A stretch of 64,000 nucleotides of DNA from Pseudodesulfovibrio portus (lineage in GTDB: Bacteria > Desulfobacterota > Desulfovibrionia > Desulfovibrionales > Desulfovibrionaceae): contig NZ_AP026708.1 in NCBI RefSeq assembly GCF_026000375.1, positions 2,110,501 to 2,174,500 of the forward strand. The letters are read 5' to 3'. The notes below the pieces were generated by a model. The model was not told the DNA's origin, searched no databases, and was given only the letters and a program-made list of their open reading frames with translations. This document shows positions 1 through 64,000 of the stretch, piece after piece. The number at the start of each line of letters is the position of its first letter. Position 1 is the stretch's first letter. Both the position numbers and the translations under genes were made by a program.

Positions 1-1
1 G

Positions 2-442
2 CTTTCCTGCCTGTCGGACAGGCTGGTCACGCGCGTCGAGCACTACGGCAGCACCGCCGTTCCGGGCATGACGGCCAAGCCCGTGGTGGACATGCTGGTC
101 GAGGTGGCCAGCCATGAATGGGCCGATGAATGCGTCCCCTCCATTCTTCAGCCGCCGACCTACGATTATTTCCGGCGGCCTCTGGACGACGGCCATTATC
201 CCTGGCTGATCAAGCGGAACGCGGCCGGGCGGCGGACCCACCATATCCACATGGCGGAGAAGGATTCGCGGCTCTGGGAGGGGCTGGCCTTCCGGGATCA
301 TCTCCGGGCGCATCCGGACGATGCCGAGGCGTATCGGGAGTTGAAGCTCCGGTTGGCAGAACGGCATCCCGGCGACCGCATCGCCTACACCGAGGGCAAG
401 ACCGACTTCGTCAACGCCATTCTGGCCAAGGCAGGGCGGTAA
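2..442 (+). CDS. GrpB family protein, 5'-truncated
   Basis: Only the 3' part lies in the window; the frame is open from base 2, so the start is upstream. The visible part holds the family motif HYGSTAVPGM followed by TAKPVVDMLVEV, then a conserved HHIHM segment. This matches the GrpB/UPF0157 family, a nucleotidyltransferase-fold group often found alone or fused to dephospho-CoA kinase. The protein ends at a TAA stop with no added domain. Its cellular role is not known from the sequence. It precedes the cupin gene by 79 bases on the same strand, but nothing shows they share a function. Confidence 0.8.
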   Translation, partial: LSCLSDRLVTRVEHYGSTAVPGMTAKPVVDMLVEVASHEWADECVPSILQPPTYDYFRRPLDDGHYPWLIKRNAAGRRTHHIHMAEKDSRLWEGLAFRDHLRAHPDDAEAYRELKLRLAERHPGDRIAYTEGKTDFVNAILAKAGR

Positions 443-521
443 GCGCGGCTTCGTCCGGCAAGATCGTACAAGACCCCGAGCTGACCCCGTTCTATTCTCC
501 TGAAAAATCACAGGAGGAATC

Positions 522-908
522 ATGGATACTGTTTTTGCCGCCTTCGACACCGGCACGGTCGCGGGGCCGGACTTCGACACCGGGTCCGACAGTCTCGACT
601 GGCACCCCCACCCCGCATTCACGGGGGTGGCCCTCAAGCACCTGGTCACGGGAAAGGACACGGACAACCGGTTCAGCGTCCATCTGGTGCGGCTTGAGCC
701 GGGTGCCGAGATAGGTCATCATGTGCACAAAACCAATTGGGAGCTGCACGAGGTGGTGGCCGGGAGCGGCTGCTGCCGCCTGCTCGGTCGGGACAAGGAC
801 TACCGATGCGGCGTGGTGGCCGTGATGCCGGAAGGCGTGGGCCACAGCGTGCATGCCGGGCCGGACGGCCTGTGTTTGTTCGCCAAATTCGTTCCGGCGC
901 TCGCCTAG
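522..908 (+). CDS. cupin domain protein
   Basis: A 128-residue single-domain cupin. The first cupin motif is visible around residues 60-80 (GAEIGHHVHKTNWELHEVV), with His and Glu residues in the usual metal-ligand positions; the second half contains a GVVAVMPEGVGHSVHAG strand pair. The ATG is preceded by AGGAGG at good spacing. The neighbouring AraC regulator starts 9 bases downstream and also has an N-terminal cupin, so the two are probably co-transcribed and may sense or process related small molecules (inference). The substrate is unknown; small cupins cannot be assigned a reaction from sequence alone. Confidence 0.85.
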   Translation: MDTVFAAFDTGTVAGPDFDTGSDSLDWHPHPAFTGVALKHLVTGKDTDNRFSVHLVRLEPGAEIGHHVHKTNWELHEVVAGSGCCRLLGRDKDYRCGVVAVMPEGVGHSVHAGPDGLCLFAKFVPALA

Positions 909-917
909 GGGAAAGGG

Positions 918-1715
918 ATGACCAGGAGCACGACCGAATTTACCGAGATTTCCGGCCTGGACGGCGTGTCCGTTGTCCGGCATTGCGGAGACTCGCCCAC
1001 AGAGGCCCGCCACATGCACGCCTCCCTGTGCGTGGGGGCGGTCCTGTCCGGGCGGCGCGAGCTCCTGCTGGACGGGGAGCGGCACGCCGCAGGGCCCGGC
1101 GACGTCCTGGTCATCCCTCCGGGCGCGGCCCACGCCTGTCCGTGCGCCGGGGAGTGCGAGTACATCATGGTCAGCATCCCGGTCTGCCTGCTCGAACGCT
1201 TCGGGCTGGCCCTGGAGCATGGGGGCGAGCGGATTGTCGATGATCCCGCCCTTTTCGGGGCCGTCCGCTCGGTGGCAGACACGGCAACCCTTTCCGCGTC
1301 ATGCCTGGAGCGGCAGGCAACGCTCCTCAGGCTGCTGTCGCGGCTGTGTGCCGAGGAGCCGCAGGCGGAACAGGACAGGCCGGAGCCCGATGCGGTGGCC
1401 GCTGCAAGGCGTTGCCTGGAGGCCCGTTTTGCCGAAGACCTGCCCCTCGGGGAACTGGCCCGCCTGGGCGGTTGCAGCCCCTGCCGGTTGAACCGCGTGT
1501 TCGCTTCGGTGGTCGGGATGCCCCCGCATGAGTATCAGACCCTGCAGCGGGTGCGCCGGGTCAAGGAGTGCATCCGTCATGGCCTGGGGCTGGCGGAGAG
1601 CGCTGTGGAGGCGGGATTCGCGGATCAGAGCCACATGTCGCGCTGCTTCCGAAAGGTCATGGGCATGACGCCGGGGAAGTTCGCCAAAGGCCTTTTGCCG
1701 CGTCCTCCCGAATAG
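918..1715 (+). CDS. AraC family transcriptional regulator with N-terminal cupin
   Basis: A 265-residue one-component regulator. Residues about 15-95 form a cupin-like sensor (RHMHASLCVGAVLSGRREL, then VIPPGAAHACP). The C-terminal 100 residues hold the double helix-turn-helix of the AraC/XylS family: LGELARLGGCSPCRLNRVF, then GFADQSHMSRCFRK and the closing MTPGKFAKG. It follows the cupin gene at 918 with 9 bases between and an AGGGGAAAGGG ribosome site. It probably controls the cupin gene or a nearby operon; the ligand is unknown. The arrangement resembles exporter or detoxification regulators of this family, but no exporter is adjacent. Confidence 0.88.
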   Translation: MTRSTTEFTEISGLDGVSVVRHCGDSPTEARHMHASLCVGAVLSGRRELLLDGERHAAGPGDVLVIPPGAAHACPCAGECEYIMVSIPVCLLERFGLALEHGGERIVDDPALFGAVRSVADTATLSASCLERQATLLRLLSRLCAEEPQAEQDRPEPDAVAAARRCLEARFAEDLPLGELARLGGCSPCRLNRVFASVVGMPPHEYQTLQRVRRVKECIRHGLGLAESAVEAGFADQSHMSRCFRKVMGMTPGKFAKGLLPRPPE

Positions 1716-1834
1716 GCCCGCGCCGGGGCACGTCTGGCCCGAGTGGCCGGAATTCATTTCATTTCCCGACCTCTTTTGCTATGCTGTATTCACGCGGTCT
1801 TTATGCCGCGTCCTGAATACGGGTTAATGCCATC

Positions 1835-4111
1835 ATGAAGAAACGCCTTATTTTTCTGATTTCCACCCTGGCCGGGCTGGCGGTTGCCGCCGGGGCGTTT
1901 CTCGTCTTTCGCGCGGACCTGGCGAATCACCGCCAGAACCTGCGCGCCCACGTCCTGCACGGACTCTCGGACGTCAAGGCGGATGCGGTCCAGGCCGTTT
2001 CCCGAAAAACCAATCTGGTCAAGGCGGTGGAGTCCGTCATCAGGATCAATCCCGACCTGTCGCACCGCGAGTTCGAGGTCCTCATGCGGGGGTTGCTGGA
2101 CGGGCTCTTCGACATCCGCTCCGTGCAGCTGGTGCAGGAAGACCGGGTCACGCACTCCTATCCCGACCAGGCGCAGGACGCGGGGGGCGCGATCCTGAAG
2201 GGCATGACCCTGCGGGCCCTGGAGGGCGGCCTGGTGCAGATCGCCTACAGCGGGGCCGAGGGCGCCGCCCCCACGGGCATGACCATCTTTGCGCCGGTCT
2301 CCGTGCCCACCGGAGACGGGGGGATGCGGAAGTGGGGGCTGATCGTGGTCGACGTCGACGTCAACGCCTTCATGCTCATGGCCGGGATGCCCGGGCATCT
2401 CAAGGACGTCATGGTGGCCCTGCGCGTCCCCGGTCCGAAACGGGGCCGCGAGATGGTCCTTTCGGGCAGCCCGCCGGTCTACGATATGGAGCCGCTTCGC
2501 GCGGACATCCGGTTTTTTTCCCAAGTCTGGCAGCTGGCTGCGGTCCCGGCCAAGGGGTGGTCCACCTCTCCCCGGAGCAAGTACATCATCGGCGGCGGCG
2601 TGCTGCTGGCCTTCCTGGTGCCGGTCTCCCTGTGGATGACCCTGTCCGTGTTCATGGGCCGGTTCGAGGACCGGGAAAAGTACCGCTACCTCGTCCAGAC
2701 CGCCAAGGCCATCATCCTGCGCGTCGATCTGGCTGGCGAGGTGGAGTTCTGCAACGAGTACGCCGAGCAGTTCTACGGCTACGGCCACGGCGAATTGATC
2801 GGCAAGCCGCTCGTGGGCACCCTGATTCCGGAAAAGGACCTGGAAGGGCAGTCCATGAAGCGGTACATCGGCCGGTTGCTCATGAACCCGTCGGCCCATC
2901 CGTTCAACGAGACCATGAACCTGCGGAAGAACGGCGAAACCGTCTGGGTGGCCTGGGCCAATCAGGCCATTTTCGCCGGGGACAAGAAGACCATGATCGG
3001 GCTGCTCTGCGTGGGCACGGACATCACGGACCGCAAGCTCATGGAGGAGGCCCTGCGGCAGCGGGAGAAGCAGTACCGGTTGCTGGCCGAGAACGTGTCC
3101 GACGTCATCTGGGGGCTGGACGCGGACCTGCGCTACACCTACGTCAGCCCGTCCGATGAAATGCTGCGCGGCTTCAAGCGGTACGAGGTGCTCGGACTGT
3201 CCATAAAGGAATTTCTGACCCCGGCCTCCCGGGTCCGGCTGACCGGTCTCCTGGCCATGCTGGAAAAGGAGATGGGGGCCGAGTCCACTCCGGCCTCCGC
3301 CACCGAGGACCTGGAATTCACCTGCCTCGACGGGTCCACGGTATGGCTGGAGTCCAGGCTCGGCCTGATGCTCAATGAGGAGGGCGACCGGATCGGCATC
3401 CAGGGCGTGAGCCGGGACATCACCGACCGCAAGCGGGCCGAGGCCCTGCGCGAGGACATGGAGCGCATGGCCAAGCACGACCTCAAGACCCCGCTGGGCG
3501 CGGTCATCGGCCTGCCGGGGGAAATCCGCAGGGTCGGGCCGGTGACGCCGGAGCAGGGAGCCCTGCTCGACACCATCGAGAACGCGGGCGGCGCCATGCT
3601 CTCGCTCATCAACCGCTCCCTCGACCTCTACAAGATGGAGTGCGGCGTGTTCACGCTTCACAAGACTCCCGTGGACGTGGTGGAGGTCATCGAGCGCATC
3701 AAGGGCGAGGCCCAGCCCCTGATCAGGGAAAAGGGGATCAGCATCGGCATAGAGACGCCCGGCGAAAGCGGGACCGCATTCCTGGTCCATGCGGACGCGG
3801 AACTGTTCCAGTCCATGCTCTCCAACATGCTGCTCAACGCGCTGGAGGCTTCTCCGGAGTCCGGGGCCGTGTTCGTCACCCTGGGCAGGGAGGACGGGCC
3901 CTTCATCACCATCTGCAACAAGGGCGAGGTGCCCCTCCGCATGCGCGACGTGTTTTTCGAGAAGTACGCCACCTCCGACAAGACGACCGGCTCCGGCCTC
4001 GGCACCTACTCGGCCCGGCTCATCGCCCGCACCCACGGCGGCGACATCACCGTGGACACCTCCAGGAAAGGCGAGACCAGTGTGACCATCACCCTGCCCG
4101 AGCAGGGATAG
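1835..4111 (+). CDS. membrane-bound PAS sensor histidine kinase
   Basis: A 758-residue kinase. A transmembrane helix near residues 5-27, an extracytoplasmic sensing region of about 220 residues and a second helix near 250-275 precede two PAS domains (about 285-400 and 410-535), each followed by the PAC-type ending TDITDRK or RDITDRK. The phosphoacceptor is His548 in MAKHDLKTPLGAVIGLP. In the ATPase domain the N box (NMLLNALEAS) and G2 box (GSGLGTYSARLI) are clear, but the usual DxGxG G1 box reads ICNKGEV. This Asn variant occurs in a known subfamily and need not mean loss of activity. No response regulator gene is adjacent, so the partner is unknown. Confidence 0.9.
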   Translation: MKKRLIFLISTLAGLAVAAGAFLVFRADLANHRQNLRAHVLHGLSDVKADAVQAVSRKTNLVKAVESVIRINPDLSHREFEVLMRGLLDGLFDIRSVQLVQEDRVTHSYPDQAQDAGGAILKGMTLRALEGGLVQIAYSGAEGAAPTGMTIFAPVSVPTGDGGMRKWGLIVVDVDVNAFMLMAGMPGHLKDVMVALRVPGPKRGREMVLSGSPPVYDMEPLRADIRFFSQVWQLAAVPAKGWSTSPRSKYIIGGGVLLAFLVPVSLWMTLSVFMGRFEDREKYRYLVQTAKAIILRVDLAGEVEFCNEYAEQFYGYGHGELIGKPLVGTLIPEKDLEGQSMKRYIGRLLMNPSAHPFNETMNLRKNGETVWVAWANQAIFAGDKKTMIGLLCVGTDITDRKLMEEALRQREKQYRLLAENVSDVIWGLDADLRYTYVSPSDEMLRGFKRYEVLGLSIKEFLTPASRVRLTGLLAMLEKEMGAESTPASATEDLEFTCLDGSTVWLESRLGLMLNEEGDRIGIQGVSRDITDRKRAEALREDMERMAKHDLKTPLGAVIGLPGEIRRVGPVTPEQGALLDTIENAGGAMLSLINRSLDLYKMECGVFTLHKTPVDVVEVIERIKGEAQPLIREKGISIGIETPGESGTAFLVHADAELFQSMLSNMLLNALEASPESGAVFVTLGREDGPFITICNKGEVPLRMRDVFFEKYATSDKTTGSGLGTYSARLIARTHGGDITVDTSRKGETSVTITLPEQG

Positions 4112-4139
4112 CGCGGCCTTCCGTCCTCCGAAACCGTCC

Positions 4140-4850
4140 CTATCCGAACCAGAGCGGCACGTGCTTTGCGCCGTGCTTCAATTCGTCTTCCAGCCGTATG
4201 TAGTCCGGCTCGTACCGGGCCACGCAGGCCCAGTATCGCCTGGAGTGGTTGAGGTGCCGGGTGTGGCAGAGTTCGTGGATGAGCAGGTGGTCGACCAGTT
4301 CCACGGGCAGAAAGAGGAGCTTGGCGTTGAGGCTGATGGTCCCGCGCGCCGAGCAGCTCCCCCAGCGGGTCTTCTGGCAGCGGACGCGCAGGGCGGCGTA
4401 TTCGAGCCCGGTGCGGCGGCTCATGGCGTCGAGCATGGGCAGCAGGGCCTCGCGCGCCTTTTTGGCGGTGTGTCTGCGCAGGGCAGCGAACACGGATTCC
4501 CGGTCGGAGATGTCGCCGGAGATGTGCAGCCGGGGCCCGTTTTCCATGAGCTTCACGGGGCCGGGACGGTCCAGGTAGTCGAGCCGGACGGTCCGGTCCA
4601 CGGCCCGGTATTCGAGCGCGTCGGGCAGCTCCGGGAGGGTGCCGGACAGGTCGCGTCCCGCTTGTACCAGCCGGTCGCGGGTGCGCTCGATCCAGGACCG
4701 CTTTTCGTCGAGGATGTCCGGGACGAGGCCGGTGTCGAAGCCGCGCGGGGTGACCACTTCCAGCCCCCTGCCGGGAACGATTTTGACCAGCACCCGGCGG
4801 GCGCGCGGGTGGGTCTTCACGGTCAGGGGCAGCCCTGCGTACTCCTTCAC
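4140..4850 (-). CDS. YgjP-type M48-like metallopeptidase
   Basis: A 236-residue protein of the YgjP/DUF45 family (also called SprT-like or M48-like). The zinc site HELCH lies at residues 192-196 and the third histidine follows in TRHLNHSRRYW. The upstream block KTRWGSCSARGTISLN is the other family signature. Its substrate is not established. The GTG start lies immediately after the stop of the DUF523 gene, so the two genes abut and are very likely translationally coupled in one minus-strand transcript. It converges on the histidine kinase gene with 28 bases between the stops. Confidence 0.88.
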   Translation of the reverse strand: MKEYAGLPLTVKTHPRARRVLVKIVPGRGLEVVTPRGFDTGLVPDILDEKRSWIERTRDRLVQAGRDLSGTLPELPDALEYRAVDRTVRLDYLDRPGPVKLMENGPRLHISGDISDRESVFAALRRHTAKKAREALLPMLDAMSRRTGLEYAALRVRCQKTRWGSCSARGTISLNAKLLFLPVELVDHLLIHELCHTRHLNHSRRYWACVARYEPDYIRLEDELKHGAKHVPLWFG

Positions 4851-5279
4851 CTAGTCGAGTTCCTCTTCGGTGCGCACGGTGAAGCCGTTTGCCTTGAGCA
4901 GTCCGGCGAACACGCCGTCGCCGGGGATGCGGGTGGAGGTGAAGGTGCCGTCGTAGATGGTGCCGGACCCGCAGGACGGGGAACGCGCCTTGAGGATGGC
5001 CGTGGTGCAGCCGTACAGGCGGGCCAGGCGCAACCCTTCGGCGGCTCCGCGTTCATATTCTTCGGTCCGGTCCACGCCGTCGTCGCCGAAAACCAGGCCG
5101 TTGCGGATTTCGCACGGGGGGCGCGGGGTGGGCAGTCCGCCCATGACTTCGGGACAGAACGGGACGGCCAACCCCTGGCGGACCATTTCCTCGACGCGGG
5201 GGTCGCCGTCCACTTCGCCGTTGTAGCGGCAGAACATGCCTGCCAGGCAGGCTGATACGATGACGGGTGGCTGTTTCAT
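4851..5279 (-). CDS. DUF523 domain protein
   Basis: A 142-residue single-domain DUF523 protein. Family blocks are visible in order: SACLAGMFCRYNG near the N-terminus, CPEVMGGLPTPRPPCEI in the middle and LKARSPSCGSGTIYDGTF in the last third. The conserved cysteines suggest a redox or metal role, but no activity can be named. It is the first gene of a two-gene minus-strand unit, with the metallopeptidase starting directly after its stop. The ATG is not preceded by a clear ribosome site. The upstream 72 bases separate it from the divergent MFS gene and probably hold both promoters. Confidence 0.88.
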   Translation of the reverse strand: MKQPPVIVSACLAGMFCRYNGEVDGDPRVEEMVRQGLAVPFCPEVMGGLPTPRPPCEIRNGLVFGDDGVDRTEEYERGAAEGLRLARLYGCTTAILKARSPSCGSGTIYDGTFTSTRIPGDGVFAGLLKANGFTVRTEEELD

Positions 5280-5351
5280 GGGCGCGATTCTATACTTGAT
5301 CTCGGCTGTTTGAAAGGCCTATTGTGCTGGCCGTGACCCAAGGAAACAACC

Positions 5352-6509
5352 ATGCCTGATGAATACAGAAAGCGGAGTATGTACCTCTTCCTGCTGGTGC
5401 TGGTGGTGGGCTCGTGCGTCGGCTTCCAGGGGTGGCGCACCCTGCTCAACAACTTTGCCGTGGAAGAGGTCGGCCTGGACGGGTTGGGCATGGGCATCGT
5501 CCAGTCCGTGCGCGAGGTGCCGGGCTTCCTGACCCTGCTGGCCATCTACGTCATCCTGATCCTCCGCGAGCACAGGCTGGCCGCCCTGAGCGTGGTCATC
5601 ATGGGCATGGGCGTGGCCCTGGCAGGGCTGTTGCCCACGCTCTCCGGCCTGGTCTTCACCACCCTGGTCATGAGCTTCGGGTTCCACTACTTCGAGGCCA
5701 TGAACCAGTCCCTGACCCTCCAGTATTTCGACCACGCCGAAGCGCCGCTGGTCTTCGGCAGGATGCGTTCCGTCAACGCCCTGGCCAACGTCATGGTGGG
5801 CGGGGCCATCTATGTCATGGCCAAGTTCATGGGATACGCGGAGATGCTGGCCGTCCTGGGCGGCGTGGCCGTGGCCGCCGGGCTGTGGGCCCTGACCCGG
5901 GACCCCTCTCGACAGGACCTGCCGCCCCAGCGCAAGGCCATGAGCCTGAAGGGGAAGTACTGGCTCTTTTACGGATTGACCTTCCTGGGCGGTGCCAGGA
6001 GGCAGATATTCGTGGCCTTCGCGGTCTTCCTGCTGGTCAAGAAGTTCGGCTTCACCATCCAGCACGTCACCATCCTGTTCGTGGTCAACAACGTGCTCAA
6101 CTATTTCATCAGCCCGTATATCGGCAGGTCCATCAACCGGTACGGCGAGCGCTGGGTCCTGAGCCTGGAGTACGCCACCCTGGCTTTCGTCTTCCTGGGA
6201 TACGCCTACACGGAAAGCGGCATGGTGGCGGCCCTGCTCTACGTGGCGGACAACATCTTTTTCAATTTCTCCATGGGTATCAGGACGTTCTACCAGAAGA
6301 TAGCGGATCCGCGCGACATCGCCTCTGGCATGACCATGGGGTCCACCATCAACCACATCGCGGCGGTGGTGGTCCCGGTGATGGGGGGGCTGGTCTGGAT
6401 CAGCAACTACCAGGCGGTCTTCCTGGCGGCCGCGGGCATGAGTCTGGTTTCCCTGGCCCTGGCTCAGATGATCCCCGGACAACTGGAAAAAAGGCAACAA
6501 CAAGGTTGA
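5352..6509 (+). CDS. MFS transporter
   Basis: A 385-residue polytopic membrane protein with about twelve hydrophobic segments in two six-helix halves, typical of the major facilitator superfamily. The cytoplasmic loop after helix 2 contains ILREHRLAAL; the central loop near residues 180-200 is basic and hydrophilic (RDPSRQDLPPQRKAM). The ATG is preceded by AAGGAAAC. The substrate cannot be deduced. The stop lies just before the CheD region, and co-transcription with cheD is possible, though the functions are not obviously linked. Confidence 0.88.
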   Translation: MPDEYRKRSMYLFLLVLVVGSCVGFQGWRTLLNNFAVEEVGLDGLGMGIVQSVREVPGFLTLLAIYVILILREHRLAALSVVIMGMGVALAGLLPTLSGLVFTTLVMSFGFHYFEAMNQSLTLQYFDHAEAPLVFGRMRSVNALANVMVGGAIYVMAKFMGYAEMLAVLGGVAVAAGLWALTRDPSRQDLPPQRKAMSLKGKYWLFYGLTFLGGARRQIFVAFAVFLLVKKFGFTIQHVTILFVVNNVLNYFISPYIGRSINRYGERWVLSLEYATLAFVFLGYAYTESGMVAALLYVADNIFFNFSMGIRTFYQKIADPRDIASGMTMGSTINHIAAVVVPVMGGLVWISNYQAVFLAAAGMSLVSLALAQMIPGQLEKRQQQG

Positions 6510-6582
6510 CTTGCCCCTCGATACTGATAGCCTGAATACTAGTGATAGTTCCCATCTGGAACCGCCAACCCGGATCGGACCG

Positions 6583-7089
6583 ATGAAAGGATTGTACCAG
6601 GACCTCCCCAAGATATTTCTGCAGACGGGCGACTGTTTCATAGGCGTTCAGCCGACCATGGTCACCACCGTGCTCGGGTCGTGCCTGGGGGTGACCATGC
6701 ACGTCCCGAAAATGGGCATCGGCACCATCTGCCACGCCTTCCTTCCGGACAGTTCCGACTGCAGGGCCTCCCTCGTCCCGGAGCCCCAGATTTGCCGGTT
6801 TGTTGACACGGCCCTGCAAAACATGCTGGAAACCATGGACAAGATAGGCGTTCCCCGGCGGGAACTGGTCATCAAGATGTTCGGCGGGTCGTCCGGCATG
6901 GCCGTGCGCAACGTGGAGAACACCACCTATGACATCGGCAGGCGGAACATCGCCATGGCCAGGAAGCTGCTCAAGTTCGCCCGCCTGGACATCCAGGTGG
7001 AGGATGTGGGCGGACAACGGGGACGCAAGCTGTTGTTCAACACCCAGACCGGCGAGGTGTGGGTCAAGAAGCTGCGCGAGCCCCTGTAG
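6583..7089 (+). CDS. cheD: chemotaxis protein CheD
   Basis: A CheD receptor glutamine deamidase, which modifies chemoreceptors and in many bacteria works with CheC or CheY. The family signatures are present: IFLQTGDCFIGVQP, the catalytic cysteine block VLGSCLGVTMH, the histidine block ICHAFLPDS and MFGGSSGM. The ATG at 6583 places the conserved region about ten residues from the start, as in other CheD proteins; an in-frame TTG at 6511, just after the MFS stop, is an alternative that would add 24 residues. No cheA, cheW or receptor gene is nearby, so it is an isolated chemotaxis gene. Confidence 0.9.
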   Translation: MKGLYQDLPKIFLQTGDCFIGVQPTMVTTVLGSCLGVTMHVPKMGIGTICHAFLPDSSDCRASLVPEPQICRFVDTALQNMLETMDKIGVPRRELVIKMFGGSSGMAVRNVENTTYDIGRRNIAMARKLLKFARLDIQVEDVGGQRGRKLLFNTQTGEVWVKKLREPL

Positions 7090-7118
7090 GTAATTTTCAA
7101 CAGAACGGGGAACAGATC

Positions 7119-7916
7119 ATGATCTCATTTTCCAGACGACTCCGGCTCCTTCTCCCCGCCCTCGGGTTGGCCCTGTTCCTGGCCGCGCCCTCGCTGGCCG
7201 GGGACGCGGTTTTCCAGTATTCGACCATCGACGCCCTCCTGGCCGGGTTGTACGAAGGGGACATGACCATGGCCGAGTTGGCGCGCAAGGGCGATTTCGG
7301 CCTCGGCACGCTCAACGGCATCGACGGAGAGCTGGTGGTGCTCGACGGCGTGGGCTACCACGTGTCAGCCGGGGGCGCGGCCGTTGTCGCCCCGGGCGCG
7401 GCGGCCATTCCCTTTGCCACGGTCTCCTTTTTCGGCGGCGACCGGACCCTGGACCTGGGGACCATCGACTCCCTGGCGGCGTTGAACGAGGCCGTGGTCG
7501 CGGGGCTGCCGTCCAAGAACGTGTTCTGGGCCATCCGCATCGACGGCGTGTTCCCGTCGGTCAAGGCGCGGGCCATCCCAAAGCAGAGCCCCCCCTATGA
7601 CCCCCTGGCCGAGGTGGCCAAGCAGCAGGTCGTCGTCACCCTCTCCGGCGAGGGGACCCTGGTGGGCTATTATTCGCCGCCGTTCGTCAAGGGCGTGAAC
7701 GTGCCCGGCTTCCACTGGCATTTCCTGACCGCCGACCGGGCCAGGGGCGGCCACGTCCTGGACTGCTCCCTCAATCCGACAACGGCCCTGCTGGACGAGC
7801 TGCGGACCCTGACGGTCCGGTTGCCCGCTTCCGCCGAATTCGACGGGCTGGACCTGTCCGGCGACAAGACCGGGGAACTGCACGCCGTGGAAAAGGGCCC
7901 GGCAAAAGGCGAGTAG
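7119..7916 (+). CDS. budA: exported acetolactate decarboxylase
   Basis: A 265-residue alpha-acetolactate decarboxylase, which converts acetolactate to acetoin. Family blocks are clear: YSTIDALLAGLYEGDMTMAEL, DFGLGTLNGIDGELVVLDG, and the zinc-binding region PGFHWHFLTADRARGGHVLD with three histidines. An N-terminal signal peptide (basic start, then LLLPALGLALFLAAPSLAG) predicts export. The chosen ATG follows ACGGGGAACAG and starts at the signal peptide. No acetolactate synthase or acetoin dehydrogenase gene is adjacent; cheD lies upstream and an Hpt gene 4 bases downstream. Why a sulfate-reducer-like cell would export this enzyme is unclear. Confidence 0.88.
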   Translation: MISFSRRLRLLLPALGLALFLAAPSLAGDAVFQYSTIDALLAGLYEGDMTMAELARKGDFGLGTLNGIDGELVVLDGVGYHVSAGGAAVVAPGAAAIPFATVSFFGGDRTLDLGTIDSLAALNEAVVAGLPSKNVFWAIRIDGVFPSVKARAIPKQSPPYDPLAEVAKQQVVVTLSGEGTLVGYYSPPFVKGVNVPGFHWHFLTADRARGGHVLDCSLNPTTALLDELRTLTVRLPASAEFDGLDLSGDKTGELHAVEKGPAKGE

Positions 7917-7920
7917 CGGC

Positions 7921-8223
7921 ATGTCCAGGATCAAGGTCGTCATCGATCCCGAGCTCCAGCCCATCATGGGCCGGTACATGGAGATCCGCCGCGAGGAACA
8001 GGATCAGCTCGAAGCCGCCCTGGCCGCCCGGGACCCGGAGTCCGTCCGGCAGCTCGGGCACAAGCTCAAGGGGACCGGCGCGTCCTTCGGCTTCGATGTC
8101 CTGACCGAATGGGGTGCGGCCATCGAGATGGCGGGCAGGGACGGCGACCTGGACCGGGCCGCAGAGGTGGCCGCCGAGGTCCGCCGCTTCATCGACAACG
8201 TGGACATCGTGTACGGGCAATAG
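7921..8223 (+). CDS. stand-alone Hpt phosphotransfer protein
   Basis: A 100-residue protein made of one histidine phosphotransfer domain. The likely phosphorylated histidine is His47 in LGHKLKGTGASFGF, the usual HxxKG context. Such proteins carry phosphate between a hybrid kinase and a response regulator. It starts 4 bases after the acetolactate decarboxylase stop and ends 9 bases before a glycosyltransferase, so it is in a tight plus-strand gene run. No hybrid kinase is adjacent, so the partner is unknown. Confidence 0.88.
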   Translation: MSRIKVVIDPELQPIMGRYMEIRREEQDQLEAALAARDPESVRQLGHKLKGTGASFGFDVLTEWGAAIEMAGRDGDLDRAAEVAAEVRRFIDNVDIVYGQ

Positions 8224-8232
8224 GGAGAGGTT

Positions 8233-9192
8233 ATGCGCATCCTCATGTTCGCCATCAATGATCCCGCCGGGACGGCCATCCAGTTCTGCAAGGCCATTCG
8301 GAACCACTCCCCCCATTCCGCACGCCTGGTCACCCTGGAGACGCGCTACACCCACGGCTGGGAAAAGGACATCCACGTGCCGGACATCGGTCCGGACGGC
8401 CTGGAGGAGCTGCGCATGCTCATGCAGGAGGCGGATATTTTCCACTTCCACATGACCTGCGACGAGCGTCAGTCCTTCGGCGGCCTGATCCCCGCCGACT
8501 TCATCAAGGGCAAGGGCATAGTCCACCACCACCACGGCCACCACGATTTTCGCTCCGACCCGGAGTCCTTCCGCCGCAAGTATGAACAGCTCGACCGCAG
8601 GAACCTGCTGGTGTCCACCCCGGACCTCATGCACCTGCTGCCCGAGGCGCGCTGGCAGCCGAACCTGGTGCCCATAGACGAGCCGCTGTTCATGCCGCTG
8701 TGGGGCCGGTTCGACGACCCCGGCCAGCTCAAGGTCTGCCATTCGCCCACCCGCAAGGACCTCAAGAACACCGACGACTTTCTGGCCGCCGTCAAAGAGA
8801 TCAACAAGCGCAAGGTCCATATTTCCGTGGACCTCATCGACGACGTGCCCAACAGCGAGTGCCTGGCCCGCAAGCGGCGGTGTCACGTGCTGTTCGACCA
8901 CATGCAGGGCTACTACGGCGTGTCCAGCCTGGAGGGGCTCTCGCAGGGCGTGGCCGTCATCGCGGGACTCGACGAGTGGAACCGGGACAGGGTGTCCGAG
9001 TTCGCGGGCACGGGCGACCTGCCGTGGCTGGCGGCCCGGGACCGGGCCGGGCTGACGTCCCTGCTGCGTGACCTGGTCAATGACCGCGAACAGTGCCGGG
9101 CCGCGGGCGAAAGGGGCCGCCGGTTCATGGAAGACCACTGGTCCGACGGCCGCGTGGCCGCTCACCTGACGGAGTTTTATGCATCCATCTGA
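8233..9192 (+). CDS. glycosyltransferase, GT4-like
   Basis: A 319-residue protein with a two-domain glycosyltransferase-B outline. The N-terminal half contains an HFHMTCDERQSF segment and a histidine-rich stretch (HHHHGHHDF). The C-terminal half contains GVSSLEGLSQGVAVIAG, with the Glu typical of the retaining GT4 donor site. It has no signal peptide. The start follows GGGAGAGGTT. It is the last gene of the cheD-budA-Hpt run. The sugar and acceptor are unknown; a role in surface polysaccharide or protein glycosylation is an inference. Confidence 0.8.
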   Translation: MRILMFAINDPAGTAIQFCKAIRNHSPHSARLVTLETRYTHGWEKDIHVPDIGPDGLEELRMLMQEADIFHFHMTCDERQSFGGLIPADFIKGKGIVHHHHGHHDFRSDPESFRRKYEQLDRRNLLVSTPDLMHLLPEARWQPNLVPIDEPLFMPLWGRFDDPGQLKVCHSPTRKDLKNTDDFLAAVKEINKRKVHISVDLIDDVPNSECLARKRRCHVLFDHMQGYYGVSSLEGLSQGVAVIAGLDEWNRDRVSEFAGTGDLPWLAARDRAGLTSLLRDLVNDREQCRAAGERGRRFMEDHWSDGRVAAHLTEFYASI

Positions 9193-9268
9193 TGCTCCGG
9201 TCCGGGCCTTTGCCATTTTGGGCCGTTTCCAGTATATCTCTCACACTGAAATTCAACGAGGGTGAGCA

Positions 9269-9994
9269 ATGTCGCGAACATTCGGGCAATGGTTCCGCTT
9301 CCTTGGTGCGTGCGTGGCCGTAGGATTCCTGGTTTCCACCATGTACGCGTCCCTGGGCGCGACCAGGGGGGGCGAGGCCGGGGATGACGTACGCAACGAG
9401 GTGCGCATGGAGGTGGACTTCACGGTCCTGCCCGTAGTCCTGCCCGACGGCAGCGAGACGGTCCCGCCCATGGACCCGGACGCCATTGACGGCGAATCGA
9501 CCCTGCCGCCCGAATCGACCGTTCCCCAACAGGCTGTGGCGGAACCCCCGAAACCGGCTCCCGTGGCCGAACCTTCTCCTACCCCCGCACCGGCCCCTGC
9601 AACTGCTCCCGCGCCCGAACCTGCACCTGCACCTGCACCTGCTCCCGCTCCCGCGCCCGTGGCCAAGACCGGCCCCGGCACCATCAGGAGCGTCAGCCTG
9701 GACGAAAGCGCCGACGGCTTCACCATAACGGTCCGGGCGGACAGGGAGGTGGGCGACACGTCATACATGAACCTGGACAACCCCCGGCGGCTGGTCATCG
9801 ACCTGCGCGCGGGGTGGAAGCTGGCCACCGGGAACGTGGTCCGCTCCAAGGGCGTGGTCAAACACATCGTCATCGGCGAGCATCCGGACCGGCTGAGGAT
9901 GGTGGTTCATTTCAATACAGCCCCGAAAGGCCGGTTGACCCCTTCCTTCTCCCGAACCGGGACGGCTCTGAAGATCAGGGTCGAATCCCCTTGA
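9269..9994 (+). CDS. AMIN domain protein with Pro/Ala-rich linker
   Basis: A 241-residue exported or membrane-anchored protein. An N-terminal hydrophobic segment (residues about 10-30) is followed by an acidic region, then a linker at about residues 95-130 made of repeated Ala-Pro units, then a C-terminal AMIN domain (about 135-241) with YMNLDNPRRLVIDLRAG and HPDRLRMVVHFN. AMIN domains bind peptidoglycan and localise amidases or secretin proteins. No catalytic domain is present, so it may be an envelope tethering protein. The repeats are encoded by a simple codon array at about 9575-9660. Confidence 0.82.
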   Translation: MSRTFGQWFRFLGACVAVGFLVSTMYASLGATRGGEAGDDVRNEVRMEVDFTVLPVVLPDGSETVPPMDPDAIDGESTLPPESTVPQQAVAEPPKPAPVAEPSPTPAPAPATAPAPEPAPAPAPAPAPAPVAKTGPGTIRSVSLDESADGFTITVRADREVGDTSYMNLDNPRRLVIDLRAGWKLATGNVVRSKGVVKHIVIGEHPDRLRMVVHFNTAPKGRLTPSFSRTGTALKIRVESP

Positions 9995-10110
9995 CGCCGC
10001 AGCCACTGTCACGCAAATGTAACAAACGGGTCATTCGAACGTAACCGCCCGGAGGTAGTCGTGTTTGGTCGCGTGCCGCGCGGCATATTTTTTTGTCATG
10101 GAGAAACACA

Positions 10111-10872
10111 ATGACGACCGCCATCAAGGTGGCTTCCACCAACCTTGATTTTTACTACGGTGATTTCAAGGCCCTGGAAGACATCAGCCTCGAATTCGAG
10201 CTGAACCGCGTGACTGCCCTCATCGGGCCGTCCGGTTGCGGCAAGTCCACGTATCTGCGGTGCATCAACCGCATGAACGACCTCATCCCGGGCACCAAGG
10301 TGCAGGGAAAGATGGTCCTGGACGGTGAGGACATCTATGCCTCGGGTATCGACGTGGTCAGCCTGCGTCGCCGCATCGGCATGGTCTTCCAGAAGCCCAA
10401 CCCCTTCCCCAAGACCATTTTCGAGAACGTGGCCTACGGGTTGCGCGTGAACGGCGTGAAGGACAAGCAGTTCATGGAGCAGAAGGTGGAGGAGTCCCTG
10501 CTCGGCGCCGCCCTGTGGGACGAGGTCAAGGACCGGCTGCATACCTCCGCCCTGGGGTTGTCCGGCGGCCAGCAGCAGCGGCTGTGCATCGCCCGCGCCC
10601 TTGCCGTGGAGCCCGAGGTCCTGCTCATGGACGAGCCCGCGTCCGCCCTGGACCCCATCGCCACCCAGAAGATCGAGGATCTGATTCACGAGTTGAAGAA
10701 GGAATTTACCATTATCATCGTCACCCACTCCATGCAGCAGGCCGCCCGCGTGTCCGATCGCACCGCGTTCTTCTACATGGGCAAGCTCGTTGAGGTCGAC
10801 GACACCAAGACCATGTTCACCAACCCGGCCAACAAGCAGACCGAGGACTACATCACCGGTCGGTTCGGCTAG
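10111..10872 (+). CDS. pstB: phosphate ABC transporter ATPase PstB
   Basis: A 253-residue ATP-binding subunit of the high-affinity phosphate importer. Walker A is GPSGCGKST, the signature is [15 protein letters not shown] and Walker B is [13 protein letters not shown], all with PstB-specific context (the [18 protein letters not shown] block). The ATG at 10111 follows GGAGAAACACA; an in-frame TTG at 10093 is less likely. The permease and binding-protein genes pstS, pstC and pstA are not upstream here, where an AMIN protein gene lies instead. phoU follows after 21 bases. Confidence 0.95.
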
Positions 10873-10893
10873 GCCGGGACAGAGGACAACCAT

Positions 10894-11559
10894 ATGGAAC
10901 AGAGAGCACATTTTTCCAAGAAACTCGAGGACCTCAAGGTCATGGTCCTGCGCATGGCCGCGCTGAGCGAGTCCGCCGTGCACAAGGCCATCAAGGCGTA
11001 CCTGGAGAACGACTCCGATCTGGCCGAGTCCGTCATCGTGGGCGACGACGTCATCAACGAGATGGAGGACGAGATCGACAACTTCAGCCTGGAGCTGCTC
11101 GCCCTCGACCAACCCATGGCCGTGGACCTGCGCACCATCGTCGGCGCCCAGCGCATCGTCGTGAACCTGGAGCGCCTCGGCGACGAGGCCGTCAACCTGG
11201 CGCACCGGGCGCTCTTCCTGTCCACCCGGCCGCCCATGCCGCACAACCCCAAGATGGAGAGCCTGGCAGTCACCGTCAAGACCATGCTGTCCGACGCCCT
11301 CAAGGCCTACGTGGACGACGACGTTTCCCTTGCCGGGCAGGTCTGCCGCATGGACGACAAGGCCGACGACCTGAATATCGCCATCCTGCGCCAGATGGTC
11401 AGCGAGATGGTTACCGAGTCGCGCATCGTGGAACGGGGCGTGCACACCATCATCGGGGCCCGCCACCTGGAACGTATCGGCGACCTGGCCACCAACGTGT
11501 CCGAGTCGGTCGTTTTTGTGGTGGAGGGCACATCCCTGAAGCACAAATGCAAGGGGTAG
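10894..11559 (+). CDS. phoU: phosphate signalling protein PhoU
   Basis: A 221-residue PhoU protein with two repeats of a three-helix bundle, each holding the metal-binding E/DxxxD pattern (for example NEMEDEIDNFSLELL and CRMDDKADDLNIAIL). PhoU links the Pst importer to the PhoR kinase and keeps the Pho regulon off when phosphate is plentiful. It is co-transcribed with pstB and followed within 2 bases of its stop by a strong nested terminator. No phoR/phoB genes are in the window. Confidence 0.94.
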   Translation: MEQRAHFSKKLEDLKVMVLRMAALSESAVHKAIKAYLENDSDLAESVIVGDDVINEMEDEIDNFSLELLALDQPMAVDLRTIVGAQRIVVNLERLGDEAVNLAHRALFLSTRPPMPHNPKMESLAVTVKTMLSDALKAYVDDDVSLAGQVCRMDDKADDLNIAILRQMVSEMVTESRIVERGVHTIIGARHLERIGDLATNVSESVVFVVEGTSLKHKCKG

Positions 11560-11560
11560 T

Positions 11561-11628
11561 CCCCGGACAAACGAAATCAAGCCCCGTCCGGCGTTGCCGG
11601 GCGGGGCTTTTCTTTCGTTTGTCCGGGG
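11561..11628. terminator. nested bidirectional terminator after phoU
   Basis: An inner GC stem (11581-11607, GCCCCG against CGGGGC with a CCGG/CCGG continuation) is followed by TTTTCTTTCG on the plus strand. Around it are perfect 16-base outer arms, CCCCGGACAAACGAAA at 11561-11576 and its complement at 11613-11628. It sits between convergent phoU and an Hpt gene. Confidence 0.85.
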
Positions 11629-11636
11629 GAGTGCCG

Positions 11637-11759
11637 GCTTCCGATAGCGGGCCATCCGCACATTTTCCCGGGCTTGCCGCTGTCCTCGCCGTACGGGTGT
11701 ACGGCTGTGGTACGGCTGCGCCCGAGAAAATGCACATCTGACCCACTCTCGAAAGCCTC
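11637..11759. repeat. dispersed palindromic element, family B copy 1
   Basis: Begins GCTTCCGATAGCGGGCCATC and ends with GCCCGAGAAAATGCACATC followed by TGACCCACTCTCGAAAGCCTC. The two ends are imperfect inverted repeats of about 35 bases, with an inner hairpin (CCGTAC against GTACGG). Copy 2 at 45731-45908 and a shortened copy 3 at 55730-55774 share the ends. No reading frame is present. The rest of the gap to 11923 is GC-rich DNA with a small GGCGAAG-type inverted repeat and no gene. Confidence 0.75.
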
Positions 11760-11923
11760 TGGTCACCGGGGGGAAGAGGGCGAAGGGCCGCTTCGCTTCT
11801 TCGCCAGGAGAGGCGGGGAGCCGCTGTTGGGTGCGTGCCGCACCCAAGTCGCTTCAGGGAAAGAAGAGGCGAGGGGGCGCTACGCTTCCCTCGCGGGGAG
11901 AGGTAGAAAGGCGGGAGGGGGAA

Positions 11924-12292
11924 TTATTTGGGGAGGGCGGCTATGGCCTGGGACAAGGAGGCGATTTCCTGGTTGAGGGCTTGGGCCAGTCGGGGGCAGT
12001 CGGTGGGGGTACGGGTGGTAGCGTGATGTTCAAGGGCTTCGGCGGTTTGGCGGACGGATTGGGCGCCGATGGAGGCGGCCACGCTCTTGATGGTATGGGC
12101 GTGGCGGTGGACGTCGCCGAGGGTGTCGGACTTGATGTCCTGGCGCATCAATTCGAATTTCTCGCGAATCTCGATCATGGCCTGGGGCACCAGGACCATG
12201 ATCTCCGAGCGGGTCAGTTCAAGGAATTCGCAGGCCCCGTCCAGGTCGAGCACGGGCAGGCTCCCGGTCGGGGCGGTATGGTCGCGGGACAT
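11924..12292 (-). CDS. Hpt phosphotransfer domain protein
   Basis: A 122-residue stand-alone Hpt protein. The likely phosphorylated residue is His66 in HAHTIKSVAASIGA. The start at 12292 is chosen because GGAGG precedes it by about 6 bases and because the longer in-frame extension would run into the regulator gene upstream. It is unrelated in detail to the other Hpt gene at 7921. No kinase or receiver gene is adjacent. It lies 80 bases downstream of the HxlR-type regulator on the same strand, so co-transcription is possible. Confidence 0.82.
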   Translation of the reverse strand: MSRDHTAPTGSLPVLDLDGACEFLELTRSEIMVLVPQAMIEIREKFELMRQDIKSDTLGDVHRHAHTIKSVAASIGAQSVRQTAEALEHHATTRTPTDCPRLAQALNQEIASLSQAIAALPK

Positions 12293-12372
12293 GGCAAACC
12301 TCCGTATGGATGCCGACAATACATCACTCGCCCGTTTGATGGAAGAATTTTGCACATTTTTCGTGCATGTCG

Positions 12373-12747
12373 TCACACGGCGGCGGCTGGCACGTTTTCG
12401 GCGTGCCAGTCCTCGTACTTGCGGCCCCAGTCGCAGAGGTTTTCGATGACCGGCATGATGCTTTGCCCCAGCCCGGTCAGGGAATACTCGACCTTGGGCG
12501 GCACTTGGGGGTATACTTCACGATGCACGATGCCGTCCGCTTCCAGCTCCCTGAGCTGCTGGGTCAGCATCTTCTGGGTGATGTTGGGGATGGACCGCTT
12601 CACCGCGCTGAACCGCAGGGTCCCGTCGTTGCCCAGCCGGTGGATGATGATCGGCTTCCACTTGCCGCCGATGACCTGCAGCGTCAGTTCCACGCTGCAA
12701 TAATACTTCTTGTTTCCACAGAACTTCAGGCTGCAGTCTCCGCCCAT
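12373..12747 (-). CDS. HxlR family transcriptional regulator
   Basis: A 124-residue winged helix regulator of the HxlR family. The family block [15 protein letters not shown] follows an N-terminal cysteine (YYCSVEL), and the recognition region [21 protein letters not shown] and wing [10 protein letters not shown] are clear. Cysteine-based redox or thiol-reactive sensing is known for several HxlR/DUF24 proteins, and this one has cysteines at about residues 5, 10 and 17. It is divergent from the nitroreductase-flavodoxin pair and is the obvious candidate to control it. Confidence 0.92.
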
Positions 12748-12916
12748 TCCTCACTCCTCGCCGGTTCGTCGTCCGCTTGGGCGGCCCGGAAATGACAGTA
12801 TCTTTTTGGTAACTATAGAACTTGAAAGTGCGTACTTGATCTTTTGCAACCATTAGCAGAAAAGAGGATCGAGGTAAACAACTCCCCGGGGAACCGGAAA
12901 GCAAGGAGAGATGCAT

Positions 12917-13426
12917 ATGGAAATCATGGAAGCCCTGCGCACCCGGCGCAGCATCCGCAAATTCGAGGACCGGCCCGTGCCCGGGGAGATGATCCGCGAC
13001 ATCCTGGACGCGGCCATGATGGCCCCCAGCGCGGGCAATGCCCAGCCCTGGCAGTTCGTGGTGGTGGACGACCGCGCCGTGCTGGACCGCGTGGCGAACA
13101 TCCACCCGTACGTCAAGATGGTTCTCCAGGCCCCGCTGGGAATCCTGGTCTGCGGCGACCTGTCCAAGGAGAAGTACCCGGGGTATTGGGTGCAGGACTG
13201 CGCCGCAGCCATGGAGAATCTGCTCCTGGCCGCCCACGGCCTCGGCCTGGGCGGGGTCTGGACCGGCATCTATCCCATGGAGGATCGGGTAGCCGCCTTC
13301 AGGAAGCTGCTCAAGCTGCCCGAACACGTCGTCCCGCTCGGTTTTGCGCCCCTGGGCTGGCCCGCGCAGGCCCCCAGGTCCGAGAGCCGGTATCTGGAAG
13401 AACGCATTCACCACAACACCTATTAG
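12917..13426 (+). CDS. nitroreductase family protein
   Basis: A 169-residue FMN-dependent nitroreductase-fold oxidoreductase. The N-terminal block EIMEALRTRRSIRKFEDRP, MMAPSAGNAQPWQFVVV and C-terminal GGVWTGIYP are family signatures. The second ATG (12917) is chosen over that at 12911 because AGGAG lies 8 bases before it rather than 2. It heads a two-gene unit with a flavodoxin-like protein and is divergent from the HxlR regulator. The physiological substrate is unknown; quinones, nitro compounds or flavins are possibilities. Confidence 0.9.
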   Translation: MEIMEALRTRRSIRKFEDRPVPGEMIRDILDAAMMAPSAGNAQPWQFVVVDDRAVLDRVANIHPYVKMVLQAPLGILVCGDLSKEKYPGYWVQDCAAAMENLLLAAHGLGLGGVWTGIYPMEDRVAAFRKLLKLPEHVVPLGFAPLGWPAQAPRSESRYLEERIHHNTY

Positions 13427-13435
13427 GAGAATTCC

Positions 13436-14008
13436 ATGAAAGTAGTCGCATTCAACGGTTCCGCCCGCAAGGGCGGCAACACCGCCGAGATGATCAACAA
13501 GGTCCTGGCCGAATTGGAGGCCGAGGGGATCGAGACCGAACTGGTGGAACTGGGCGGCAAGAAGATGCACGGCTGCATCGCCTGCTACAAGTGCGCGGAG
13601 AACAAGGACCGCCGCTGCGCCGTGGACAATGATTTCGTCAACGAGTGTATCGCCAAGATGGACGAGGCGGACGGCATCATTCTCGGCTCGCCCACCTATT
13701 TCGCCACCATCTCCACCGAGATGTCCGCGCTCATCGACCGCGTCGGCATGGTCGGCCTGGTCAACGACTCCATGTACGCGCGCAAGGTCGGCGCGGGCGT
13801 GGTCGCAGCCCGCCGGGGCGGCGCCATCCAGGTCTTCAACACCCTGAACGCATTCTTCTTCATCAATCAGATGGTCGTGCCCGGCTCCCGCTACTGGAAC
13901 ATGGGATTCGGCCGCGAAAAGGGCGAGGTCCTGAACGACGCGGAAGGCATGGAGACCATGTCCGTCCTCGGCAAGAACATGGCCTGGCTGATGAAAAAAC
14001 TCGCCTAG
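13436..14008 (+). CDS. flavodoxin-fold NADPH-dependent FMN reductase-like protein
   Basis: A 190-residue flavoprotein. FNGSARKGGNTAEMI is the FMN phosphate loop and GSPTYFATISTEMSALIDR the second flavin-binding loop. A cysteine cluster, GCIACYKCAENKDRRCAVD, lies near residues 45-62 and resembles the iron-sulfur site of Isf-type iron-sulfur flavoproteins, so an Fe-S centre is likely. It begins 9 bases after the nitroreductase with an AGGAG site. The pair probably forms an electron-transfer or detoxification module under the divergent HxlR regulator. Confidence 0.88.
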   Translation: MKVVAFNGSARKGGNTAEMINKVLAELEAEGIETELVELGGKKMHGCIACYKCAENKDRRCAVDNDFVNECIAKMDEADGIILGSPTYFATISTEMSALIDRVGMVGLVNDSMYARKVGAGVVAARRGGAIQVFNTLNAFFFINQMVVPGSRYWNMGFGREKGEVLNDAEGMETMSVLGKNMAWLMKKLA

Positions 14009-14016
14009 CCGGGGAT

Positions 14017-14085
14017 GCCTCCGGCGGCCAGGGGGGAAACTTTTGGAAAAGTTTCCCCCCTGGACCCCCCTTCCAAACTTTTTGG
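14017..14085 (+). repeat. dispersed palindromic element, family A copy 1
   Basis: Core GCCTCCGGCGGCC (14017-14029), then a perfect 15-base stem (14030-14044 against 14047-14061), then GGACCCCCC and CCAAACTTTTTGGG. A small tail hairpin TCGCC/GGCGA follows to about 14100. It lies 8 bases past the flavodoxin stop and is oriented with that gene. The stem followed by a T tract suggests terminator activity. Confidence 0.85.
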
Positions 14086-14148
14086 GTCGCCTGTCGGCGA
14101 GGGGCGTGCGGGGCGAGAGAGCGCCTTGGTTTGGGCCGCACGGAAAGT

Positions 14149-14212
14149 CCCGAAGTCTTCACGCAAAGTTGCCAGCGGTGCGCCGCTGGCAACTTTGCGT
14201 AAATCCTTCGGG
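14149..14212. repeat. long perfect palindrome between two family A elements
   Basis: An 18-base perfect stem (ACGCAAAGTTGCCAGCGG at 14161-14178 and its complement at 14183-14200) has a 4-base loop. Outer arms CCCGAAG (14149-14155) and CTTCGGG (14206-14212) extend it. It lies midway between the head-to-head family A copies in a 447-base gap with no gene. Confidence 0.8.
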
Positions 14213-14332
14213 ACGGTGCCTACGCCACAATCCCCGTCTTTCGTCATTGGAAATAACGTGTAGTGGCGTGTCGAAACGGCGTGAGGAAAGAGGCACATCT
14301 GCCCTTAACCGAAAACCGCGCGGATGCGCCTA

Positions 14333-14435
14333 CAAAAAGTTTGGGAAGGAAGAGGGGATGGGGGTCCGGGGGAAGGGGAGAGGGAAGCCTTTTGCCAAAA
14401 GGTTTCCCTCTCCCCTTCCCCCGGCCGCCGGAGGC
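14333..14435 (-). repeat. dispersed palindromic element, family A copy 2
   Basis: Reads on the minus strand from GCCTCCGGCGGCC (14435-14423) into a stem of more than 20 bases (from about 14422 to 14366), then GGACCCCCATCCCC and CCCAAACTTTTTGTAGGCGC. A small GCGCGGATGCGC hairpin tail lies at 14318-14330. It begins 21 bases past the stop of the small minus-strand gene at 14456. Confidence 0.85.
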
Positions 14436-14455
14436 GGTAGACCGCTTCGTCCCGG

Positions 14456-14695
14456 CTAGCTGGTGACGTCTTCGAACTTGTCGGCGATGACGGCGGCGTC
14501 GGCGGGGTTGGCTTCGAGTTCGAGTTCCTTGGACTTGCCGTGGCAGCGGAAGCCTTCGGGCCCGAGGGAGACGTAGCCTGCGGACAGGGCCGTGGTGTAG
14601 GGCATCTGCTCGCGCATCTCGTCGAAGTTGATGCGATTGGGGAATATGACGGGAACCGGCGCGCCGGAAAAGTCTTCGAACATGATGTATTTCAT
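14456..14695 (-). CDS. small protein of unknown function
   Basis: A 79-residue acidic soluble protein with no recognised domain. It begins MKYIMFEDFSGAPVPVIFPN and contains a single Cys in EGFRCHGKSKELELEANP. An AAGGAG site lies at good spacing before the ATG, and codon use looks like its neighbours, so it is very likely expressed. It is divergent from the GT9 glycosyltransferase gene and is followed by a family A palindromic element. No function is proposed. Confidence 0.75.
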   Translation of the reverse strand: MKYIMFEDFSGAPVPVIFPNRINFDEMREQMPYTTALSAGYVSLGPEGFRCHGKSKELELEANPADAAVIADKFEDVTS

Positions 14696-14785
14696 GGTGT
14701 CTCCTTTGGTGCGGACAGGTTACCGGCATGCGGCGATGAGATCAACCGTTGCCTGAACATCCCAGACAGGATACATCTGATTCCG

Positions 14786-15823
14786 ATGCAGGAATACACA
14801 AAAATAGGTGTCTGGCAGACCGCCTTCCTTGGCGACGCCGTGTTGACCCTGCCCCTTTTGCGGGCGCTCAAGGATCGGTTCCCCGGTGCCGAAATCGACT
14901 TTTTCGTGCGCAGCGGCGTGGAGCCGGTGTTCGAAGGGCAGCCGGAGATCACGCGGGTGCGTCCCTTTGCCAAGCGCGGCAAGCAGAAATCCCTGAACGC
15001 GGCGGTGCGCCTCGGCTGGGAGATCGGTCGCGAGGGGTTCGACCTGTGGATATCCGCGCACGCCAGCCTGCGGTCGGCCTTTGTTTCCGGAGCCACCGGC
15101 ATCACCCGGCGCATCGGGTATTCCCATCCGTGGTACAACCGGTTCGCCTACACCGAGACGGTGGACCGGCGGTTCGACGAGCTTGCCGAGATCGAGCGGC
15201 TCATGGAGCTGGTCCGTCCGCTGGGCATTGAAGGCCCGGCCCCCCGGGCGAAGCTGGTTCTGGCAGACCAGGCCACCGAGGCGGCGGATGCGTTTTGGGC
15301 GGAGGCGGGCTTTTCCGGCCCGGTGCTCGGCATCCACCCGGGTTCCACATGGCCCACCAAGTGCTGGCCTGTGGAGTATTTCAGCGACATCGTGCGCAGG
15401 GCGGTGGAGTCCGGCGCGCACGTTCTGGTCTTTGCCGGACCGGGCGAGGAGGGCGTGGCGCAGCAGGTTGTCGACGGCGCTTTGGCCGACCCGTCGCGGG
15501 TCATCAATCTTGCGGGCAGGCTCTCCCTGCCGGAACTGGCCGCCTATCTCGGCCGGCTCGACGGATACCTGACCAACGACTCCGGCCCCATGCATCTGGC
15601 CTGGACACAGGACGTGCCCCTAGTGGCCCTGTTCGGCCCCACTGTGGAGAAGCTCGGGTTTTTCCCGCGCGGCGTGCACTCCACGGTCCTGGAAGCCGAT
15701 GTCTCCTGCCGTCCCTGCGGCCTGCACGGCCCCAGGAAGTGTCCCGAGGGCCATTTCCGCTGCATGAAGGAACTCACGCCGGATCGGGTGTGGGAAGCTC
15801 TCAAGGCCAAGCTCGGACTGTAG
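14786..15823 (+). CDS. glycosyltransferase family 9 (heptosyltransferase-like)
   Basis: A 345-residue GT9 protein, the family of ADP-heptose:LPS heptosyltransferases. It begins KIGVWQTAFLGDAVLTLPLLRALKDRFP, and the C-terminal domain has LGIHPGSTWPTKCWPVEYF and the donor-site block YLTNDSGPMHLAW. The cysteine-rich end (SCRPCGLHGPRKCPEGHFRCM) is typical of many family members. The start is chosen at the ATG that gives the usual family N-terminus; its ribosome site is weak. A role in lipopolysaccharide core assembly is likely. The acceptor is unknown and no other LPS gene adjoins. Confidence 0.88.
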   Translation: MQEYTKIGVWQTAFLGDAVLTLPLLRALKDRFPGAEIDFFVRSGVEPVFEGQPEITRVRPFAKRGKQKSLNAAVRLGWEIGREGFDLWISAHASLRSAFVSGATGITRRIGYSHPWYNRFAYTETVDRRFDELAEIERLMELVRPLGIEGPAPRAKLVLADQATEAADAFWAEAGFSGPVLGIHPGSTWPTKCWPVEYFSDIVRRAVESGAHVLVFAGPGEEGVAQQVVDGALADPSRVINLAGRLSLPELAAYLGRLDGYLTNDSGPMHLAWTQDVPLVALFGPTVEKLGFFPRGVHSTVLEADVSCRPCGLHGPRKCPEGHFRCMKELTPDRVWEALKAKLGL

Positions 15824-15893
15824 CTTCCATCCGTCTTTTCCCGACCACACGTTTGCGCTGGATTGAGGTATGCATATACCCTGAGGAGGCGCT

Positions 15894-16100
15894 GTGCCCT
15901 TTATTTATCCCGCATTGCAATCCGTTGCCGCCCTGATTGCCCTGCATATGGCCCGGCTGGGCTTCTCACGATTCCGAAACCGACACATGGGGTCTCCTCT
16001 CCTGGTTTCAACTGGAAAGGCTCCGTACGCCTCTGCACCATGGTCATGGCCGTATGGTTCATGGGGCTGCCCTACAACGGTTTGGGAGCCGGAAAAGTAA
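15894..16100 (+). CDS. possible small protein
   Basis: A GTG-start frame of 68 codons, preceded by GAGGAGG at 4-base spacing. The product has a weakly hydrophobic N-terminus (FIYPALQSVAALIALHMA) and a Trp/Pro-rich end, with no recognised domain. It ends at the base of the atp terminator. It lies in a 334-base gap between the GT9 gene and the atp operon in which I see nothing else apart from that terminator. The ribosome site is the only strong support, so it may be spurious. Confidence 0.3.
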   Translation: MPFIYPALQSVAALIALHMARLGFSRFRNRHMGSPLLVSTGKAPYASAPWSWPYGSWGCPTTVWEPEK

Positions 16101-16130
16101 AAAGGGCGGTCCCGTTTGGGACCGCCCTTT
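16101..16130. terminator. bidirectional terminator at the end of the atp operon
   Basis: A perfect 13-base stem, AAAGGGCGGTCCC (16101-16113) and its complement (16118-16130), with a 4-base loop. On the minus strand it is followed by TTTTTACTTTT, 27 bases past the atpC stop. The plus strand side ends TTTTATTTG. Confidence 0.9.
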
Positions 16131-16157
16131 TATTTGTAGGGTGAGGATCAGGTCTGG

Positions 16158-16580
16158 CTAGCAGGTGCCGGCGTTTTGGCCGGAGGACTTGCAGTTGATG
16201 CGGGAGATAGCCCGCTTCAATGCAGCCTGGTTGCGAGCGGCGTCGACCTTTTCCTTGGCGGCGGCAGCGCGCTGTTCGGCACGCTCCTTGGCCTTCTGGG
16301 CGCGGTCAGTGTCGATCTCGGTGGCCATCTCGGCAACCTCGGCCAGGATGGTGACCTGGTCGTTGCTGACTTCGGCGAATCCACCGGCGACGAAGACGTA
16401 ATGCGCCTTGCCGTTCTGTTTGTAATGGAGATTGCCGACTCCCAGGGCGGACAGGAACGGGACGTGCTTCGGCAGGACGCCGAATTCACCCATGATACCG
16501 GGTGCGCCCACGTATTCCACGTCCTCGGAAAGGACTTTCCGGTCGGGAGTGACGATCTCGAGCTTCAGAGTATTGGCCAT
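16158..16580 (-). CDS. atpC: ATP synthase epsilon subunit
   Basis: A 140-residue F1 epsilon subunit. The N-terminal beta-sandwich begins [20 protein letters not shown] and contains [16 protein letters not shown]; the C-terminal part is an Ala-rich helical hairpin ([18 protein letters not shown]). Epsilon couples rotation to catalysis and can inhibit ATP hydrolysis. It is the last gene of the atp operon, 12 bases past atpD, and is followed by a strong terminator. The final residues ([12 protein letters not shown]) add two cysteines not typical of most epsilon subunits. Confidence 0.96.
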
Positions 16581-16592
16581 TGTTTACCTCGC

Positions 16593-18005
<1,413 letters not shown>

Positions 18006-18878
18006 TTATCCTTTCAGCGCTTCCACGCCGCCGACAATGTCCATGAGATCGCCAGTAATGGCGGCCTGCCTTGTCTTGTTGTAGAGCAAGGTCAGGCTAT
18101 CCGACAGTTCGTCACACGCCTTGGTGGCGTTGTCCATGGCAGCCATACGGGCTGCATGCTCGGAGCACGAAGTGTCGAGCAGGCCTCGGTAGACCTGGAC
18201 TTTTATGAAACGAGGAAGCAACTCTGCGAGCAGTCCCTCAACCGACGGTTCATACAAGTAGTCGCCAGAGCTGCCTCCCGCGCCTTCTTCCTCGTCGGCT
18301 GCCATGGGCAGGACGGTCAGATCGACGGGCGGCTGTTTGGCCATGCTCACGAATTCACCGAACACGACATGAACTTCGTCGAGTTCGCCCTCGATGTAGC
18401 CGGCGATCAGCTCGTTGCCGACGCTGGCTGCCAGGGTGAAGTCGAAGTTGGTCATGGCGTCCGCTTCTGCGCGAACGATTTCGTAGTCGGTCTTCCTGAA
18501 GGCGTCACGGGCTTTCTTGCCGATGCAGTACATCTTGATGGCCTTGCCCTCGGCCGCCTTCTCGTTGGCCAGTTTCATGGCCTTATTGATGATATTGACA
18601 TTGAATGCGCCACAGAGGCCGCGGTCGGAAGTGGTGACCATGATGCCCACGGTCTTTACTTCGTCCCGGACTTCCAGCAGCGGGTGTACCGATTCGTCAG
18701 CGCCGGCCGCCAAGTCCCCGAGCATCTCATAAAACTTGTCCGCATACGGACGGAAGCGTTCGATACGCTCCTGTGCGTTGCGCAGTTTTGCCGAGGCCAC
18801 CATATTCATGGCCTTGGTGATCTGCTTGGTTTTCTTGACGCCAACTATCTGATTTTGGACGTCTCTTAACGAAGCCAT
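18006..18878 (-). CDS. atpG: ATP synthase gamma subunit
   Basis: A 290-residue central stalk subunit. It begins MASLRDVQNQIVGVKKTKQITKAMNMVA and contains TSDRGLCGAFNVNIIN, both family signatures, with the C-terminal NATKACDELSDSLTLLYNKTRQAAIT helix that enters the alpha-beta hexamer (seen in parts). An acidic insertion (DEEEGAGGSSGD) lies near residue 200. It is 15 bases past atpA and 10 bases before atpD in the same transcript. Confidence 0.96.
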   Translation of the reverse strand: MASLRDVQNQIVGVKKTKQITKAMNMVASAKLRNAQERIERFRPYADKFYEMLGDLAAGADESVHPLLEVRDEVKTVGIMVTTSDRGLCGAFNVNIINKAMKLANEKAAEGKAIKMYCIGKKARDAFRKTDYEIVRAEADAMTNFDFTLAASVGNELIAGYIEGELDEVHVVFGEFVSMAKQPPVDLTVLPMAADEEEGAGGSSGDYLYEPSVEGLLAELLPRFIKVQVYRGLLDTSCSEHAARMAAMDNATKACDELSDSLTLLYNKTRQAAITGDLMDIVGGVEALKG

Positions 18879-18893
18879 TCAGTTACCCCTTAG

Positions 18894-20402
18894 TTAAGCG
18901 CTGAAGCCTTTCTTGAACTCTTCGATCGCGGCCTTGAGGTCAGCTTCGACGGCGTCGTCGATCTTTTCCTTCTCGGCGATGGCGTCGAGAACGGCAGACT
19001 TGGTGTTGTTCATGAAGTCGAGGAATTCGGCTTCGAACTTGATGACGGCTTCGACCGGAACGTCATCCAGGAAGCCGCGGGTGCCGGCATACAGAACGGA
19101 AACCTGTTCCTGGACGGTCTGCGGCTTGTACTGGGGCTGCTTCAGGAGTTCGACCATGCGGGCGCCGCGGTTGAGCTTTGCCTGGGTGGCCTTGTCCAGA
19201 TCGGAACCGAAGGAAGCGAACGCCGCCAGTTCACGATACTGGGCGAGGTCGAGACGCAGGGTACCTGCGACCTGCTTCATGGCCTTGATCTGTGCGGAAC
19301 CGCCGACTCGGGAGACGGAGAGACCGACGTTGATGGCCGGGCGGACGCCGGACAGGAACAGGTTGGGCTCCAGGTAGATCTGACCGTCGGTAATGGAGAT
19401 AACGTTGGTCGGAATGAACGCGGAGACGTCACCGGCCTGGGTTTCGATGACCGGGAGAGCGGTCAGGGAACCGGCGCCGAGGGAGTCGTTGACCTTGCAG
19501 GAACGTTCCAGGAGCCTGGAGTGCAGGTAGAAGACGTCGCCGGGGAATGCTTCACGGCCCGGAGGACGACGAAGCAGGAGGGACATTTCGCGGTAAGCGG
19601 TGGCCTGCTTGGAAAGGTCATCGTAGCAGATCAGGGCGTGCTTGCCGTTGTCGCGGTAGAACTCTGCCATGGTCGCGCCGGTGTAGGCAGCGATGAACTG
19701 CAGCGGAGCGGGCTCGGAAGCGGTGGCGGAGACGATGGTGGTGTATTCCATTGCGCCGTGCTGACGGAGAACGTCGGCAACCAGGGCGACGGATGCCTTC
19801 TTCTGGCCGATGGCCACGTAGAAGCAGTGCACGTCGGTGGTCTTCTGGGCCAGGATGGCGTCCACGCAGACGGCGGTCTTGCCGGTCTGGCGGTCACCGA
19901 TGACCAGTTCGCGCTGACCGCGGCCGACCGGGGTCATGGCGTCGATGGCCTTGAGACCGGTGTAGCACGGTTCGTGAACGGACTTACGGGCGATGATGCC
20001 GGGAGCCTTCAGCTCGACGGGGCGGACTTCGGTGGCCTCGATGGGTCCCAAGCCGTCCAGGGGCTCGCCCAGGGGGTTGACAACGCGGCCCATGACGCCG
20101 TCGCCGACGGGCACGGAGTAAATCTGGCCGGTACGCTTGACCGGGTCGCCTTCCTTAACACCGGCACAGGAGCCCAGCAGGGCCACGCCGACGTTGTCCT
20201 CTTCCAGGTTGAGCACCATGCCCTTGATGCCGCCGGGGAATTCCAGCAGCTCCATGGCCATGACGTTCTCAACGCCGTGCACGCGAGCAATACCGTCACC
20301 AACGTAGAGGACGGTACCGGTCTCGCTCATTTCAACACGAGACTCATAATTCTGAATCTGGTCCTGAATGATTTTGCTGATTTCTTCTGCTTTGATCTGC
20401 AT
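18894..20402 (-). CDS. atpA: ATP synthase alpha subunit
   Basis: A 502-residue F1 alpha subunit. It begins [20 protein letters not shown] and has the P loop [13 protein letters not shown] and the family block [17 protein letters not shown]. The ATG at 20402 is preferred over an in-frame GTG at 20414 because it gives the usual length and N-terminus. It is 5 bases from the end of atpH. The product forms the non-catalytic nucleotide sites of F1. Confidence 0.97.
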
Positions 20403-20406
20403 TGCC

Positions 20407-20958
20407 CTACTCACCCCTTTTAATATTTTCTTTCAAAATCTGCAGCTGAGCCTTGAGGCTGGCGTCCATAACCTTGTCGCCCACCTTGAGGACGATCCCG
20501 CCAAGGATGTCCTTGTCGGTGGCGAAAGACAGTTCCAGCTTCTTGCCGGCCTGCTTTTCGAGGTTGGCCTGGATTGCAGATTTTCTATCCTCGGAGAGTT
20601 CGCTTACGGTGATCAGTTCACCAGCGATGACGCCGGACACGGCGTCGATCATAGCCTTGTAATCCGAAGCGATGGCGGGAAGCATCTCGACCCGGCCATT
20701 GTCGGCCAGGAGATTACAGAAGTTCTCGACCATCTGGTCCACGGAAACCTTCTGGACCAGCTTGCTCAAAACAGCCTTCTTCTCCTCGGCGGTGAACGCC
20801 GGGTTGTGGAAGAAGGCGGTTGCCTCAGGTGCGCTCTCGATGGAAGCACCAATGGCGACAAGCTGCTCGCCGTACTTCGCCTGCTCGGCTTCGCCCTTTG
20901 CGGCGCCAACCGCGAAAAGAGCCTTGGCGTAGCGGCGGGAAACTACGTTACCGATCAA
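20407..20958 (-). CDS. atpH: ATP synthase delta subunit
   Basis: A 183-residue F1 delta subunit (OSCP-like), which ties the b/b' peripheral stalk to alpha. It begins [17 protein letters not shown] and ends with the family motif [20 protein letters not shown]. The start overlaps the end of atpF by 4 bases, so translation is coupled. Length is normal. It lies in the usual position before atpA. Confidence 0.96.
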
Positions 20959-21536
20959 TTGAGCACCACCTTTGTTAAATAGTCATCCACGAGCTTGTCG
21001 TGGTCCTCGGCGCTCAGCTTCTCGGCAACGATCTTCTGAGCGGCCTCGATCACCATTTCGGCCATTTCGCCGCGGATGGTGTCGATGGCGGCCTGGGCTT
21101 CGTTGGAAGCGGTGCGCTGGGCCTGTTCGGTCAGAGCCTCGGCATCCCTCTTGGCCTTCTCGATGATGGCGGCCTTGATGCTTTCCCCTTGCGCCTTGGC
21201 GTCTTCCAGGATCTGCTGCTTTTCCTGCGCCATGTTGGCGATGCTGGCTTCCACGTCCTTGAGCTTCTTCTCGGCTTCTGCCTGGCGTGCCTGCAGATCG
21301 TCGAGATCCTGCTTGATGCCGTCGCGGCGACCGACGAAGAAGTCCTTCACCTTGGCTCCGGCAAACTTGTAGAGCAGGAAGGCGAAGATAACGAAGTTCA
21401 GGATGCGAAGGCCGTAGTTCTTCACGTTGTCGGCCGTGAAAACTGCATGGCCCCCTTCAGCACTGGCAAAAGCGACAGAGGAGATAGCCAGGGCGGTCAG
21501 CAGGACCGCAAAAAACACTGTCCTTTTCAAGATCAA
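20955..21536 (-). CDS. atpF: ATP synthase b subunit
   Basis: A 193-residue peripheral stalk subunit. It has a signal-like N-terminal helix (TVFFAVLLTALAISSVAFAS), a second hydrophobic helix (ILNFVIFAFLLYKFAG) and then a long charged coiled coil (QARQAEAEKKLKDVEASIA and onward) to the C-terminus. The extra N-terminal hydrophobic segment suggests a cleaved leader or a second membrane pass, seen in some Desulfobacterota. It overlaps atpH by 4 bases and follows a second b-type gene, so the stalk is probably a b/b' heterodimer. Confidence 0.94.
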   Translation of the reverse strand: MILKRTVFFAVLLTALAISSVAFASAEGGHAVFTADNVKNYGLRILNFVIFAFLLYKFAGAKVKDFFVGRRDGIKQDLDDLQARQAEAEKKLKDVEASIANMAQEKQQILEDAKAQGESIKAAIIEKAKRDAEALTEQAQRTASNEAQAAIDTIRGEMAEMVIEAAQKIVAEKLSAEDHDKLVDDYLTKVVLN

Positions 21537-21549
21537 ATCCTCCTCTCGT

Positions 21550-21972
21550 CTAAGCCTGGCCCAGGATTTTGCCTGTTGCCTGCTCAGCGTATTTGTCCAC
21601 GTCCTTGGTCAACTGATCCATGGCGCTCTTGACCTGAGACTGAATCTCGGTGCGAGCGGCCTGGATGGTGCCGGAGGCTTCCTTGCCCGCGACGGACATC
21701 AGGGCGTGCTCTTCGGCCACACCTTCGTCCTTGGCGGCGTTACGGATGCCGTTGGCTTCCTTGCGGGCCTCGGCGAGCTGCGCCTCGTAGTCCGCCACCT
21801 TGTCTGCGGCACCCGTGTTGAAGCCTTCGATCTTCTCCAGCTGGTCATCCATCAACTTCTTGCGTTTGCTGATGATTGTGCGAATAGGATCAATGAGGAT
21901 CTTATTCAGCAGAAAAATCATCGCAAGGAAGCTGGCCCCTTGGATTACGATTGTTGAATCAGGTATTACCAT
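21550..21972 (-). CDS. atpF': ATP synthase b' subunit
   Basis: A 140-residue second b-type subunit. One hydrophobic segment at residues about 5-30 (TIVIQGASFLAMIFLLNKIL) is followed by a charged coiled coil (KRKKLMDDQLEKIEGF, then AQLAEARKEANGIRNAA). It is shorter than atpF and lacks the signal-like helix. Paired b and b' genes are known in cyanobacteria, alphaproteobacteria and Desulfobacterota. It is the first atp gene in this operon; the a and c subunit genes must lie elsewhere. Confidence 0.92.
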   Translation of the reverse strand: MVIPDSTIVIQGASFLAMIFLLNKILIDPIRTIISKRKKLMDDQLEKIEGFNTGAADKVADYEAQLAEARKEANGIRNAAKDEGVAEEHALMSVAGKEASGTIQAARTEIQSQVKSAMDQLTKDVDKYAEQATGKILGQA

Positions 21973-22030
21973 ACCATATGCCCCCGATGAGGTTGTGAAT
22001 TTTGGCGCAAAGTCATAGGGAAGTACCCAA

Positions 22031-22077
22031 TTTCCAGCACTGTGTCAAAGGCTTTTTGCCTTTGCACCGGCTGGAAA
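22031..22077 (-). promoter_or_regulatory. nested hairpin between bactofilin and atpF' genes
   Basis: An inner perfect stem, CAAAGGC (22046-22052) with GCCTTTG (22058-22064), lies inside outer arms TTTCCAGC (22031-22038) and GCTGGAAA (22070-22077). On the minus strand the element is in the leader of the atp genes. A weaker CGGTC/GACCG stem followed by TTTTT lies just upstream of it, a possible partial terminator or mRNA processing site. Confidence 0.5.
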
Positions 22078-22098
22078 AACAGCGGTCCCGCGACCGGG

Positions 22099-22473
22099 TT
22101 ACGACTGAGGGGAGTCTTTTTCCGTTTTTGCGTCCGTAGCGATGCTGGCCCCGCCCATGACGAGCGCGCCTTCCAGCACTGCACCTTCCTCGACAACCAG
22201 GACAGGCGTCCTGATGTTCCCCTGTAAATTGGCCGTCTTATGGAGGACGACCTTGGTTTTCGCCTCGACTTCGCCCTTGATCTTGCCGGAAAGGACGAGC
22301 TGGCCCACCTTGACCTGCCCGTCGACTACGGCTTCCTGGCCGATGACCAGCGTTCCTTCGGACACCACCTCACCCTGGAAGTTGCCGTCGATGCGCACCG
22401 CACCCTGGAAATGCAACTTGCCGTGATAGTTGGTTCCGGCCCCCAAAAACGCGTTTATCTCGTCTCTAGCCAT
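22099..22473 (-). CDS. bactofilin (polymer-forming cytoskeletal protein)
   Basis: A 124-residue bactofilin. The short N-terminal tail (MARDEINAFLGAGTNYHGKL) leads into a right-handed beta-helix core with repeated short strands (IDGNFQGEVVSEGTLVIG, VKVGQLVLSGKIKGEVEAKT). Bactofilins form nucleotide-free filaments at the membrane and often organise cell-wall enzymes. Its position just after rodA and mrdA fits a role in shape control. It is followed by a hairpin and then the atp genes, all on the same strand. Confidence 0.93.
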   Translation of the reverse strand: MARDEINAFLGAGTNYHGKLHFQGAVRIDGNFQGEVVSEGTLVIGQEAVVDGQVKVGQLVLSGKIKGEVEAKTKVVLHKTANLQGNIRTPVLVVEEGAVLEGALVMGGASIATDAKTEKDSPQS

Positions 22474-22527
22474 GAAAACCGCTCCTGCAATACCCGCCGT
22501 GTGAGACGGGTTTGTGAATTCTTGCGC

Positions 22528-23640
22528 TTACGCCTGTTTGAACAGGAATCGGCGCATGGAAACATTGAGCACAAGTCCGATAAGGCAAAAATTCACCAGT
22601 GTCGCGCTGCCCCCGTAACTGATGAATGGAAGGGGGATGCCGACCACCGGCATCAGCCCGAGGACCATACCCGTATTTATCAGGATTTGCCAGAAGAAAT
22701 AGAAGAACACGCCCGCCGCAAGGTACGATCCGAAAAGGCCTCTGGCGTCCCGTGCGATGACCACTATCTGGTAGAGAAAGAAGCAGAAAAGGGAGAGCAG
22801 GACCATGGTTCCGACGAATCCCCACTCCTCGCCGAACACGGCCACGGCGAAGTCCGTGTGCCGCTCCGGCAGGAAGCGCAGCTGGGATTGTGTGCCTTCG
22901 AGGAACCCTTTGCCCCAGAACCCGCCGGAGCCGATGGCGATCTCGGACTGGATGATGTGGTAGCCCGCGCCCAGGGGGTCTGTGGTCGGGTCCAGGAAGG
23001 TCATGATGCGCTGCTTCTGGTAGTCGTGCAGGAAGAACCAGGACAGCGGCATGAGCGCGGGGATGGCCACCAGGCAGGTCTTGAACACCCGCGCCGTGAC
23101 GCCCCGGAACAGGATCATGCCGCCGAGGATCATCAGGATGGACAGGCCGCTTCCGAGGTCGGGCTGCTTGATGATCAGCCCGGCCAGGACCAGCCCCACG
23201 CCGAGAACGTATACCAGCCGGATGAAGTCGAGCGGTTCGCGCTCCTTGGACAAAATGCGCGCGCCCACGATGAGGATGGCGATCTTGGCCAGCTCCGAGG
23301 GCTGGAAGTTCATGAACCCGAGGTCGAGCCAGCGGCGCGCCCCGTAGATGGTCTTGCCCATGAAGAAGACGGCTATCAGCAGGGCCACGGTGATCCAGAA
23401 CAGGGGCCAGGCCAGGGTCTTCAGGTGGCGGTAGTCGAAGAACATGAAGACGGTCATGCCGCACAGCCCCATGAGGCCCCAGAGCAGTTGCCGGTGGTAG
23501 TAGGGAGCCAGGTTCATGCCCCCCTCGAGCCGGAAGCCCGAGGCGGAATAGAGGTTGAGCACGCCCACCAGGAAGAGGATGACGGCCATGCCGAGCAGCG
23601 GCCAGTTGATATAGAGCAGGAGCCGTCTGTCAATCGGCAT
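22528..23640 (-). CDS. rodA: rod shape glycosyltransferase RodA
   Basis: A 370-residue SEDS family membrane protein with about ten transmembrane helices. Family features include LDLGFMNFQPSELAKIAIL and the extracytoplasmic PERHTDFAVAVFGEEWGF block with the catalytic Asp. RodA polymerises peptidoglycan glycan chains together with PBP2 during elongation. The start overlaps the end of mrdA by 11 bases, which fits tight coupling of the two partners. It precedes the bactofilin gene. Confidence 0.95.
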   Translation of the reverse strand: MPIDRRLLLYINWPLLGMAVILFLVGVLNLYSASGFRLEGGMNLAPYYHRQLLWGLMGLCGMTVFMFFDYRHLKTLAWPLFWITVALLIAVFFMGKTIYGARRWLDLGFMNFQPSELAKIAILIVGARILSKEREPLDFIRLVYVLGVGLVLAGLIIKQPDLGSGLSILMILGGMILFRGVTARVFKTCLVAIPALMPLSWFFLHDYQKQRIMTFLDPTTDPLGAGYHIIQSEIAIGSGGFWGKGFLEGTQSQLRFLPERHTDFAVAVFGEEWGFVGTMVLLSLFCFFLYQIVVIARDARGLFGSYLAAGVFFYFFWQILINTGMVLGLMPVVGIPLPFISYGGSATLVNFCLIGLVLNVSMRRFLFKQA

Positions 23641-25525
23641 CGGGCTTCTCCTTTTTTTGGGCGGCGGCCTTCTGGGATTTCAGGGAAAGGGCGCGCACGC
23701 GCCGGGCCTCGGCCTTTCGTTCCTCGGGCTTGAGCCGGATTTCACCCTTGAACAGGTAGTCGATGACCGCCTTGACCACGGGGCCCGCACCTGAGCCGCC
23801 GTGCAGGCCGTGTTCCACCAGGGCGGCGATGGCGAACCGTTTGCCGTCCTTTTCGGCGATGGCGGCCATCCAGGCGTGGTCGCGGAAGCGGTACGGGATT
23901 TCGTGGTCCTTGAGCTCCTTGAGCTCGTCCGTGAGCCGGACCACTTGGGCCGTGCCGGTCTTGCCGCCCACGGTCACGTCTTTGGTGCGCAGCCTGCGGC
24001 AGGTGCCGTGGTCGTCGACCACGGTCTGGACCAGGGCGCGCTTTATGCGTTCGAGCTGGTCCGGCGTCAGGGGGACTTCGGCCTGGACCTCGGTTTTGGC
24101 GTCCTTGAGCAGGAGGGGCTTGAGCAGCTTGCCGCCGTTCAGTATCCCGGCGAAGAAGCGGGCCACCTGGAGCGGCGTGACCAGGGTGTAGCCCTGGCCG
24201 ATGGCCATGTTCAGGTTGTCGCCGCCCTGCCAGGATTCGCCGAACCGCTTGCGCTTCCATTCACGGGTCGGGATGTTGCCCGCCTTCTCGTGGGGCAGCC
24301 GGATGCCGGTCTTGTGGCCGAAGCCCACGGCGTTGGCGAATTCGGCCATGCGGTCCACGGTCAGCTTCTTGCCCATCTTATAGAAATAGACGTCGCAGGA
24401 TTCGATCAGGGCGCGCTCGAGGTTGACGTTGCCGTGGCCGCCCTTGCGCCAGCAGCGGAAGACCCGCCGCCCGAGCCGGGTGGACCCGGTGCAGAGCACG
24501 GTCTCCTGGGGGTCGATCATGCCGTAGTGCAGCCCGGCCGAGGCCACCACGTGTTTGAACACCGATCCGGGCGGGTACACGGACTGGATGACGCGGTTCT
24601 GCATGGGGTGGAGCGGGTCGTCCCTGAGCTTGGCCCACTGGTCGGGCGTCAGCCCGGAGGAAAAGTCGTTGGAGTCGTAGGAAGGAGCCGTTGCCAGGGC
24701 CCAGAGCTGGCCGGTGTCGGCGTCCATGACGGCCACGCCGCCCGCTTCCTCGTCGAGCCAGTCCATGGCCAGCTGCTGCAACCCCAGGTCCAGGGACAGG
24801 GATATCTCGTGCCCGGCGCGCGGGTGCTTGAGGATGCGCTCCTGGAGCCGACGGCCGTTGACGTCCACCTCGTACTGGGCCAGCCCCTTGGCCCCGCGCA
24901 TGCGGTCTTCAAGCATGAACTCGATGCCCTGCTTGCCCACGTAGTCGCCCAGGGCCAGGCCCGGGTTCTTCTCCAGCTCCTCCTCGTTGGCCTCGGCCAC
25001 GTAGCCGAGAACGTGGGCCAGCAGCGTGCCGTACCTGTAGAGTCGGCGGGGCCGGAACTGGATTTCCAGGCCGGGCCAGCGGAGCTTGTTGGTCTCGAGC
25101 AGGGCGAGCTGGCCGAAGGTCAGGTCCGGGATGAGGATCAGCGGCTCGAACGGTTTCACCCGTTTCTTGTTCTTGTCGTAGAACGCCTTGAGCTCGAAGA
25201 AGTCGCGTCCGGTCCAGGCCGCGATCTGGTGCATGGCCTTGTCGATGTCCGGGCAGTCCTCGCGCACGATGCCCAGGGCGTAGGCGGGCTCGTTCACGGC
25301 CAGCAGGTCGCCGTTGCGGTCGCGGATCAGGCCGCGCGGGGAAAAGATCGATTCCTGCCTGAGCTGGTTCTCCTTGGCCTTGCGGGCGTAGTCCTCGCCC
25401 CGGTGAATCTGCAGGTACCAGAGGCGGATGGAGAACAGGCAGAAGAGTCCCAGGATGAGCGCCTGGAGCAGGAGCAGGCCCGAGCGCGGGGGCTGCTGGT
25501 CTGTTTCGTTATAGAGGTCTGGCAT
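23630..25525 (-). CDS. mrdA: penicillin-binding protein 2
   Basis: A 631-residue class B transpeptidase of the elongation complex. A single N-terminal anchor (LLLLQALILGLFCLFSIRLW) is followed by a pedestal domain and the transpeptidase domain: PPGSVFK (active Ser and Lys), ESCDVYFYKMG in the SxN position and GGKTGTAQVV. A charged C-terminal tail of about 40 residues (rich in Lys, Glu and Ala) extends beyond the domain. It overlaps mreD at its start and rodA at its end by 17 and 11 bases, consistent with one translational unit. Confidence 0.96.
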   Translation of the reverse strand: MPDLYNETDQQPPRSGLLLLQALILGLFCLFSIRLWYLQIHRGEDYARKAKENQLRQESIFSPRGLIRDRNGDLLAVNEPAYALGIVREDCPDIDKAMHQIAAWTGRDFFELKAFYDKNKKRVKPFEPLILIPDLTFGQLALLETNKLRWPGLEIQFRPRRLYRYGTLLAHVLGYVAEANEEELEKNPGLALGDYVGKQGIEFMLEDRMRGAKGLAQYEVDVNGRRLQERILKHPRAGHEISLSLDLGLQQLAMDWLDEEAGGVAVMDADTGQLWALATAPSYDSNDFSSGLTPDQWAKLRDDPLHPMQNRVIQSVYPPGSVFKHVVASAGLHYGMIDPQETVLCTGSTRLGRRVFRCWRKGGHGNVNLERALIESCDVYFYKMGKKLTVDRMAEFANAVGFGHKTGIRLPHEKAGNIPTREWKRKRFGESWQGGDNLNMAIGQGYTLVTPLQVARFFAGILNGGKLLKPLLLKDAKTEVQAEVPLTPDQLERIKRALVQTVVDDHGTCRRLRTKDVTVGGKTGTAQVVRLTDELKELKDHEIPYRFRDHAWMAAIAEKDGKRFAIAALVEHGLHGGSGAGPVVKAVIDYLFKGEIRLKPEERKAEARRVRALSLKSQKAAAQKKEKPDAD

Positions 25526-25994
25526 CCTGCCTCAGCCTTTTGGGGAAGAGGTTGTCGGCCAGAAGCCAGATGGCGGGGAAGGCCACGGCCTGCACGGCGC
25601 CCTCCAGGATCACGGGCTCCATGACCACCCGGAGGTTGGCCAGGGAGGAAAGCCCCCAGGTCAGGACGGGGTGGAGCACGCCGAGCCCCAATCCGAGGAT
25701 GCCCATGAACAGGATGGACCGCCCCTCGAACAGCCAGCGGCCCATGAAGAACATGGTCGTGAGCAGCCCGTACCAGGCCAGGCCGTAGCCGAAGGGCAGG
25801 GAGCCCATGCCCTCGATGAGCAGTATCCAGATCAGGGCGAGCAGGGCCGAGCGTTGGCCCCCCTGCTCCTCCAGGGAGAGGATGAGGCCGGGGGCGAAAA
25901 AGTCGATGCCCGGGATGGTGCGGTGGGCCCAGACCCCGATGGCGGTATAGGTCGCCCACCAGAGGACGGCGAAAAGATTATTGGTCGTCAGCAC
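25509..25994 (-). CDS. mreD: rod shape protein MreD
   Basis: A 161-residue membrane protein with about five hydrophobic segments, the usual size and topology for MreD. It is weakly conserved in sequence, but its place between mreC and mrdA, overlapping both by 17 bases, makes the call secure. It is thought to help tie MreC and MreB to the peptidoglycan synthases. Confidence 0.88.
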   Translation of the reverse strand: MLTTNNLFAVLWWATYTAIGVWAHRTIPGIDFFAPGLILSLEEQGGQRSALLALIWILLIEGMGSLPFGYGLAWYGLLTTMFFMGRWLFEGRSILFMGILGLGLGVLHPVLTWGLSSLANLRVVMEPVILEGAVQAVAFPAIWLLADNLFPKRLRQDARPL

Positions 25995-26859
25995 CGGCGT
26001 CCTCCGTGCTGGCGGGCCGGGTGGGCGATCCGCTCTCCGGGGCCGCCTCGCGCTTGAGCAGCAGGACCTCCTCCAGACCGGCCATGTCCACCAGCGGTTC
26101 GGCCTGGACGGTCAGGAAAAGGGAGATGTCGGAACGCTGAATCTTGGTCACCCGGGCCACGGGCAGCCCCTTGGGGTAGATGCCGGACAGTCCCGAGGAG
26201 AGGAGCAGTTCGTTCGGATCGATGATGGCGTTCTGGTTGATGTAGCGGAGCATGAGCGGCTTGCCGTATCCCTGGCCTGCGAGCATGCCCGGCGAGCGGT
26301 TGTGCGCGCCCATGACCGCGATGGAGCTGTTGGGGTCGGTCAGGAGCAGGACCGTTGAGGTCGCGGCCCCGGTGCGCAGGATGCGGCCGACAATCCCGTC
26401 CAGTCCGGCCACGGGCATGTCTTCCGCCACGCCCGAGGTGGTCCCCCTGTCCACGGTCAGGGTGGACAGGGACCCGGCGGGCCCCATGCGGTGTCCGATG
26501 ACGCGCATGCCCGAGAAGGTCCATTGGCCGGGGGGAACAAAGGCGAGCAGTTTTTCGAACCGGGCAGCGGATTCGGCCCTGGAGCGCAGGAGCATGTTGG
26601 CCCCGCGCAGTGCGGCCGCCTCTTCCTTGAGGGCGTCGTTCTCCTGCTTCAGGCCCACCAGGTAGATGTACCGGTTCCAGAACTCGGCCACCTTGTCCGA
26701 GACCCAGATGCCCGGGCGCAGGACCGTGCCGGAGATATCCAGGCCCGTGTACGAGGACAGGGCGTCGAGATGCCCGGTGCGGAGGTTCCAGGTGTACAGG
26801 CTCAGGTACACGAAAAGCCCCGCCACGATGAGTATGGCTATGCGTTTGGGCTTCGTCAT
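25978..26859 (-). CDS. mreC: rod shape protein MreC
   Basis: A 293-residue protein. A short cytoplasmic start (MTKPKRIAILIV) leads into one transmembrane helix, a coiled coil near residues 65-100 (QENDALKEEAAALRGANMLL) and the periplasmic beta domain with LTVDRGTTSGVAEDMPVAG and YINQNAIIDPNELLLSSG. The C-terminal 25 residues are Ser/Pro/Ala-rich and acidic. MreC scaffolds the elongation machinery. It follows mreB by 34 bases and overlaps mreD. Confidence 0.94.
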   Translation of the reverse strand: MTKPKRIAILIVAGLFVYLSLYTWNLRTGHLDALSSYTGLDISGTVLRPGIWVSDKVAEFWNRYIYLVGLKQENDALKEEAAALRGANMLLRSRAESAARFEKLLAFVPPGQWTFSGMRVIGHRMGPAGSLSTLTVDRGTTSGVAEDMPVAGLDGIVGRILRTGAATSTVLLLTDPNSSIAVMGAHNRSPGMLAGQGYGKPLMLRYINQNAIIDPNELLLSSGLSGIYPKGLPVARVTKIQRSDISLFLTVQAEPLVDMAGLEEVLLLKREAAPESGSPTRPASTEDAGADDQ

Positions 26860-26893
26860 GTCCCGGTTACCTGGGTGCCGCGCTTCTCACGGG

Positions 26894-27964
<1,071 letters not shown>

Positions 27965-28113
27965 TCACATCCCTATTCGTATTGCGCGCTTTCCAAGAGA
28001 GGACAAGTGCGCTAGCGTACAATTTCAATTGACGATTCGTACCAAATGAAACCCGCTCTAGCAACACGTTCAGCCCGGTTTATGAACTTTTTCTCAACAT
28101 TTTCTAAATAAAA

Positions 28114-29097
28114 ATGTTTCGATTTTACGGTCTGTCCGCCTTCATGCGCCACCATTTCGGCAAACGGGTCAGGAAAATCCCCCTGGACGCGGGTTTTTCC
28201 TGTCCCAACCGGGACGGCTCCCTGTCCTCCGAGGGGTGCGTTTTCTGCAACCCGGCGGGGTCGGGATCAGGGTTGGGCACGAGGGGCCTGTCAATACCCG
28301 AACAGTGGGATTTCTGGCGTGACATTCACGTGAAAAAACAGGGGATCGATCAATTCACAGGTTACCTCCAGTCCTATTCCAACACACACGGTCCCATCGA
28401 AAAGCTGGCTGCGATTCTCAAGGAAATGCGCGGACTGCCCGGCATGGCCAGCCTGGCGCTGGGCACCCGCCCCGACTGCCTGGATGCGGCCAAGCTCGAT
28501 CTGCTGGCCGACCAGAAGGAAGCCCTTGGCCTGGACGCGGTTTTCCTGGAGCTGGGGCTGCAATCCGCTGACGACGCCACGCTCAGGCATATCAACCGGG
28601 GTCACGACGTCGCCAGTTTTGCCGAGGCTGCCGAAGCCGCCGCCGAACGCGGCCTGCTGGTCGTGGCCCACGTCATGGCCGGGCTGCCCTCGCCGGACGG
28701 ACGGGAGGGGGAGGCCGAACTGCTGGCCACCGTGGAGTTCCTCAACCGGCTGCCCGTGCACGGCATCAAGTTCCACAACGTGTACGTGTGCCGGGGAACG
28801 AGGCTGGCCCGCTGGCTCGAGGAGGGGCGGTACGCGCCGCCCACCCTGGACGAGTACCTCGCCTGGCTGTCGGCGGCCCTCATGCGCCTTGATCCGCGCA
28901 TCGTTGTCCACCGCCTCAACGGCAACCCGGCCCAGGGAGAGCTGTTGGCCCCCGACTGGGCGGCCAACATGCGGCGGCTGCACAACCTGGTGCGCGAGCA
29001 TTTCAACAGGTACGACGTGTGGCAGGGCAGGGGAAACGGGGCCGAGGACGGCCCGGCCCCTTGGTTTGATCCGAATCACGAGGGAGGAGAGTCATGA
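28114..29097 (+). CDS. TIGR01212/YhcC family radical SAM protein
   Basis: A 327-residue radical SAM protein. The cluster-binding cysteines are in CPNRDGSLSSEGCVFC, the wide C-x12-C-x2-C spacing of the YhcC/TIGR01212 family rather than CxxxCxxC. Further family blocks include QSYSNTHGP, LGTRPDCLD and HVMAGLPSP. The reaction is not established for this family. The ATG has an A-rich leader (CTAAATAAAA) without a clear ribosome site. It overlaps the following methyltransferase gene by 4 bases. Confidence 0.9.
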   Translation: MFRFYGLSAFMRHHFGKRVRKIPLDAGFSCPNRDGSLSSEGCVFCNPAGSGSGLGTRGLSIPEQWDFWRDIHVKKQGIDQFTGYLQSYSNTHGPIEKLAAILKEMRGLPGMASLALGTRPDCLDAAKLDLLADQKEALGLDAVFLELGLQSADDATLRHINRGHDVASFAEAAEAAAERGLLVVAHVMAGLPSPDGREGEAELLATVEFLNRLPVHGIKFHNVYVCRGTRLARWLEEGRYAPPTLDEYLAWLSAALMRLDPRIVVHRLNGNPAQGELLAPDWAANMRRLHNLVREHFNRYDVWQGRGNGAEDGPAPWFDPNHEGGES

Positions 29098-29603
29098 AGA
29101 AGACGGAATGCGACCGGATGGAAATCGTCAGGGGCGGCAAGCTCGCCCTGTCCCTGTGCTGGAAGGCCGGTGAGATCGTGGCGGTGCAGATTTATTGGGC
29201 CGACGAGGTGGAGGAGTCGCCCGCCCCCACGCCCCAGGCCCTCGGCCTGAAGGAGGCCCTTGCCCGGTACGAGGCAGGCAAGGACCCGCACTGGCCGGAC
29301 CTGCCGTTCGACCTGACCCGACTCACGACGTTCCAGCAGGCGGCCCTCGACGAGCTGCGGCGCATCCCGTCCGGCACCGTCCGCACCTACGGCGAGATGG
29401 CCGAACGCCTGGACCGGCCCGGCGGGGCTCAGGCCGTGGGCCGCGCCATGGCCACCAATCCCTTCCCGCTCCTCTATCCCTGCCACCGCGTGGTCGGCGC
29501 AAACGGGGCCATGACCGGCTTTTCCGGCTCCGGCGGCGTGGACATGAAGGAATACCTCCTCCGCCTGGAAGGCGCGATCCAGGGGAAGCTGCCTCTGGAA
29601 TAG
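29094..29603 (+). CDS. ogt: methylated-DNA-protein cysteine methyltransferase
   Basis: A 169-residue O6-alkylguanine-DNA alkyltransferase. The acceptor cysteine is in PCHRVVGANGAMTGFSGSGG; the helix-turn-helix region FQQAALDELRRIPSGTVRTYGEMA precedes it (seen in parts). It repairs O6-methylguanine by irreversible alkyl transfer. There is no Ada-type regulatory domain. The ATG lies within the stop of the radical SAM gene (ATGA overlap), so the two are co-translated. Confidence 0.93.
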   Translation: MKKTECDRMEIVRGGKLALSLCWKAGEIVAVQIYWADEVEESPAPTPQALGLKEALARYEAGKDPHWPDLPFDLTRLTTFQQAALDELRRIPSGTVRTYGEMAERLDRPGGAQAVGRAMATNPFPLLYPCHRVVGANGAMTGFSGSGGVDMKEYLLRLEGAIQGKLPLE

Positions 29604-29740
29604 CCGCGACCCCTTCCACACGGCGCCCGTCCCGGTCGGCCGTGGTTTTCCCCTTGCCGCCGCAGGCGGCCCCCCGACAGTCACGCCTTTGGGTACAAGC
29701 GTGACAATATAAACAATTCTCTAAGGTTGTCGTATTGACT

Positions 29741-29815
29741 GCATTCTGAAGGATGCCCGTTGCCTTTGGTCGGGGCGTCTTTGTGGCGGCGCGACCGCGA
29801 GAGTAGCTACCCATT
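29741..29815 (+). promoter_or_regulatory. structured leader upstream of modB
   Basis: The leader contains a GCAT/ATGC hairpin (29741-29756) and a GGTCG (29768-29772) with CGACC (29792-29796) pairing. A GCGAGAGTAGCTACCC stretch follows and ends about 10 bases before the modB start. A molybdenum-cofactor-type riboswitch would fit the gene context, but I cannot confirm the fold. Confidence 0.25.
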
Positions 29816-29825
29816 GGAAGAGACA

Positions 29826-30515
29826 ATGAATCTGATCTGGCTCGATTTTACCGATACGGCCTTTACCGGCCCCTTGCTGCTGACCCTCAAGGTGGCCTCC
29901 CTGGCAACCGCGGCGGCCCTCGTCTTCGGCGTGGCCGCCGCATATTTCCTGTCCCGGCGGTCCTTTCCCTGCCGGGATTTCGTGGACGCGATCTGCACCC
30001 TGCCCATGGTCATGCCGCCCACGGTGCTCGGGTACTACCTGCTGGTGTTCATCGGCAGGAAGGGCGTCCTGGGCGAGTGGTTGCTGGAGAACTTCGGCAT
30101 CCGGCTGATGTTCACCTGGCAGGGCGCGGTCATCGCCGCCGCCGTGGTGGCCTTCCCCCTGGTGTTCAAGTCGGCCCGGGCCGCCCTGGAAGGGGTGGGC
30201 GGGCAGTATGAGGACGCCGCCCGCACCATGGGCCAGGGGGAGTTGGCCGTGTTCCTGCGGGTATCGTTCCCGCTGGCCTTCCGGGGCATCCTCTCCGGGA
30301 CCATGCTCGCCTTTGCCCGGGCCATGGGCGAGTTCGGGGCCACGCTCATGGTGGCGGGCAACCTGCCCGGCAGGACCCAGACCCTGTCCCTGGCAGTCTA
30401 TTCCGCCGTCCAGGCCGGGAACGACGGCCTGGCCAACACTCTGGTGCTGGTCATCAGCATCGTCTGCGTGATCATCCTCATGGCCACCGGCAAATTGCTG
30501 CAACCCCGTTACTAA
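29826..30515 (+). CDS. modB: molybdate ABC transporter permease ModB
   Basis: A 229-residue permease with about five transmembrane helices and the EAA-type loop (EDAARTMGQGELAVFLRVS) that contacts the ATPase. LPMVMPPTVLGYYLL is the ModB signature. It is first in a modB-modA-modC cluster; the usual order in other bacteria is A-B-C. The start follows GGAAGAGACA. Tungstate is a possible alternative substrate because the sequence alone does not separate the two oxyanions, but the binding protein is ModA-like. Confidence 0.93.
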   Translation: MNLIWLDFTDTAFTGPLLLTLKVASLATAAALVFGVAAAYFLSRRSFPCRDFVDAICTLPMVMPPTVLGYYLLVFIGRKGVLGEWLLENFGIRLMFTWQGAVIAAAVVAFPLVFKSARAALEGVGGQYEDAARTMGQGELAVFLRVSFPLAFRGILSGTMLAFARAMGEFGATLMVAGNLPGRTQTLSLAVYSAVQAGNDGLANTLVLVISIVCVIILMATGKLLQPRY

Positions 30516-30536
30516 CCATTTCACAAGGAGATACCC

Positions 30537-31301
30537 ATGCAACGCCGCAACCCCTTTGTCGTCGCCCTTCTGTCCCTGGTCCTGGTCGTCGGGACCGTTT
30601 CCGCCGCCTGTGCGCAGGAGCTGATCGTCTCGGCCGCAGCCAGCCTGACCGACGCCTTCAGCGATATCGAGCCCGCATTTGAAAAGGCCCATCCCGGCGT
30701 GGACGTGGTCATGAACTTCGCCTCCTCCGGTGCCCTGTATCGCCAGATCGAGCAGGGCGCTCCGGCCGACGTGTACGCCTCGGCCAACCCGAAATGGATG
30801 AACAAGGCCGTGGACAAGGGGTTCGTCGATCTCGCCGACGTCCAGGTGTTCGCCCATAATTCACTGGTCCTGGCGGTCCCGGCAGACAACCCGGCCGGCG
30901 TCAGGTCCCTGGGCGACCTCTCCGCCTCCAAGGTCGGCTCCATCGGCATCGGCACCCCCGAGACCGTGCCCGCCGGCCAGTACGCCAAGGGCGCGCTGGA
31001 GGCCAAGGACCTGTACAATGCGCTCAAGCCCAAGATGATCTTCGGCGAATCCGTGCGCCAGGTGCTGGACTACCTGAAGCGCGGCGAGATAGACTGCGGG
31101 TTCGTGTACCGCACGGATGCGGTCAAGGGCGGCGACAGGATTCTGATCGTCGAGGAAATCCCCCTGGAGAAGCCCGTGACCTACCCCGTCTCCGTGCTCA
31201 AGGAAGCCACCGATCCTGCCATGGCCCGGGCCTTTGTGCAGTTCGTGCGCAGTGAAGAGGGAATCAAACTGCTGGAAGGCAGGGGTTTCAAGAGGCCGTA
31301 A
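30537..31301 (+). CDS. modA: molybdate-binding protein ModA
   Basis: A 254-residue periplasmic binding protein. A signal peptide (residues 1-25, ending VSAACAQE) precedes the ModA blocks LIVSAAASLTDAFSDIEP, FASSGALYRQIEQGAPADVYASA and, near the end, GFVYRTDAV. It delivers molybdate, or possibly tungstate, to ModB. An AAGGAG ribosome site lies before the ATG. It is 21 bases after modB and 2 bases before modC. Confidence 0.94.
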   Translation: MQRRNPFVVALLSLVLVVGTVSAACAQELIVSAAASLTDAFSDIEPAFEKAHPGVDVVMNFASSGALYRQIEQGAPADVYASANPKWMNKAVDKGFVDLADVQVFAHNSLVLAVPADNPAGVRSLGDLSASKVGSIGIGTPETVPAGQYAKGALEAKDLYNALKPKMIFGESVRQVLDYLKRGEIDCGFVYRTDAVKGGDRILIVEEIPLEKPVTYPVSVLKEATDPAMARAFVQFVRSEEGIKLLEGRGFKRP

Positions 31302-31303
31302 TA

Positions 31304-32047
31304 GTGCGATTTGAAGTCGACATACAAAAGCGGATGCGGTGCGGGAAGGAGGAGTTCCTCCTTTGCGCCGCCTTCGAGACCTCGGACAGCGCCCTGGTGC
31401 TGTTCGGGCCTTCCGGCTCGGGCAAGACCCTGACCCTGCAGGCCGTCGCGGGCATCCTCACCCCGGATTCGGGGTGCATCAGGCTCGACGGCAGGGCGGT
31501 CTTTGATTCCGCAAAGGGGATCAACGTCCCGGCCAGGAAGCGCAACGTGGGCTATGTGTTCCAGGACTACGCCCTGTTCCCGCATCTCTCCGTGCGCGAC
31601 AACATCGGCTTCGGCCTGAAACCCCTCCTGGGGCGGCTGACCGGGGCCGACCACGCGCGGGTGGCGGAGCTGATGGACGTCTTCGGCCTGACCGGCGTGG
31701 CCGGGCAGAAGCCGTCCACCCTGTCCGGCGGCCAGCAGCAGCGCACGGCCCTGGCCCGCGCCCTGGCCACCTCGCCCCAGGCCCTGCTCCTGGACGAGCC
31801 GCTGTCCGCCCTGGACCAGCCCCTGCGCATCCGCATGCGCGAGGAGTTGTCCCGCATCCTGCGCACCTTCGACATCCCCATGGTCATGGTCACCCACGAC
31901 TCGGACGAGGCCCAGGCCTTTGCCGAATCAGTGGTGGTCTACCGCAACGGCAGCGTCACCGGCATGCATTCGGCACGGGAGATGGAGCGGAACGGGCACA
32001 GCCTGTCCGAGGCCATCCAGGCCGAAGTGGCCCTGGCCTACGAGTGA
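31304..32047 (+). CDS. modC: molybdate ABC transporter ATPase ModC
   Basis: A 247-residue ATP-binding subunit. Walker A is FGPSGSGKTLTL, the signature is [15 protein letters not shown] and Walker B is LLLDEPLSALD. It starts at a GTG 2 bases after the modA stop. It lacks the C-terminal TOBE (molybdate-binding) domain of Escherichia coli ModC, so it is the short form of the ATPase. A terminator follows at 32071. Confidence 0.93.
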   Translation: MRFEVDIQKRMRCGKEEFLLCAAFETSDSALVLFGPSGSGKTLTLQAVAGILTPDSGCIRLDGRAVFDSAKGINVPARKRNVGYVFQDYALFPHLSVRDNIGFGLKPLLGRLTGADHARVAELMDVFGLTGVAGQKPSTLSGGQQQRTALARALATSPQALLLDEPLSALDQPLRIRMREELSRILRTFDIPMVMVTHDSDEAQAFAESVVVYRNGSVTGMHSAREMERNGHSLSEAIQAEVALAYE

Positions 32048-32070
32048 CCGGCCCGTTTGTCTGAAATGAA

Positions 32071-32098
32071 AAAGCCCCGGCCTTGCGGTCGGGGCTTT
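32071..32098. terminator. bidirectional terminator after modC
   Basis: Stem AAAGCCCCG (32071-32079) with CGGGGCTTT (32090-32098) and an inner CC/GG pair. It is followed by TTTTCTTGTG on the plus strand and preceded by TGAAATGAAA, which gives a T-rich tail on the minus strand. It separates convergent modC and the metal chaperone gene. Confidence 0.85.
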
Positions 32099-32117
32099 TC
32101 TTGTGCGTTGGCGGGCG

Positions 32118-32315
32118 CTAGCCCACGTATTCGAAGCCGATCCTGGTGATGGCCTCCTTGATGGCGTCCGTGTCGATAGGGGCGTCTTCCGTGAAGGTCA
32201 CGTCGCCGGACAGGAGGTCGATGGACACGTCCCTGGCGCCCAGTTTCTCCATGGCTTCGGTGACGGATTTGACGCAGTGCCGGCAGCTCATGCCTTTGAC
32301 TTTGATGGTGGGCAT
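32118..32315 (-). CDS. heavy-metal-binding chaperone, CopZ-like
   Basis: A 65-residue single HMA domain protein. The metal site is GMSCRHCV near residues 8-15 and the fold ends with ITRIGFEYVG. Such proteins carry Cu(I) to P-type ATPases. It lies downstream of the copA-like ATPase and of a small exported protein on the same strand, consistent with a copper-handling cluster. The symbol copZ would fit but is not certain. Confidence 0.88.
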   Translation of the reverse strand: MPTIKVKGMSCRHCVKSVTEAMEKLGARDVSIDLLSGDVTFTEDAPIDTDAIKEAITRIGFEYVG

Positions 32316-32397
32316 TGTGGATACTCCTTTCGTTCTTGGGTTCAGGGTACCAAATTCCGGGCCCGGGGGACAGGGCGGATATCGCCTCCCGGCGGGC

Positions 32398-32832
32398 CTA
32401 CTTGAGCGCGCCGAGGTCCATTCTGTCGGCGATGGCGGTCATGTCCTCAAGGGAGATTTCCGCATCGCTGATCCGGGCGGGCATACAGAGGATGGTCAGG
32501 GTCTTGCCGCAGTCGAGCAGGATCATGAGTCCGCCGGAACCGGGGATGCCGGGTTCGAAAAAGAAGCCGTTTAGCCTTTTGTAGAACACGGGCTGCGCGC
32601 CGGTCATTCCCGGCTCCTTGTCCGTGGACAGGGTGAACTGGTAATTCCATTCCTCGGTCTGCAGGCTGACGAAGGCGCTGAGATCGTCCGCGCCGGATGC
32701 GATCTTCTGCCCTTGGGGCACGCCCTTGGCGGCCTGGGCTTCCAGTGCGGCCAGGTTGAATGAACCGGCGAGGGCCGTGGCCGCGAGGCCGAGGGTGCAG
32801 AGCAGCGTGAGGGCGAGTACGGTTTTCTTCAT
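32398..32832 (-). CDS. small exported protein of unknown function
   Basis: A 144-residue protein with a signal peptide (KKTVLALTLLCTLGLAATALAG). The mature part contains LQTEEWNYQFTLSTDKEP and GGLMILLDCGKTLTILCMP, with two cysteines. I recognise no family. The start at 32832 has AGGAG at good spacing. It sits between copA and the copper chaperone gene, so a periplasmic role in metal handling is possible, but this is inference from position only. Confidence 0.7.
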   Translation of the reverse strand: MKKTVLALTLLCTLGLAATALAGSFNLAALEAQAAKGVPQGQKIASGADDLSAFVSLQTEEWNYQFTLSTDKEPGMTGAQPVFYKRLNGFFFEPGIPGSGGLMILLDCGKTLTILCMPARISDAEISLEDMTAIADRMDLGALK

Positions 32833-32911
32833 ATCAACTCCTGTGTGAGTAAGCGGTGTGTGGAAGCGAAACCATGTTGAATCAGAATACCGCTTAAACC
32901 GCAACTGCGAA

Positions 32912-35404
32912 TTACGCGCCCGCAGGCTTGAAGAAACGCAGCCTGAGCGCGTTGGAGACCACGGTCACCGAGCTCATGGCCATGGCCGTGCCCGCGATCA
33001 TCGGGTTCAGGGTCGGCCCGCCGAACACGTGCAGCAGGCCTGCGGCCACAGGGATGCCGATGACGTTGAAGGCGAACGCCCAGAACAGGTTCTCCTTGAT
33101 GTTGCGCATGACGGCCTTGGACAGGTTCAGCCCCGTGAGCAGGGCGTGCAGGTCCGACTGCATGAGCACCATGTCGCCGGATTCCACGGCCACGTCGATG
33201 CCCGAACCCATGGCGATGCCGATGTCGGCGCGGGCCAGGGCCGGGGCGTCGTTGATGCCGTCGCCCACCATGGCCACCTTGCGCCCCTCCGCCTGGAGCT
33301 TCTCCACTTCCTCGGCCTTGCGGTCGGGCAGGACCCCGGCGATGACCGTGTCGATGCCCGCCTTGTCCGCCACCACGCGGGCGTTGGCCTCCACGTCGCC
33401 GGTGAGCATGATCGGGGTCAACCCCGCCTTCCTGAGCCGGGCCACGACCGCGGGGGTCTCGTCGCGCATCTCGTCGGCGATGGCGAACAGGGCGTTGAGT
33501 TTGTTGTCCGAAGCGAAATAGACCACCGTGGCTCCCTGGCTCTCGAAGTGGGGCACGGCCTGTCGGCCCAGGGTGTCCTCGCCGAAGTCGAAGCCGTGTT
33601 CCTCCATGAGCGCCCAGTTGCCGATGACCACCTCGCGGTAGCCGACCTTGGCCTTGATGCCCTTGCCCGGAATGGCCTCGAAGGACTCCGCCGCGGGGAT
33701 ATCCAGGTTCTTGTCCTTTGCCAACCGGACCATGGCCTGGGCCAGGGGGTGCTCGGACTGGCTCTCTGCGGCGGCGGCCAGATAGATTGCCTCGGTCTGG
33801 GCCATGGTGCCCCGGAGCATGACCACCTCGGCCACCTCGGGGCGTCCGTGGGTCAGGGTGCCGGTCTTGTCGAAGACCACGGTGTCGATCTCGCCCGCCT
33901 CCTGCAGGGTGCGGCCGGACTTGATGAGCACGCCGAGCTGCGCGCCGCGTCCGGTGCCGACCATGATGGAGACCGGCGTTGCCAGCCCCATGGCGCAGGG
34001 GCAGGCGATGACCATGACGGCCACGAAGATGCGCAGGCTGAACGGGAAGCCCGCTCCGCCGACGAAGTACCAGGCCAGCCCGGCCATGAGGGCGAGGGCC
34101 ATGACCGAGGGCACGAAATAGTAGCTGATGCGGTCGGCCAGGTTGGCGATGGGGGCCTTGGACCCCTGTGCTTCCTGGACCAGCCGGACGATGCGCGAGA
34201 GCATGGTGTCCGCGCCCACGCGCTCGGCCTTGACGGTCAATGCGCCGTGGGTGTTGAGCGTGCCGCCCGCCACGGGGTCGCCCACGCTCTTGCCCACGGG
34301 CATGGGCTCGCCGGTGAGCATGGACTCGTCCACCGACGAGCGTCCGTCCACAACGGAGCCGTCCACCGGGATGCGCTCGCCGGGCTTGACCAGGAGAAGG
34401 TCGCCGGGTTCCACCTCGTCGATGGGGATGGTCACCTGCTCGCCGTCCTTCAGGAGGGTGGCCGTGTCCGGGGCGAGCTGCATGAGCGAGCGGATGGCGT
34501 CCGAGGTCTTGAGCTTGCTGCGGGCCTCGAAATACTTGCCTAGGGAGATCATGGCGATGAGCACGGCGGCGGATTCATAATAAAGGTCCATGGCCAGCAT
34601 GTGCGCGTCCCCGCCCAACCCCATGAGGAGCGTGTTCCACAGGGAATAGAGGAAGGCCGCGCCCGTGCCCATGGCCACCAGGGAGTCCATGTTCGGTCCG
34701 CCGCGCAAAAGCGCCGGGATGCCCTGGAGATAGAAGTTCCGTCCGGACCAGACCACGGGCAGGGTCAGCAGGAGCTGGGCCAGCCCGAAGGCCACGGGGG
34801 AATGGGCCGGGTCGAGAAAGACGGGCAGGGGCATGCCCCACATGTGGCCCATGGACAGGATGAGCAGGGGCAGGGCGAACAGGAAGGCCGGGACGAGTTC
34901 CCGTTTCTGTGCGGCCAGCCGCTCCTCGGCCTCGCGGCGGCGGTCCTCGAACAGGTTGGCGGTCTCGGACTGGACCTCGGAGGTGAACCCGGCGTCGGCG
35001 ATGGCCTGGCGGATGGCCCGGCGCGAGACTTGGGACGGGTCAAAGGAGAAGGAGCCGGTGTTGGCGGCCAGGTTGACCGAGGCCGCATCCACGCCCGGCA
35101 GGTTGCCCACCACGCGCTCGATGCGCGAGGAGCAGGAGGCGCAATGCATGCCGCCGATGGCCAGGTCGAGCTTCTCCGGTCCGTCTTCATTGATGAAGGC
35201 GGCTTCGAAGCCGAGGTCCTTGATGCGGTCGCCCACCTGGTCCGGGGTGACGGTCTCGGGGTCGTACGTCATGGATATGGTCTCGGCGGCCAGGTTCACG
35301 GAGATTTCGTCCACGCCGTCCATCCCCCCGACCACGCGCTCGATGCGCCCGGAGCAGGCCGCGCAATGCATGCCTTTTATCTGTGCCTGTATGGTCTTGC
35401 TCAT
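32912..35404 (-). CDS. copA: copper-translocating P-type ATPase
   Basis: An 830-residue P1B-type ATPase. Two N-terminal HMA domains carry [10 protein letters not shown] and [10 protein letters not shown]; eight transmembrane helices follow, with the metal-site motif [11 protein letters not shown] near residue 467, the phosphorylation site DKTGTLTHG near 508, TGEPMPVGK in the actuator domain, SEHPLAQA and [10 protein letters not shown]. The CPC motif with paired HMA domains fits Cu(I)/Ag(I) export. It lies upstream of the small exported protein and the CopZ-like gene. No CueR-type regulator is adjacent. Confidence 0.93.
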
Positions 35405-35547
35405 TGAAAATCCTTCTCAATTGGTATGGGCCCATAGTGCGCATGATTTGGGCCGTTGGCAAGGGGGGATTTTTTATCGATGCTTCGGGGCCGGGCATGC
35501 GCCTGTGATCAATAGGAAAAGCGGCGCAGTCAGGGTACGGCGCGGGC

Positions 35548-35976
35548 TCAACGGGAAAGGATGGATTCGATGTCGGCCATGGCGGCCAGCAGCCGCTTGC
35601 GCCGGTCAGGGTCGAGCCCGGACAGCACTGCGCGCGCCTGATCCGCGGCCTTTGCGTGGAGGTCGGCCATGAGGGCCTGCCCTTCCGGCGTCAGGGAGAG
35701 TTCCTTGATCCGGGCGTCGGTCCCGGACGGGGTTGTCCCGACCCACCCCTGCTTGTGGAACCGCTTCACGATCCGGCTGACATACCCCTTGTCCAACCCC
35801 AGCCGCTCCCGCAGCTCGCGGGCCGGTGAGCCGGGGTGCGCGTCCAGCTCGTAGAGGATGCGCGCCTCGGTCAGGCTGATGGGATGATCGTAGAGCGAGT
35901 CGGCCAGCAGGCCGAGATAGTTGGTGTAAAACCTGTTGAAATGACGGAACCGGTCGATCTGCGTTCGGGATTTCAT
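35548..35976 (-). CDS. MarR family transcriptional regulator
   Basis: A 142-residue winged-helix regulator. SLTEARILYELDAHPGSPAREL and GLDKGYVSRIVKRFHKQGWV form the helix-turn-helix, followed by the wing (DARIKELSLTPEGQALM). The start at 35976 gives the normal length; upstream residues would run across the divergent promoter. The intergenic 58 bases shared with the GNAT gene hold a perfect palindrome that may be its operator. In many bacteria such MarR-GNAT neighbours are a regulator-target pair. Confidence 0.88.
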   Translation of the reverse strand: MKSRTQIDRFRHFNRFYTNYLGLLADSLYDHPISLTEARILYELDAHPGSPARELRERLGLDKGYVSRIVKRFHKQGWVGTTPSGTDARIKELSLTPEGQALMADLHAKAADQARAVLSGLDPDRRKRLLAAMADIESILSR

Positions 35977-35997
35977 GGGTGGAATGTGGCAAATGTG

Positions 35998-36012
35998 GTT
36001 GACAAAGTCAAC
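35998..36012. promoter_or_regulatory. palindromic operator candidate between MarR and GNAT genes
   Basis: GTTGACAAAGTCAAC is a perfect 6+3+6 palindrome. It contains a TTGACA -35-like hexamer at 35999-36004 and lies 22 bases before the GNAT start and 22 bases upstream of the MarR start on the other strand. MarR proteins typically bind such sites and repress both genes. Confidence 0.5.
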
Positions 36013-36034
36013 TATATTGGCAACAGTCCCAGCC

Positions 36035-36535
36035 ATGAGCGAGACAGCCATTCATCCCTACTCGCCGGGAACCGTTGGCGAGGTGGTCCGGGCCCACGCG
36101 GCCTACTATGGTCTTCGCTGGGATTTCGACGCCCGGTTCGAGGCCCAGGTGTCGCGCGAGCTTGGGGAGTTCATCCGAGAATTCGACGCGGCCCGCGACG
36201 GGTTCTGGCGGGCCGAATGCGACGGGAAGTTTGCCGGGGGCGTGGCCGTGGACGGGTCGCGGTCGGGCCATGGGTGTGCCCGGTTGCGGTGGTTCATCGT
36301 GCCCGAATCGTTTCAGGGCAAGGGGATCGGTTCACGCCTGTTCGACGCGGCCATGGATTTCTGCCGCGAGCGGGGATTGCACACCGTGCATCTGTGGACG
36401 TTCGCCGGGCTGGACGCGGCCCGCGCACTGTATGAGCGCGGCGGCTTCCGGCTGGTCGAGGAGGCCGTGGGCGACGGCTGGGGGCCGGTCATAACGGAGC
36501 AGAAATTCGTCCTGTCCCTCAGGCCGACGCCTTGA
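36035..36535 (+). CDS. GNAT family N-acetyltransferase
   Basis: A 166-residue acetyltransferase. The acetyl-CoA loop is visible as [18 protein letters not shown] near the middle, followed by [20 protein letters not shown]. It starts at an ATG after a short leader containing the candidate MarR operator. Its acceptor is unknown. The 3' end overlaps the end of recQ, which is convergent, by 17 bases. Confidence 0.87.
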
Positions 36536-38726
36536 GGAACCGCAGCATCTCGTAGGAGTATTGCTTGTTCAGGGTCTCGTAGACCGGGGTCATGGACACG
36601 ATGCCCTTAGCTTCGAAGGATTTGATGGAGGACAGGATCAGGTCGATTTCGCCGTCGGTCAGGTCCACCACGGCGCGGTAGTCCAACCTGCCGAGGGTCG
36701 CGGCCTGAGCCAGATGTTTCCAGATGGACGGCGGCTTCAATCCCCGCACCTCGGCCACCCGGTCCACGTCGCCGTGCCTGTTGAAGAGTTCCAGGGTCTT
36801 TTCTTCCGTGGCGGACAGCTCGAATTTTTTCGTCTTTTTCTTTTCCAGCTTTTCCCGCAGTTCCTCGGGTATTTCCGGGACCCCGGCGGGCCTGCCGTGT
36901 TCCGCCTCATGGGTCTTCATGCAGTCCAGAAAGGTCTCGCCGTAGTGGTTGAGCTTGTTCAGGCCCACGCCGGGAATGCAGCCGAAGTCTTCGAGGTTGG
37001 CCGGCCTGTATCGGACCAGCTCCAGCAGGGTCTTGTCCGCGAAGATGGCATAGGGCGGCACCCCCTGCTCCTCGGCCACATTGAGCCGCAGGTCGCGCAG
37101 GGCTTCGAACAGGGCTTCGGCCTCCCAACTCGTGAGCACGTCCTCGGCCATGGCCGGGACGCGCCGTTTTTTCTTTTTGGACGCCTTGGGCAGGACCGGG
37201 TCCGTGCGCAGCCGGACGGTCTGCTCGCCCTTGAGCACGGGCCAGGACCGCTCGTTCAGGGTCAGGGCGTTGAACCGGTCGAGGTCCACGGAGCACAGCC
37301 CTGCGGCCAGAAGCTGCCGGTAGACCGACTTCCATTGATCCTGACTCATCTCCGTGCCGATGCCGAAGGTGGACACCTGGTCGTGGCCGAACCGCCGGAT
37401 GCGGTCGTTGTCCGCGCCCGCCAGCACCTGTGCCAGGTAGTTGACGCCGAACCGCTGCTCGGTGCGGAAGATGTTGGACAGCGCCTTTTGCGCGGCCTCG
37501 GTACCGTCCCAGGTCTCCACCGGGCTCAAACAGTTGTCGCAGTTGCCGCACGGCTCGATGTGTTCGCCGAAATAGCCGAGCAGGGCCTGGCGGCGGCAGG
37601 ACGCGGTTTCCAGGAAGGCGAACAGGGAGGCGAGCTTGGAGTGCTCCACCCGCTTTCGCGTCTCATTGGCCTCGCCCGCGTCGATCATGGCCCGCATGAC
37701 CGCGATGTCCTGCATGCCGAAACACATCCAGGCCGAGGCGGGCAGTCCGTCGCGGCCCCCGCGCCCGGTCTCCTGGTGGTAGGCCTCAAGGGACTTGGGC
37801 GGCTCCAGGTGGCAGACAAAGCGCACGTTGGGCTTGTCCACGCCCATGCCGAAGGCGATGGTGGCCACCATGATCACGCCCTCCTCGCGCATGAACCGGT
37901 CCTGGTTCCGGGCGCGGTCTGCGGCTGACATGCCCGCGTGATAGGGCAGGGCGTTGTATCCTTCCCTGCACAGAAATTCCGCTGTCTGCTCCACCTTCTT
38001 GCGCGAGAGCCGGTAGACGATGCCCGCGTCCTGGGGATGGTTGTCCCGGATGAACCGCTTCAACATGGAGTTGGCGTTCTTCTTGGGCACCACGGAGTAG
38101 GTGATGTTGGGCCGGTCGAACCCGGTGGCGAACGTCTGCGCGTTCTCCAGTTGCAGGTTGCGCACGATGTCCGCCTGGGTGGGCTTGTCCGCCGTGGCCG
38201 TGAGCGCCAGGCGCGGCACGTCGGGGAACCGCTCCTTGAGGATGGAAAGCTGCGTGTATTCAGGCCGGAAATCGTGCCCCCACTGGGACACGCAGTGCGC
38301 CTCGTCAATGGCGAACAGGGCCGGGTTGCACTTGGCCAGGAAGTCGAGGAAGCCGGGTTTGCACAGCCGCTCCGGGGCCACGTACAGCAGGTCGAGCTGC
38401 CCGTTTTCCAGCATGCGCTCGATGTCGTAGGCCGTGTTCGGGTCGAGCGCGGAGTTCAGGCAGGCCGCGCGCACGCCCATCTGGGTCAGCCCCTGCACCT
38501 GGTCCTGCATCAGCGCGATGAGCGGCGACACGCACACGCCCACCCCACGGCGCAGCATGGAGGGAATCTGGTAGCACAGGGACTTGCCCCCGCCCGTGGG
38601 CATGAGCACAAGGGCGTCGCCCCCGGACATGACCTGATCGATGATCGGCTCCTGCAGCCCGATAAAGTCGGTGAACCCGAACACGGAAGAAAGGATTTCG
38701 CGAGGCGAGGGTGTGGCTGAGGACAT
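36519..38726 (-). CDS. recQ: ATP-dependent DNA helicase RecQ
   Basis: A 735-residue superfamily 2 helicase. Motif I is [12 protein letters not shown], motif [21 protein letters not shown] and motif [13 protein letters not shown]. The RecQ zinc site is seen as [12 protein letters not shown] followed by CGNCDNC. An HRDC domain follows ([17 protein letters not shown]) and a C-terminal extension of about 130 residues resembles the helix-turn-helix tail of some RecQ proteins. It unwinds recombination intermediates. The start region borders the AT-rich island. Confidence 0.95.
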
Positions 38727-39217
38727 GGAGAGCGAGGGTATGGCAAAGGACCGGGGAAGGCAATGGTGAGTGTCGCTTTGGGGTGCGCGGCATTGACAGT
38801 TTGTCGATCAACTCCCTTTCGTATCTCAGATGGACGCTTTTGTGCAAAGGAGTGGTGTGTATTTGGGGTGTACTCTAGGTGGACCTTACGTGTGATAGAA
38901 ACAAACTCGACTCAGGCTCTAAAAAGGCCAGAGCTACAATCAGAGGATTTCTAAATCGAAAAACTGAGTATGCATCAGACATACCAACGAAAATGCGACT
39001 ATTGGGCTTGACAACCAGTTAACCTAACACAGTAAAGGGGTTGTAGGAGGCCGGGGAAAAATCACAATTTTAATGGGTATTTATCTGTGGAATACGTGCG
39101 ATAGTTTGTTTCATTATGGAACTCGCTGTTTAAACTGGCGATTTTCAGAACTCATTGATTTTATTGAAAGCCTCCACACGACTTTTATGTCGAAAACTAA
39201 CCCAACTGATATACATA
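38727..39217. other. AT-rich gap left of the insertion sequence
   Basis: About 490 bases, clearly richer in A and T than the surrounding genes. A frame of 63 codons at 38763-38954 has no convincing ribosome site. A frame starting at 39073 runs in frame through the IS target site and, with the IS removed, would continue for about 14 more codons; it may be a small gene split by the insertion, but its ribosome site is weak (AGGAGG lies too far upstream, near 39045). A TTGACA hexamer is present near 39008. I see no recognisable gene. Confidence 0.4.
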
Positions 39218-39225
39218 ATATTTTT
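39218..39225. repeat. 8-bp target site duplication, left
   Basis: ATATTTTT directly precedes the left IS end and is repeated exactly at 39933-39940 after the right end. Confidence 0.95.
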
Positions 39226-39932
39226 GGGGCTGTACCAGATAACTCCGTTGGGGTATCGGTATGGCAATGCGAAAGAGCCGTTTAGGTCGCGAGAAGCAGC
39301 TCCGTTTGATTGAGCATTTTGTAGCCGGGACAACAGCACGATGTGCCGCTGATCTGGTCGGCGTGAACTTCAAAACGGCTGCGTATTACTTTCACCGGAT
39401 TCGTGAAATTATAGCCGAAGAAGAGGCCAACGAAGGAATGGCTTTCGGCGAATTTGAAGTCGATGAAAGCTATTTCGGCGGCAGGCGAAAGGGCAAACGA
39501 GGTCGTGGGGCCGCAGGGAAAGTGCCCGTGTTCGGGATCCTTAAAAGGGGCGGGAAGGTACACACACAGGTGATTCCCGACGCCAAAGGCAAAACGCTGA
39601 TGCCGATTATCCAGGAGAAGATCCAGCCCGACAGCGTTGTTTACTCAGATTGCTGGTACGGCTACAATGTCCTCGATGTGTCCGAATTCAAGCACTTCAG
39701 GATCAACCACTCCAAGTTGTTCGCCGACAGCCAGAATCACATCAATGGGATTGAGAACTTTTGGAACCAAGCCAAACGCCACATGAGAAAATTCAACGGC
39801 ATTCCTACCAAGCATTTCCATCTCTTTTTGAAGGAATGCGAGTGGCGCTTTAACAACAGCAATCCGCGAAGGCAACTTAAACAGTTGAAACAGTGGGTTA
39901 AGAAGCATATGGGCTAGTTATCTGGTACAGCC
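39226..39932 (+). mobile_element. complete IS1595-family insertion sequence
   Basis: A 707-base element with perfect 19-base terminal inverted repeats: GGGGCTGTACCAGATAACT at 39226-39244 and its complement at 39914-39932. It carries one transposase gene with no visible damage. An 8-base target duplication (ATATTTTT) flanks it, the length expected for IS1595 elements. The perfect ends and duplication imply a recent insertion, and the element could still be mobile. The right end contains the last codons of the transposase. Confidence 0.95.
39261..39917 (+). CDS. IS1595 family transposase
   Basis: A 218-residue transposase that probably moves the element by cut-and-paste. An N-terminal helical DNA-binding region (GREKQLRLIEHFVAG) precedes the DDE-type core of the ISXO2-like domain: EFEVDESYFGGRRKGKRG with the first Asp, VVYSDCWYGYN with the second, and NHINGIENFWNQAKRHM with the final acidic region. 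The C-terminus KECEWRFNNS is the family ending. The ATG is 17 bases inside the left inverted repeat, and the stop falls in the right one. Confidence 0.95.
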   Translation: MAMRKSRLGREKQLRLIEHFVAGTTARCAADLVGVNFKTAAYYFHRIREIIAEEEANEGMAFGEFEVDESYFGGRRKGKRGRGAAGKVPVFGILKRGGKVHTQVIPDAKGKTLMPIIQEKIQPDSVVYSDCWYGYNVLDVSEFKHFRINHSKLFADSQNHINGIENFWNQAKRHMRKFNGIPTKHFHLFLKECEWRFNNSNPRRQLKQLKQWVKKHMG

Positions 39933-39940
39933 CCATATTT
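39933..39940. repeat. 8-bp target site duplication, right
   Basis: ATATTTTT directly follows the right IS end and matches 39218-39225 exactly. Confidence 0.95.
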
Positions 39941-39999
39941 TTTTCTCAACTTTATCTAGCAAAATTTTAAAGAAAACACGATGATAGTATTTTTATACA

Positions 40000-40018
40000 T
40001 GTGGATAAATTTTCCACA
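40000..40018. other. inverted pair of DnaA-box-like 9-mers
   Basis: TGTGGATAA (40000-40008, the complement of TTATCCACA) faces TTTTCCACA (40010-40018). They form a short inverted repeat in AT-rich DNA. A single pair without other replication features is weak evidence; it could equally be a small hairpin. Confidence 0.25.
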
Positions 40019-40116
40019 ATTCGAATATTTGCTTATAATCCTGAAAAATCCATAAATATGAACATCGTAGGCATTTTTTTTCTGACATCCCCCTGTACAA
40101 AAGAAATTTCGCTTGG

Positions 40117-40153
40117 TAAAAGAAAAAGGCCATGAAGCTGCAACTCCATGGCC
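40117..40153 (-). terminator. minus-strand intrinsic terminator with no gene in front
   Basis: On the minus strand GGCCATG pairs with CATGGCC (40153-40147 and 40134-40128) and is followed by TTTTTCTTTT. No minus-strand gene ends just upstream of it; the nearest minus-strand stop is at 41760, beyond two plus-strand genes. It may end a small RNA or antisense transcript of the region 40154-40480. Confidence 0.6.
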
Positions 40154-40298
40154 CTCTGGGTGGACTTTCTATGCTAGGTGGGTCCACCTACACGATCAAC
40201 CCCTACTGGCGTAGGCCTTGAATGTGTATGTACATCCTCACACTACCACGCCAGAAAAGTCGATACAAGAGAAAATAGCGCCTAGCATGGAGGTCTAA

Positions 40299-40415
40299 GT
40301 GACCGAAGATTATACCATTATCTTCAGACCTTGGATTCGCCATCCCAAGACGGGGGAAAAAATTTATCCCCGGAAAGGGAAGGTTTTCCCGATCAAAGTG
40401 AAGAAGTCGAAATAA
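40299..40415 (+). CDS. 38-residue basic protein in the AT-rich island
   Basis: A GTG start at 40299 follows GGAGG at 6-base spacing. The product begins MTEDYTIIFRPWIRHPKTG, continues with EKIYPRKGKVFPIKVKKSK and then stops: 38 residues, strongly basic, with Trp, Tyr and Phe at regular positions. The pattern of an aromatic FRPW-type opening, a Lys-Thr-Gly turn and a basic IYPRKGK end resembles very short proteins I recall from phage and integrative elements; no function is known. It precedes the small gene at 40489 by 73 bases. The first half of the coding region can also fold into a hairpin (40292-40330). Confidence 0.6.
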   Translation: MTEDYTIIFRPWIRHPKTGEKIYPRKGKVFPIKVKKSK

Positions 40416-40458
40416 CTTCTTCGTGACAAATGGGAAGGGCATAAGGCCTGCCCTTCCC
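40400..40458 (+). promoter_or_regulatory. two tandem hairpins between the small island genes
   Basis: GAAGAAGT/ACTTCTTC (40400-40407 with 40415-40422) overlaps the stop of the 38-residue gene. GGGAAGGGCA/TGCCCTTCCC (40432-40441 with 40449-40458) is a perfect 10-base stem with a 7-base loop in the leader of the next gene. Neither is followed by a T tract, so they are more likely RNA stability or control elements than terminators. Confidence 0.5.
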
Positions 40459-40488
40459 TCTCTTGAACCTCAAAGAAAGGACTTTATC

Positions 40489-40704
40489 ATGGCTAATCAC
40501 ATCAAAGGCAATCGCGACGGCGAAAATGGACGAAACGAATCCTACCGAATCCCCGGCAGAAGTTCTTCCATCGACCGAGACACGCTTGTTCGTGAAGTTG
40601 AGGCAGGCAAACACCCAGACTTTGGGACATACACTCGCAATGGCGAGACCTACGTTAGAGCAAACCCCGACTATACTGAAAGCAACAGCGTAAACAACGA
40701 GTAA
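40489..40704 (+). CDS. small hydrophilic protein, possibly DUF3892-like
   Basis: A 71-residue soluble protein beginning MANHIKGNRDGENGRNESYR, with the segment DTLVREVEAGKHPDFGTYTR and an Asn-rich end. The layout (short N-terminal strand, a V-x-x-V-E-A-G-K helix, a strand pair) is loosely like DUF3892 proteins, but I am not sure. An AAAGAAAGG site lies 9 bases before the ATG. Base composition is nearer to the AT-rich island than to the core genome, suggesting it arrived with the island. It is followed by a GGCTCCG/CGGAGCC hairpin at 40713-40734. Confidence 0.6.
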   Translation: MANHIKGNRDGENGRNESYRIPGRSSSIDRDTLVREVEAGKHPDFGTYTRNGETYVRANPDYTESNSVNNE

Positions 40705-40933
40705 CCCTCAATGGCTCCGGGGCAACTCGGAGCCAACTTCAGTAGGAAGTGTGGCCTTAATTTCACCACGCAATCCGATCACGAGATTACTCAACCGCAT
40801 CCCGTTTACTGGATTGTGGTTTGATTGGTTTGCATGCACCGGCCCACGAAAATGGCTTGCAGGGATCGCACTCGGCGCCTGTACCTGTCGGCCCGTCCCA
40901 CAAATATATCTTGTAAAGTTTTCCGGCGCGGGT

Positions 40934-41731
40934 ATGCTTTTTGGCATGGGACCTTGCCTGAAATTCAAAGCGCGACTGGCCTTGTCGGTGTGCGCTCTTG
41001 GTTGCGCCTTTTTGATGATGGCCTGCCCTCTTCCCTCTCGCGCCGAAGAACAATTCGTTTCCGTCTGGTCCTACTACTGCTTCCCTCCTTTCGTCACATC
41101 AAAGAACCAGGGCTTGTCTCATGAGTTGATTGAATTGCTGAACGCAAGAGGTCAGGGCCGGTTCAGGTTCGAGCTGCGGCTGCTGCCCAGAAAGCGAATC
41201 GATTTGCTCCTCTCGGACGGCATTACGGGCCTCGTTCTCTTTGTTAATCCGTCATGGATGGGGCTCAGGAATCTGCAAAAATACGAATGGACCCCTTCGC
41301 TCTTCTCGGACAGGAACGTTATCGTCTCGAATGTATCCAGGAAGGTTGATTTCACCGGGCCGGAGTCTCTTGTCGGACTGACGTTGGGAGGGATTATCGG
41401 GCGTAAATACGAGGCCCTGGATGAACTGGTCGACGCAGGTTTGATCAAGAGAGACGACACAACCAGTGAAAAGTCAAACCTGCTGAAGCTCTGCGAGAAA
41501 CGCATTGATTTCACGACAGGCCCGGAGACCATGCTGCGGCCGCTGGTGGCAAGTCTCTGTATTGATGGCCAAATCTATTTTTCCCCAACCCCGCTTTTCC
41601 AATACACCAGACACATTCTCATCTCAGATGCGTCGCCCGCGCTTTCCGAATTCATCGTGCAATTTGTCAGGGAGCTTCCGGCGAATCCCAAATGGATCGC
41701 CATCAAGGACAAGTACAAATTGCGTGACTGA
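40934..41731 (+). CDS. periplasmic substrate-binding protein (SBP family 3 type)
   Basis: A 265-residue exported protein. A signal peptide (ALSVCALGCAFLMMACPLPSRA) precedes a two-lobed binding-protein layout with VSVWSYYCFPPFVTSKNQG near the N-terminus, LPRKRIDLLLSDGITGLVLFV in the middle and LSEFIVQFVRELPANPKW near the end. This matches the solute-binding protein family 3 outline, although identity to amino-acid-binding proteins looks low. No permease or ATPase gene is near, so it may act as a sensor or be an orphan. Start 40934 or 40946 is possible. It is the first core-like gene after the AT-rich island. Confidence 0.72.
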   Translation: MLFGMGPCLKFKARLALSVCALGCAFLMMACPLPSRAEEQFVSVWSYYCFPPFVTSKNQGLSHELIELLNARGQGRFRFELRLLPRKRIDLLLSDGITGLVLFVNPSWMGLRNLQKYEWTPSLFSDRNVIVSNVSRKVDFTGPESLVGLTLGGIIGRKYEALDELVDAGLIKRDDTTSEKSNLLKLCEKRIDFTTGPETMLRPLVASLCIDGQIYFSPTPLFQYTRHILISDASPALSEFIVQFVRELPANPKWIAIKDKYKLRD

Positions 41732-41759
41732 CAGCCCTGCGCCACCCCGGCCAGACCTC

Positions 41760-42503
41760 CTAGATACTCCCGAAAACCTTTTGCAGGATGTCCGAGGTGC
41801 GGGCCACGGGATTCTCGCGGATGTTCTTTTCTTCCTGCCCCATGATGTAAAAGAGGCCCTCAAGCGCCATGTCCGTCACATAGCCGTCCAGGTCGGTGGC
41901 AGCGCTCTTTATGCCTGCGAGCCGGGCGGCGTTGGTCATTGTCTTGTAGTATTGGGTGACATCGACGCTGTCCATGGCCTCGCTGACGATGGGTTCGACC
42001 TTGACCTTGAGGTCCGGGGACATGACGCGCTGAAAATATTCGGTGGCCGCCGTGTCGCTCCCCTTGAGGATGTCCATGGCGTCCTGGAAGGTCATCTGCC
42101 GGATGGCCGTCATGAAGGCGTCCCTTGTGAAGGGCACCGCCTGTTCAGCCGCGCGGTTCATGCTGGTCACGAAGTCGTCGGCCAATTGGTCCTGGCCCAC
42201 AAGCCGCAGCGTGGTCTCCACCTTGCTTAGGGAATCGGGCATGGGGATTTTGACCTTGTCGTTGCCCAGGAACCCGTCGGTTTGACCCAGAGCATCGATG
42301 GATATTCCCACGGCCTTGTCCAGAGCGGCCTTGAGCCCGCTGATTGCCTCGTCGGTCGTGATGGAGCGTGTCCCGGAGGTCTCCGCCGTGTCGTTCTGCA
42401 GGTGTTCTTCCCCGGCCTTTTTGAGGGTGTCGAGCCAACCTGCCTGACCGAGTGTGGGCAGGGCGATGACAAGAATCAAGGCAAGAAAGCGGCATGTACG
42501 CAT
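41760..42503 (-). CDS. DUF4197 domain protein, exported
   Basis: A 247-residue protein with a signal peptide (RFLALILVIALPTLGQAG) and one DUF4197 domain. Family blocks are SGLKAALDKAVGISIDALGQ near residue 60, PMPDSLSKVETTLRLVG, DQYYKTM-type VTQYYKTMTN and DLDGYVTDMALEGLFYIMG near the end. The start at 42503 is chosen for its GGAG site 5 bases away. The function of DUF4197 is unknown. It converges with the binding-protein gene. Confidence 0.88.
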   Translation of the reverse strand: MRTCRFLALILVIALPTLGQAGWLDTLKKAGEEHLQNDTAETSGTRSITTDEAISGLKAALDKAVGISIDALGQTDGFLGNDKVKIPMPDSLSKVETTLRLVGQDQLADDFVTSMNRAAEQAVPFTRDAFMTAIRQMTFQDAMDILKGSDTAATEYFQRVMSPDLKVKVEPIVSEAMDSVDVTQYYKTMTNAARLAGIKSAATDLDGYVTDMALEGLFYIMGQEEKNIRENPVARTSDILQKVFGSI

Positions 42504-42631
42504 GGTTTCTCCATCGTTAAAGGGAAAAGGAGCGATTGGGAGCATAGCACCAAGACCTTGAGGGGGTAAACGGTGGATCACCGGAGAGAGGTTATAAATC
42601 GGTACTGCCCGAAATATTCAGTGCAGACGTG

Positions 42632-43048
42632 CTACACCACCCCGGCCAGCATGTTGCCGGGCAGGGGGAGGGCATCCTCGGAGGACTTGGCATAGGCGGT
42701 AAGGGCTGAGCGCATGCGGTGCAGGGAGGGCTTGTTGCCGTCAAAGGCCTCGGCGCGCAGGTCGCGGTAGCTCGCGCCTTCGCGGCCCACCCGGGCGCGC
42801 AGGGATTCCACCTCGGCCTCGGTCCTGAAGGCCCGGGCCTTTTCCTTTTTCTCGCGGACGTCTTTTGAGAGGGAGGGGTCGAGGACCGTTCGTTCCTGCC
42901 GGTAGTCCAGGCCGAACTTGCCCAGGCGGAAACCGAACGACGTGGTGGTCGTCCTGGCCTGCGGCTGTACCGACGCCTTCTCGCCCGTCCTTTCGACAAG
43001 CTCCGAAGTCCTGCGGTATTGTTCCGATGCCTGGGAAGAAATCTTCAC
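42632..43048 (-). CDS. hypothetical protein
   Basis: A 138-residue hydrophilic protein with no signal peptide or membrane segment and no domain I recognise. It has a Thr-rich run (QARTTTTSFGFRLGKFGLDY) followed by a charged helix (REKKEKARAFRTEAEVESL) and an alanine-containing C-terminal helix. The GTG at 43048 is chosen because AGGAG lies 6 bases before it. It might be a small structural or flagella-associated protein, but nothing in the context supports that. Confidence 0.65.
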   Translation of the reverse strand: MKISSQASEQYRRTSELVERTGEKASVQPQARTTTTSFGFRLGKFGLDYRQERTVLDPSLSKDVREKKEKARAFRTEAEVESLRARVGREGASYRDLRAEAFDGNKPSLHRMRSALTAYAKSSEDALPLPGNMLAGVV

Positions 43049-43244
43049 GGCAGACTCCTGCAAACATGGTGTACGACCCTTTCCATAAAAAAGGGCCGTG
43101 GCGCATCACATTGCAGCCCGGCCGTCCCTGAAGCTTTCGCTTCGCTCTATCCAGAGGGACCCGTGGTTTTCCGCTTCCCGTCCGTGGGAATTGGCAAATC
43201 CGAATCAGTCAACTCGGACTATACTATAGCCACTCACCCTTTTT

Positions 43245-43274
43245 TTGACAAGTCCCGGCGTTTGGAGCTACTGA
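43245..43274 (+). promoter_or_regulatory. possible promoter for nfnAB
   Basis: TTGACA (43245-43250) and TACTGA (43269-43274) are separated by 18 bases, a reasonable sigma-70-type pair. The resulting leader would be about 190 bases and includes a GCCGGG/CCCGGC hairpin at 43408-43424. A TATACTATAG run also occurs at 43220. Otherwise I see no gene in the gap 43049-43470. Confidence 0.3.
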
Positions 43275-43470
43275 CTAACACCTTTCGCAGAATTTTCTTT
43301 CAGGTTCCGTGAGAGGAGAGAGAGTTGTTTCATATCAATCAGGGTTGACGAGAACGGTTCGCGCACAGGGCGCATACCGGGTCTTTTCCTTGCGCGCGGC
43401 GACGTGCGCCGGGAAACGCCCGGCATGCGGCTGCGCACGGGCACGGCTGTCGGCAACCGGAGGTTCCGAG

Positions 43471-44316
43471 ATGGGTTACACGATTCGAGTCAAAGAGGAG
43501 TTGATCCCGGGCCAGACCACCATGATGGTCATTGAAGCGCCCCAGATCGCCAAGAAGGCCAAGCCCGGCAACTTCGTCATGCTCCGCGTCAGCGAGCACG
43601 GCGAGCGCATCCCCCTGACCATCGCCGACTGCGATGCCGAACAGGGCACCGTCACCATCGTCTACCTGGTGGTGGGCAAGACCACGGCCGAGATGAACAC
43701 CCTCAAGCAGGGCGATCAGTTCATGGACGTGTGCGGCCCGCTGGGCAAGGCCACCCATATCGAGAAATCCGGCACCGTGGTCTGCGTGGGCGGCGGCACC
43801 GGCATCGCGGCCATGCACCACATCGCCAAGGGCCACGTGGAAGCGGGCAACCGCGTCATCGCCATCATCGGCGCGCGGAGCAAGAACCTCCTCCTGTTCT
43901 GTACCGAACTGTCCTCCTTCTGCCCCGAGGTGCGCATCGCCACCGACGACGGGAGCGAGGGCCACAAGGGGTTCGTCACCGAGATTTTAAAGGATATCCT
44001 GGAGACCGAGGACGAAGTGGCCGAAGTGGTCGCCATCGGCCCGGTGCCCATGATGGAGGCCGTGTGCCGCGTGACCCTGCCCTTCGGCACCAAGACCACC
44101 GTGTCGCTCAACTCCATCATGGTCGACGGCATCGGCATGTGCGGCGCCTGCCGCTGCACCGTGGGCGGCAAGACCCTGTTCGCCTGCGTGGACGGCCCGG
44201 AGTTCGACGGTCATCAGGTGGACTTCGGCGAGCTGAAGTCCCGTCTCTGGCAGTTCAAGAAGCAGGAAGAAGAGTCCATGGAATTGTTCAGCAAGGAGTG
44301 TCGGTGCAATGGCTGA
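43471..44316 (+). CDS. nfnA: NfnA-type FAD/NAD-binding subunit
   Basis: A 281-residue subunit of the electron-bifurcating NADH-dependent reduced ferredoxin:NADP oxidoreductase type (also annotated sulfide dehydrogenase or PyrK-like). A ferredoxin reductase-like FAD domain (NFVMLRVSEHGERIPLTIAD) leads to the nucleotide-binding block VCVGGGTGIAAMHHIAKGH; cysteines for a [2Fe-2S] cluster lie in GIGMCGACRCTVGGKTLFACVDG (seen in parts). The start follows GGAGG. It overlaps nfnB by 8 bases. Functional assignment rests on the pairing with nfnB. Confidence 0.88.
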   Translation: MGYTIRVKEELIPGQTTMMVIEAPQIAKKAKPGNFVMLRVSEHGERIPLTIADCDAEQGTVTIVYLVVGKTTAEMNTLKQGDQFMDVCGPLGKATHIEKSGTVVCVGGGTGIAAMHHIAKGHVEAGNRVIAIIGARSKNLLLFCTELSSFCPEVRIATDDGSEGHKGFVTEILKDILETEDEVAEVVAIGPVPMMEAVCRVTLPFGTKTTVSLNSIMVDGIGMCGACRCTVGGKTLFACVDGPEFDGHQVDFGELKSRLWQFKKQEEESMELFSKECRCNG

Positions 44317-45721
44317 TAAGAAAAGGAAAGTCCGTGCCCGGACGCCCATGCCCCATCAGGACCCCATCGAGCGCGGCACCAATTTCAACGAGGTCGCCCT
44401 GGGCTATTCCAGGGAACAGGCCCTCATAGAGGCCGAGCGTTGCCTGCAGTGCAAGAAGCCGCTGTGCCAGCAGGGCTGCCCGGTCAACATCGACATCAAG
44501 GGGTTCATCGCCTGCCTCGTGGACGACGACCTCAAGGGCGCCTACGACACCATCCGCCAGACCAACTCCCTGCCTGCGGTCTGCGGCCGGGTCTGCCCGC
44601 AGGAGACCCAGTGCGAGGGCCAGTGCATCCTCGGCAAGAAGCACGAGCCCGTGGCCATCGGTCGGCTGGAACGCTATGTGGCCGACACCTTCGCCGCCCA
44701 GTCCGCGTGCGAGGACGTGACCGACCTGTCCACCTGCGCCCTGGAACGCGAAGACCTCAAGGTGGCCTGCATCGGCGCGGGCCCGTCGTCGCTGACCGTG
44801 GCCGGGTACCTGGCCGGGCGCGGCATCAAGGTGGACGTGTTCGAAGCTCTGCACGAGCCGGGCGGCGTACTCGTCTACGGCATCCCGGAATTCCGTCTGC
44901 CCAAGGCCGTGGTCGCCCGCGAGCTGGACGGTCTCAAGGCGTTGGGCGTGACCTTCCACACCAACTGGGTGGGCGGCAAGACCATCACCATCCAGGACCT
45001 GCTGGACCAGGGCTACAACGCCGTGTTCATCGGCGTGGGCGCGGGACTGCCCCGTTTCCTGGGCGTGCCCGGCGAAAACCTGGTCGGCGTGTTCTCGGCC
45101 AACGAGTACCTGACCCGCGTCAACCTGGGCCGGGCCTATGAATTCCCCAACTACGACACCCCGGCCTACAAGGCCCGCCGCGTGGCCGTGCTCGGCGCGG
45201 GCAACGTGGCCATGGACGCCGCCCGCACCGCCCTGCGCATGGGCGCGGACGAGGTGTCCATCGTCTACCGCCGGTCCGAGGAAGAAATGCCCGCCCGCTG
45301 GGAAGAGATCGAACACGCCGTCGAGGAGGGCGTCAGGCTGCGCTGCCTGTGCGGCCCCGCCTCCTTCCACGGCGACAACCAGGGCCGCCTCAAGGCCATG
45401 ACCGTGCAGAAGATGGCCCTGGGCGACCCAGACGAGTCAGGCCGCTGCTCCCCGGTCTGCATCGAGGGCGAGACCGAACAGCTCCAGTGCGACATGGCCA
45501 TCATCGCCGTGGGCACCCGGCCCAACCCCGTGCTCCTGGAAGCCACCCCGGACCTGACCCTCAACAAGTGGGGCTACATCGAGGCCGACCCGGAAACAGG
45601 CGAGACCTCCATCCCCAACGTCTTTGCCGGCGGTGACATCGTCACCGGTGCGGCCACGGTCATTTCGGCCATGGGCGCGGGGAGGCGGGCTGCTAAAACA
45701 ATCGCTGAGCGATTGATTTAG
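44309..45721 (+). CDS. nfnB: NfnB-type glutamate synthase small-subunit-like flavoprotein
   Basis: A 470-residue partner of nfnA. An N-terminal double [4Fe-4S] domain has CLQCKKPLCQQGCPVNIDI and VCPQETQCEGQCILG. The FAD motif is IGAGPSSLTVAGYL, where the common GAGPAGL is replaced by Pro-Ser-Ser, and the NADP-binding motif is VLGAGNVAMDAARTALRMG. The C-terminus FAGGDIVTGAATVISAMGAG is the family ending. Together with NfnA it would couple NADH, NADPH and ferredoxin pools; a glutamate synthase role is less likely because there is no large-subunit gene. Confidence 0.9.
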   Translation: MADKKRKVRARTPMPHQDPIERGTNFNEVALGYSREQALIEAERCLQCKKPLCQQGCPVNIDIKGFIACLVDDDLKGAYDTIRQTNSLPAVCGRVCPQETQCEGQCILGKKHEPVAIGRLERYVADTFAAQSACEDVTDLSTCALEREDLKVACIGAGPSSLTVAGYLAGRGIKVDVFEALHEPGGVLVYGIPEFRLPKAVVARELDGLKALGVTFHTNWVGGKTITIQDLLDQGYNAVFIGVGAGLPRFLGVPGENLVGVFSANEYLTRVNLGRAYEFPNYDTPAYKARRVAVLGAGNVAMDAARTALRMGADEVSIVYRRSEEEMPARWEEIEHAVEEGVRLRCLCGPASFHGDNQGRLKAMTVQKMALGDPDESGRCSPVCIEGETEQLQCDMAIIAVGTRPNPVLLEATPDLTLNKWGYIEADPETGETSIPNVFAGGDIVTGAATVISAMGAGRRAAKTIAERLI

Positions 45722-45730
45722 CAGCCGGGC

Positions 45731-45908
45731 GGCTTGCGATAGCGGGCCATCTGCACATTTTTCGGGCTCGATTTGATCCTCAACGTAGCGCTGCTACGCC
45801 TGCGGTCAAATCGGCCCGAGATACCCAAGGGCATTAGATCTTGTACGGCTCGAGGGACTCGCCTACAATTCACTATAAATGCACAGCTGACCCACTCTCC
45901 CAAGCCTC
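45731..45908. repeat. dispersed palindromic element, family B copy 2
   Basis: Begins GGCTTGCGATAGCGGGCCAT and ends with ATGCACAGCTGACCCACTCT followed by CCCAAGCCTC. The inner part has a GATTTGA/TCAAATC stem enclosing CGTAGC/GCTACG. Compared with copy 1 it has about 50 extra bases before the right end. No reading frame is present. Confidence 0.75.
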
Positions 45909-45942
45909 ACCAGGGTGGAATAAGCGTTAACGAAACAAAACT

Positions 45943-45966
45943 GCCAGCCCGGAATGCCGGGCTGGC
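45943..45966. terminator. short GC hairpin after nfnB
   Basis: GCCAGCCCGG (45943-45952) with CCGGGCTGGC (45957-45966), a perfect 10-base stem with a 4-base loop. It is preceded by AACGAAACAAAACT and followed by CGCTTTC. It may act with the larger hairpin downstream. Confidence 0.55.
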
Positions 45967-45997
45967 CGCTTTCAACTGAATCCCAAAAAATCAACCT

Positions 45998-46073
45998 GCG
46001 ATTTGCGCAAGGAAAACGCCGCACCATGAATCAATCATGGTGCGGCGTTTCTCGTTTTCCTTGCGCAAATCGC
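45998..46073. terminator. very long nested hairpin between nfnB and the TAXI gene
   Basis: Outer arms of 19 bases (GCGATTTGCGCAAGGAAAA at 45998-46016 and its complement at 46055-46073) enclose an inner 15-base perfect stem (46015-46029 with 46035-46049). The transition TTTCTCGTTTTC gives a T-rich run on the plus strand, and the A-rich left arm does the same on the minus strand, so it may terminate both convergent genes. From 46090 to 46186 further GC-rich hairpins (for example GGGCAGCGCCCTGCCC) follow, without a gene. Confidence 0.75.
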
Positions 46074-46186
46074 TCAACGGCACGGCGTGCGAAGCCCGCA
46101 CGTCCCTCGCCGCAGGCGACATGGGGTTCCAAAGGGGCTCGCCCGTAGGCGGGTGCAGGGCAGCGCCCTGCCCGTCGGAGACGCCC

Positions 46187-47551
46187 CTATGCGACCGGGT
46201 TGTCGTCCCCGTCCGCGTCATTGCCGACCATCCTTTCCATGCGTTGCTGGATCATGCGGATGTGCAGCCTGAGGGAGTAGATGTAGTCGGTGTAGGACAG
46301 GGGCACCGAGGTCTCCAGGACCATCTTGTCCATGGCGACGAGCTGGCGGAGCATCTTGCGCGCCTCTTTCTTGTCGGTCAGTTCGTAGGCCTTGGTGTCG
46401 AGGCGCTTGAGCTGCTTGTACCACTTGAAGATGCGCCGCCGGATCTGCCAGCGATAGGCGGGCGGCGTGATCTTGAACAGGGGGAAGAGCAGGGTCAGCA
46501 GGGGGATGAGCAGAATCTTCAGCCGCTCGACCGTGATGGCGATCTGGAAGGGCAGGTAGCGCATGAGGAACGGCGGGCCGTTCTTGTGGAAGCTCTTGGC
46601 CTCGTCGCCCAGGGGGAAGAGCGCGGCGTCGGAGTTGGGGAACTGTCCGGGCCGGGCGAACATGTCCCCCTTGCCGTGCGCCTCGTCTGCGGCGAGCAGG
46701 AAGAGATACTTGATGGCCGCGTGCAGGTCCTCGCGCACGACGAGGTTGGCGGCGGGCGCGATGAGGGTGACCTCCTCGGCGGGCAGGTCGTTGATCAGGT
46801 CGAGGCCGCCGGGCGGCAGGGTGAGCTTGGTCAGGTAGTGGTGGGTGCGGGCGTATGTCTCGGCCCGGTCAAAGGAATGGAGGGTGACTTTTCCGGTCTC
46901 CGCAGCGAGCTTCTGGACCACGGCGGAGTTGATGCCCGCAATGGTGAACAGGACGTCGATTTCGCCCTTGAGCAGTTTTTCGGACGCGCTCCCGGCCCCT
47001 TCGGGCAAGAGCGTGGCGGTTTCATCGGTGACGCCGTTTTCCTCGAGCAGGGTACGCACCAGGTGGGCGGTGCCGCTGCCGTCGGCCCCCACGGCGATCC
47101 TGCGCCCCTTGAGGCCGGAGAGGCCCTTGAACTTGAGGCCCTTGCGGTGGAAGAGCCAGACCGGCTCGTAGTAGAGGCTGCCCAGGCTCTCCAGGTCGGG
47201 GTGTGCCTCGGGCGTGGTGATGCCGCCCTGCATGAGTGCGGCGGCCACCGTGGATTCGGGCTCGGCCATGCGGCTGAGGTTGTCCATGGACCCCTTGGTC
47301 CGGAGCACTTCCAGTTCAAATCCCTGCTTGGCGAAATACGCGGCGTATTGTTCGGCGTAGCCGTAGTATGCGCCGTTCGGGCCGCCCGAGGCGATGGTCA
47401 CCTTGGACGGCGGCAGCGGGTCCACGTACTGGAAGGTCACCCACAGGGCCCCGCCCAGCACTCCTGCGGCCACACTGTATATGATGAATTGCATCAGTTG
47501 GTGGGATTTCAGGAACTTGACCAGCATTTTAAGCAAGGGATTCTGCATCAT
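46187..47551 (-). CDS. membrane-anchored TAXI family solute-binding protein
   Basis: A 454-residue protein. An N-terminal transmembrane helix (FIIYSVAAGVLGGALWVTF) leads to a TAXI/TRAP-type binding domain (TIASGGPNGAYYGYAEQYAA, GSGTAHLVRTLLEENG). A second hydrophobic segment near residue 330 (LKILLIPLLTLLFPLF) is followed by a charged helical C-terminal part of about 110 residues, predicted cytoplasmic. No TRAP permease gene is adjacent. The layout suggests a sensor or a membrane-tethered receptor rather than a free periplasmic protein, but family members of this form do exist with permeases elsewhere. Confidence 0.85.
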   Translation of the reverse strand: MMQNPLLKMLVKFLKSHQLMQFIIYSVAAGVLGGALWVTFQYVDPLPPSKVTIASGGPNGAYYGYAEQYAAYFAKQGFELEVLRTKGSMDNLSRMAEPESTVAAALMQGGITTPEAHPDLESLGSLYYEPVWLFHRKGLKFKGLSGLKGRRIAVGADGSGTAHLVRTLLEENGVTDETATLLPEGAGSASEKLLKGEIDVLFTIAGINSAVVQKLAAETGKVTLHSFDRAETYARTHHYLTKLTLPPGGLDLINDLPAEEVTLIAPAANLVVREDLHAAIKYLFLLAADEAHGKGDMFARPGQFPNSDAALFPLGDEAKSFHKNGPPFLMRYLPFQIAITVERLKILLIPLLTLLFPLFKITPPAYRWQIRRRIFKWYKQLKRLDTKAYELTDKKEARKMLRQLVAMDKMVLETSVPLSYTDYIYSLRLHIRMIQQRMERMVGNDADGDDNPVA

Positions 47552-47644
47552 GGGGGAGAATGTACGTAAATCGCGTCAGCGCGGCAAGAGGCGGAAAGGT
47601 TTTTGAGATGTCGCGGGGCCATGCCGCCGGATGGCGAGGGCGGA

Positions 47645-47974
47645 TCAGGCCAGGGCCTTGAGCAGCCAGAGCACGGCCATGCCCGCCGCGATGGTGGCCA
47701 GGATGTTGCGCGTCTTCCAGGCGATGAGCACGGCGGCCAGCCAGGCGACCGTTCGTTCCGGGCCCGCCCAGGCAACCGCGTCGCCGGACTGGTGCAGGAA
47801 CACTGCCGGGAAGATGAGCGCGGGCAGGACCGAGGCCGGGATGAACCGCAGCATCCGGTGGACCAGGTCGGGCAGGGTGACCTTGTCCATGATCAGGATG
47901 AAGGAATAGCGGATGAGCAGGGTGCCCGCGCCGATGCCCAGCGCCACGGGCCAGTAAGTGGTCATGTCAACCAT
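47645..47974 (-). CDS. azlD: branched-chain amino acid exporter small subunit AzlD
   Basis: A 109-residue membrane protein with about four hydrophobic segments, the size of AzlD. The block GIGAGTLLIRYSFIL near the N-terminus and HRMLRFIPASVLPALIFPAVF are typical. It works with AzlC to export branched-chain amino acids or analogues. The start at 47974 overlaps the end of azlC by 8 bases. Confidence 0.88.
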   Translation of the reverse strand: MVDMTTYWPVALGIGAGTLLIRYSFILIMDKVTLPDLVHRMLRFIPASVLPALIFPAVFLHQSGDAVAWAGPERTVAWLAAVLIAWKTRNILATIAAGMAVLWLLKALA

Positions 47975-48659
47975 GGCGCTGCTCCCTTTCGGCCAGGCAA
48001 CCGGCCGCGATGCCGCAGACCGCAGCGGCCATGAGCCCCAGGTTGTAGGGCAGGCCCACGGCCAGCAGGGCAACGCACCCGGCGGCTGCGGCTGCCAGGG
48101 CGGCGGGACGGTCCTTGACCGCCGGGATGACCAGGGCCGTGAAGGTCAGGGGGATGGCGAAGTCCAGCTCCCATTGGGGCGGGATGATCGCGCCCAGGTA
48201 TGCGCCGAGGGCGGTGGTCAGGTTGAAGGCCACCCACAGGGTCAACCCCGCCCCGAGGTAGTAGCGGATCTTGTCCGGCATGGGCAGGTCGTCGCGCCCG
48301 AAGCGGAATACCGAGGTGGCGTAGGCCTGGTCCGTGAGCAGGTAGGCCAGGCCGAGCTTGCCCAGCGGGGAGGCGTCCTTGAGGTGCGGGGCGATCGATG
48401 CGGAATACATGAGGAAACGGGCGTTGATGATCAGGCCGGTGAGGATCACCACGGCCACCGAGGCGTTCTGGTCCATGAGTTGGACGGCCACCAGTTGCGA
48501 GGCCCCGGCAAAGACGATGGCCGACAGGGAGGTCGCGGCCCACTCGGGCATGCCCGCAGCCACGCCCACGGCCCCGCAGATCAGGCCGAAGGGCAGCACG
48601 CCCAGCAGGATGGGGGACAGGTCGCGCACGCCCTGCAGGAATGATGATCGCTTGTCCAT
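47967..48659 (-). CDS. azlC: branched-chain amino acid exporter large subunit AzlC
   Basis: A 230-residue membrane protein with about six to seven hydrophobic segments. LGVLPFGLICGAVGVAAGMPEW at the N-terminus and IVFAGASQLVAVQLM are family signatures. The start at 48659 follows AAGGGAAG. It is coupled to azlD by an 8-base overlap. The substrate is presumed to be branched-chain amino acids by family; no regulator is adjacent. Confidence 0.92.
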   Translation of the reverse strand: MDKRSSFLQGVRDLSPILLGVLPFGLICGAVGVAAGMPEWAATSLSAIVFAGASQLVAVQLMDQNASVAVVILTGLIINARFLMYSASIAPHLKDASPLGKLGLAYLLTDQAYATSVFRFGRDDLPMPDKIRYYLGAGLTLWVAFNLTTALGAYLGAIIPPQWELDFAIPLTFTALVIPAVKDRPAALAAAAAGCVALLAVGLPYNLGLMAAAVCGIAAGCLAEREQRHG

Positions 48660-48780
48660 GGTCTTCCCTTGCATGTGCGAGGGGTACTGTCCGGTCCGGA
48701 TTCCGTCAACGTCAATATTGTACGCCGGACATTATCGGGCGCGGGCTCACGGAGGGGGCGGGACGGGCGATCCCGACCGC

Positions 48781-49767
48781 CTAATCGTAGCTGTCCGTGA
48801 CCGGAGGGCACCGGTAAATGCGGATCGGCGAATAGGCTGTGGAGGGGATGTTGTTGCCCTGGCTCAATTGTGACAGCGCCCGATAGACCATGCGGCCCAT
48901 TTCCTCGAAATTCAGGCCGATGTTGACGTGATTCAGCCCCTGGTCGAGAAGCTCGCGCTGTCTTGGTGCGGCCCCGGCGAAAAGCAGAATTTTCTTACGG
49001 GAATCCAGGAGTGGTTTGTAGGGACTGATCCGGCGTTCGTAGTCCTGGGCCATCTGGGCCCACCAGCCGACCGAGATGATGGCGTCAATGGTCGGGTCTT
49101 CGAGCAGGACTTCCAGCTGGTCCAGAGCCTGGTCGTAGTTGTCCCGGCAGGGCAGGGGCGATCGCTGGTACTGCGTCCAGGAGGATTGTTTTCCTCCCGT
49201 GTCCAGGCCGAGCAACACCCCTTTTATGCGATCGATCAGGTTCGTATCGTCAGGCCCGCCCGTCAATATGGCGAACCGGCCGCCCTTGGGCATCAGTCGG
49301 CGTGCCTCCAGGGCCAGGAGGACCCCCAGGTTCATGTTGTCGGTGCCGACGTATCCTGCCCGAAGATGGGTATAGTCCCCGCTGAAATCGGAGTCAAAGG
49401 TGACCACGGGAATGCCCGCCGCCCGGACGGCCTTGAACGAGTTCTCGGCCAGAAAGCAGCTATGCAGGACCGAGATGGCCAGGCCGTTCGGCTTGAGTTC
49501 CAGCACCTTCTGGACTTGGGCGTCCTGGATGCGGAAGTGCGCCTTGCCCGTGCCGCCGACCAGGATGATCCTGTCGCCGTTCTCCTCAGCCTCGACACGG
49601 GCCGCTTCATAGATCCGGACAAAATTCTGGTCCGACACGGATTTGGCCACGATGGCGAAGAGCTTTCCTTCCCCCAGGCAGGGAGCTCCCGTCAAAAGGA
49701 CGGCCACGACGGCGAGGCAGAGCGATTGCACGGCGCGGGCAGGGGACATGGTTTTTTTGCGTATCAT
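48781..49767 (-). CDS. sugar-type periplasmic binding protein
   Basis: A 328-residue exported protein (signal peptide SLCLAVVAVLLTGAPCLG) with the periplasmic binding protein type 1 (ribose/LacI-like) fold: LFAIVAKSVSDQNFVRIYEAA, AGIPVVTFDSDFSG, and the hinge region FAILTGGPDDTNLIDRIKG. Most of its relatives deliver sugars to ABC importers or to receptor kinases. There is no permease or ATPase gene next to it. The start is chosen so that the signal peptide begins within a few residues. Confidence 0.82.
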   Translation of the reverse strand: MIRKKTMSPARAVQSLCLAVVAVLLTGAPCLGEGKLFAIVAKSVSDQNFVRIYEAARVEAEENGDRIILVGGTGKAHFRIQDAQVQKVLELKPNGLAISVLHSCFLAENSFKAVRAAGIPVVTFDSDFSGDYTHLRAGYVGTDNMNLGVLLALEARRLMPKGGRFAILTGGPDDTNLIDRIKGVLLGLDTGGKQSSWTQYQRSPLPCRDNYDQALDQLEVLLEDPTIDAIISVGWWAQMAQDYERRISPYKPLLDSRKKILLFAGAAPRQRELLDQGLNHVNIGLNFEEMGRMVYRALSQLSQGNNIPSTAYSPIRIYRCPPVTDSYD

Positions 49768-49949
49768 GTCCTGGTCATAGCCTGTCGGGCGAGGGTGTAT
49801 ATTATTATTTGGTGCCGGGGGGTCATTCTGTCCTGCCACCGGGAATGCCCGCCCTGATCCGGTCGACGCCTGCGATGCGCGCAGGGCATTTCCGGGCTGG
49901 ACTTTTTCGGGGAAAAGACGGGATACTCGGCCCGAAGCTCTCGGAGGAG

Positions 49950-50000
49950 ATGTTCATGACGCAACATCGGCCTGACCGTATTGTGCAGGCTGCTTCGTGA
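49950..50000 (+). CDS. possible short leader peptide before radA
   Basis: A frame of 16 codons (M-F-M-T-Q-H-R-P-D-R and onward) with GGAGGAG at suitable spacing before its second ATG at 49956. It ends 56 bases before the radA start. Whether it is translated is unknown; it may be chance. The upstream gap from 49768 holds a TATATTATTATTT stretch that could belong to a promoter. Confidence 0.2.
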   Translation: MFMTQHRPDRIVQAAS

Positions 50001-50055
50001 TTCCCGGGTCGGCCGGGGCGAACCGGCAGGCGAAACCTGGACCAAGAAAGGCATC

Positions 50056-51378
50056 GTGAAAACCAAGGAAACATATCGTTGCGCCGCGTGCGGCGCGCAG
50101 TCGCCGCGCTGGCAGGGGCAATGCCCGTCGTGCAAGGAATGGAACACGCTGGAGGCCGTGACCGTGGCCAGGCGGGACTCCAAGCCCGTGGGCGCGGCAG
50201 CGGCCACCGACGCGCCCCGCCCCCTTGAGGACCTGGACAGCGAGCACCTGGACACCCGGACCTCGGGCATGCGCGAGCTGGATGAACTGCTCGGCTCCGG
50301 CCTGGTCCCGGGCGCGGCCATCCTGCTCGGCGGCGAACCGGGCATCGGCAAGTCCACGCTGCTGCTGCAGCTGGCGGGCAGCCAGGCGCGGCTCGGCAGC
50401 AGGGCCGTCTACCTGTCGGGCGAGGAATCCCTGCCCCAGCTCAAGACCAGGGCGGAGCGGCTGGGACAGCTCGGACCGGGCTTGCTGGCCATGGCCACCA
50501 ACAGGGTGGAGGACGCCCTGGCCGTGCTGGAGTCCCACGAGCCGCCGGAGCTGCTCATCGTGGACTCGGTGCAGACCCTGGCCTCGAACATGGCCGAGGG
50601 CATACCGGGCTCGGTCAGCCAGGTGCGCGCCGTGGCCTCGGAGCTGGTGGAGAAGACCAAGAAGACCGGCACCACCCTGATCCTCGTGGGCCACGTGACC
50701 AAGGACGGCCAGATCGCCGGGCCCAAGCTCCTGGAGCACATGGTGGACACGGTCCTGTACCTGGAGGGCGACCGCAAGCATTTTTCCCGCATCCTGCGCG
50801 TGCTCAAGAACCGGTTCGGCCCCAGCGACGAGCTGGTGGTCTTCACCATGAAGGAGCGCGGGCTGGAAGTGGTGGAGGACCCGGCCACCTTTTTCCTGGG
50901 CGCGCGGGACCCGTCCCTGTCGGGCACGGCCATGGGACTGGCCGTGGACGGGCAGCGCCCCTTTGCCGTGGAGGTCCAGGCCCTGGTCACCAAGTCCTTT
51001 TTGTCCATTCCCCGGCGCACGGCCCTCGGGTTCGACACCAACCGGCTCAACCTGCTCCTGGCCGTGCTCGAAAAGCGGCTGCGGCTGAACCTGAGCGGGT
51101 ACGACATCTACGCCAAGATCACGGGCGGCCTGGCCTACAAGGACCCCGGCCTGGACCTGGCCGTGGTGGCGTCCGTCATGTCGTCCTTCTATGACCAGCC
51201 CCTGCCGGAATCGGCGGTGTTCTGGGGCGAGATCGACCTCAACGGGCAGGTGCGCCCGGTGGCCGCCCACGACGTGCGCCTCAAGCAGGCGGCCCGGTTG
51301 GGCCACGACCCGGTCTGCCATTCCGGGACCGCGGCCACCCTGGCGGACCTGCAGCGTATTCTGTTCGGACGCAATTGA
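50056..51378 (+). CDS. radA: DNA repair protein RadA
   Basis: A 440-residue RecA-like branch-migration protein. A C4 zinc finger (CAACGAQSPRWQGQCPSC) is at the N-terminus, then Walker A GGEPGIGKSTL, the RadA KNRFG motif (VLKNRFGPSDE) and a Lon-protease-like C-terminal domain (SVMSSFYDQPLPESAVFWGEI). RadA processes recombination intermediates during repair. The GTG at 50056 has AAAGG at 5-base spacing and gives the standard length; an extended ORF upstream is unlikely. Confidence 0.95.
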   Translation: MKTKETYRCAACGAQSPRWQGQCPSCKEWNTLEAVTVARRDSKPVGAAAATDAPRPLEDLDSEHLDTRTSGMRELDELLGSGLVPGAAILLGGEPGIGKSTLLLQLAGSQARLGSRAVYLSGEESLPQLKTRAERLGQLGPGLLAMATNRVEDALAVLESHEPPELLIVDSVQTLASNMAEGIPGSVSQVRAVASELVEKTKKTGTTLILVGHVTKDGQIAGPKLLEHMVDTVLYLEGDRKHFSRILRVLKNRFGPSDELVVFTMKERGLEVVEDPATFFLGARDPSLSGTAMGLAVDGQRPFAVEVQALVTKSFLSIPRRTALGFDTNRLNLLLAVLEKRLRLNLSGYDIYAKITGGLAYKDPGLDLAVVASVMSSFYDQPLPESAVFWGEIDLNGQVRPVAAHDVRLKQAARLGHDPVCHSGTAATLADLQRILFGRN

Positions 51379-51389
51379 CGGAGGAAAGC

Positions 51390-51479
51390 ATGTTCGTTCG
51401 CGGATTCGTGCGCCGCAGGTTCCAGGAGGTCCCCACGCACCAGGGGCTTCCATGCATCGCGCGCTTTCCCCATTTCTGA
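51390..51479 (+). CDS. possible 29-residue protein after radA
   Basis: ATG at 51390 is preceded by GGAGG with 5-base spacing. The product is a basic peptide beginning MFVRGFVRRRFQEV and ending ARFPHF, with one Cys. It begins 12 bases after the radA stop, so it would be co-transcribed. No relatives can be named; the strong ribosome site is the only support. Confidence 0.3.
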   Translation: MFVRGFVRRRFQEVPTHQGLPCIARFPHF

Positions 51480-51572
51480 AAAAAGTGGTATGACCGTTTC
51501 AGGACTGCGGTTATGCAAATGATACGAACCGGGCCGGGAACGGCCCGCACACCATGCCTTCCGGAGGGTGAT

Positions 51573-52913
51573 ATGGCTGATATTCTTGACTGGACCAACG
51601 CGCATCTGGACACGCTCGACACGGCCCTTTACGAGAAACGGGCCGATGAGATGGCCGTCCGTCTGCAGCAGGAGACAGGCGCGGGCAAGCTCCCGTTCCT
51701 GACCATGCCCTACGCGGCGCAACTCAGGAAGGATCTGGACGGGCTCAAGGACTTTCTCAGGAAATTCGACCATATGCTGCTGCTCGGCATCGGCGGGTCC
51801 GCCCTGGGGGCCCGCGCCCTGCAGAAGGCGTTCTACCCCCGGCAGGACCAGCCCGGCCACGACGGCCCCAGCCTGTGGATCGCGGACAACGTGGACACGT
51901 ACGCCCTGGAGGCTTATCTGGCCAAGCTGCCCCCGAAAAAGACCGTGGTGGTCACGGTGTCCAAGTCCGGCGGCACCATCGAGACCGTGGGCCAGTATTT
52001 CATTCTCAAGGAGTGGATGAAGGGCCACCTCGGCGACGACTGGCATCGGAACATGCTGCTGGTCACCGACGAGGAACAGGGGTTCCTGCGCGGTGAGGTG
52101 AACGAGTACGGCATCCGGGCGCTGCCCGTGCCGGACAACCTCGGCGGCCGGTACTCCGTGCTCTCGGCCGTGGGCTTGATCCCGGCCCTCTTCCTGGGCA
52201 TGGACGTGGAGTCCCTCATGGCCGGGGCGCAGGAGGTGGTCGCCCCCCTGGCCGATCCCGGCCTGACCGGCGATACCCTGGCCGGCCATTCCGCCTTCCG
52301 GCTGGCGGTCTGGGGCGCGGCCCTGCAGGACAAGGGGTTTGCCGAGTTGATCTTTTTCACCTATATCCCCCTGTGGGCGAGTTTCGGCGACTGGTTTGCC
52401 CAGTTGTGGGCGGAATCGCTGGGCAAGGAAGGCCGGGGCAGCCAGCCCGTGCCCGCAGTGGGCGTCACGGACCAGCATTCGGTCAACCAGATGTTCATGG
52501 ACGGCGTGCGCAACAAGGCGTGCCTGTTCCTGACCTGCCCGAACCTGCCCGCCGGGCCGAAGTTCCCGACCGACCTGCCGGACAAGTTCGCCTATGTGCG
52601 CGGCAAGGAGTTCGGCGAGCTGATCCAGGCCGAGGGACTGGGCACCCGCATGGCCCTGTCCAAGTCCGGCGTGCCCCTGGTGGAGATGCGGCTCGGCGCG
52701 GATTCCCCCCGCCAGGCGGGCAAGCTCATCGGGCTGCTCGGCGCGGCCACCATCCTGTGCGGCTGGCTCATGGGCATCAACCCCCTGGACCAGCCCGCCG
52801 TGGAGCTGGGGAAGCGGTTGGCCAAGGCCCGCATGGACGCCGAAGGGCTGGCCGAAGAAAAAGCCGACCTGAAAAGTTTTCTGAACACCGACAGGGATTT
52901 ACGGGAGTTTTAA
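51573..52913 (+). CDS. pgi: glucose-6-phosphate isomerase
   Basis: A 446-residue phosphoglucose isomerase of the shorter bacterial type, interconverting glucose 6-phosphate and fructose 6-phosphate. The blocks LLGIGGSALGARALQKAF, SKSGGTIETVGQY and GGRYSVLSAVGLIPALF are the family signatures; the catalytic Glu lies in the middle block VTDQHSVNQMFMDG region. The ATG is preceded by GGAGGGTGAT. It is followed after 4 bases by a histidine kinase gene, an unusual neighbour. Confidence 0.95.
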   Translation: MADILDWTNAHLDTLDTALYEKRADEMAVRLQQETGAGKLPFLTMPYAAQLRKDLDGLKDFLRKFDHMLLLGIGGSALGARALQKAFYPRQDQPGHDGPSLWIADNVDTYALEAYLAKLPPKKTVVVTVSKSGGTIETVGQYFILKEWMKGHLGDDWHRNMLLVTDEEQGFLRGEVNEYGIRALPVPDNLGGRYSVLSAVGLIPALFLGMDVESLMAGAQEVVAPLADPGLTGDTLAGHSAFRLAVWGAALQDKGFAELIFFTYIPLWASFGDWFAQLWAESLGKEGRGSQPVPAVGVTDQHSVNQMFMDGVRNKACLFLTCPNLPAGPKFPTDLPDKFAYVRGKEFGELIQAEGLGTRMALSKSGVPLVEMRLGADSPRQAGKLIGLLGAATILCGWLMGINPLDQPAVELGKRLAKARMDAEGLAEEKADLKSFLNTDRDLREF

Positions 52914-52917
52914 TTCA

Positions 52918-54339
52918 TTGCTCAACCATACCGACGATCGCACCAGGCCCCTCCAGTTCGTCAAGGTCATTTCCTGGACCCTGCTTGTCCTCATCCTGAG
53001 TTTCAGCCTGCTGTTGTCGCTGTTCATCTCCAAGTACGCGGAGCAGACGCTGCTGGAAAAACAGGAACAGTTCGCCCTGCTCCTGGCCGAGAACGTCAGC
53101 CATCAGCTCTTCACCCGGTTCGTGGTCCCCACCCTGGTCAAGTACCGGGCCATCCAGCTGCGCTCTGAGGAGCAGGCCCAGGTCATGGACCAGGTCATCC
53201 GGTCCACGGTCCACGGCTTCAACGTCTCCTCGGTGCGCATCTACGACGAACAGGGCAACGTCATCTACTCCTTCAACAAGGACGAGGTGGGCAAGCCCGG
53301 CAACGCCGAGTTCATGGTCCGGGAGACCTGGGAGACCGAGGATTTCAGCGCTGAAATCCTTGCCCGCATGTCCAAGGTCGCCGCCCTGTTCCGCATGGAG
53401 TTGGAGCCCGGCGACATGACGCTGCGGGCCTACTCCCCCCTGCGGGCCGAACGCAGCCTGACCGACGCGGCCCGCAACCCGATCATGGGCATCCTGGAAT
53501 TCCAGCAGGACATTTCCGAGGACTACATGTCCATGCTCAACTTCGAGCGGCTGATCATCGCCTTTTCGCTGATCACCTCCCTGATTCTCTTCTTCCTGGT
53601 CGTGACCGTGCTCCGGCGCGCGGAGCGGCTGTCCAACAAGCAGCTGCGGGAAAAGGAAAAGCTCATCTTCGAACTGCAGCAGCAGGAGAAGCTGGCCGGA
53701 ATGGGGCGCATGGTGGCGGGCGTGGCCCACGAAATCCGCAACCCGCTGGGCATCATCTGCTCCAGCTCCGAGCTGGTCCTCAAGAAGGCCCGCAAGGAGG
53801 GCAGCTCCAACACGCGCATCCTGGAGGCCCTGTACGAGGAGGCCAAACGGCTGTCCCGCACGGTGACCGAGTTCCTGGACTACGCCCGGCCCAAGAAGCC
53901 GACCATGCTCGACGTGGACGTGGGCGCCATCCTCGATCAGGTGGCCGTGTTCATGGAGCCGGAATGCGAGAAGCTGGGCGTGACCATCGACAAGCAGGTC
54001 ACGGGCGACATGTCCGCCAAGGGCGACAAGGACCTCCTGTATCGCGCTTTTTACAACCTGGTGGCCAATGCGCTCCAGGCCATGAACGGCCAGGGGGAAC
54101 TAACCATCCGGGCGGCCCGGGGCGAGGAGGGGCTGCACGTGACCTTCGTGGACTCCGGGCCGGGGTTCTCCCCGGAGCATCTCGACCAGGTGCGCGACCC
54201 GTTCTTCACCACCAAGGACTCGGGCACCGGCCTGGGCCTGGCCCTGGTCAACACCATTTTCGAATCCCACGGGATCACGATGCACCTGTCCAACGCCGAG
54301 GAAGGCGGCGCGCGGGTGGACGTCATCTTTCCCGCTTAA
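52918..54339 (+). CDS. membrane sensor histidine kinase
   Basis: A 473-residue kinase starting at a TTG. Transmembrane helices at about residues 15-38 and 208-232 bound a periplasmic sensing domain of about 170 residues. The phosphoacceptor is His271 in RMVAGVAHEIRNPLG, the N box is YNLVANALQAM and the G boxes are FVDSGPGFSPEHL and DSGTGLGLALV. The domain layout resembles ZraS/AtoS-type kinases that pair with NtrC-family regulators; the sigma-54 regulator at 60630 is a candidate partner. Its genes are interleaved with pgi and an unknown protein, which is unusual. Confidence 0.9.
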   Translation: MLNHTDDRTRPLQFVKVISWTLLVLILSFSLLLSLFISKYAEQTLLEKQEQFALLLAENVSHQLFTRFVVPTLVKYRAIQLRSEEQAQVMDQVIRSTVHGFNVSSVRIYDEQGNVIYSFNKDEVGKPGNAEFMVRETWETEDFSAEILARMSKVAALFRMELEPGDMTLRAYSPLRAERSLTDAARNPIMGILEFQQDISEDYMSMLNFERLIIAFSLITSLILFFLVVTVLRRAERLSNKQLREKEKLIFELQQQEKLAGMGRMVAGVAHEIRNPLGIICSSSELVLKKARKEGSSNTRILEALYEEAKRLSRTVTEFLDYARPKKPTMLDVDVGAILDQVAVFMEPECEKLGVTIDKQVTGDMSAKGDKDLLYRAFYNLVANALQAMNGQGELTIRAARGEEGLHVTFVDSGPGFSPEHLDQVRDPFFTTKDSGTGLGLALVNTIFESHGITMHLSNAEEGGARVDVIFPA

Positions 54340-54356
54340 CCACGGAGTCCAAGGTT

Positions 54357-55127
54357 ATGTCGAAAGCATGGATACAGGCCAAGCACCCCGAGTTCGTGCG
54401 GGACCTGTTCAAGTTCTTCTGCCAGGCGTGCGAGCTGCTCGAGGAGCAGTTCACCCGTTTCGACGACGACGGCACCGTCGAGTTCGGCGTCCTCAAGGAG
54501 CTGGTCGGCATCGAGACCAACAAGGGGCTCCTGTGGCGCATGAAGGACACGGCCCACCACGTCTTCCGCAACGATCCCCACTCCCAGCTCGTGGGCCAGT
54601 TCCTGGACTGGGCCATGGGGTACATCTTCCACGAGGCCATCAAGCTCAAGGAGGACGCCTACCAGAAGCAGAACTACGCGCCGTGGTTCCACAAGCTCTA
54701 CGAGGGGGACCTGAACGCCTCGGAAAAGGACATCACCGAACAACTCTTCCTGGTCCTGAACCAGACCGAGGAGTCCATGAGCCGCGAGATCGACCGCATC
54801 CGGTTCATCATCGCCAAGTGCCGTCAATTGCTGCCTTATTACCTTAACAGGTACAGCGACAACGTGCTCCTGGCCCGCTATATTTTTTCGCAGAACGAGC
54901 TGGTCAGGACCGTGTTCGGCGACGAGTACGACGATCTTGTAACCGCCATTTACGGCGAGGAATCCGAACGCATGTACATCCTTGCCAGCCAAAGTCTGCG
55001 CATGGGCGGTTGGATGGCCGAGGCTTCCCAGGCCGTGGATCAGGCCATAAAGAAGAACCCGGCAAGCAAAATGGTGTTGCAAGAAAAGAAAATAATTGAT
55101 AATTGGGCAGACAGACTGCAGAATTGA
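54357..55127 (+). CDS. conserved protein of unknown function
   Basis: A 256-residue soluble, mostly helical protein without a signal peptide. I recognise no domain. Notable parts are the acidic region near residue 40 (RFDDDGTVEFGVLKELVGI), an aromatic segment (GQFLDWAMGYIFHEAIKLKED), and a helical C-terminal half rich in Arg, Glu and Leu (EIDRIRFIIAKCRQLLPYY). It starts 17 bases after the kinase stop with AAGG near the ATG and may share its transcript. A cytoplasmic adaptor in a signalling or envelope pathway is possible but unproven. A LysM lipoprotein gene follows. Confidence 0.7.
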   Translation: MSKAWIQAKHPEFVRDLFKFFCQACELLEEQFTRFDDDGTVEFGVLKELVGIETNKGLLWRMKDTAHHVFRNDPHSQLVGQFLDWAMGYIFHEAIKLKEDAYQKQNYAPWFHKLYEGDLNASEKDITEQLFLVLNQTEESMSREIDRIRFIIAKCRQLLPYYLNRYSDNVLLARYIFSQNELVRTVFGDEYDDLVTAIYGEESERMYILASQSLRMGGWMAEASQAVDQAIKKNPASKMVLQEKKIIDNWADRLQN

Positions 55128-55180
55128 TCCGGCTAATAGTCGGGGCTGTTTACGTTTGAGAATAATTGAGGAGGCACGCA

Positions 55181-55651
55181 ATGAAGAAACTGATTTTACT
55201 CGCAATCGCCACGTGCATGATCTTTGCCTGGGGTTGCTCCAAGAAAGTCCAGACCGAACCCGAAGTGGTTGTGGTCGAAGAAAAGGAAGTCATGGCCGAG
55301 AAGCCGGCCCCGGTCATGGACCCCATGGCCGTGTACAAGGCTGAATACGATGCCCTGTCCACCACCCACACCGTGACCAAGGGCGAGTGCCTGTGGTGGA
55401 TCTCCGAGTACAAGCATGTGTACAACGATCCTTTCATGTGGCCCCTGATCTACAAGGCCAACCGCGACAAGATTTCCAATCCCGACCTGATCTACCCGGG
55501 CCAGCAGTTCGACGTGCCCCGCTACGGCTTCGACCTCGAAGACGTGAAGGGTTCCCGCAAGGAAGCCGGTGCGCCGTGGAAGGCTCTTGAGCCCGGCCAG
55601 GATGCCATGATCCCCGCTGAAATGCGTGCGGCTCTCGGCTACAGCTTCTAG
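55181..55651 (+). CDS. LysM domain lipoprotein
   Basis: A 156-residue exported lipoprotein. The lipobox is AWGC at about residue 19 (MIFAWGCSKK). After an acidic linker rich in Val and Glu, the LysM-like region begins with HTVTKGECLWWISEYKHVY and ends PDLIYPGQQFDVPR, matching peptidoglycan-binding LysM proteins of the LPS/secretion type. It probably sits on the outer membrane and touches the cell wall. A GAGGAGG ribosome site and a strong terminator immediately after the stop indicate a well expressed gene. Confidence 0.88.
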   Translation: MKKLILLAIATCMIFAWGCSKKVQTEPEVVVVEEKEVMAEKPAPVMDPMAVYKAEYDALSTTHTVTKGECLWWISEYKHVYNDPFMWPLIYKANRDKISNPDLIYPGQQFDVPRYGFDLEDVKGSRKEAGAPWKALEPGQDAMIPAEMRAALGYSF

Positions 55652-55652
55652 T

Positions 55653-55723
55653 CCGCCTCTTACGCACATAAAAAAAAGGCCGGTCGTCAGCAAGACGACC
55701 GGCCCTTTTTTTATAAGAGGCGG
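55653..55723. terminator. nested bidirectional terminator after the LysM gene
   Basis: Inner stem GGCCGGTCGTC (55678-55688) with its complement at 55694-55704 and a run of seven T. Outer arms CCGCCTCTTA (55653-55662) and TAAGAGGCGG (55714-55723). It separates the convergent LysM gene and cupin gene. Confidence 0.85.
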
Positions 55724-55729
55724 AGCGGC

Positions 55730-55774
55730 GGCTTGGGATGGCGGCGCATCTGCACCACTCTTCCAAGCCTGAGG
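55730..55774. repeat. dispersed palindromic element, family B copy 3 (short)
   Basis: Reads GGCTTGGGATGGCGGCGCAT, then CTGCACCACTCTTCCAAGCC and T, close to the joined outer ends of copies 1 and 2 with the inner part missing. It looks like a deletion form of the family or a minimal unit. No reading frame. From 55775 to 55922 I see only low-complexity G-rich DNA. Confidence 0.6.
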
Positions 55775-55927
55775 GTGTCGGGGAACGGGAGAGTTGGGGT
55801 GTGGCTCGGCTCGGGGCGGTGCGCGTCAGGTCGCTGTCGAGTGCCTTTGGCACTCGAATCGCTCAGGGTGGGAGTTTTTTGGGGGGGAGGGGCGCGGTTT
55901 TGGGAGACGCGCCGGAGGCGGTAAAAA

Positions 55928-56023
55928 AAGTTTAGGAAAAGGAGGGGTTGGGGGTCCGGGGGAAGGGGAGGAAACAACCCTTTTCAAAGGGTTTTTCCTC
56001 CCCTTCCCCCGGTCGCCGGAGGC
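55928..56023 (-). repeat. dispersed palindromic element, family A copy 3
   Basis: Reads on the minus strand from GCCTCCGGCGACC (56023-56011) through a long GGGGGAAGGGGAGGAAA-type stem to GGACCCCCAACC and AAACTTTTTTTAC. It abuts the stop codon of the cupin gene, sharing one base. Confidence 0.85.
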
Positions 56024-56370
56024 TAAAGTTCGTTGACGCCCTTGGGGATCAGGCAGACAAGGACCATGGGGTCGCTGCCGGTGTTGACCACGTGGTGTTC
56101 CTCGTCCGGGGCCACGTAGGCCACGCTGCCCGGCTTGAGGTCGATCTTCTCGCCGTTTCTCACGATGTACCCGGTGCCTGCGTGGTAGAACTGCTGGTGT
56201 TCCCAGGGATGGGAGTGGGGCGGAATCTGCGAGCCGGGCTGGAGCTCGATGACCCGCATGCAGAAATTGACGTCGTCGTCGGCCTTGCCGATGACCACCC
56301 GGCCCGAAACGCCGGGACCGGCCACGGGCAGATCGCGGGCCGCAACATCCGTGTAATGGATGACCTTCAT
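56023..56370 (-). CDS. small cupin protein
   Basis: A 115-residue single-domain cupin. The first motif is PGSQIPPHSHPWEHQQFYHAG with His, His and Glu/His ligands, and the second is VAYVAPDEEHHVVNTGSDP. The ATG follows GAGGAG. The stop is directly followed by a family A palindromic element. The cognate reaction or ligand is unknown. Confidence 0.88.
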   Translation of the reverse strand: MKVIHYTDVAARDLPVAGPGVSGRVVIGKADDDVNFCMRVIELQPGSQIPPHSHPWEHQQFYHAGTGYIVRNGEKIDLKPGSVAYVAPDEEHHVVNTGSDPMVLVCLIPKGVNEL

Positions 56371-56752
56371 AAAGATTCTCCTCTGATTTGACCGGGCGAC
56401 AGTGGTTCAACAGTCCGGAATCATGTATCAAGCCCGCATTCCGTGCCGGGACATAATCCTTGAAGGGCAGGCTATCACAAGCCCTGGGCTTAGGCCAGGG
56501 CGAGGCCCGTGCGCCCGTCCCCGGAATCGGTGCATCCACCCCCGACGGCACGCCATGGAAAACCCCGGTTTGTGGTTCAGGGCCTGGAAACGGCGTTTTT
56601 ATCTCTATGGTGCGTTTTTTGTTGCTCTTTTGAAAAAATCGACAATAAAATTCGCCAAAATGCAAAAAAACATGTCGATTTTCCGCTTTACATGCCTTTT
56701 TTTTGGATGTACCCAATACTCAACCCAATCGGGACTCTCTCCCTCTCATAGG

Positions 56753-56783
56753 CCCGGTCCAAGAGGCGTTCTCTTGGACCGGG
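56753..56783 (+). promoter_or_regulatory. strong hairpin in the leader of the CMD gene
   Basis: CCCGGTCCAAGAG (56753-56765) pairs perfectly with CTCTTGGACCGGG (56771-56783) around a 5-base loop. It ends 26 bases before the ATG, just upstream of the ribosome site. A smaller GCCCTGG/CCAGGGC stem occurs near 56480. In the 437-base gap before the gene I otherwise see only AT-rich DNA near 56600-56700, probably the promoter. Confidence 0.5.
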
Positions 56784-56808
56784 GCTGTACTTTTTCAAGG
56801 AGGCCGAC

Positions 56809-57138
56809 ATGAAGGAACCCGCAGAAAAGGCAACAGAGCTTTTCCGGCAGATGAACAAGAACCGCCGCGACGTCTTCAAGGCGTACCAGGGGTTCACCGC
56901 CACCATCAAGAAGGGCAGCGCCATCGAGGACAAATACCAGTCTCTCATCCTGATCGCCTGCTCCATCCTGTCACAGTGCGACATGTGCATTTCCCTCCAC
57001 GTCCAGAACGCCGCCACGCACGGAGCATCCCGCGACGAGATCATCGACGCCGGTCTGCTCGCCGTTGCCATGGGCGGTTCCCCCAAGATGATGTACATGC
57101 GCCACGTGTACGAAGAAGTGGAACGACTCTTCGACTAA
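56809..57138 (+). CDS. carboxymuconolactone decarboxylase family protein
   Basis: A 109-residue AhpD-like protein. The redox motif is QCDMCISLHV (Cys-x-x-Cys with a following His), the site that in AhpD acts as a peroxidase or disulfide reductase. The N-terminus FRQMNKNRRDVFKAY and C-terminus VAMGGSPKMMYMRHV are typical. AAGGAGG precedes the ATG at good spacing. The unusually long, structured leader suggests post-transcriptional control. A terminator and a family A element follow. Confidence 0.87.
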   Translation: MKEPAEKATELFRQMNKNRRDVFKAYQGFTATIKKGSAIEDKYQSLILIACSILSQCDMCISLHVQNAATHGASRDEIIDAGLLAVAMGGSPKMMYMRHVYEEVERLFD

Positions 57139-57161
57139 TTCCCGTTCATACGACTGCTCAG

Positions 57162-57193
57162 CCCCCGCCGGAATCATCCGGCGGGGGTTTTTT
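57162..57193 (+). terminator. terminator after the CMD gene
   Basis: CCCCCGCCGG (57162-57171) with CCGGCGGGGG (57178-57187), followed by TTTTTT. A family A element starts 4 bases further on. Confidence 0.9.
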
Positions 57194-57196
57194 GAT

Positions 57197-57264
57197 GCCT
57201 CCGGCGGCCAGGGGGGAAACTTTTGGAAAAGTTTCCCCCCTGGACCCCTCTTCAAAACTTTTTG
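57197..57264 (+). repeat. dispersed palindromic element, family A copy 4
   Basis: Core GCCTCCGGCGGCC at 57197-57209, then a stem nearly identical to copy 1, then GGACCCCTCTTCAAAACTTT. The small tail hairpin TCGCC/GGCGA follows at about 57267-57280. Like copy 1 it lies downstream of a plus-strand gene, but after a separate strong terminator. Confidence 0.85.
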
Positions 57265-57354
57265 TGTCGCCTTGCGGCGAAAGGTGGGTGGCACCAACAA
57301 CGCACCAAAAAGAAGCACGCGCTTGCTTCACCCATAACCCGCGCGAATGCGCCG

Positions 57355-57457
57355 ACAAAAAGTTTAGGAAAGGAGAGGGGATGGGGGTCCGGGGGAAGGG
57401 GAGAGGAAAACCCTTTTCAAAGGGTTGCCCTCTCCCCTTCCCCCGGCCGCCGGAGGC
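57355..57457 (-). repeat. dispersed palindromic element, family A copy 5
   Basis: Reads on the minus strand from GCCTCCGGCGGCC (57457-57445) through a GGGGGAAGGGGAGA-type stem to the AAACTTTTTGTCGGCGC end, with a GCGCGAATGCGC tail (57339-57353). It begins 6 bases past the stop of the radical SAM gene and, with copy 4, makes a head-to-head pair. Confidence 0.85.
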
Positions 57458-57463
57458 TCCCCC

Positions 57464-58816
57464 CTACTTCCCCTGAAGGAGCAGTTTCCAGTGTTTGGCC
57501 TGGTCCCAGTTGAAGCCGCCGGGGACGCAGGGCCAGATGGAGTTGTTCTGGAAGAGCGGCTCGTCGGCCAGTGGGTAGGCCGAGGCCTGGCAGGCCTTAT
57601 GAAACATGGGCGATCCCGGGATGGGCGTGTAGTGAGCCAGGTGCGGCCTGAAGCCGAAGGCGCGGACGTGGTCCACGGCCTGTCTAACGTTGTCGAGGTT
57701 CTGGCCGGGCAGGCCGAACAGGATGTAGACCCCGATGTCGTCCAGGTCGAAGCCCGCGTCCAGCAGGTTGCGCGCCCCGGTCTCCCATTCCTCGCGGGTC
57801 AGCTTGACGTCGTTGCGGTGGTCGAAATCCGTGGTCTCCAGGCCGAGGCGCACGGTATGCAGCCCGGCCTGTTTCAGGCGCAGACAGACCTCTTTGGTGA
57901 GGCGGCGGATGTGCATGGCGTTGGGCGTGTGCAGCCGCAGGTCGAGCCCGGAATCCGTGACGGAGTCGAGCGCGGGCCAGAGCCAGCACTCCGGGTTGAT
58001 GAGCAGGGCGTCGTCGTAAAAGGCGAAGTCGCGCACGCCCCGTTCATATTCCGATCGTATGGAGGCCGTGATCCGAGTGTGGTCACCCTGGGTGAAATGG
58101 GGATACAGGGCGCGGGAGGCGCAGTACTCGCAGGAGAACGGGCACCCCCGCGAACCGAGAATGATGGAGTAGGCCGGGTCGTCGTAGAGATCAAGAGATA
58201 ATGAAAGTCCTGCGTATTCAGGCAGTTTTGGCGTCGGTAAATCAATCAGCCGCCAAAATGAATCCCAGTTGTCCGGGGCCTCCATCGGTCCTTGCTGGAG
58301 GTGGGCGTTGGCGTGCAGTGCTGCATGTTCGCCGCACAGGGTGGCGTAGCTCCCGCCAAGGAACCGGGGCACGTCCGGCCACAGCTCGGCGCAGATGTCG
58401 AGTATGTCCAGGGACCCCGGATACCAATAGGTCATGATGGTGGTCACCATGACGGCGTCCGGCCTGGGATCGATGGAGGCCAGCGCCCGGCGCACCTGCT
58501 CGCGCGGCAGTCCGTAGCGGGAGTATCGACGGTCCATGAAGGCGAGCGGCTCGGGGGTGTCGATCTCCTCCTTGGGATAGTGGCCGGTGCCGTACTTGCC
58601 GGGCCGGGGCCATTTGGTGTCCGCCCAGGTGGGGTCCAGGCAGTCCACGAGCGCCACGGACGCGCCCGCGCGGCGGACCATGTCCAGGCAGGCGAGCAGC
58701 CCCACGGGCCGCGACCAGACGTTGAAGGCGGCAAAGTCCGTGATCCACGGGTTGACGCCGAGGATGCGCGGTCCGTCCCCGCCGGTCCAGGGGATGTGGG
58801 GAAAGGGCGGCCGCAC
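57464..58816 (-). CDS. B12-binding-type radical SAM protein
   Basis: A 450-residue protein. The N-terminal half has the cobalamin-binding-like Rossmann outline (DMVRRAGASVALVDCLDP, FLGGSYATLCGEHAA) and the radical SAM core has GSRGCPFSCEYCASRALYPHF with CxxxCxxC. VLFGLPGQNLDNV-type GLPGQNLDNVRQAVDHVR is present near the end. Such proteins act in methylation or ring modification, but the substrate is unknown. It begins at a GTG 3 bases after the small membrane gene's stop, so it is translationally coupled. A tetrapyrrole or natural-product pathway role is possible. Confidence 0.85.
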   Translation of the reverse strand: MRPPFPHIPWTGGDGPRILGVNPWITDFAAFNVWSRPVGLLACLDMVRRAGASVALVDCLDPTWADTKWPRPGKYGTGHYPKEEIDTPEPLAFMDRRYSRYGLPREQVRRALASIDPRPDAVMVTTIMTYWYPGSLDILDICAELWPDVPRFLGGSYATLCGEHAALHANAHLQQGPMEAPDNWDSFWRLIDLPTPKLPEYAGLSLSLDLYDDPAYSIILGSRGCPFSCEYCASRALYPHFTQGDHTRITASIRSEYERGVRDFAFYDDALLINPECWLWPALDSVTDSGLDLRLHTPNAMHIRRLTKEVCLRLKQAGLHTVRLGLETTDFDHRNDVKLTREEWETGARNLLDAGFDLDDIGVYILFGLPGQNLDNVRQAVDHVRAFGFRPHLAHYTPIPGSPMFHKACQASAYPLADEPLFQNNSIWPCVPGGFNWDQAKHWKLLLQGK

Positions 58817-58819
58817 GGG

Positions 58820-58996
58820 CTACCTTGTCATGAAATTGGACAGGATGGACAGGCCGAGCATGGCGATGACGATGATCAGCAGGACATTGGTCCACTTGTC
58901 GCGCCGCGCAACCCGCTGCTGCTTGGAGCGCGTGAATTGGCCGACGATGAGGAATATCAGCCCGAGGATGACGATGATCTTAAGGAGGAAGCTCAT
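58820..58996 (-). CDS. small two-helix membrane protein
   Basis: A 58-residue protein with two hydrophobic helices (FLLKIIVILGLIFLIVGQF and LLIIVIAMLGLSILSNFM) and a basic loop between them (RSKQQRVARRDK). The ATG follows AAGGAAGCAGG and overlaps the end of the PgeF gene by 4 bases. No family is recognised. It is translationally coupled to both neighbours, which favours a real gene. Confidence 0.65.
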   Translation of the reverse strand: MSFLLKIIVILGLIFLIVGQFTRSKQQRVARRDKWTNVLLIIVIAMLGLSILSNFMTR

Positions 58997-59763
58997 GCCT
59001 GCTTCCTTATCCAGATAATTCCGCACTGTCGACCGGTGTCCCTGACCGGGGAGGCGCAGGCCTTGCGATAGGAGAAAAAGGTGTCGTCCAGCCCCATGGT
59101 GCAGAGGTCCAGGCCGAATATCTGCTTTTCGGGCACGCCCGCGTTCATGAGCTGGTCGCGGGTCATTCGCCACAGGTCCACCCGTCTGGTCCGGGGGTTG
59201 AAATATTTGTCGAAGCCGGGTCCGAAGTCCTTGTCGAAGTTGACGAATTCGGCGGCGTCAGGACCCAGTGACGGGCCGCGCACGGCGTACACGTCTTCGG
59301 ACTTGAGGTCGTAGTGGGCGCAGAACCGGCGGACCCCGTTGCCGGGAAAGTCGATCTTGTTGCCGCGCCAGCCCGCGTGCAGCCCGGCCACGTATTTGCC
59401 GGATTTGTGCGCCAGCAGGATGGGTTGGCAGTCGGCGGTCTTGACCACCAGCCCCACGCCGGGGGTGGCGGTGGTCATGCCGTCGCCGTCCAGCGTGGCC
59501 CGTTCTTCGGGACCGACCGGTTTCGGGTCGAAGTGGATGACGTCGCCGTGGATCTGGTTCAGGTCGCACCAGCCGGTCAGGTCCATGCGCTCGAACACGG
59601 CGCGCCGGTTTTGGGCCACAGCCTTCGGGTCGTCGTTGACGTCAAAGGAGATGTTGGCCGAGTCGTGGGGCGGTTCGGAAACGCCGCCCCGCCGGGAGGT
59701 GAATGCGCAGGCCACCTGCGGGATGTCGATGAAACGGAAGGGGAAAAAGGCTATGGCCGCCAT
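58993..59763 (-). CDS. pgeF: peptidoglycan editing factor PgeF
   Basis: A 256-residue protein of the PgeF family (formerly called laccase domain or polyphenol oxidase). Zinc ligands are visible as NQIHGDVI, KTADCQPILL and GLHAGWRGN. PgeF removes wrongly incorporated residues at position 1 of peptidoglycan stems. It starts inside the preceding 5-formyl-THF cyclo-ligase gene with a 13-base overlap and ends overlapping the small membrane gene. Its own ribosome site is weak, as expected for coupled translation. Confidence 0.9.
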   Translation of the reverse strand: MAAIAFFPFRFIDIPQVACAFTSRRGGVSEPPHDSANISFDVNDDPKAVAQNRRAVFERMDLTGWCDLNQIHGDVIHFDPKPVGPEERATLDGDGMTTATPGVGLVVKTADCQPILLAHKSGKYVAGLHAGWRGNKIDFPGNGVRRFCAHYDLKSEDVYAVRGPSLGPDAAEFVNFDKDFGPGFDKYFNPRTRRVDLWRMTRDQLMNAGVPEKQIFGLDLCTMGLDDTFFSYRKACASPVRDTGRQCGIIWIRKQA

Positions 59764-60332
59764 AGTTCGGTGTCCGTGCAGATGAGGTTCATGGGTTTGT
59801 CCCAGGGTTGGGCGGGGATGGCCGTGACCATCTGAAAACCATAGCCGATGCCGATCTTGAGTGTCTTGCGCATCTGCTCGGTGGACAGCAGCCGGTCGTA
59901 GTAGCCGCCGCCGAAGCCCAGCCGGTTGCCCGCGCGGTCGAATCCCACGCCGGGGATGAGGGCGATGTCGGGCGTGCAATCCTGCACGGGCGGGCATTTT
60001 CCCGCGTCCGGCTCCATGATGGAGAACGGGCCGGGCGCCAGGTCCGCCTCGCAGGCCGCGCAGGCCAGGTCCATTTCTCCCTGCTTTTCCGGGCGGCACC
60101 GGGGCAGGAGCACGCACGCGCCGCGCTGCCACAGTTCGGTCACCAGGGGGCGCAGGTCCACCTCGTTCCTGATGGGCCAATAGATGAGCGCCTCGGTGGC
60201 GTTCTTCCACTCCGGCAGGGCCCGGATACGGGCGATGATACGCTCGCTGCCCTCCCGCACCTGTTCGGGCGTGAGCGCTTGCCGCGTTTGGAGCAGGCTG
60301 GTGCGCAATGCACTCTTGTCCGTATCGACCAT
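59751..60332 (-). CDS. 5-formyltetrahydrofolate cyclo-ligase
   Basis: A 193-residue enzyme that converts 5-formyl-THF to 5,10-methenyl-THF with ATP. The signature GVGFDRAGNRLGFGGGYYDRLL lies near the C-terminal third (seen in parts), preceded by YWPIRNEVDLRPLV and LPRCRPEKQGEMDL. It is the first gene of the four-gene minus-strand unit leading through pgeF. A family A element lies upstream of it, in the divergent gap before the NtrC-type gene. Confidence 0.93.
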   Translation of the reverse strand: MVDTDKSALRTSLLQTRQALTPEQVREGSERIIARIRALPEWKNATEALIYWPIRNEVDLRPLVTELWQRGACVLLPRCRPEKQGEMDLACAACEADLAPGPFSIMEPDAGKCPPVQDCTPDIALIPGVGFDRAGNRLGFGGGYYDRLLSTEQMRKTLKIGIGYGFQMVTAIPAQPWDKPMNLICTDTELWRP

Positions 60333-60449
60333 GGGGAACCCCTACCACGGGCGGAAAGGACAATCCAGCCTTCCCCCGATACATCTCTTTTAATTGCCCC
60401 GAAAGCAGCCTATCCCCTGATTAACCTGCTAACCGCGCGAATGCGCCTA

Positions 60450-60548
60450 CAAAAAGTTGAGGAAAATGGGGGGTTGGGGGTCCGGGGGAAGGGGAGGGAA
60501 AAACCTTTTCAAAGGGTTTTCCCTCCCCTTCCCCCGGCTGCCGGAGGC
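60450..60548 (-). repeat. dispersed palindromic element, family A copy 6
   Basis: Reads on the minus strand from GCCTCCGGCAGCC (60548-60536) through a long stem into GGACCCCCAACCCC and CTCAACTTTTTGTAGGCGC, with a GCGCGAATGCGC tail. Unlike the other copies it lies upstream of both flanking genes, in a divergent gap of 297 bases that otherwise holds no gene. Confidence 0.85.
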
Positions 60549-60629
60549 ATCCCTATCCCTGCTTGGGTTTCCGTCCGTCTTGATGTATCGTGTCCGGCGA
60601 CAGAAACGACAACACGAGCCGGAGATCCA

Positions 60630-62003
60630 ATGCCCGCGAATATACTGGTCCTTGACGACGAGAAAAACTACCTGCTCATCCTGGAGTCCATCCTGGAGGA
60701 CGAGGGCTACAACGTGACCGCCCTGTCCGACCCGGAAATGGGGCTGGCCTACCTCGAAGACTCCGAGGTGGACGTTGTCCTGACCGACATGAAAATGCCG
60801 AATCTCACCGGCCAGGACGTGCTGGAGCATTGCAAGAAGAATTACCCGCACATCCCTGTGCTGATCATGACCGCCTTCGGGTCCATCGAAGCAGCGGTGG
60901 AGGCCATGCGCATAGGGGCGTTCGACTACATCACCAAGCCCTTCGCCAACGAGGAGCTGCTCCTGTCCGTGAACAAGGCCGAGCAGTACGCCGCCACCCA
61001 GCAGGAGAACATCCGCCTCAAGCGCGAGATTCGCGACCGCTACTCCAAGGACAACATCATTGCCCGGGGCAAGGGCATGCAGCAGGTCATGGACATGGTG
61101 GACCGGGCCGCGCCGAGCAAATCCACGGTCCTCATCCTGGGCGAGTCCGGCACCGGCAAGGAGCTTGTCGCCCGCGCCATCCACACTTCCTCGCCCCGCC
61201 GCGAGGGGCCGTTCATCACGGTCAACTGCATGGCGCTCAACCCCGGCGTGCTGGAATCCGAGTTGTTCGGCCATGAAAAGGGCTCCTTCACAGGGGCCAC
61301 GGCCATGCGCAAGGGCCGCTTCGAGCAGGCCAACAAGGGCACGCTCTTCCTGGACGAAATCGGCGAGCTGACGCCCGAACTGCAGGTCAAGCTGTTGCGC
61401 GTGCTCCAGGAGCACCAGATCGAGCGCGTGGGCGGGGCCGAGACCTTTGACGTGGACATCCGCATCGTGGCCGCCACCAACAAGAACCTGCAGGAGGCCG
61501 TGGGCAAGGGCGAGTTCCGCGAGGACCTGTTCTACCGGCTGAACGTGGTCTCCATCTTCATGCCCCCGCTTCGGGAGCGGCGCGAGGACATCCCGCTGCT
61601 GGCCGCGCATTTCCTGGAGAAGTACACCAAGGAAAATCAGGTGGAGATCAAGGGCTTTTCCTCGGGGGCCATGGATTACATGTCCGCCTTCGAGTGGCCG
61701 GGCAACGTCCGCCAGTTGGAGAACGTGGTGGAGCGGTGCACGGTCCTGGCCCGCTCCGACACCATCCACGCCGACGACCTGCCGCCCGAGATCAAGGACG
61801 AGGAGTCCCAGTTCAAGTCCGCCGTCGACCTGCTGCCCACCAAGCTCAATCTGGCCGACACCATGGACAAGATCGAGGGCGCCCTGGTCAAGCGCGCCCT
61901 GGTCAAGACCGACTTCGTCCAGGTCAAGGCCGCCGAAATGCTCGGGCTTTCCAAGTCCAACCTGCAGTACAAGCTCAAGAAATACGGGCTCAAGGCCAAG
62001 TAG
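60630..62003 (+). CDS. sigma-54-dependent response regulator, NtrC family
   Basis: A 457-residue regulator. An N-terminal receiver domain has LDDEKNYLLILESIL, the phosphoacceptor in VVLTDMKMPNL and the Lys in FDYITKPFANEELL. The AAA+ domain has Walker A LGESGTGKELVARA, the sigma-54 contact loop as EKGSFTGATAMRKG (canonical GAFTGA has Ala instead of Ser), Walker B LFLDEIGELT and the sensor FDVDIRIVAATNKNL. A Fis-type helix-turn-helix (VQVKAAEMLGLSKSNLQYKL) closes the protein. The ATP-grasp gene begins directly after its stop. The ZraS-like kinase at 52918 is a candidate partner. Confidence 0.94.
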   Translation: MPANILVLDDEKNYLLILESILEDEGYNVTALSDPEMGLAYLEDSEVDVVLTDMKMPNLTGQDVLEHCKKNYPHIPVLIMTAFGSIEAAVEAMRIGAFDYITKPFANEELLLSVNKAEQYAATQQENIRLKREIRDRYSKDNIIARGKGMQQVMDMVDRAAPSKSTVLILGESGTGKELVARAIHTSSPRREGPFITVNCMALNPGVLESELFGHEKGSFTGATAMRKGRFEQANKGTLFLDEIGELTPELQVKLLRVLQEHQIERVGGAETFDVDIRIVAATNKNLQEAVGKGEFREDLFYRLNVVSIFMPPLRERREDIPLLAAHFLEKYTKENQVEIKGFSSGAMDYMSAFEWPGNVRQLENVVERCTVLARSDTIHADDLPPEIKDEESQFKSAVDLLPTKLNLADTMDKIEGALVKRALVKTDFVQVKAAEMLGLSKSNLQYKLKKYGLKAK

Positions 62004-63170
62004 ATGATCGTCCTCGACTACCCCTACGTGTCCCGGTTCCTGACGGACTCGGTCATGGAACTCGGGCTGCCCGTGCTGGATACGGAGAACGCCCGCAGGC
62101 TGACCGGCGGCGCGGGCCTGAATTTCATCGATGAGATAGAGTTTTCTGCCCGGCTGGGCGTGGGCACCCGACTGTACACCAATTCCGAGAACGGTCTGGA
62201 ACACATCCTGCGCTGCCGGTGCAACGAGGACCTGGTCCGGCAGGTGGACATCTGCAAGGACAAGGCGCTGTTCCGCGAGACCGTGGCCCCGCTGCACCCG
62301 GATTACCGGTTCGCGCGGGTGGCCATCGACGACCTGGCCGAGTTCGACGTGTCCGGGTTCGACTGTCCGTTCATCGTCAAGCCCGCCCGCGGTTTTTTCA
62401 GCCTGGGCGTGCACCTGGTCAAGTCCCATGGCCAGTGGCCCGAGGTGGTCCGCACCATCCTCGAAGAGCGGGAGGCCCTGAACGCCGAGTACCCGGAAGG
62501 GGTGGTGGACGCGGGCGAATTCCTGGTGGAGGCGGGCATCGACGGCGAGGAGTATGCCATTGACGTCTATTATGACGGAGACGGCGCGCCGGTGATCACC
62601 AATATCCTGCACCACCACTTCGTGTCCGGCGACGACGTGTCCGACCGGCTCTACTACACGTCGGCCCGCATCCTGCGCGAGCGGCTCGAGCCGTTCACGG
62701 ACTACGTTATCCGCATGGGCGAGGCGTGCGCGCTGCGCAATTTCCCCATCCACCTGGAAGTCCGCGTCACCCCGGAGGGCGGCATCGTGCCCATCGAGGC
62801 CAACCCCCTGCGGTTCGCGGGCTGGTGCGTGGCCGACATCACCGGTCACGCCTGGGGCTTCAACCCCTACGAGTACTATTTCAAGGGACTCGCGCCCGAC
62901 TGGGAGGCCGTCCTGTCCACCCGGGAGGGCGAGGTCACGACCATGGTCATCGCCGACGTGCCGCCGGGCATGGACCGCGACCGCATTGCCGGGTTCGATC
63001 TGCAGGGATTCCAATCGATGTTTGATAACCCGTTGGAATTGAGAGAGATTGATTATTCTGCCTATCCGGTTTTCGCCTTCTGCTTCGCCCGCATGGACGA
63101 GGGAGGACTGGCAAGGCTGAAGACCGATCTGACCGAAGACTTCAGCCGGTTCGTGACCCTGAAGGGATAA
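62004..63170 (+). CDS. ATP-grasp domain protein
   Basis: A 388-residue enzyme with the ATP-grasp fold: VDICKDKALFRETVAPLHPDY, the central nucleotide-binding region FDCPFIVKPARGFFSLGVHLV, VDAGEFLVEAGIDGEEYAIDV and metal ligands in LRNFPIHLEVRVTPEGGIVPIEANPLRF (seen in parts). Such enzymes ligate a carboxylate to an amine or thiol using ATP; the substrates here are unknown. It starts at the first base after the regulator's stop, so the two are tightly coupled. An isolated regulator plus ATP-grasp enzyme is unusual and the pathway cannot be inferred. Confidence 0.85.
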   Translation: MIVLDYPYVSRFLTDSVMELGLPVLDTENARRLTGGAGLNFIDEIEFSARLGVGTRLYTNSENGLEHILRCRCNEDLVRQVDICKDKALFRETVAPLHPDYRFARVAIDDLAEFDVSGFDCPFIVKPARGFFSLGVHLVKSHGQWPEVVRTILEEREALNAEYPEGVVDAGEFLVEAGIDGEEYAIDVYYDGDGAPVITNILHHHFVSGDDVSDRLYYTSARILRERLEPFTDYVIRMGEACALRNFPIHLEVRVTPEGGIVPIEANPLRFAGWCVADITGHAWGFNPYEYYFKGLAPDWEAVLSTREGEVTTMVIADVPPGMDRDRIAGFDLQGFQSMFDNPLELREIDYSAYPVFAFCFARMDEGGLARLKTDLTEDFSRFVTLKG

Positions 63171-63189
63171 CGGACCCTCAACAGGTCTT

Positions 63190-63465
63190 TCAGGCCCCGC
63201 CCTTGAATCCGTCATACCACTTGAGGAAGGCCTCCACGCAGGTGGGGCAGAACAGTACGCCGGTGCCGTCGATGATGAACTTCCTGGCCGCTTCGGAGGA
63301 CAGGGAGTTCCGGTAGACCCGGTCGCTGGTCATGGCGTCGAACACGTCGGCCACGGCGATGATCCTGCCGATGAAGGGTATCTCCTCACGCTTGAGCCCC
63401 TTGGGATAGCCCGAGCCGTCCCAGCGCTCGTGGTGGGACGACGCGGCCAGCAGCACATCTTCCAT
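63190..63465 (-). pseudogene. truncated HD-GYP copy
   Basis: A frame of 91 residues (first possible ATG at 63465) that contains only the C-terminal half of an HD-GYP domain: ASSHHERWDGSGYPKGL, then RIIAVADVFDAMTSDRVYRN and the ending CPTCVEAFLKWYDG. The N-terminal half with the HD motif is missing. It begins 21 bases after the stop of the adjacent partial HD-GYP gene and resembles it along its whole length. It is probably a leftover of a tandem duplication. Confidence 0.65.
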
Positions 63466-63485
63466 GCCCGGCAGGGGGGCCCGGA

Positions 63486-64000
63486 TCACACCCCTTCGGG
63501 CAGGTCGATCATGCCGCCCGTGCGGGCGAACCACTTCAGGAAACCGTCCACGCTGCGGGGGCAGTGCTTTGTCCCTCTCTCTTCAGCGATCATGTCCGCA
63601 GCCACCGGTCGGGGCAGGGAATCGCGGTGGGGGCGGGAGGAGATCAGGGCGCTGAACACGTCGGCCACGGCTATGATGCGGGCGTGAAACGGGATCGATT
63701 CGCCCTGGATGGAGTTCGGGTAGCCGGAGCCGTCCCAGCGTTCGTGGTGGTTGAGGCAGACCTCGGCCACGTCGGCCAGTTGCCTGATGGGGTAGAGGAT
63801 TTTTGCCCCCAGGACGGTGTGGCTCTGGATATGGATGTATTCATCCGGGGTCAGGGCACCGGTCTTGAGCAGAACCGAGTCGCGGGTGCCCACGATGCCG
63901 ATGTTGTGCAGCCGACCCATGACCAGCAGGCGGTCGCATTCCGTCACGGACAGGCCGAGTTCCCGGCCTATGCCCTTTGCCGCCAGGGCCACGCGCTCGG
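63486..64000 (-). CDS. HD-GYP-type protein, 5'-truncated by the window
   Basis: The frame runs past base 64000, so the start is outside. The visible 171 residues form an HD-GYP-like domain: RLHNIGIVGTRDSVLL, where the usual HDIGK reads HNIGI, then HTVLGAKIL, HHERWDGSGYPNS with the GYP signature, and RIIAVADVFSALISSRPHR. The change of the metal-binding Asp to Asn and Lys to Ile suggests the phosphodiesterase site for cyclic di-GMP may be impaired. Other domains upstream cannot be seen. A truncated second copy follows at 63190. Confidence 0.8.
   Translation of the reverse strand, partial: ERVALAAKGIGRELGLSVTECDRLLVMGRLHNIGIVGTRDSVLLKTGALTPDEYIHIQSHTVLGAKILYPIRQLADVAEVCLNHHERWDGSGYPNSIQGESIPFHARIIAVADVFSALISSRPHRDSLPRPVAADMIAEERGTKHCPRSVDGFLKWFARTGGMIDLPEGV

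Follow-up and report, generated by a model that had tools for sequence, protein, structure and literature searches.

The locus lies in an AT-rich island within a 64,000-nucleotide stretch of the Pseudodesulfovibrio portus genome (NZ_AP026708.1, forward-strand positions 2,110,501 to 2,174,500; the whole stretch analysed is hereafter called the window). It contains two small plus-strand genes of 38 and 71 codons, an insertion element upstream of them and, on the minus strand, a structured region that may encode a small RNA. Numbered from the first letter of the window, the features are:

39218-39225 and 39935-39942: 8-bp target duplication ATATTTTT of the IS1595 element
39226-39934, plus strand: IS1595-family insertion with perfect ends, upstream of the 38-codon gene; transposase at 39261-39917
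40118-40235, minus strand: putative small RNA with three hairpins, placed head-to-head with the 38-codon gene (fold z-score, position)
40124-40157, minus strand: intrinsic terminator of the putative RNA, with U tract, pointing away from the microprotein gene (terminator scan)
40240-40268, minus strand: weak promoter-like boxes TTGTAT-17-TAGTGT, the second weak (by eye; not in the scan output)
40289-40293, plus strand: GGAGG ribosome-binding site, 5 nt ahead of GTG 40299 (read from the sequence)
40299-40415, plus strand: microprotein gene of 38 codons with GTG start, encoding a cysteine-free member of the IFRP...F.I.V family (ORF list, relatives, alignment, codon-position test)
40400-40422, plus strand: perfect 8-bp hairpin over the stop codon of the 38-codon gene (sequence reading)
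40432-40458, plus strand: G+C-rich hairpin with a perfect 10-bp stem, resembling a terminator except for its poor T tract; not in the terminator scan output
40489-40704, plus strand: DUF3892 gene of 71 codons, without consistent link to the microprotein (Pfam, relatives, alignment)
40712-40735, plus strand: hairpin 3' of the DUF3892 gene

The IS1595 element sits inside the island, and if its flanks are joined, a frame of about 60 codons runs through the insertion site. The gene that follows the island (40751-41731) gives no Pfam match at E 1, resembles a periplasmic binding protein by eye and is variable: a search of 35 other genomes of the genus found it in 4.

As a TAA codon stands directly ahead of GTG 40299, this GTG is the only start available to the 38-codon frame; the 71-codon frame has a ribosome-binding site of its own, AAGGA. 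Both genes are AT-rich relative to their surroundings, with G+C contents of 0.436 (38 codons) and 0.500 (71 codons) against 0.645 for recQ. Homologue searches of the kind proposed in the initial annotation found relatives for both frames, and these permit comparison by codon position. For the 38-aa frame, identities at positions 1/2/3 were 0.78/0.67/0.39 with genome G321, 0.63/0.69/0.31 with genome G571, 0.68/0.65/0.26 with viral contig L107 and 0.61/0.53/0.31 with a Salmonella element, and for the 71-aa frame 0.67/0.80/0.33 with a Pseudomonas relative and 0.68/0.76/0.50 with one from Photobacterium. The third position is thus the least conserved in both frames, indicating coding conservation in each, and judged by these comparisons the two frames are real genes.

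The initial annotation had given the coordinates and lengths of both frames correctly, together with the textbook GGAGG site, and had further proposed a structured leader, a claim that stands only in part. The linker between the genes, which carries two perfect hairpins, folds at -28.3 kcal/mol (z -4.26), with none of 300 shuffles as good; the start-codon hairpin of the 38-codon gene exists, but at -12.1 kcal/mol (z -1.48) it was equalled by 23 of 300 shuffles and does not rise above chance. Moreover, since a hairpin lies just 3' of the stop in six of eight microprotein relatives (sequences read by eye), the linker hairpins fit the end of the first transcript better than a leader. Fold z-scores for the 70 bases after the microprotein stop were -1.6 in the window, -2.6 in G321, -0.5 in G571, -3.1 in L107, -6.7 and -3.9 in two Klebsiella phages, -2.1 in the Salmonella element, and 0.9 and -4.7 in genomes G1090 and G1104, respectively. 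By eye, an intrinsic terminator follows the stop in G321, both Klebsiella phages, the Salmonella element and G1104; the post-stop hairpin of G571, like that of the window, has no T tract.

The 71-codon gene encodes a protein that matches Pfam family PF13031 (DUF3892) narrowly, at 22.4 bits against a cut-off of 22.3 (21.1 bits, below the cut-off, when the genome frame is searched), and that shares the 13 columns invariant across an alignment of 42 sequences of its subfamily. By these alignments it is a stand-alone member of a known but uncharacterised family. Six plasmid records, all annotated DUF3892, match it at identities of up to 63%, and relatives occur at 60 loci in the genome collection and four in viral contigs. 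A search of 97 other genomes of the order (E 0.001) gave no match, so that acquisition is probable. The DUF3892 fold has been likened to those of dsRNA-binding domains and hibernation factors; the predicted structure of the window protein (pLDDT 72.3) gave no Foldseek match at E <= 0.001 and no solved structure with Z >= 2. DUF3892 domains fused to Min-Wnt domains have been proposed to sense RNA or ribosomes (PMC12419801); the window protein resembles the family in its above-cut-off match and common motifs and differs from that fusion in standing alone. The stand-alone protein may bind RNA or ribosomes.

The neighbours of DUF3892 genes elsewhere vary. In four alphaproteobacterial loci (L006, L008, L009 and L038) the gene lies directly behind an XRE-ImmA gene, and in L006, the one locus tested, the pair matches RosmerTA, strongly for RmrA and weakly for RmrT. 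Five of ten hand-picked neighbours match a PADLOC model, i.e. a type IIG restriction enzyme, a CBASS cyclase, an AAA ATPase, an SNF2 helicase and a luciferase-like enzyme. A DUF3892-like gene is also seen directly ahead of a CBASS-type cyclase gene at L030:2932-4257.

The two genes had been described in the initial annotation as a plausible undescribed small module, with reference to phage-derived and toxin-antitoxin-like cassettes and with the suggestion that their co-occurrence be checked in other genomes. A profile of the 38-aa family (nine sequences) gave nothing convincing against 70 DUF3892 loci (best E 0.77), and phmmer with the 38-aa protein and filters off reached a best E of 0.24 in the same loci, in a stretch of a long frame. 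In the other direction, a DUF3892 profile gave nothing at E <= 1 in 63 loci carrying the 38-aa family, the control recovering 69 of the 70 DUF3892 loci. A 72-aa neighbour of the microprotein in G1090 was considered and found to be unrelated to DUF3892. In the loci examined the two families thus do not co-occur by profile comparison, either way, and the genes are probably not a fixed pair. A small toxin-antitoxin pair would suit their adjacency and their charges, the 38-aa protein being basic (11 K/R, 3 D/E) and the 71-aa protein slightly acidic (10 K/R, 12 D/E); nevertheless, the absence of co-occurrence, the terminator-like hairpin between the genes and the lack of a PADLOC match for either protein make this reading very improbable, and the 71-aa gene belongs to a known family. 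What survives of the proposed module is that the genes are real and that the 38-aa family is phage-associated and nameless in the libraries searched.

The 38-aa protein has no match in Pfam, NCBIfam or PADLOC, and three tested relatives likewise gave no PADLOC match. Against PHROGs it shows a weak, partial match to phrog_30400 (E 0.0014), and its L107 relative matches phrog_4533 (E 6.4e-6); a search with phrog_30400 across 369 genomes gave no match, but neither did its controls. The protein has no counterpart at E 0.01 among 97 other genomes of the order and, used as a query against plasmids and phages, gave no match; judged by this sample of 97, both genes are probably foreign to the lineage. 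Relatives were found in G321 (E 1.2e-5; the one accepted of two matching genomes among 369, class of G101, E 0.02) and, with a two-row profile that matched 10 of 297 genomes of the window's phylum at E 0.05, in G571 (E 9.4e-10), accepted there along with the window's own genome. G1090 and G1104 were the two accepted of six matching genomes among 365 (E 0.01), and further relatives came from viral contig L107, the two Klebsiella phages and the Salmonella element. Matches in L075-L081, L083, L097-L099, L100-L104, L109, L110 and L123-L126 were rejected on their reading frames, L100 and L104 containing short motif-like fragments, and eleven viral stretches from one search of the family were mostly longer unrelated proteins or short fragments. 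Contig L107 also carries a reverse-transcriptase-like gene (6752-7744; RVT_1, just below the cut-off), and the G1090 contig, at L127:1267-1452 and 5965-6065, matches to C4 antisense RNA, isrK and RNAI.

The alignment of nine sequences defines a common core, IFRP[WY]...G...F.I.V, which the window protein carries within a size of under about 50 aa. Klebsiella and Salmonella members have a CxxC ahead of the core and a CxC behind it; these cysteines are absent from the window, G321, G571, L107, G1090 and G1104, and CxxC...CxC is accordingly not defining for the whole family. From the spacing of their cysteines the former members look like a small zinc ribbon that would bind zinc, and a natural reading of the family would be a zinc ribbon whose metal site is missing from certain lines. 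Structure prediction for the 38-aa protein from two sequences (pLDDT 72.7, pTM 0.30) only suggests short strands. By motif and size, the window protein is an orphan, cysteine-free member of an undescribed microprotein family that occurs in phages and on mobile islands.

A DNA pattern for the CxxC...CxC form identified 70 viral loci, of which 54 encode the microprotein (30 distinct sequences); upstream sequence is available for 52 of these 54, and in 12 of the 54 the upstream region duplicates that of another row. XRE-ImmA/IrrE pairs act as control switches of mobile elements and turn up repeatedly in defence systems. An ImmA/IrrE match lies upstream of the microprotein on the same strand in 32 of the 52 loci, with XRE before ImmA in 27 of these, and its end sits at a near-constant 183-196 nt ahead of the CxxC codon; the remaining 20 have no upstream ImmA match. 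The same order occurs in L117, L119, G571 and G1104, both Klebsiella phages being among these, and was not seen in L107, the Salmonella element or G1090; the G321 contig starts at the microprotein gene.

Such surroundings suggest another reading, in which the microprotein would be accessory to phage-defence or toxin-antitoxin systems built on XRE-ImmA/IrrE, DUF3892 would sense RNA or ribosomes in the same setting, and the island would be what is left of a defence island. The G1104 microprotein does follow genes matching PD-Lambda-2 A and B, that of G321 adjoins TIR and HsdS genes, that of G1090 adjoins a candidate defence pair (PDC-M12), and the XRE-ImmA and PADLOC-matching neighbours of DUF3892 point in the same direction. 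Against this, PADLOC recognises neither window protein nor the three microprotein relatives, most relatives found sit in phage regulatory regions, and the DUF3892 neighbours were picked by hand, one of the five that match being the luciferase-like enzyme. Nor was any such system seen adjoining the window genes: tblastn with eleven XRE, ImmA and neighbour proteins found none near them, and there is no PD-Lambda-2 B match nearby. We therefore consider this reading unlikely. Weak XRE-like matches (E 0.001-0.002) occur at 28156-28449, far from both genes.

In 30 of 33 dereplicated viral upstream regions, an RNA gene of roughly 100 nt that closes with a terminator is predicted head-to-head with the microprotein; the other three (L138, L147 and L159) show no RNA gene and no obvious terminator. 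Three enterobacterial relatives have in common, on the opposite strand, promoter-like boxes with a spacing of 17, followed by two stems and then a terminator. The alignment of these regions (A10) leaves out L138, L147 and L159, as well as L160 and L193, which were dropped earlier for want of upstream sequence. RNAalifold found the terminator alone in A10 because stem 2 is misaligned there; stem 2 was consequently checked copy by copy, and the phage RNA model R1 contains terminator pairs only. Stem 2 has 24 distinct sequences in the 30 copies and pairs to 96% within a copy, compared with 50% between copies, in a test that picked the best hairpin per region and so favours pairing (the pick for L157 being poor).

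Model R1 scored 130 bits in L119, 110 in L117 and 83 in L120, which closely resemble its training members, so that these scores are not an independent test; L159 and L176 gave partial matches of 20 bits. With one RNA copy as the query, 56 of 5426 complete E. coli genomes matched, each at 60-80% identity, and in the single E. coli record opened a microprotein gene adjoins the RNA, without an annotated feature, and the two loops match again. Rfam has no match at the RNA place in L117, L119 or L120. We take conservation of the predicted RNA gene in phages as shown.

In 20 of the 30 copies the stem 2 region and the terminator have a common loop stretch of at least 7 nt (the other ten do not), against 70 of 846 cross pairs and 42 of 1500 shuffles, controls that ignore relatedness. 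An antisense copy of the twin loops is absent from 19 of the 20 sharing loci within about 1.8 kb upstream and 1.5 kb downstream, L190 providing the one antisense match. At L171:3362-3505 the common loop, TGTTGACGCA, is the reverse complement of the loop TGCGTCAACA of L162, L143 and others, as if the hairpins were inverted. Several of the repeated motifs show TG......CA symmetry and change together, and XRE genes are often near, as would be expected were they DNA operators for the XRE repressor and not features of an RNA. We judge this improbable, as the motifs occupy stem and terminator loops, most loci have no further copy close by, and the RNA gene likewise occurs at L135, L141, L142, L145, L173 and L178, for which the searches gave no XRE-ImmA.

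The layout of the window is like that of the phages, with three hairpins on the minus strand, the microprotein on the plus strand and a terminator-like hairpin after it, but in the window no XRE-ImmA pair lies nearby. The minus strand from 40235 to 40118 folds into three hairpins, the last being the terminator (z -5.31, 0 of 200 shuffles), compared with z -4.05 and -5.32 for two phage RNA copies; its first stem closes with UACAC/GUGUA, that of L117 with GUGUA/UACAC. A palindrome, TAGGTGGGTCCACCTA, lies at 40175-40190 within the putative RNA and has a 10-nt inverted match at 38876-38885, at the other island edge. Rfam gave nothing in the window at gathering threshold and two sub-threshold matches (E 0.73 and 0.76), and by eye no stretch is common to two of the window loops. 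The structure thus agrees with the phage RNA in position and layout, homology being unproven, and an RNA may be made from it.

It may equally be asked whether the structure is a mere terminator or folded leader without an RNA gene, beside a free-standing microprotein. The promoter boxes are weak, and the best match of R1 in the island reaches only 6.7 bits (rough E 0.021 in 2.3 kb), in the terminator part alone, a score that other terminators could attain; by eye, moreover, no such RNA is present in L107, G571 or G1104, and G1090 has a loose likeness at most. On the other side stand three consecutive hairpins with a strongly negative z-score, ending in a U-tract terminator that faces away from the gene, at the place where phages have the RNA. 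This reading retains a considerable probability, somewhat below even.

For the window, we regard as evenly balanced the explanation that two unrelated, probably horizontally acquired genes lie side by side in an AT-rich island, i.e. a phage-type microprotein, perhaps with its RNA, and a DUF3892 neighbour that would be next to it by chance. A broader proposal falls only marginally short of even: that a two-part phage module exists, comprising a zinc-ribbon-like microprotein and a head-to-head three-hairpin RNA in which the second and third hairpins often have identical loop stretches that change together; that it is common in enterobacterial prophages, can escape annotation and is often appended to XRE-ImmA/IrrE switches; and that the window holds a cysteine-free version in a distant phylum. 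We found no description of such a microprotein-RNA module in the open-licence literature. Mechanistically, and more tentatively, the microprotein might bind nucleic acids and either cooperate with or regulate the RNA made from the intergenic region that the two genes share, the two serving as an accessory of phage or mobile-element gene control; on its own, we hold this mechanism to be rather doubtful. If the proposal is true, the XRE-ImmA/IrrE switch would have components that have gone unnoticed, namely a microprotein and a structured RNA travelling with it, and the loop matches offer a target that can be tested directly. Genes under 50 codons escape annotation, as in the E. coli record above.

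Several known systems bear comparison. The functionally unannotated families phrog_30400 and phrog_4533 are, like the microprotein, short phage proteins; the window match is weak and partial, and no RNA partner is described in these libraries. PD-lambda-2 resembles the present arrangement in that the G1104 copy follows its A and B genes, and in that XRE-ImmA precedes the microprotein in many phages. PD-lambda-2 is described as including a third gene that is akin to an antitoxin of phage P4 (PMC9519451); the G1104 microprotein, by contrast, has no PADLOC match. AgvB/AsxR and C4 antisense RNA are phage-borne, terminator-ended short RNAs, as is the predicted phage RNA. The AgvB/AsxR class, however, measures 51-60 nt and is located downstream of moron genes, ahead of a phage ORF (PMC4104026), and differs from the phage RNA in length and place. 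C4 antisense RNA gives no match at the RNA place in L117, L119 and L120. Type I toxin-antitoxin systems place a small protein gene beside an RNA gene, and the likeness lies in that combination; here, however, the microprotein is basic and hydrophilic, and the RNA lies clear of the coding region.
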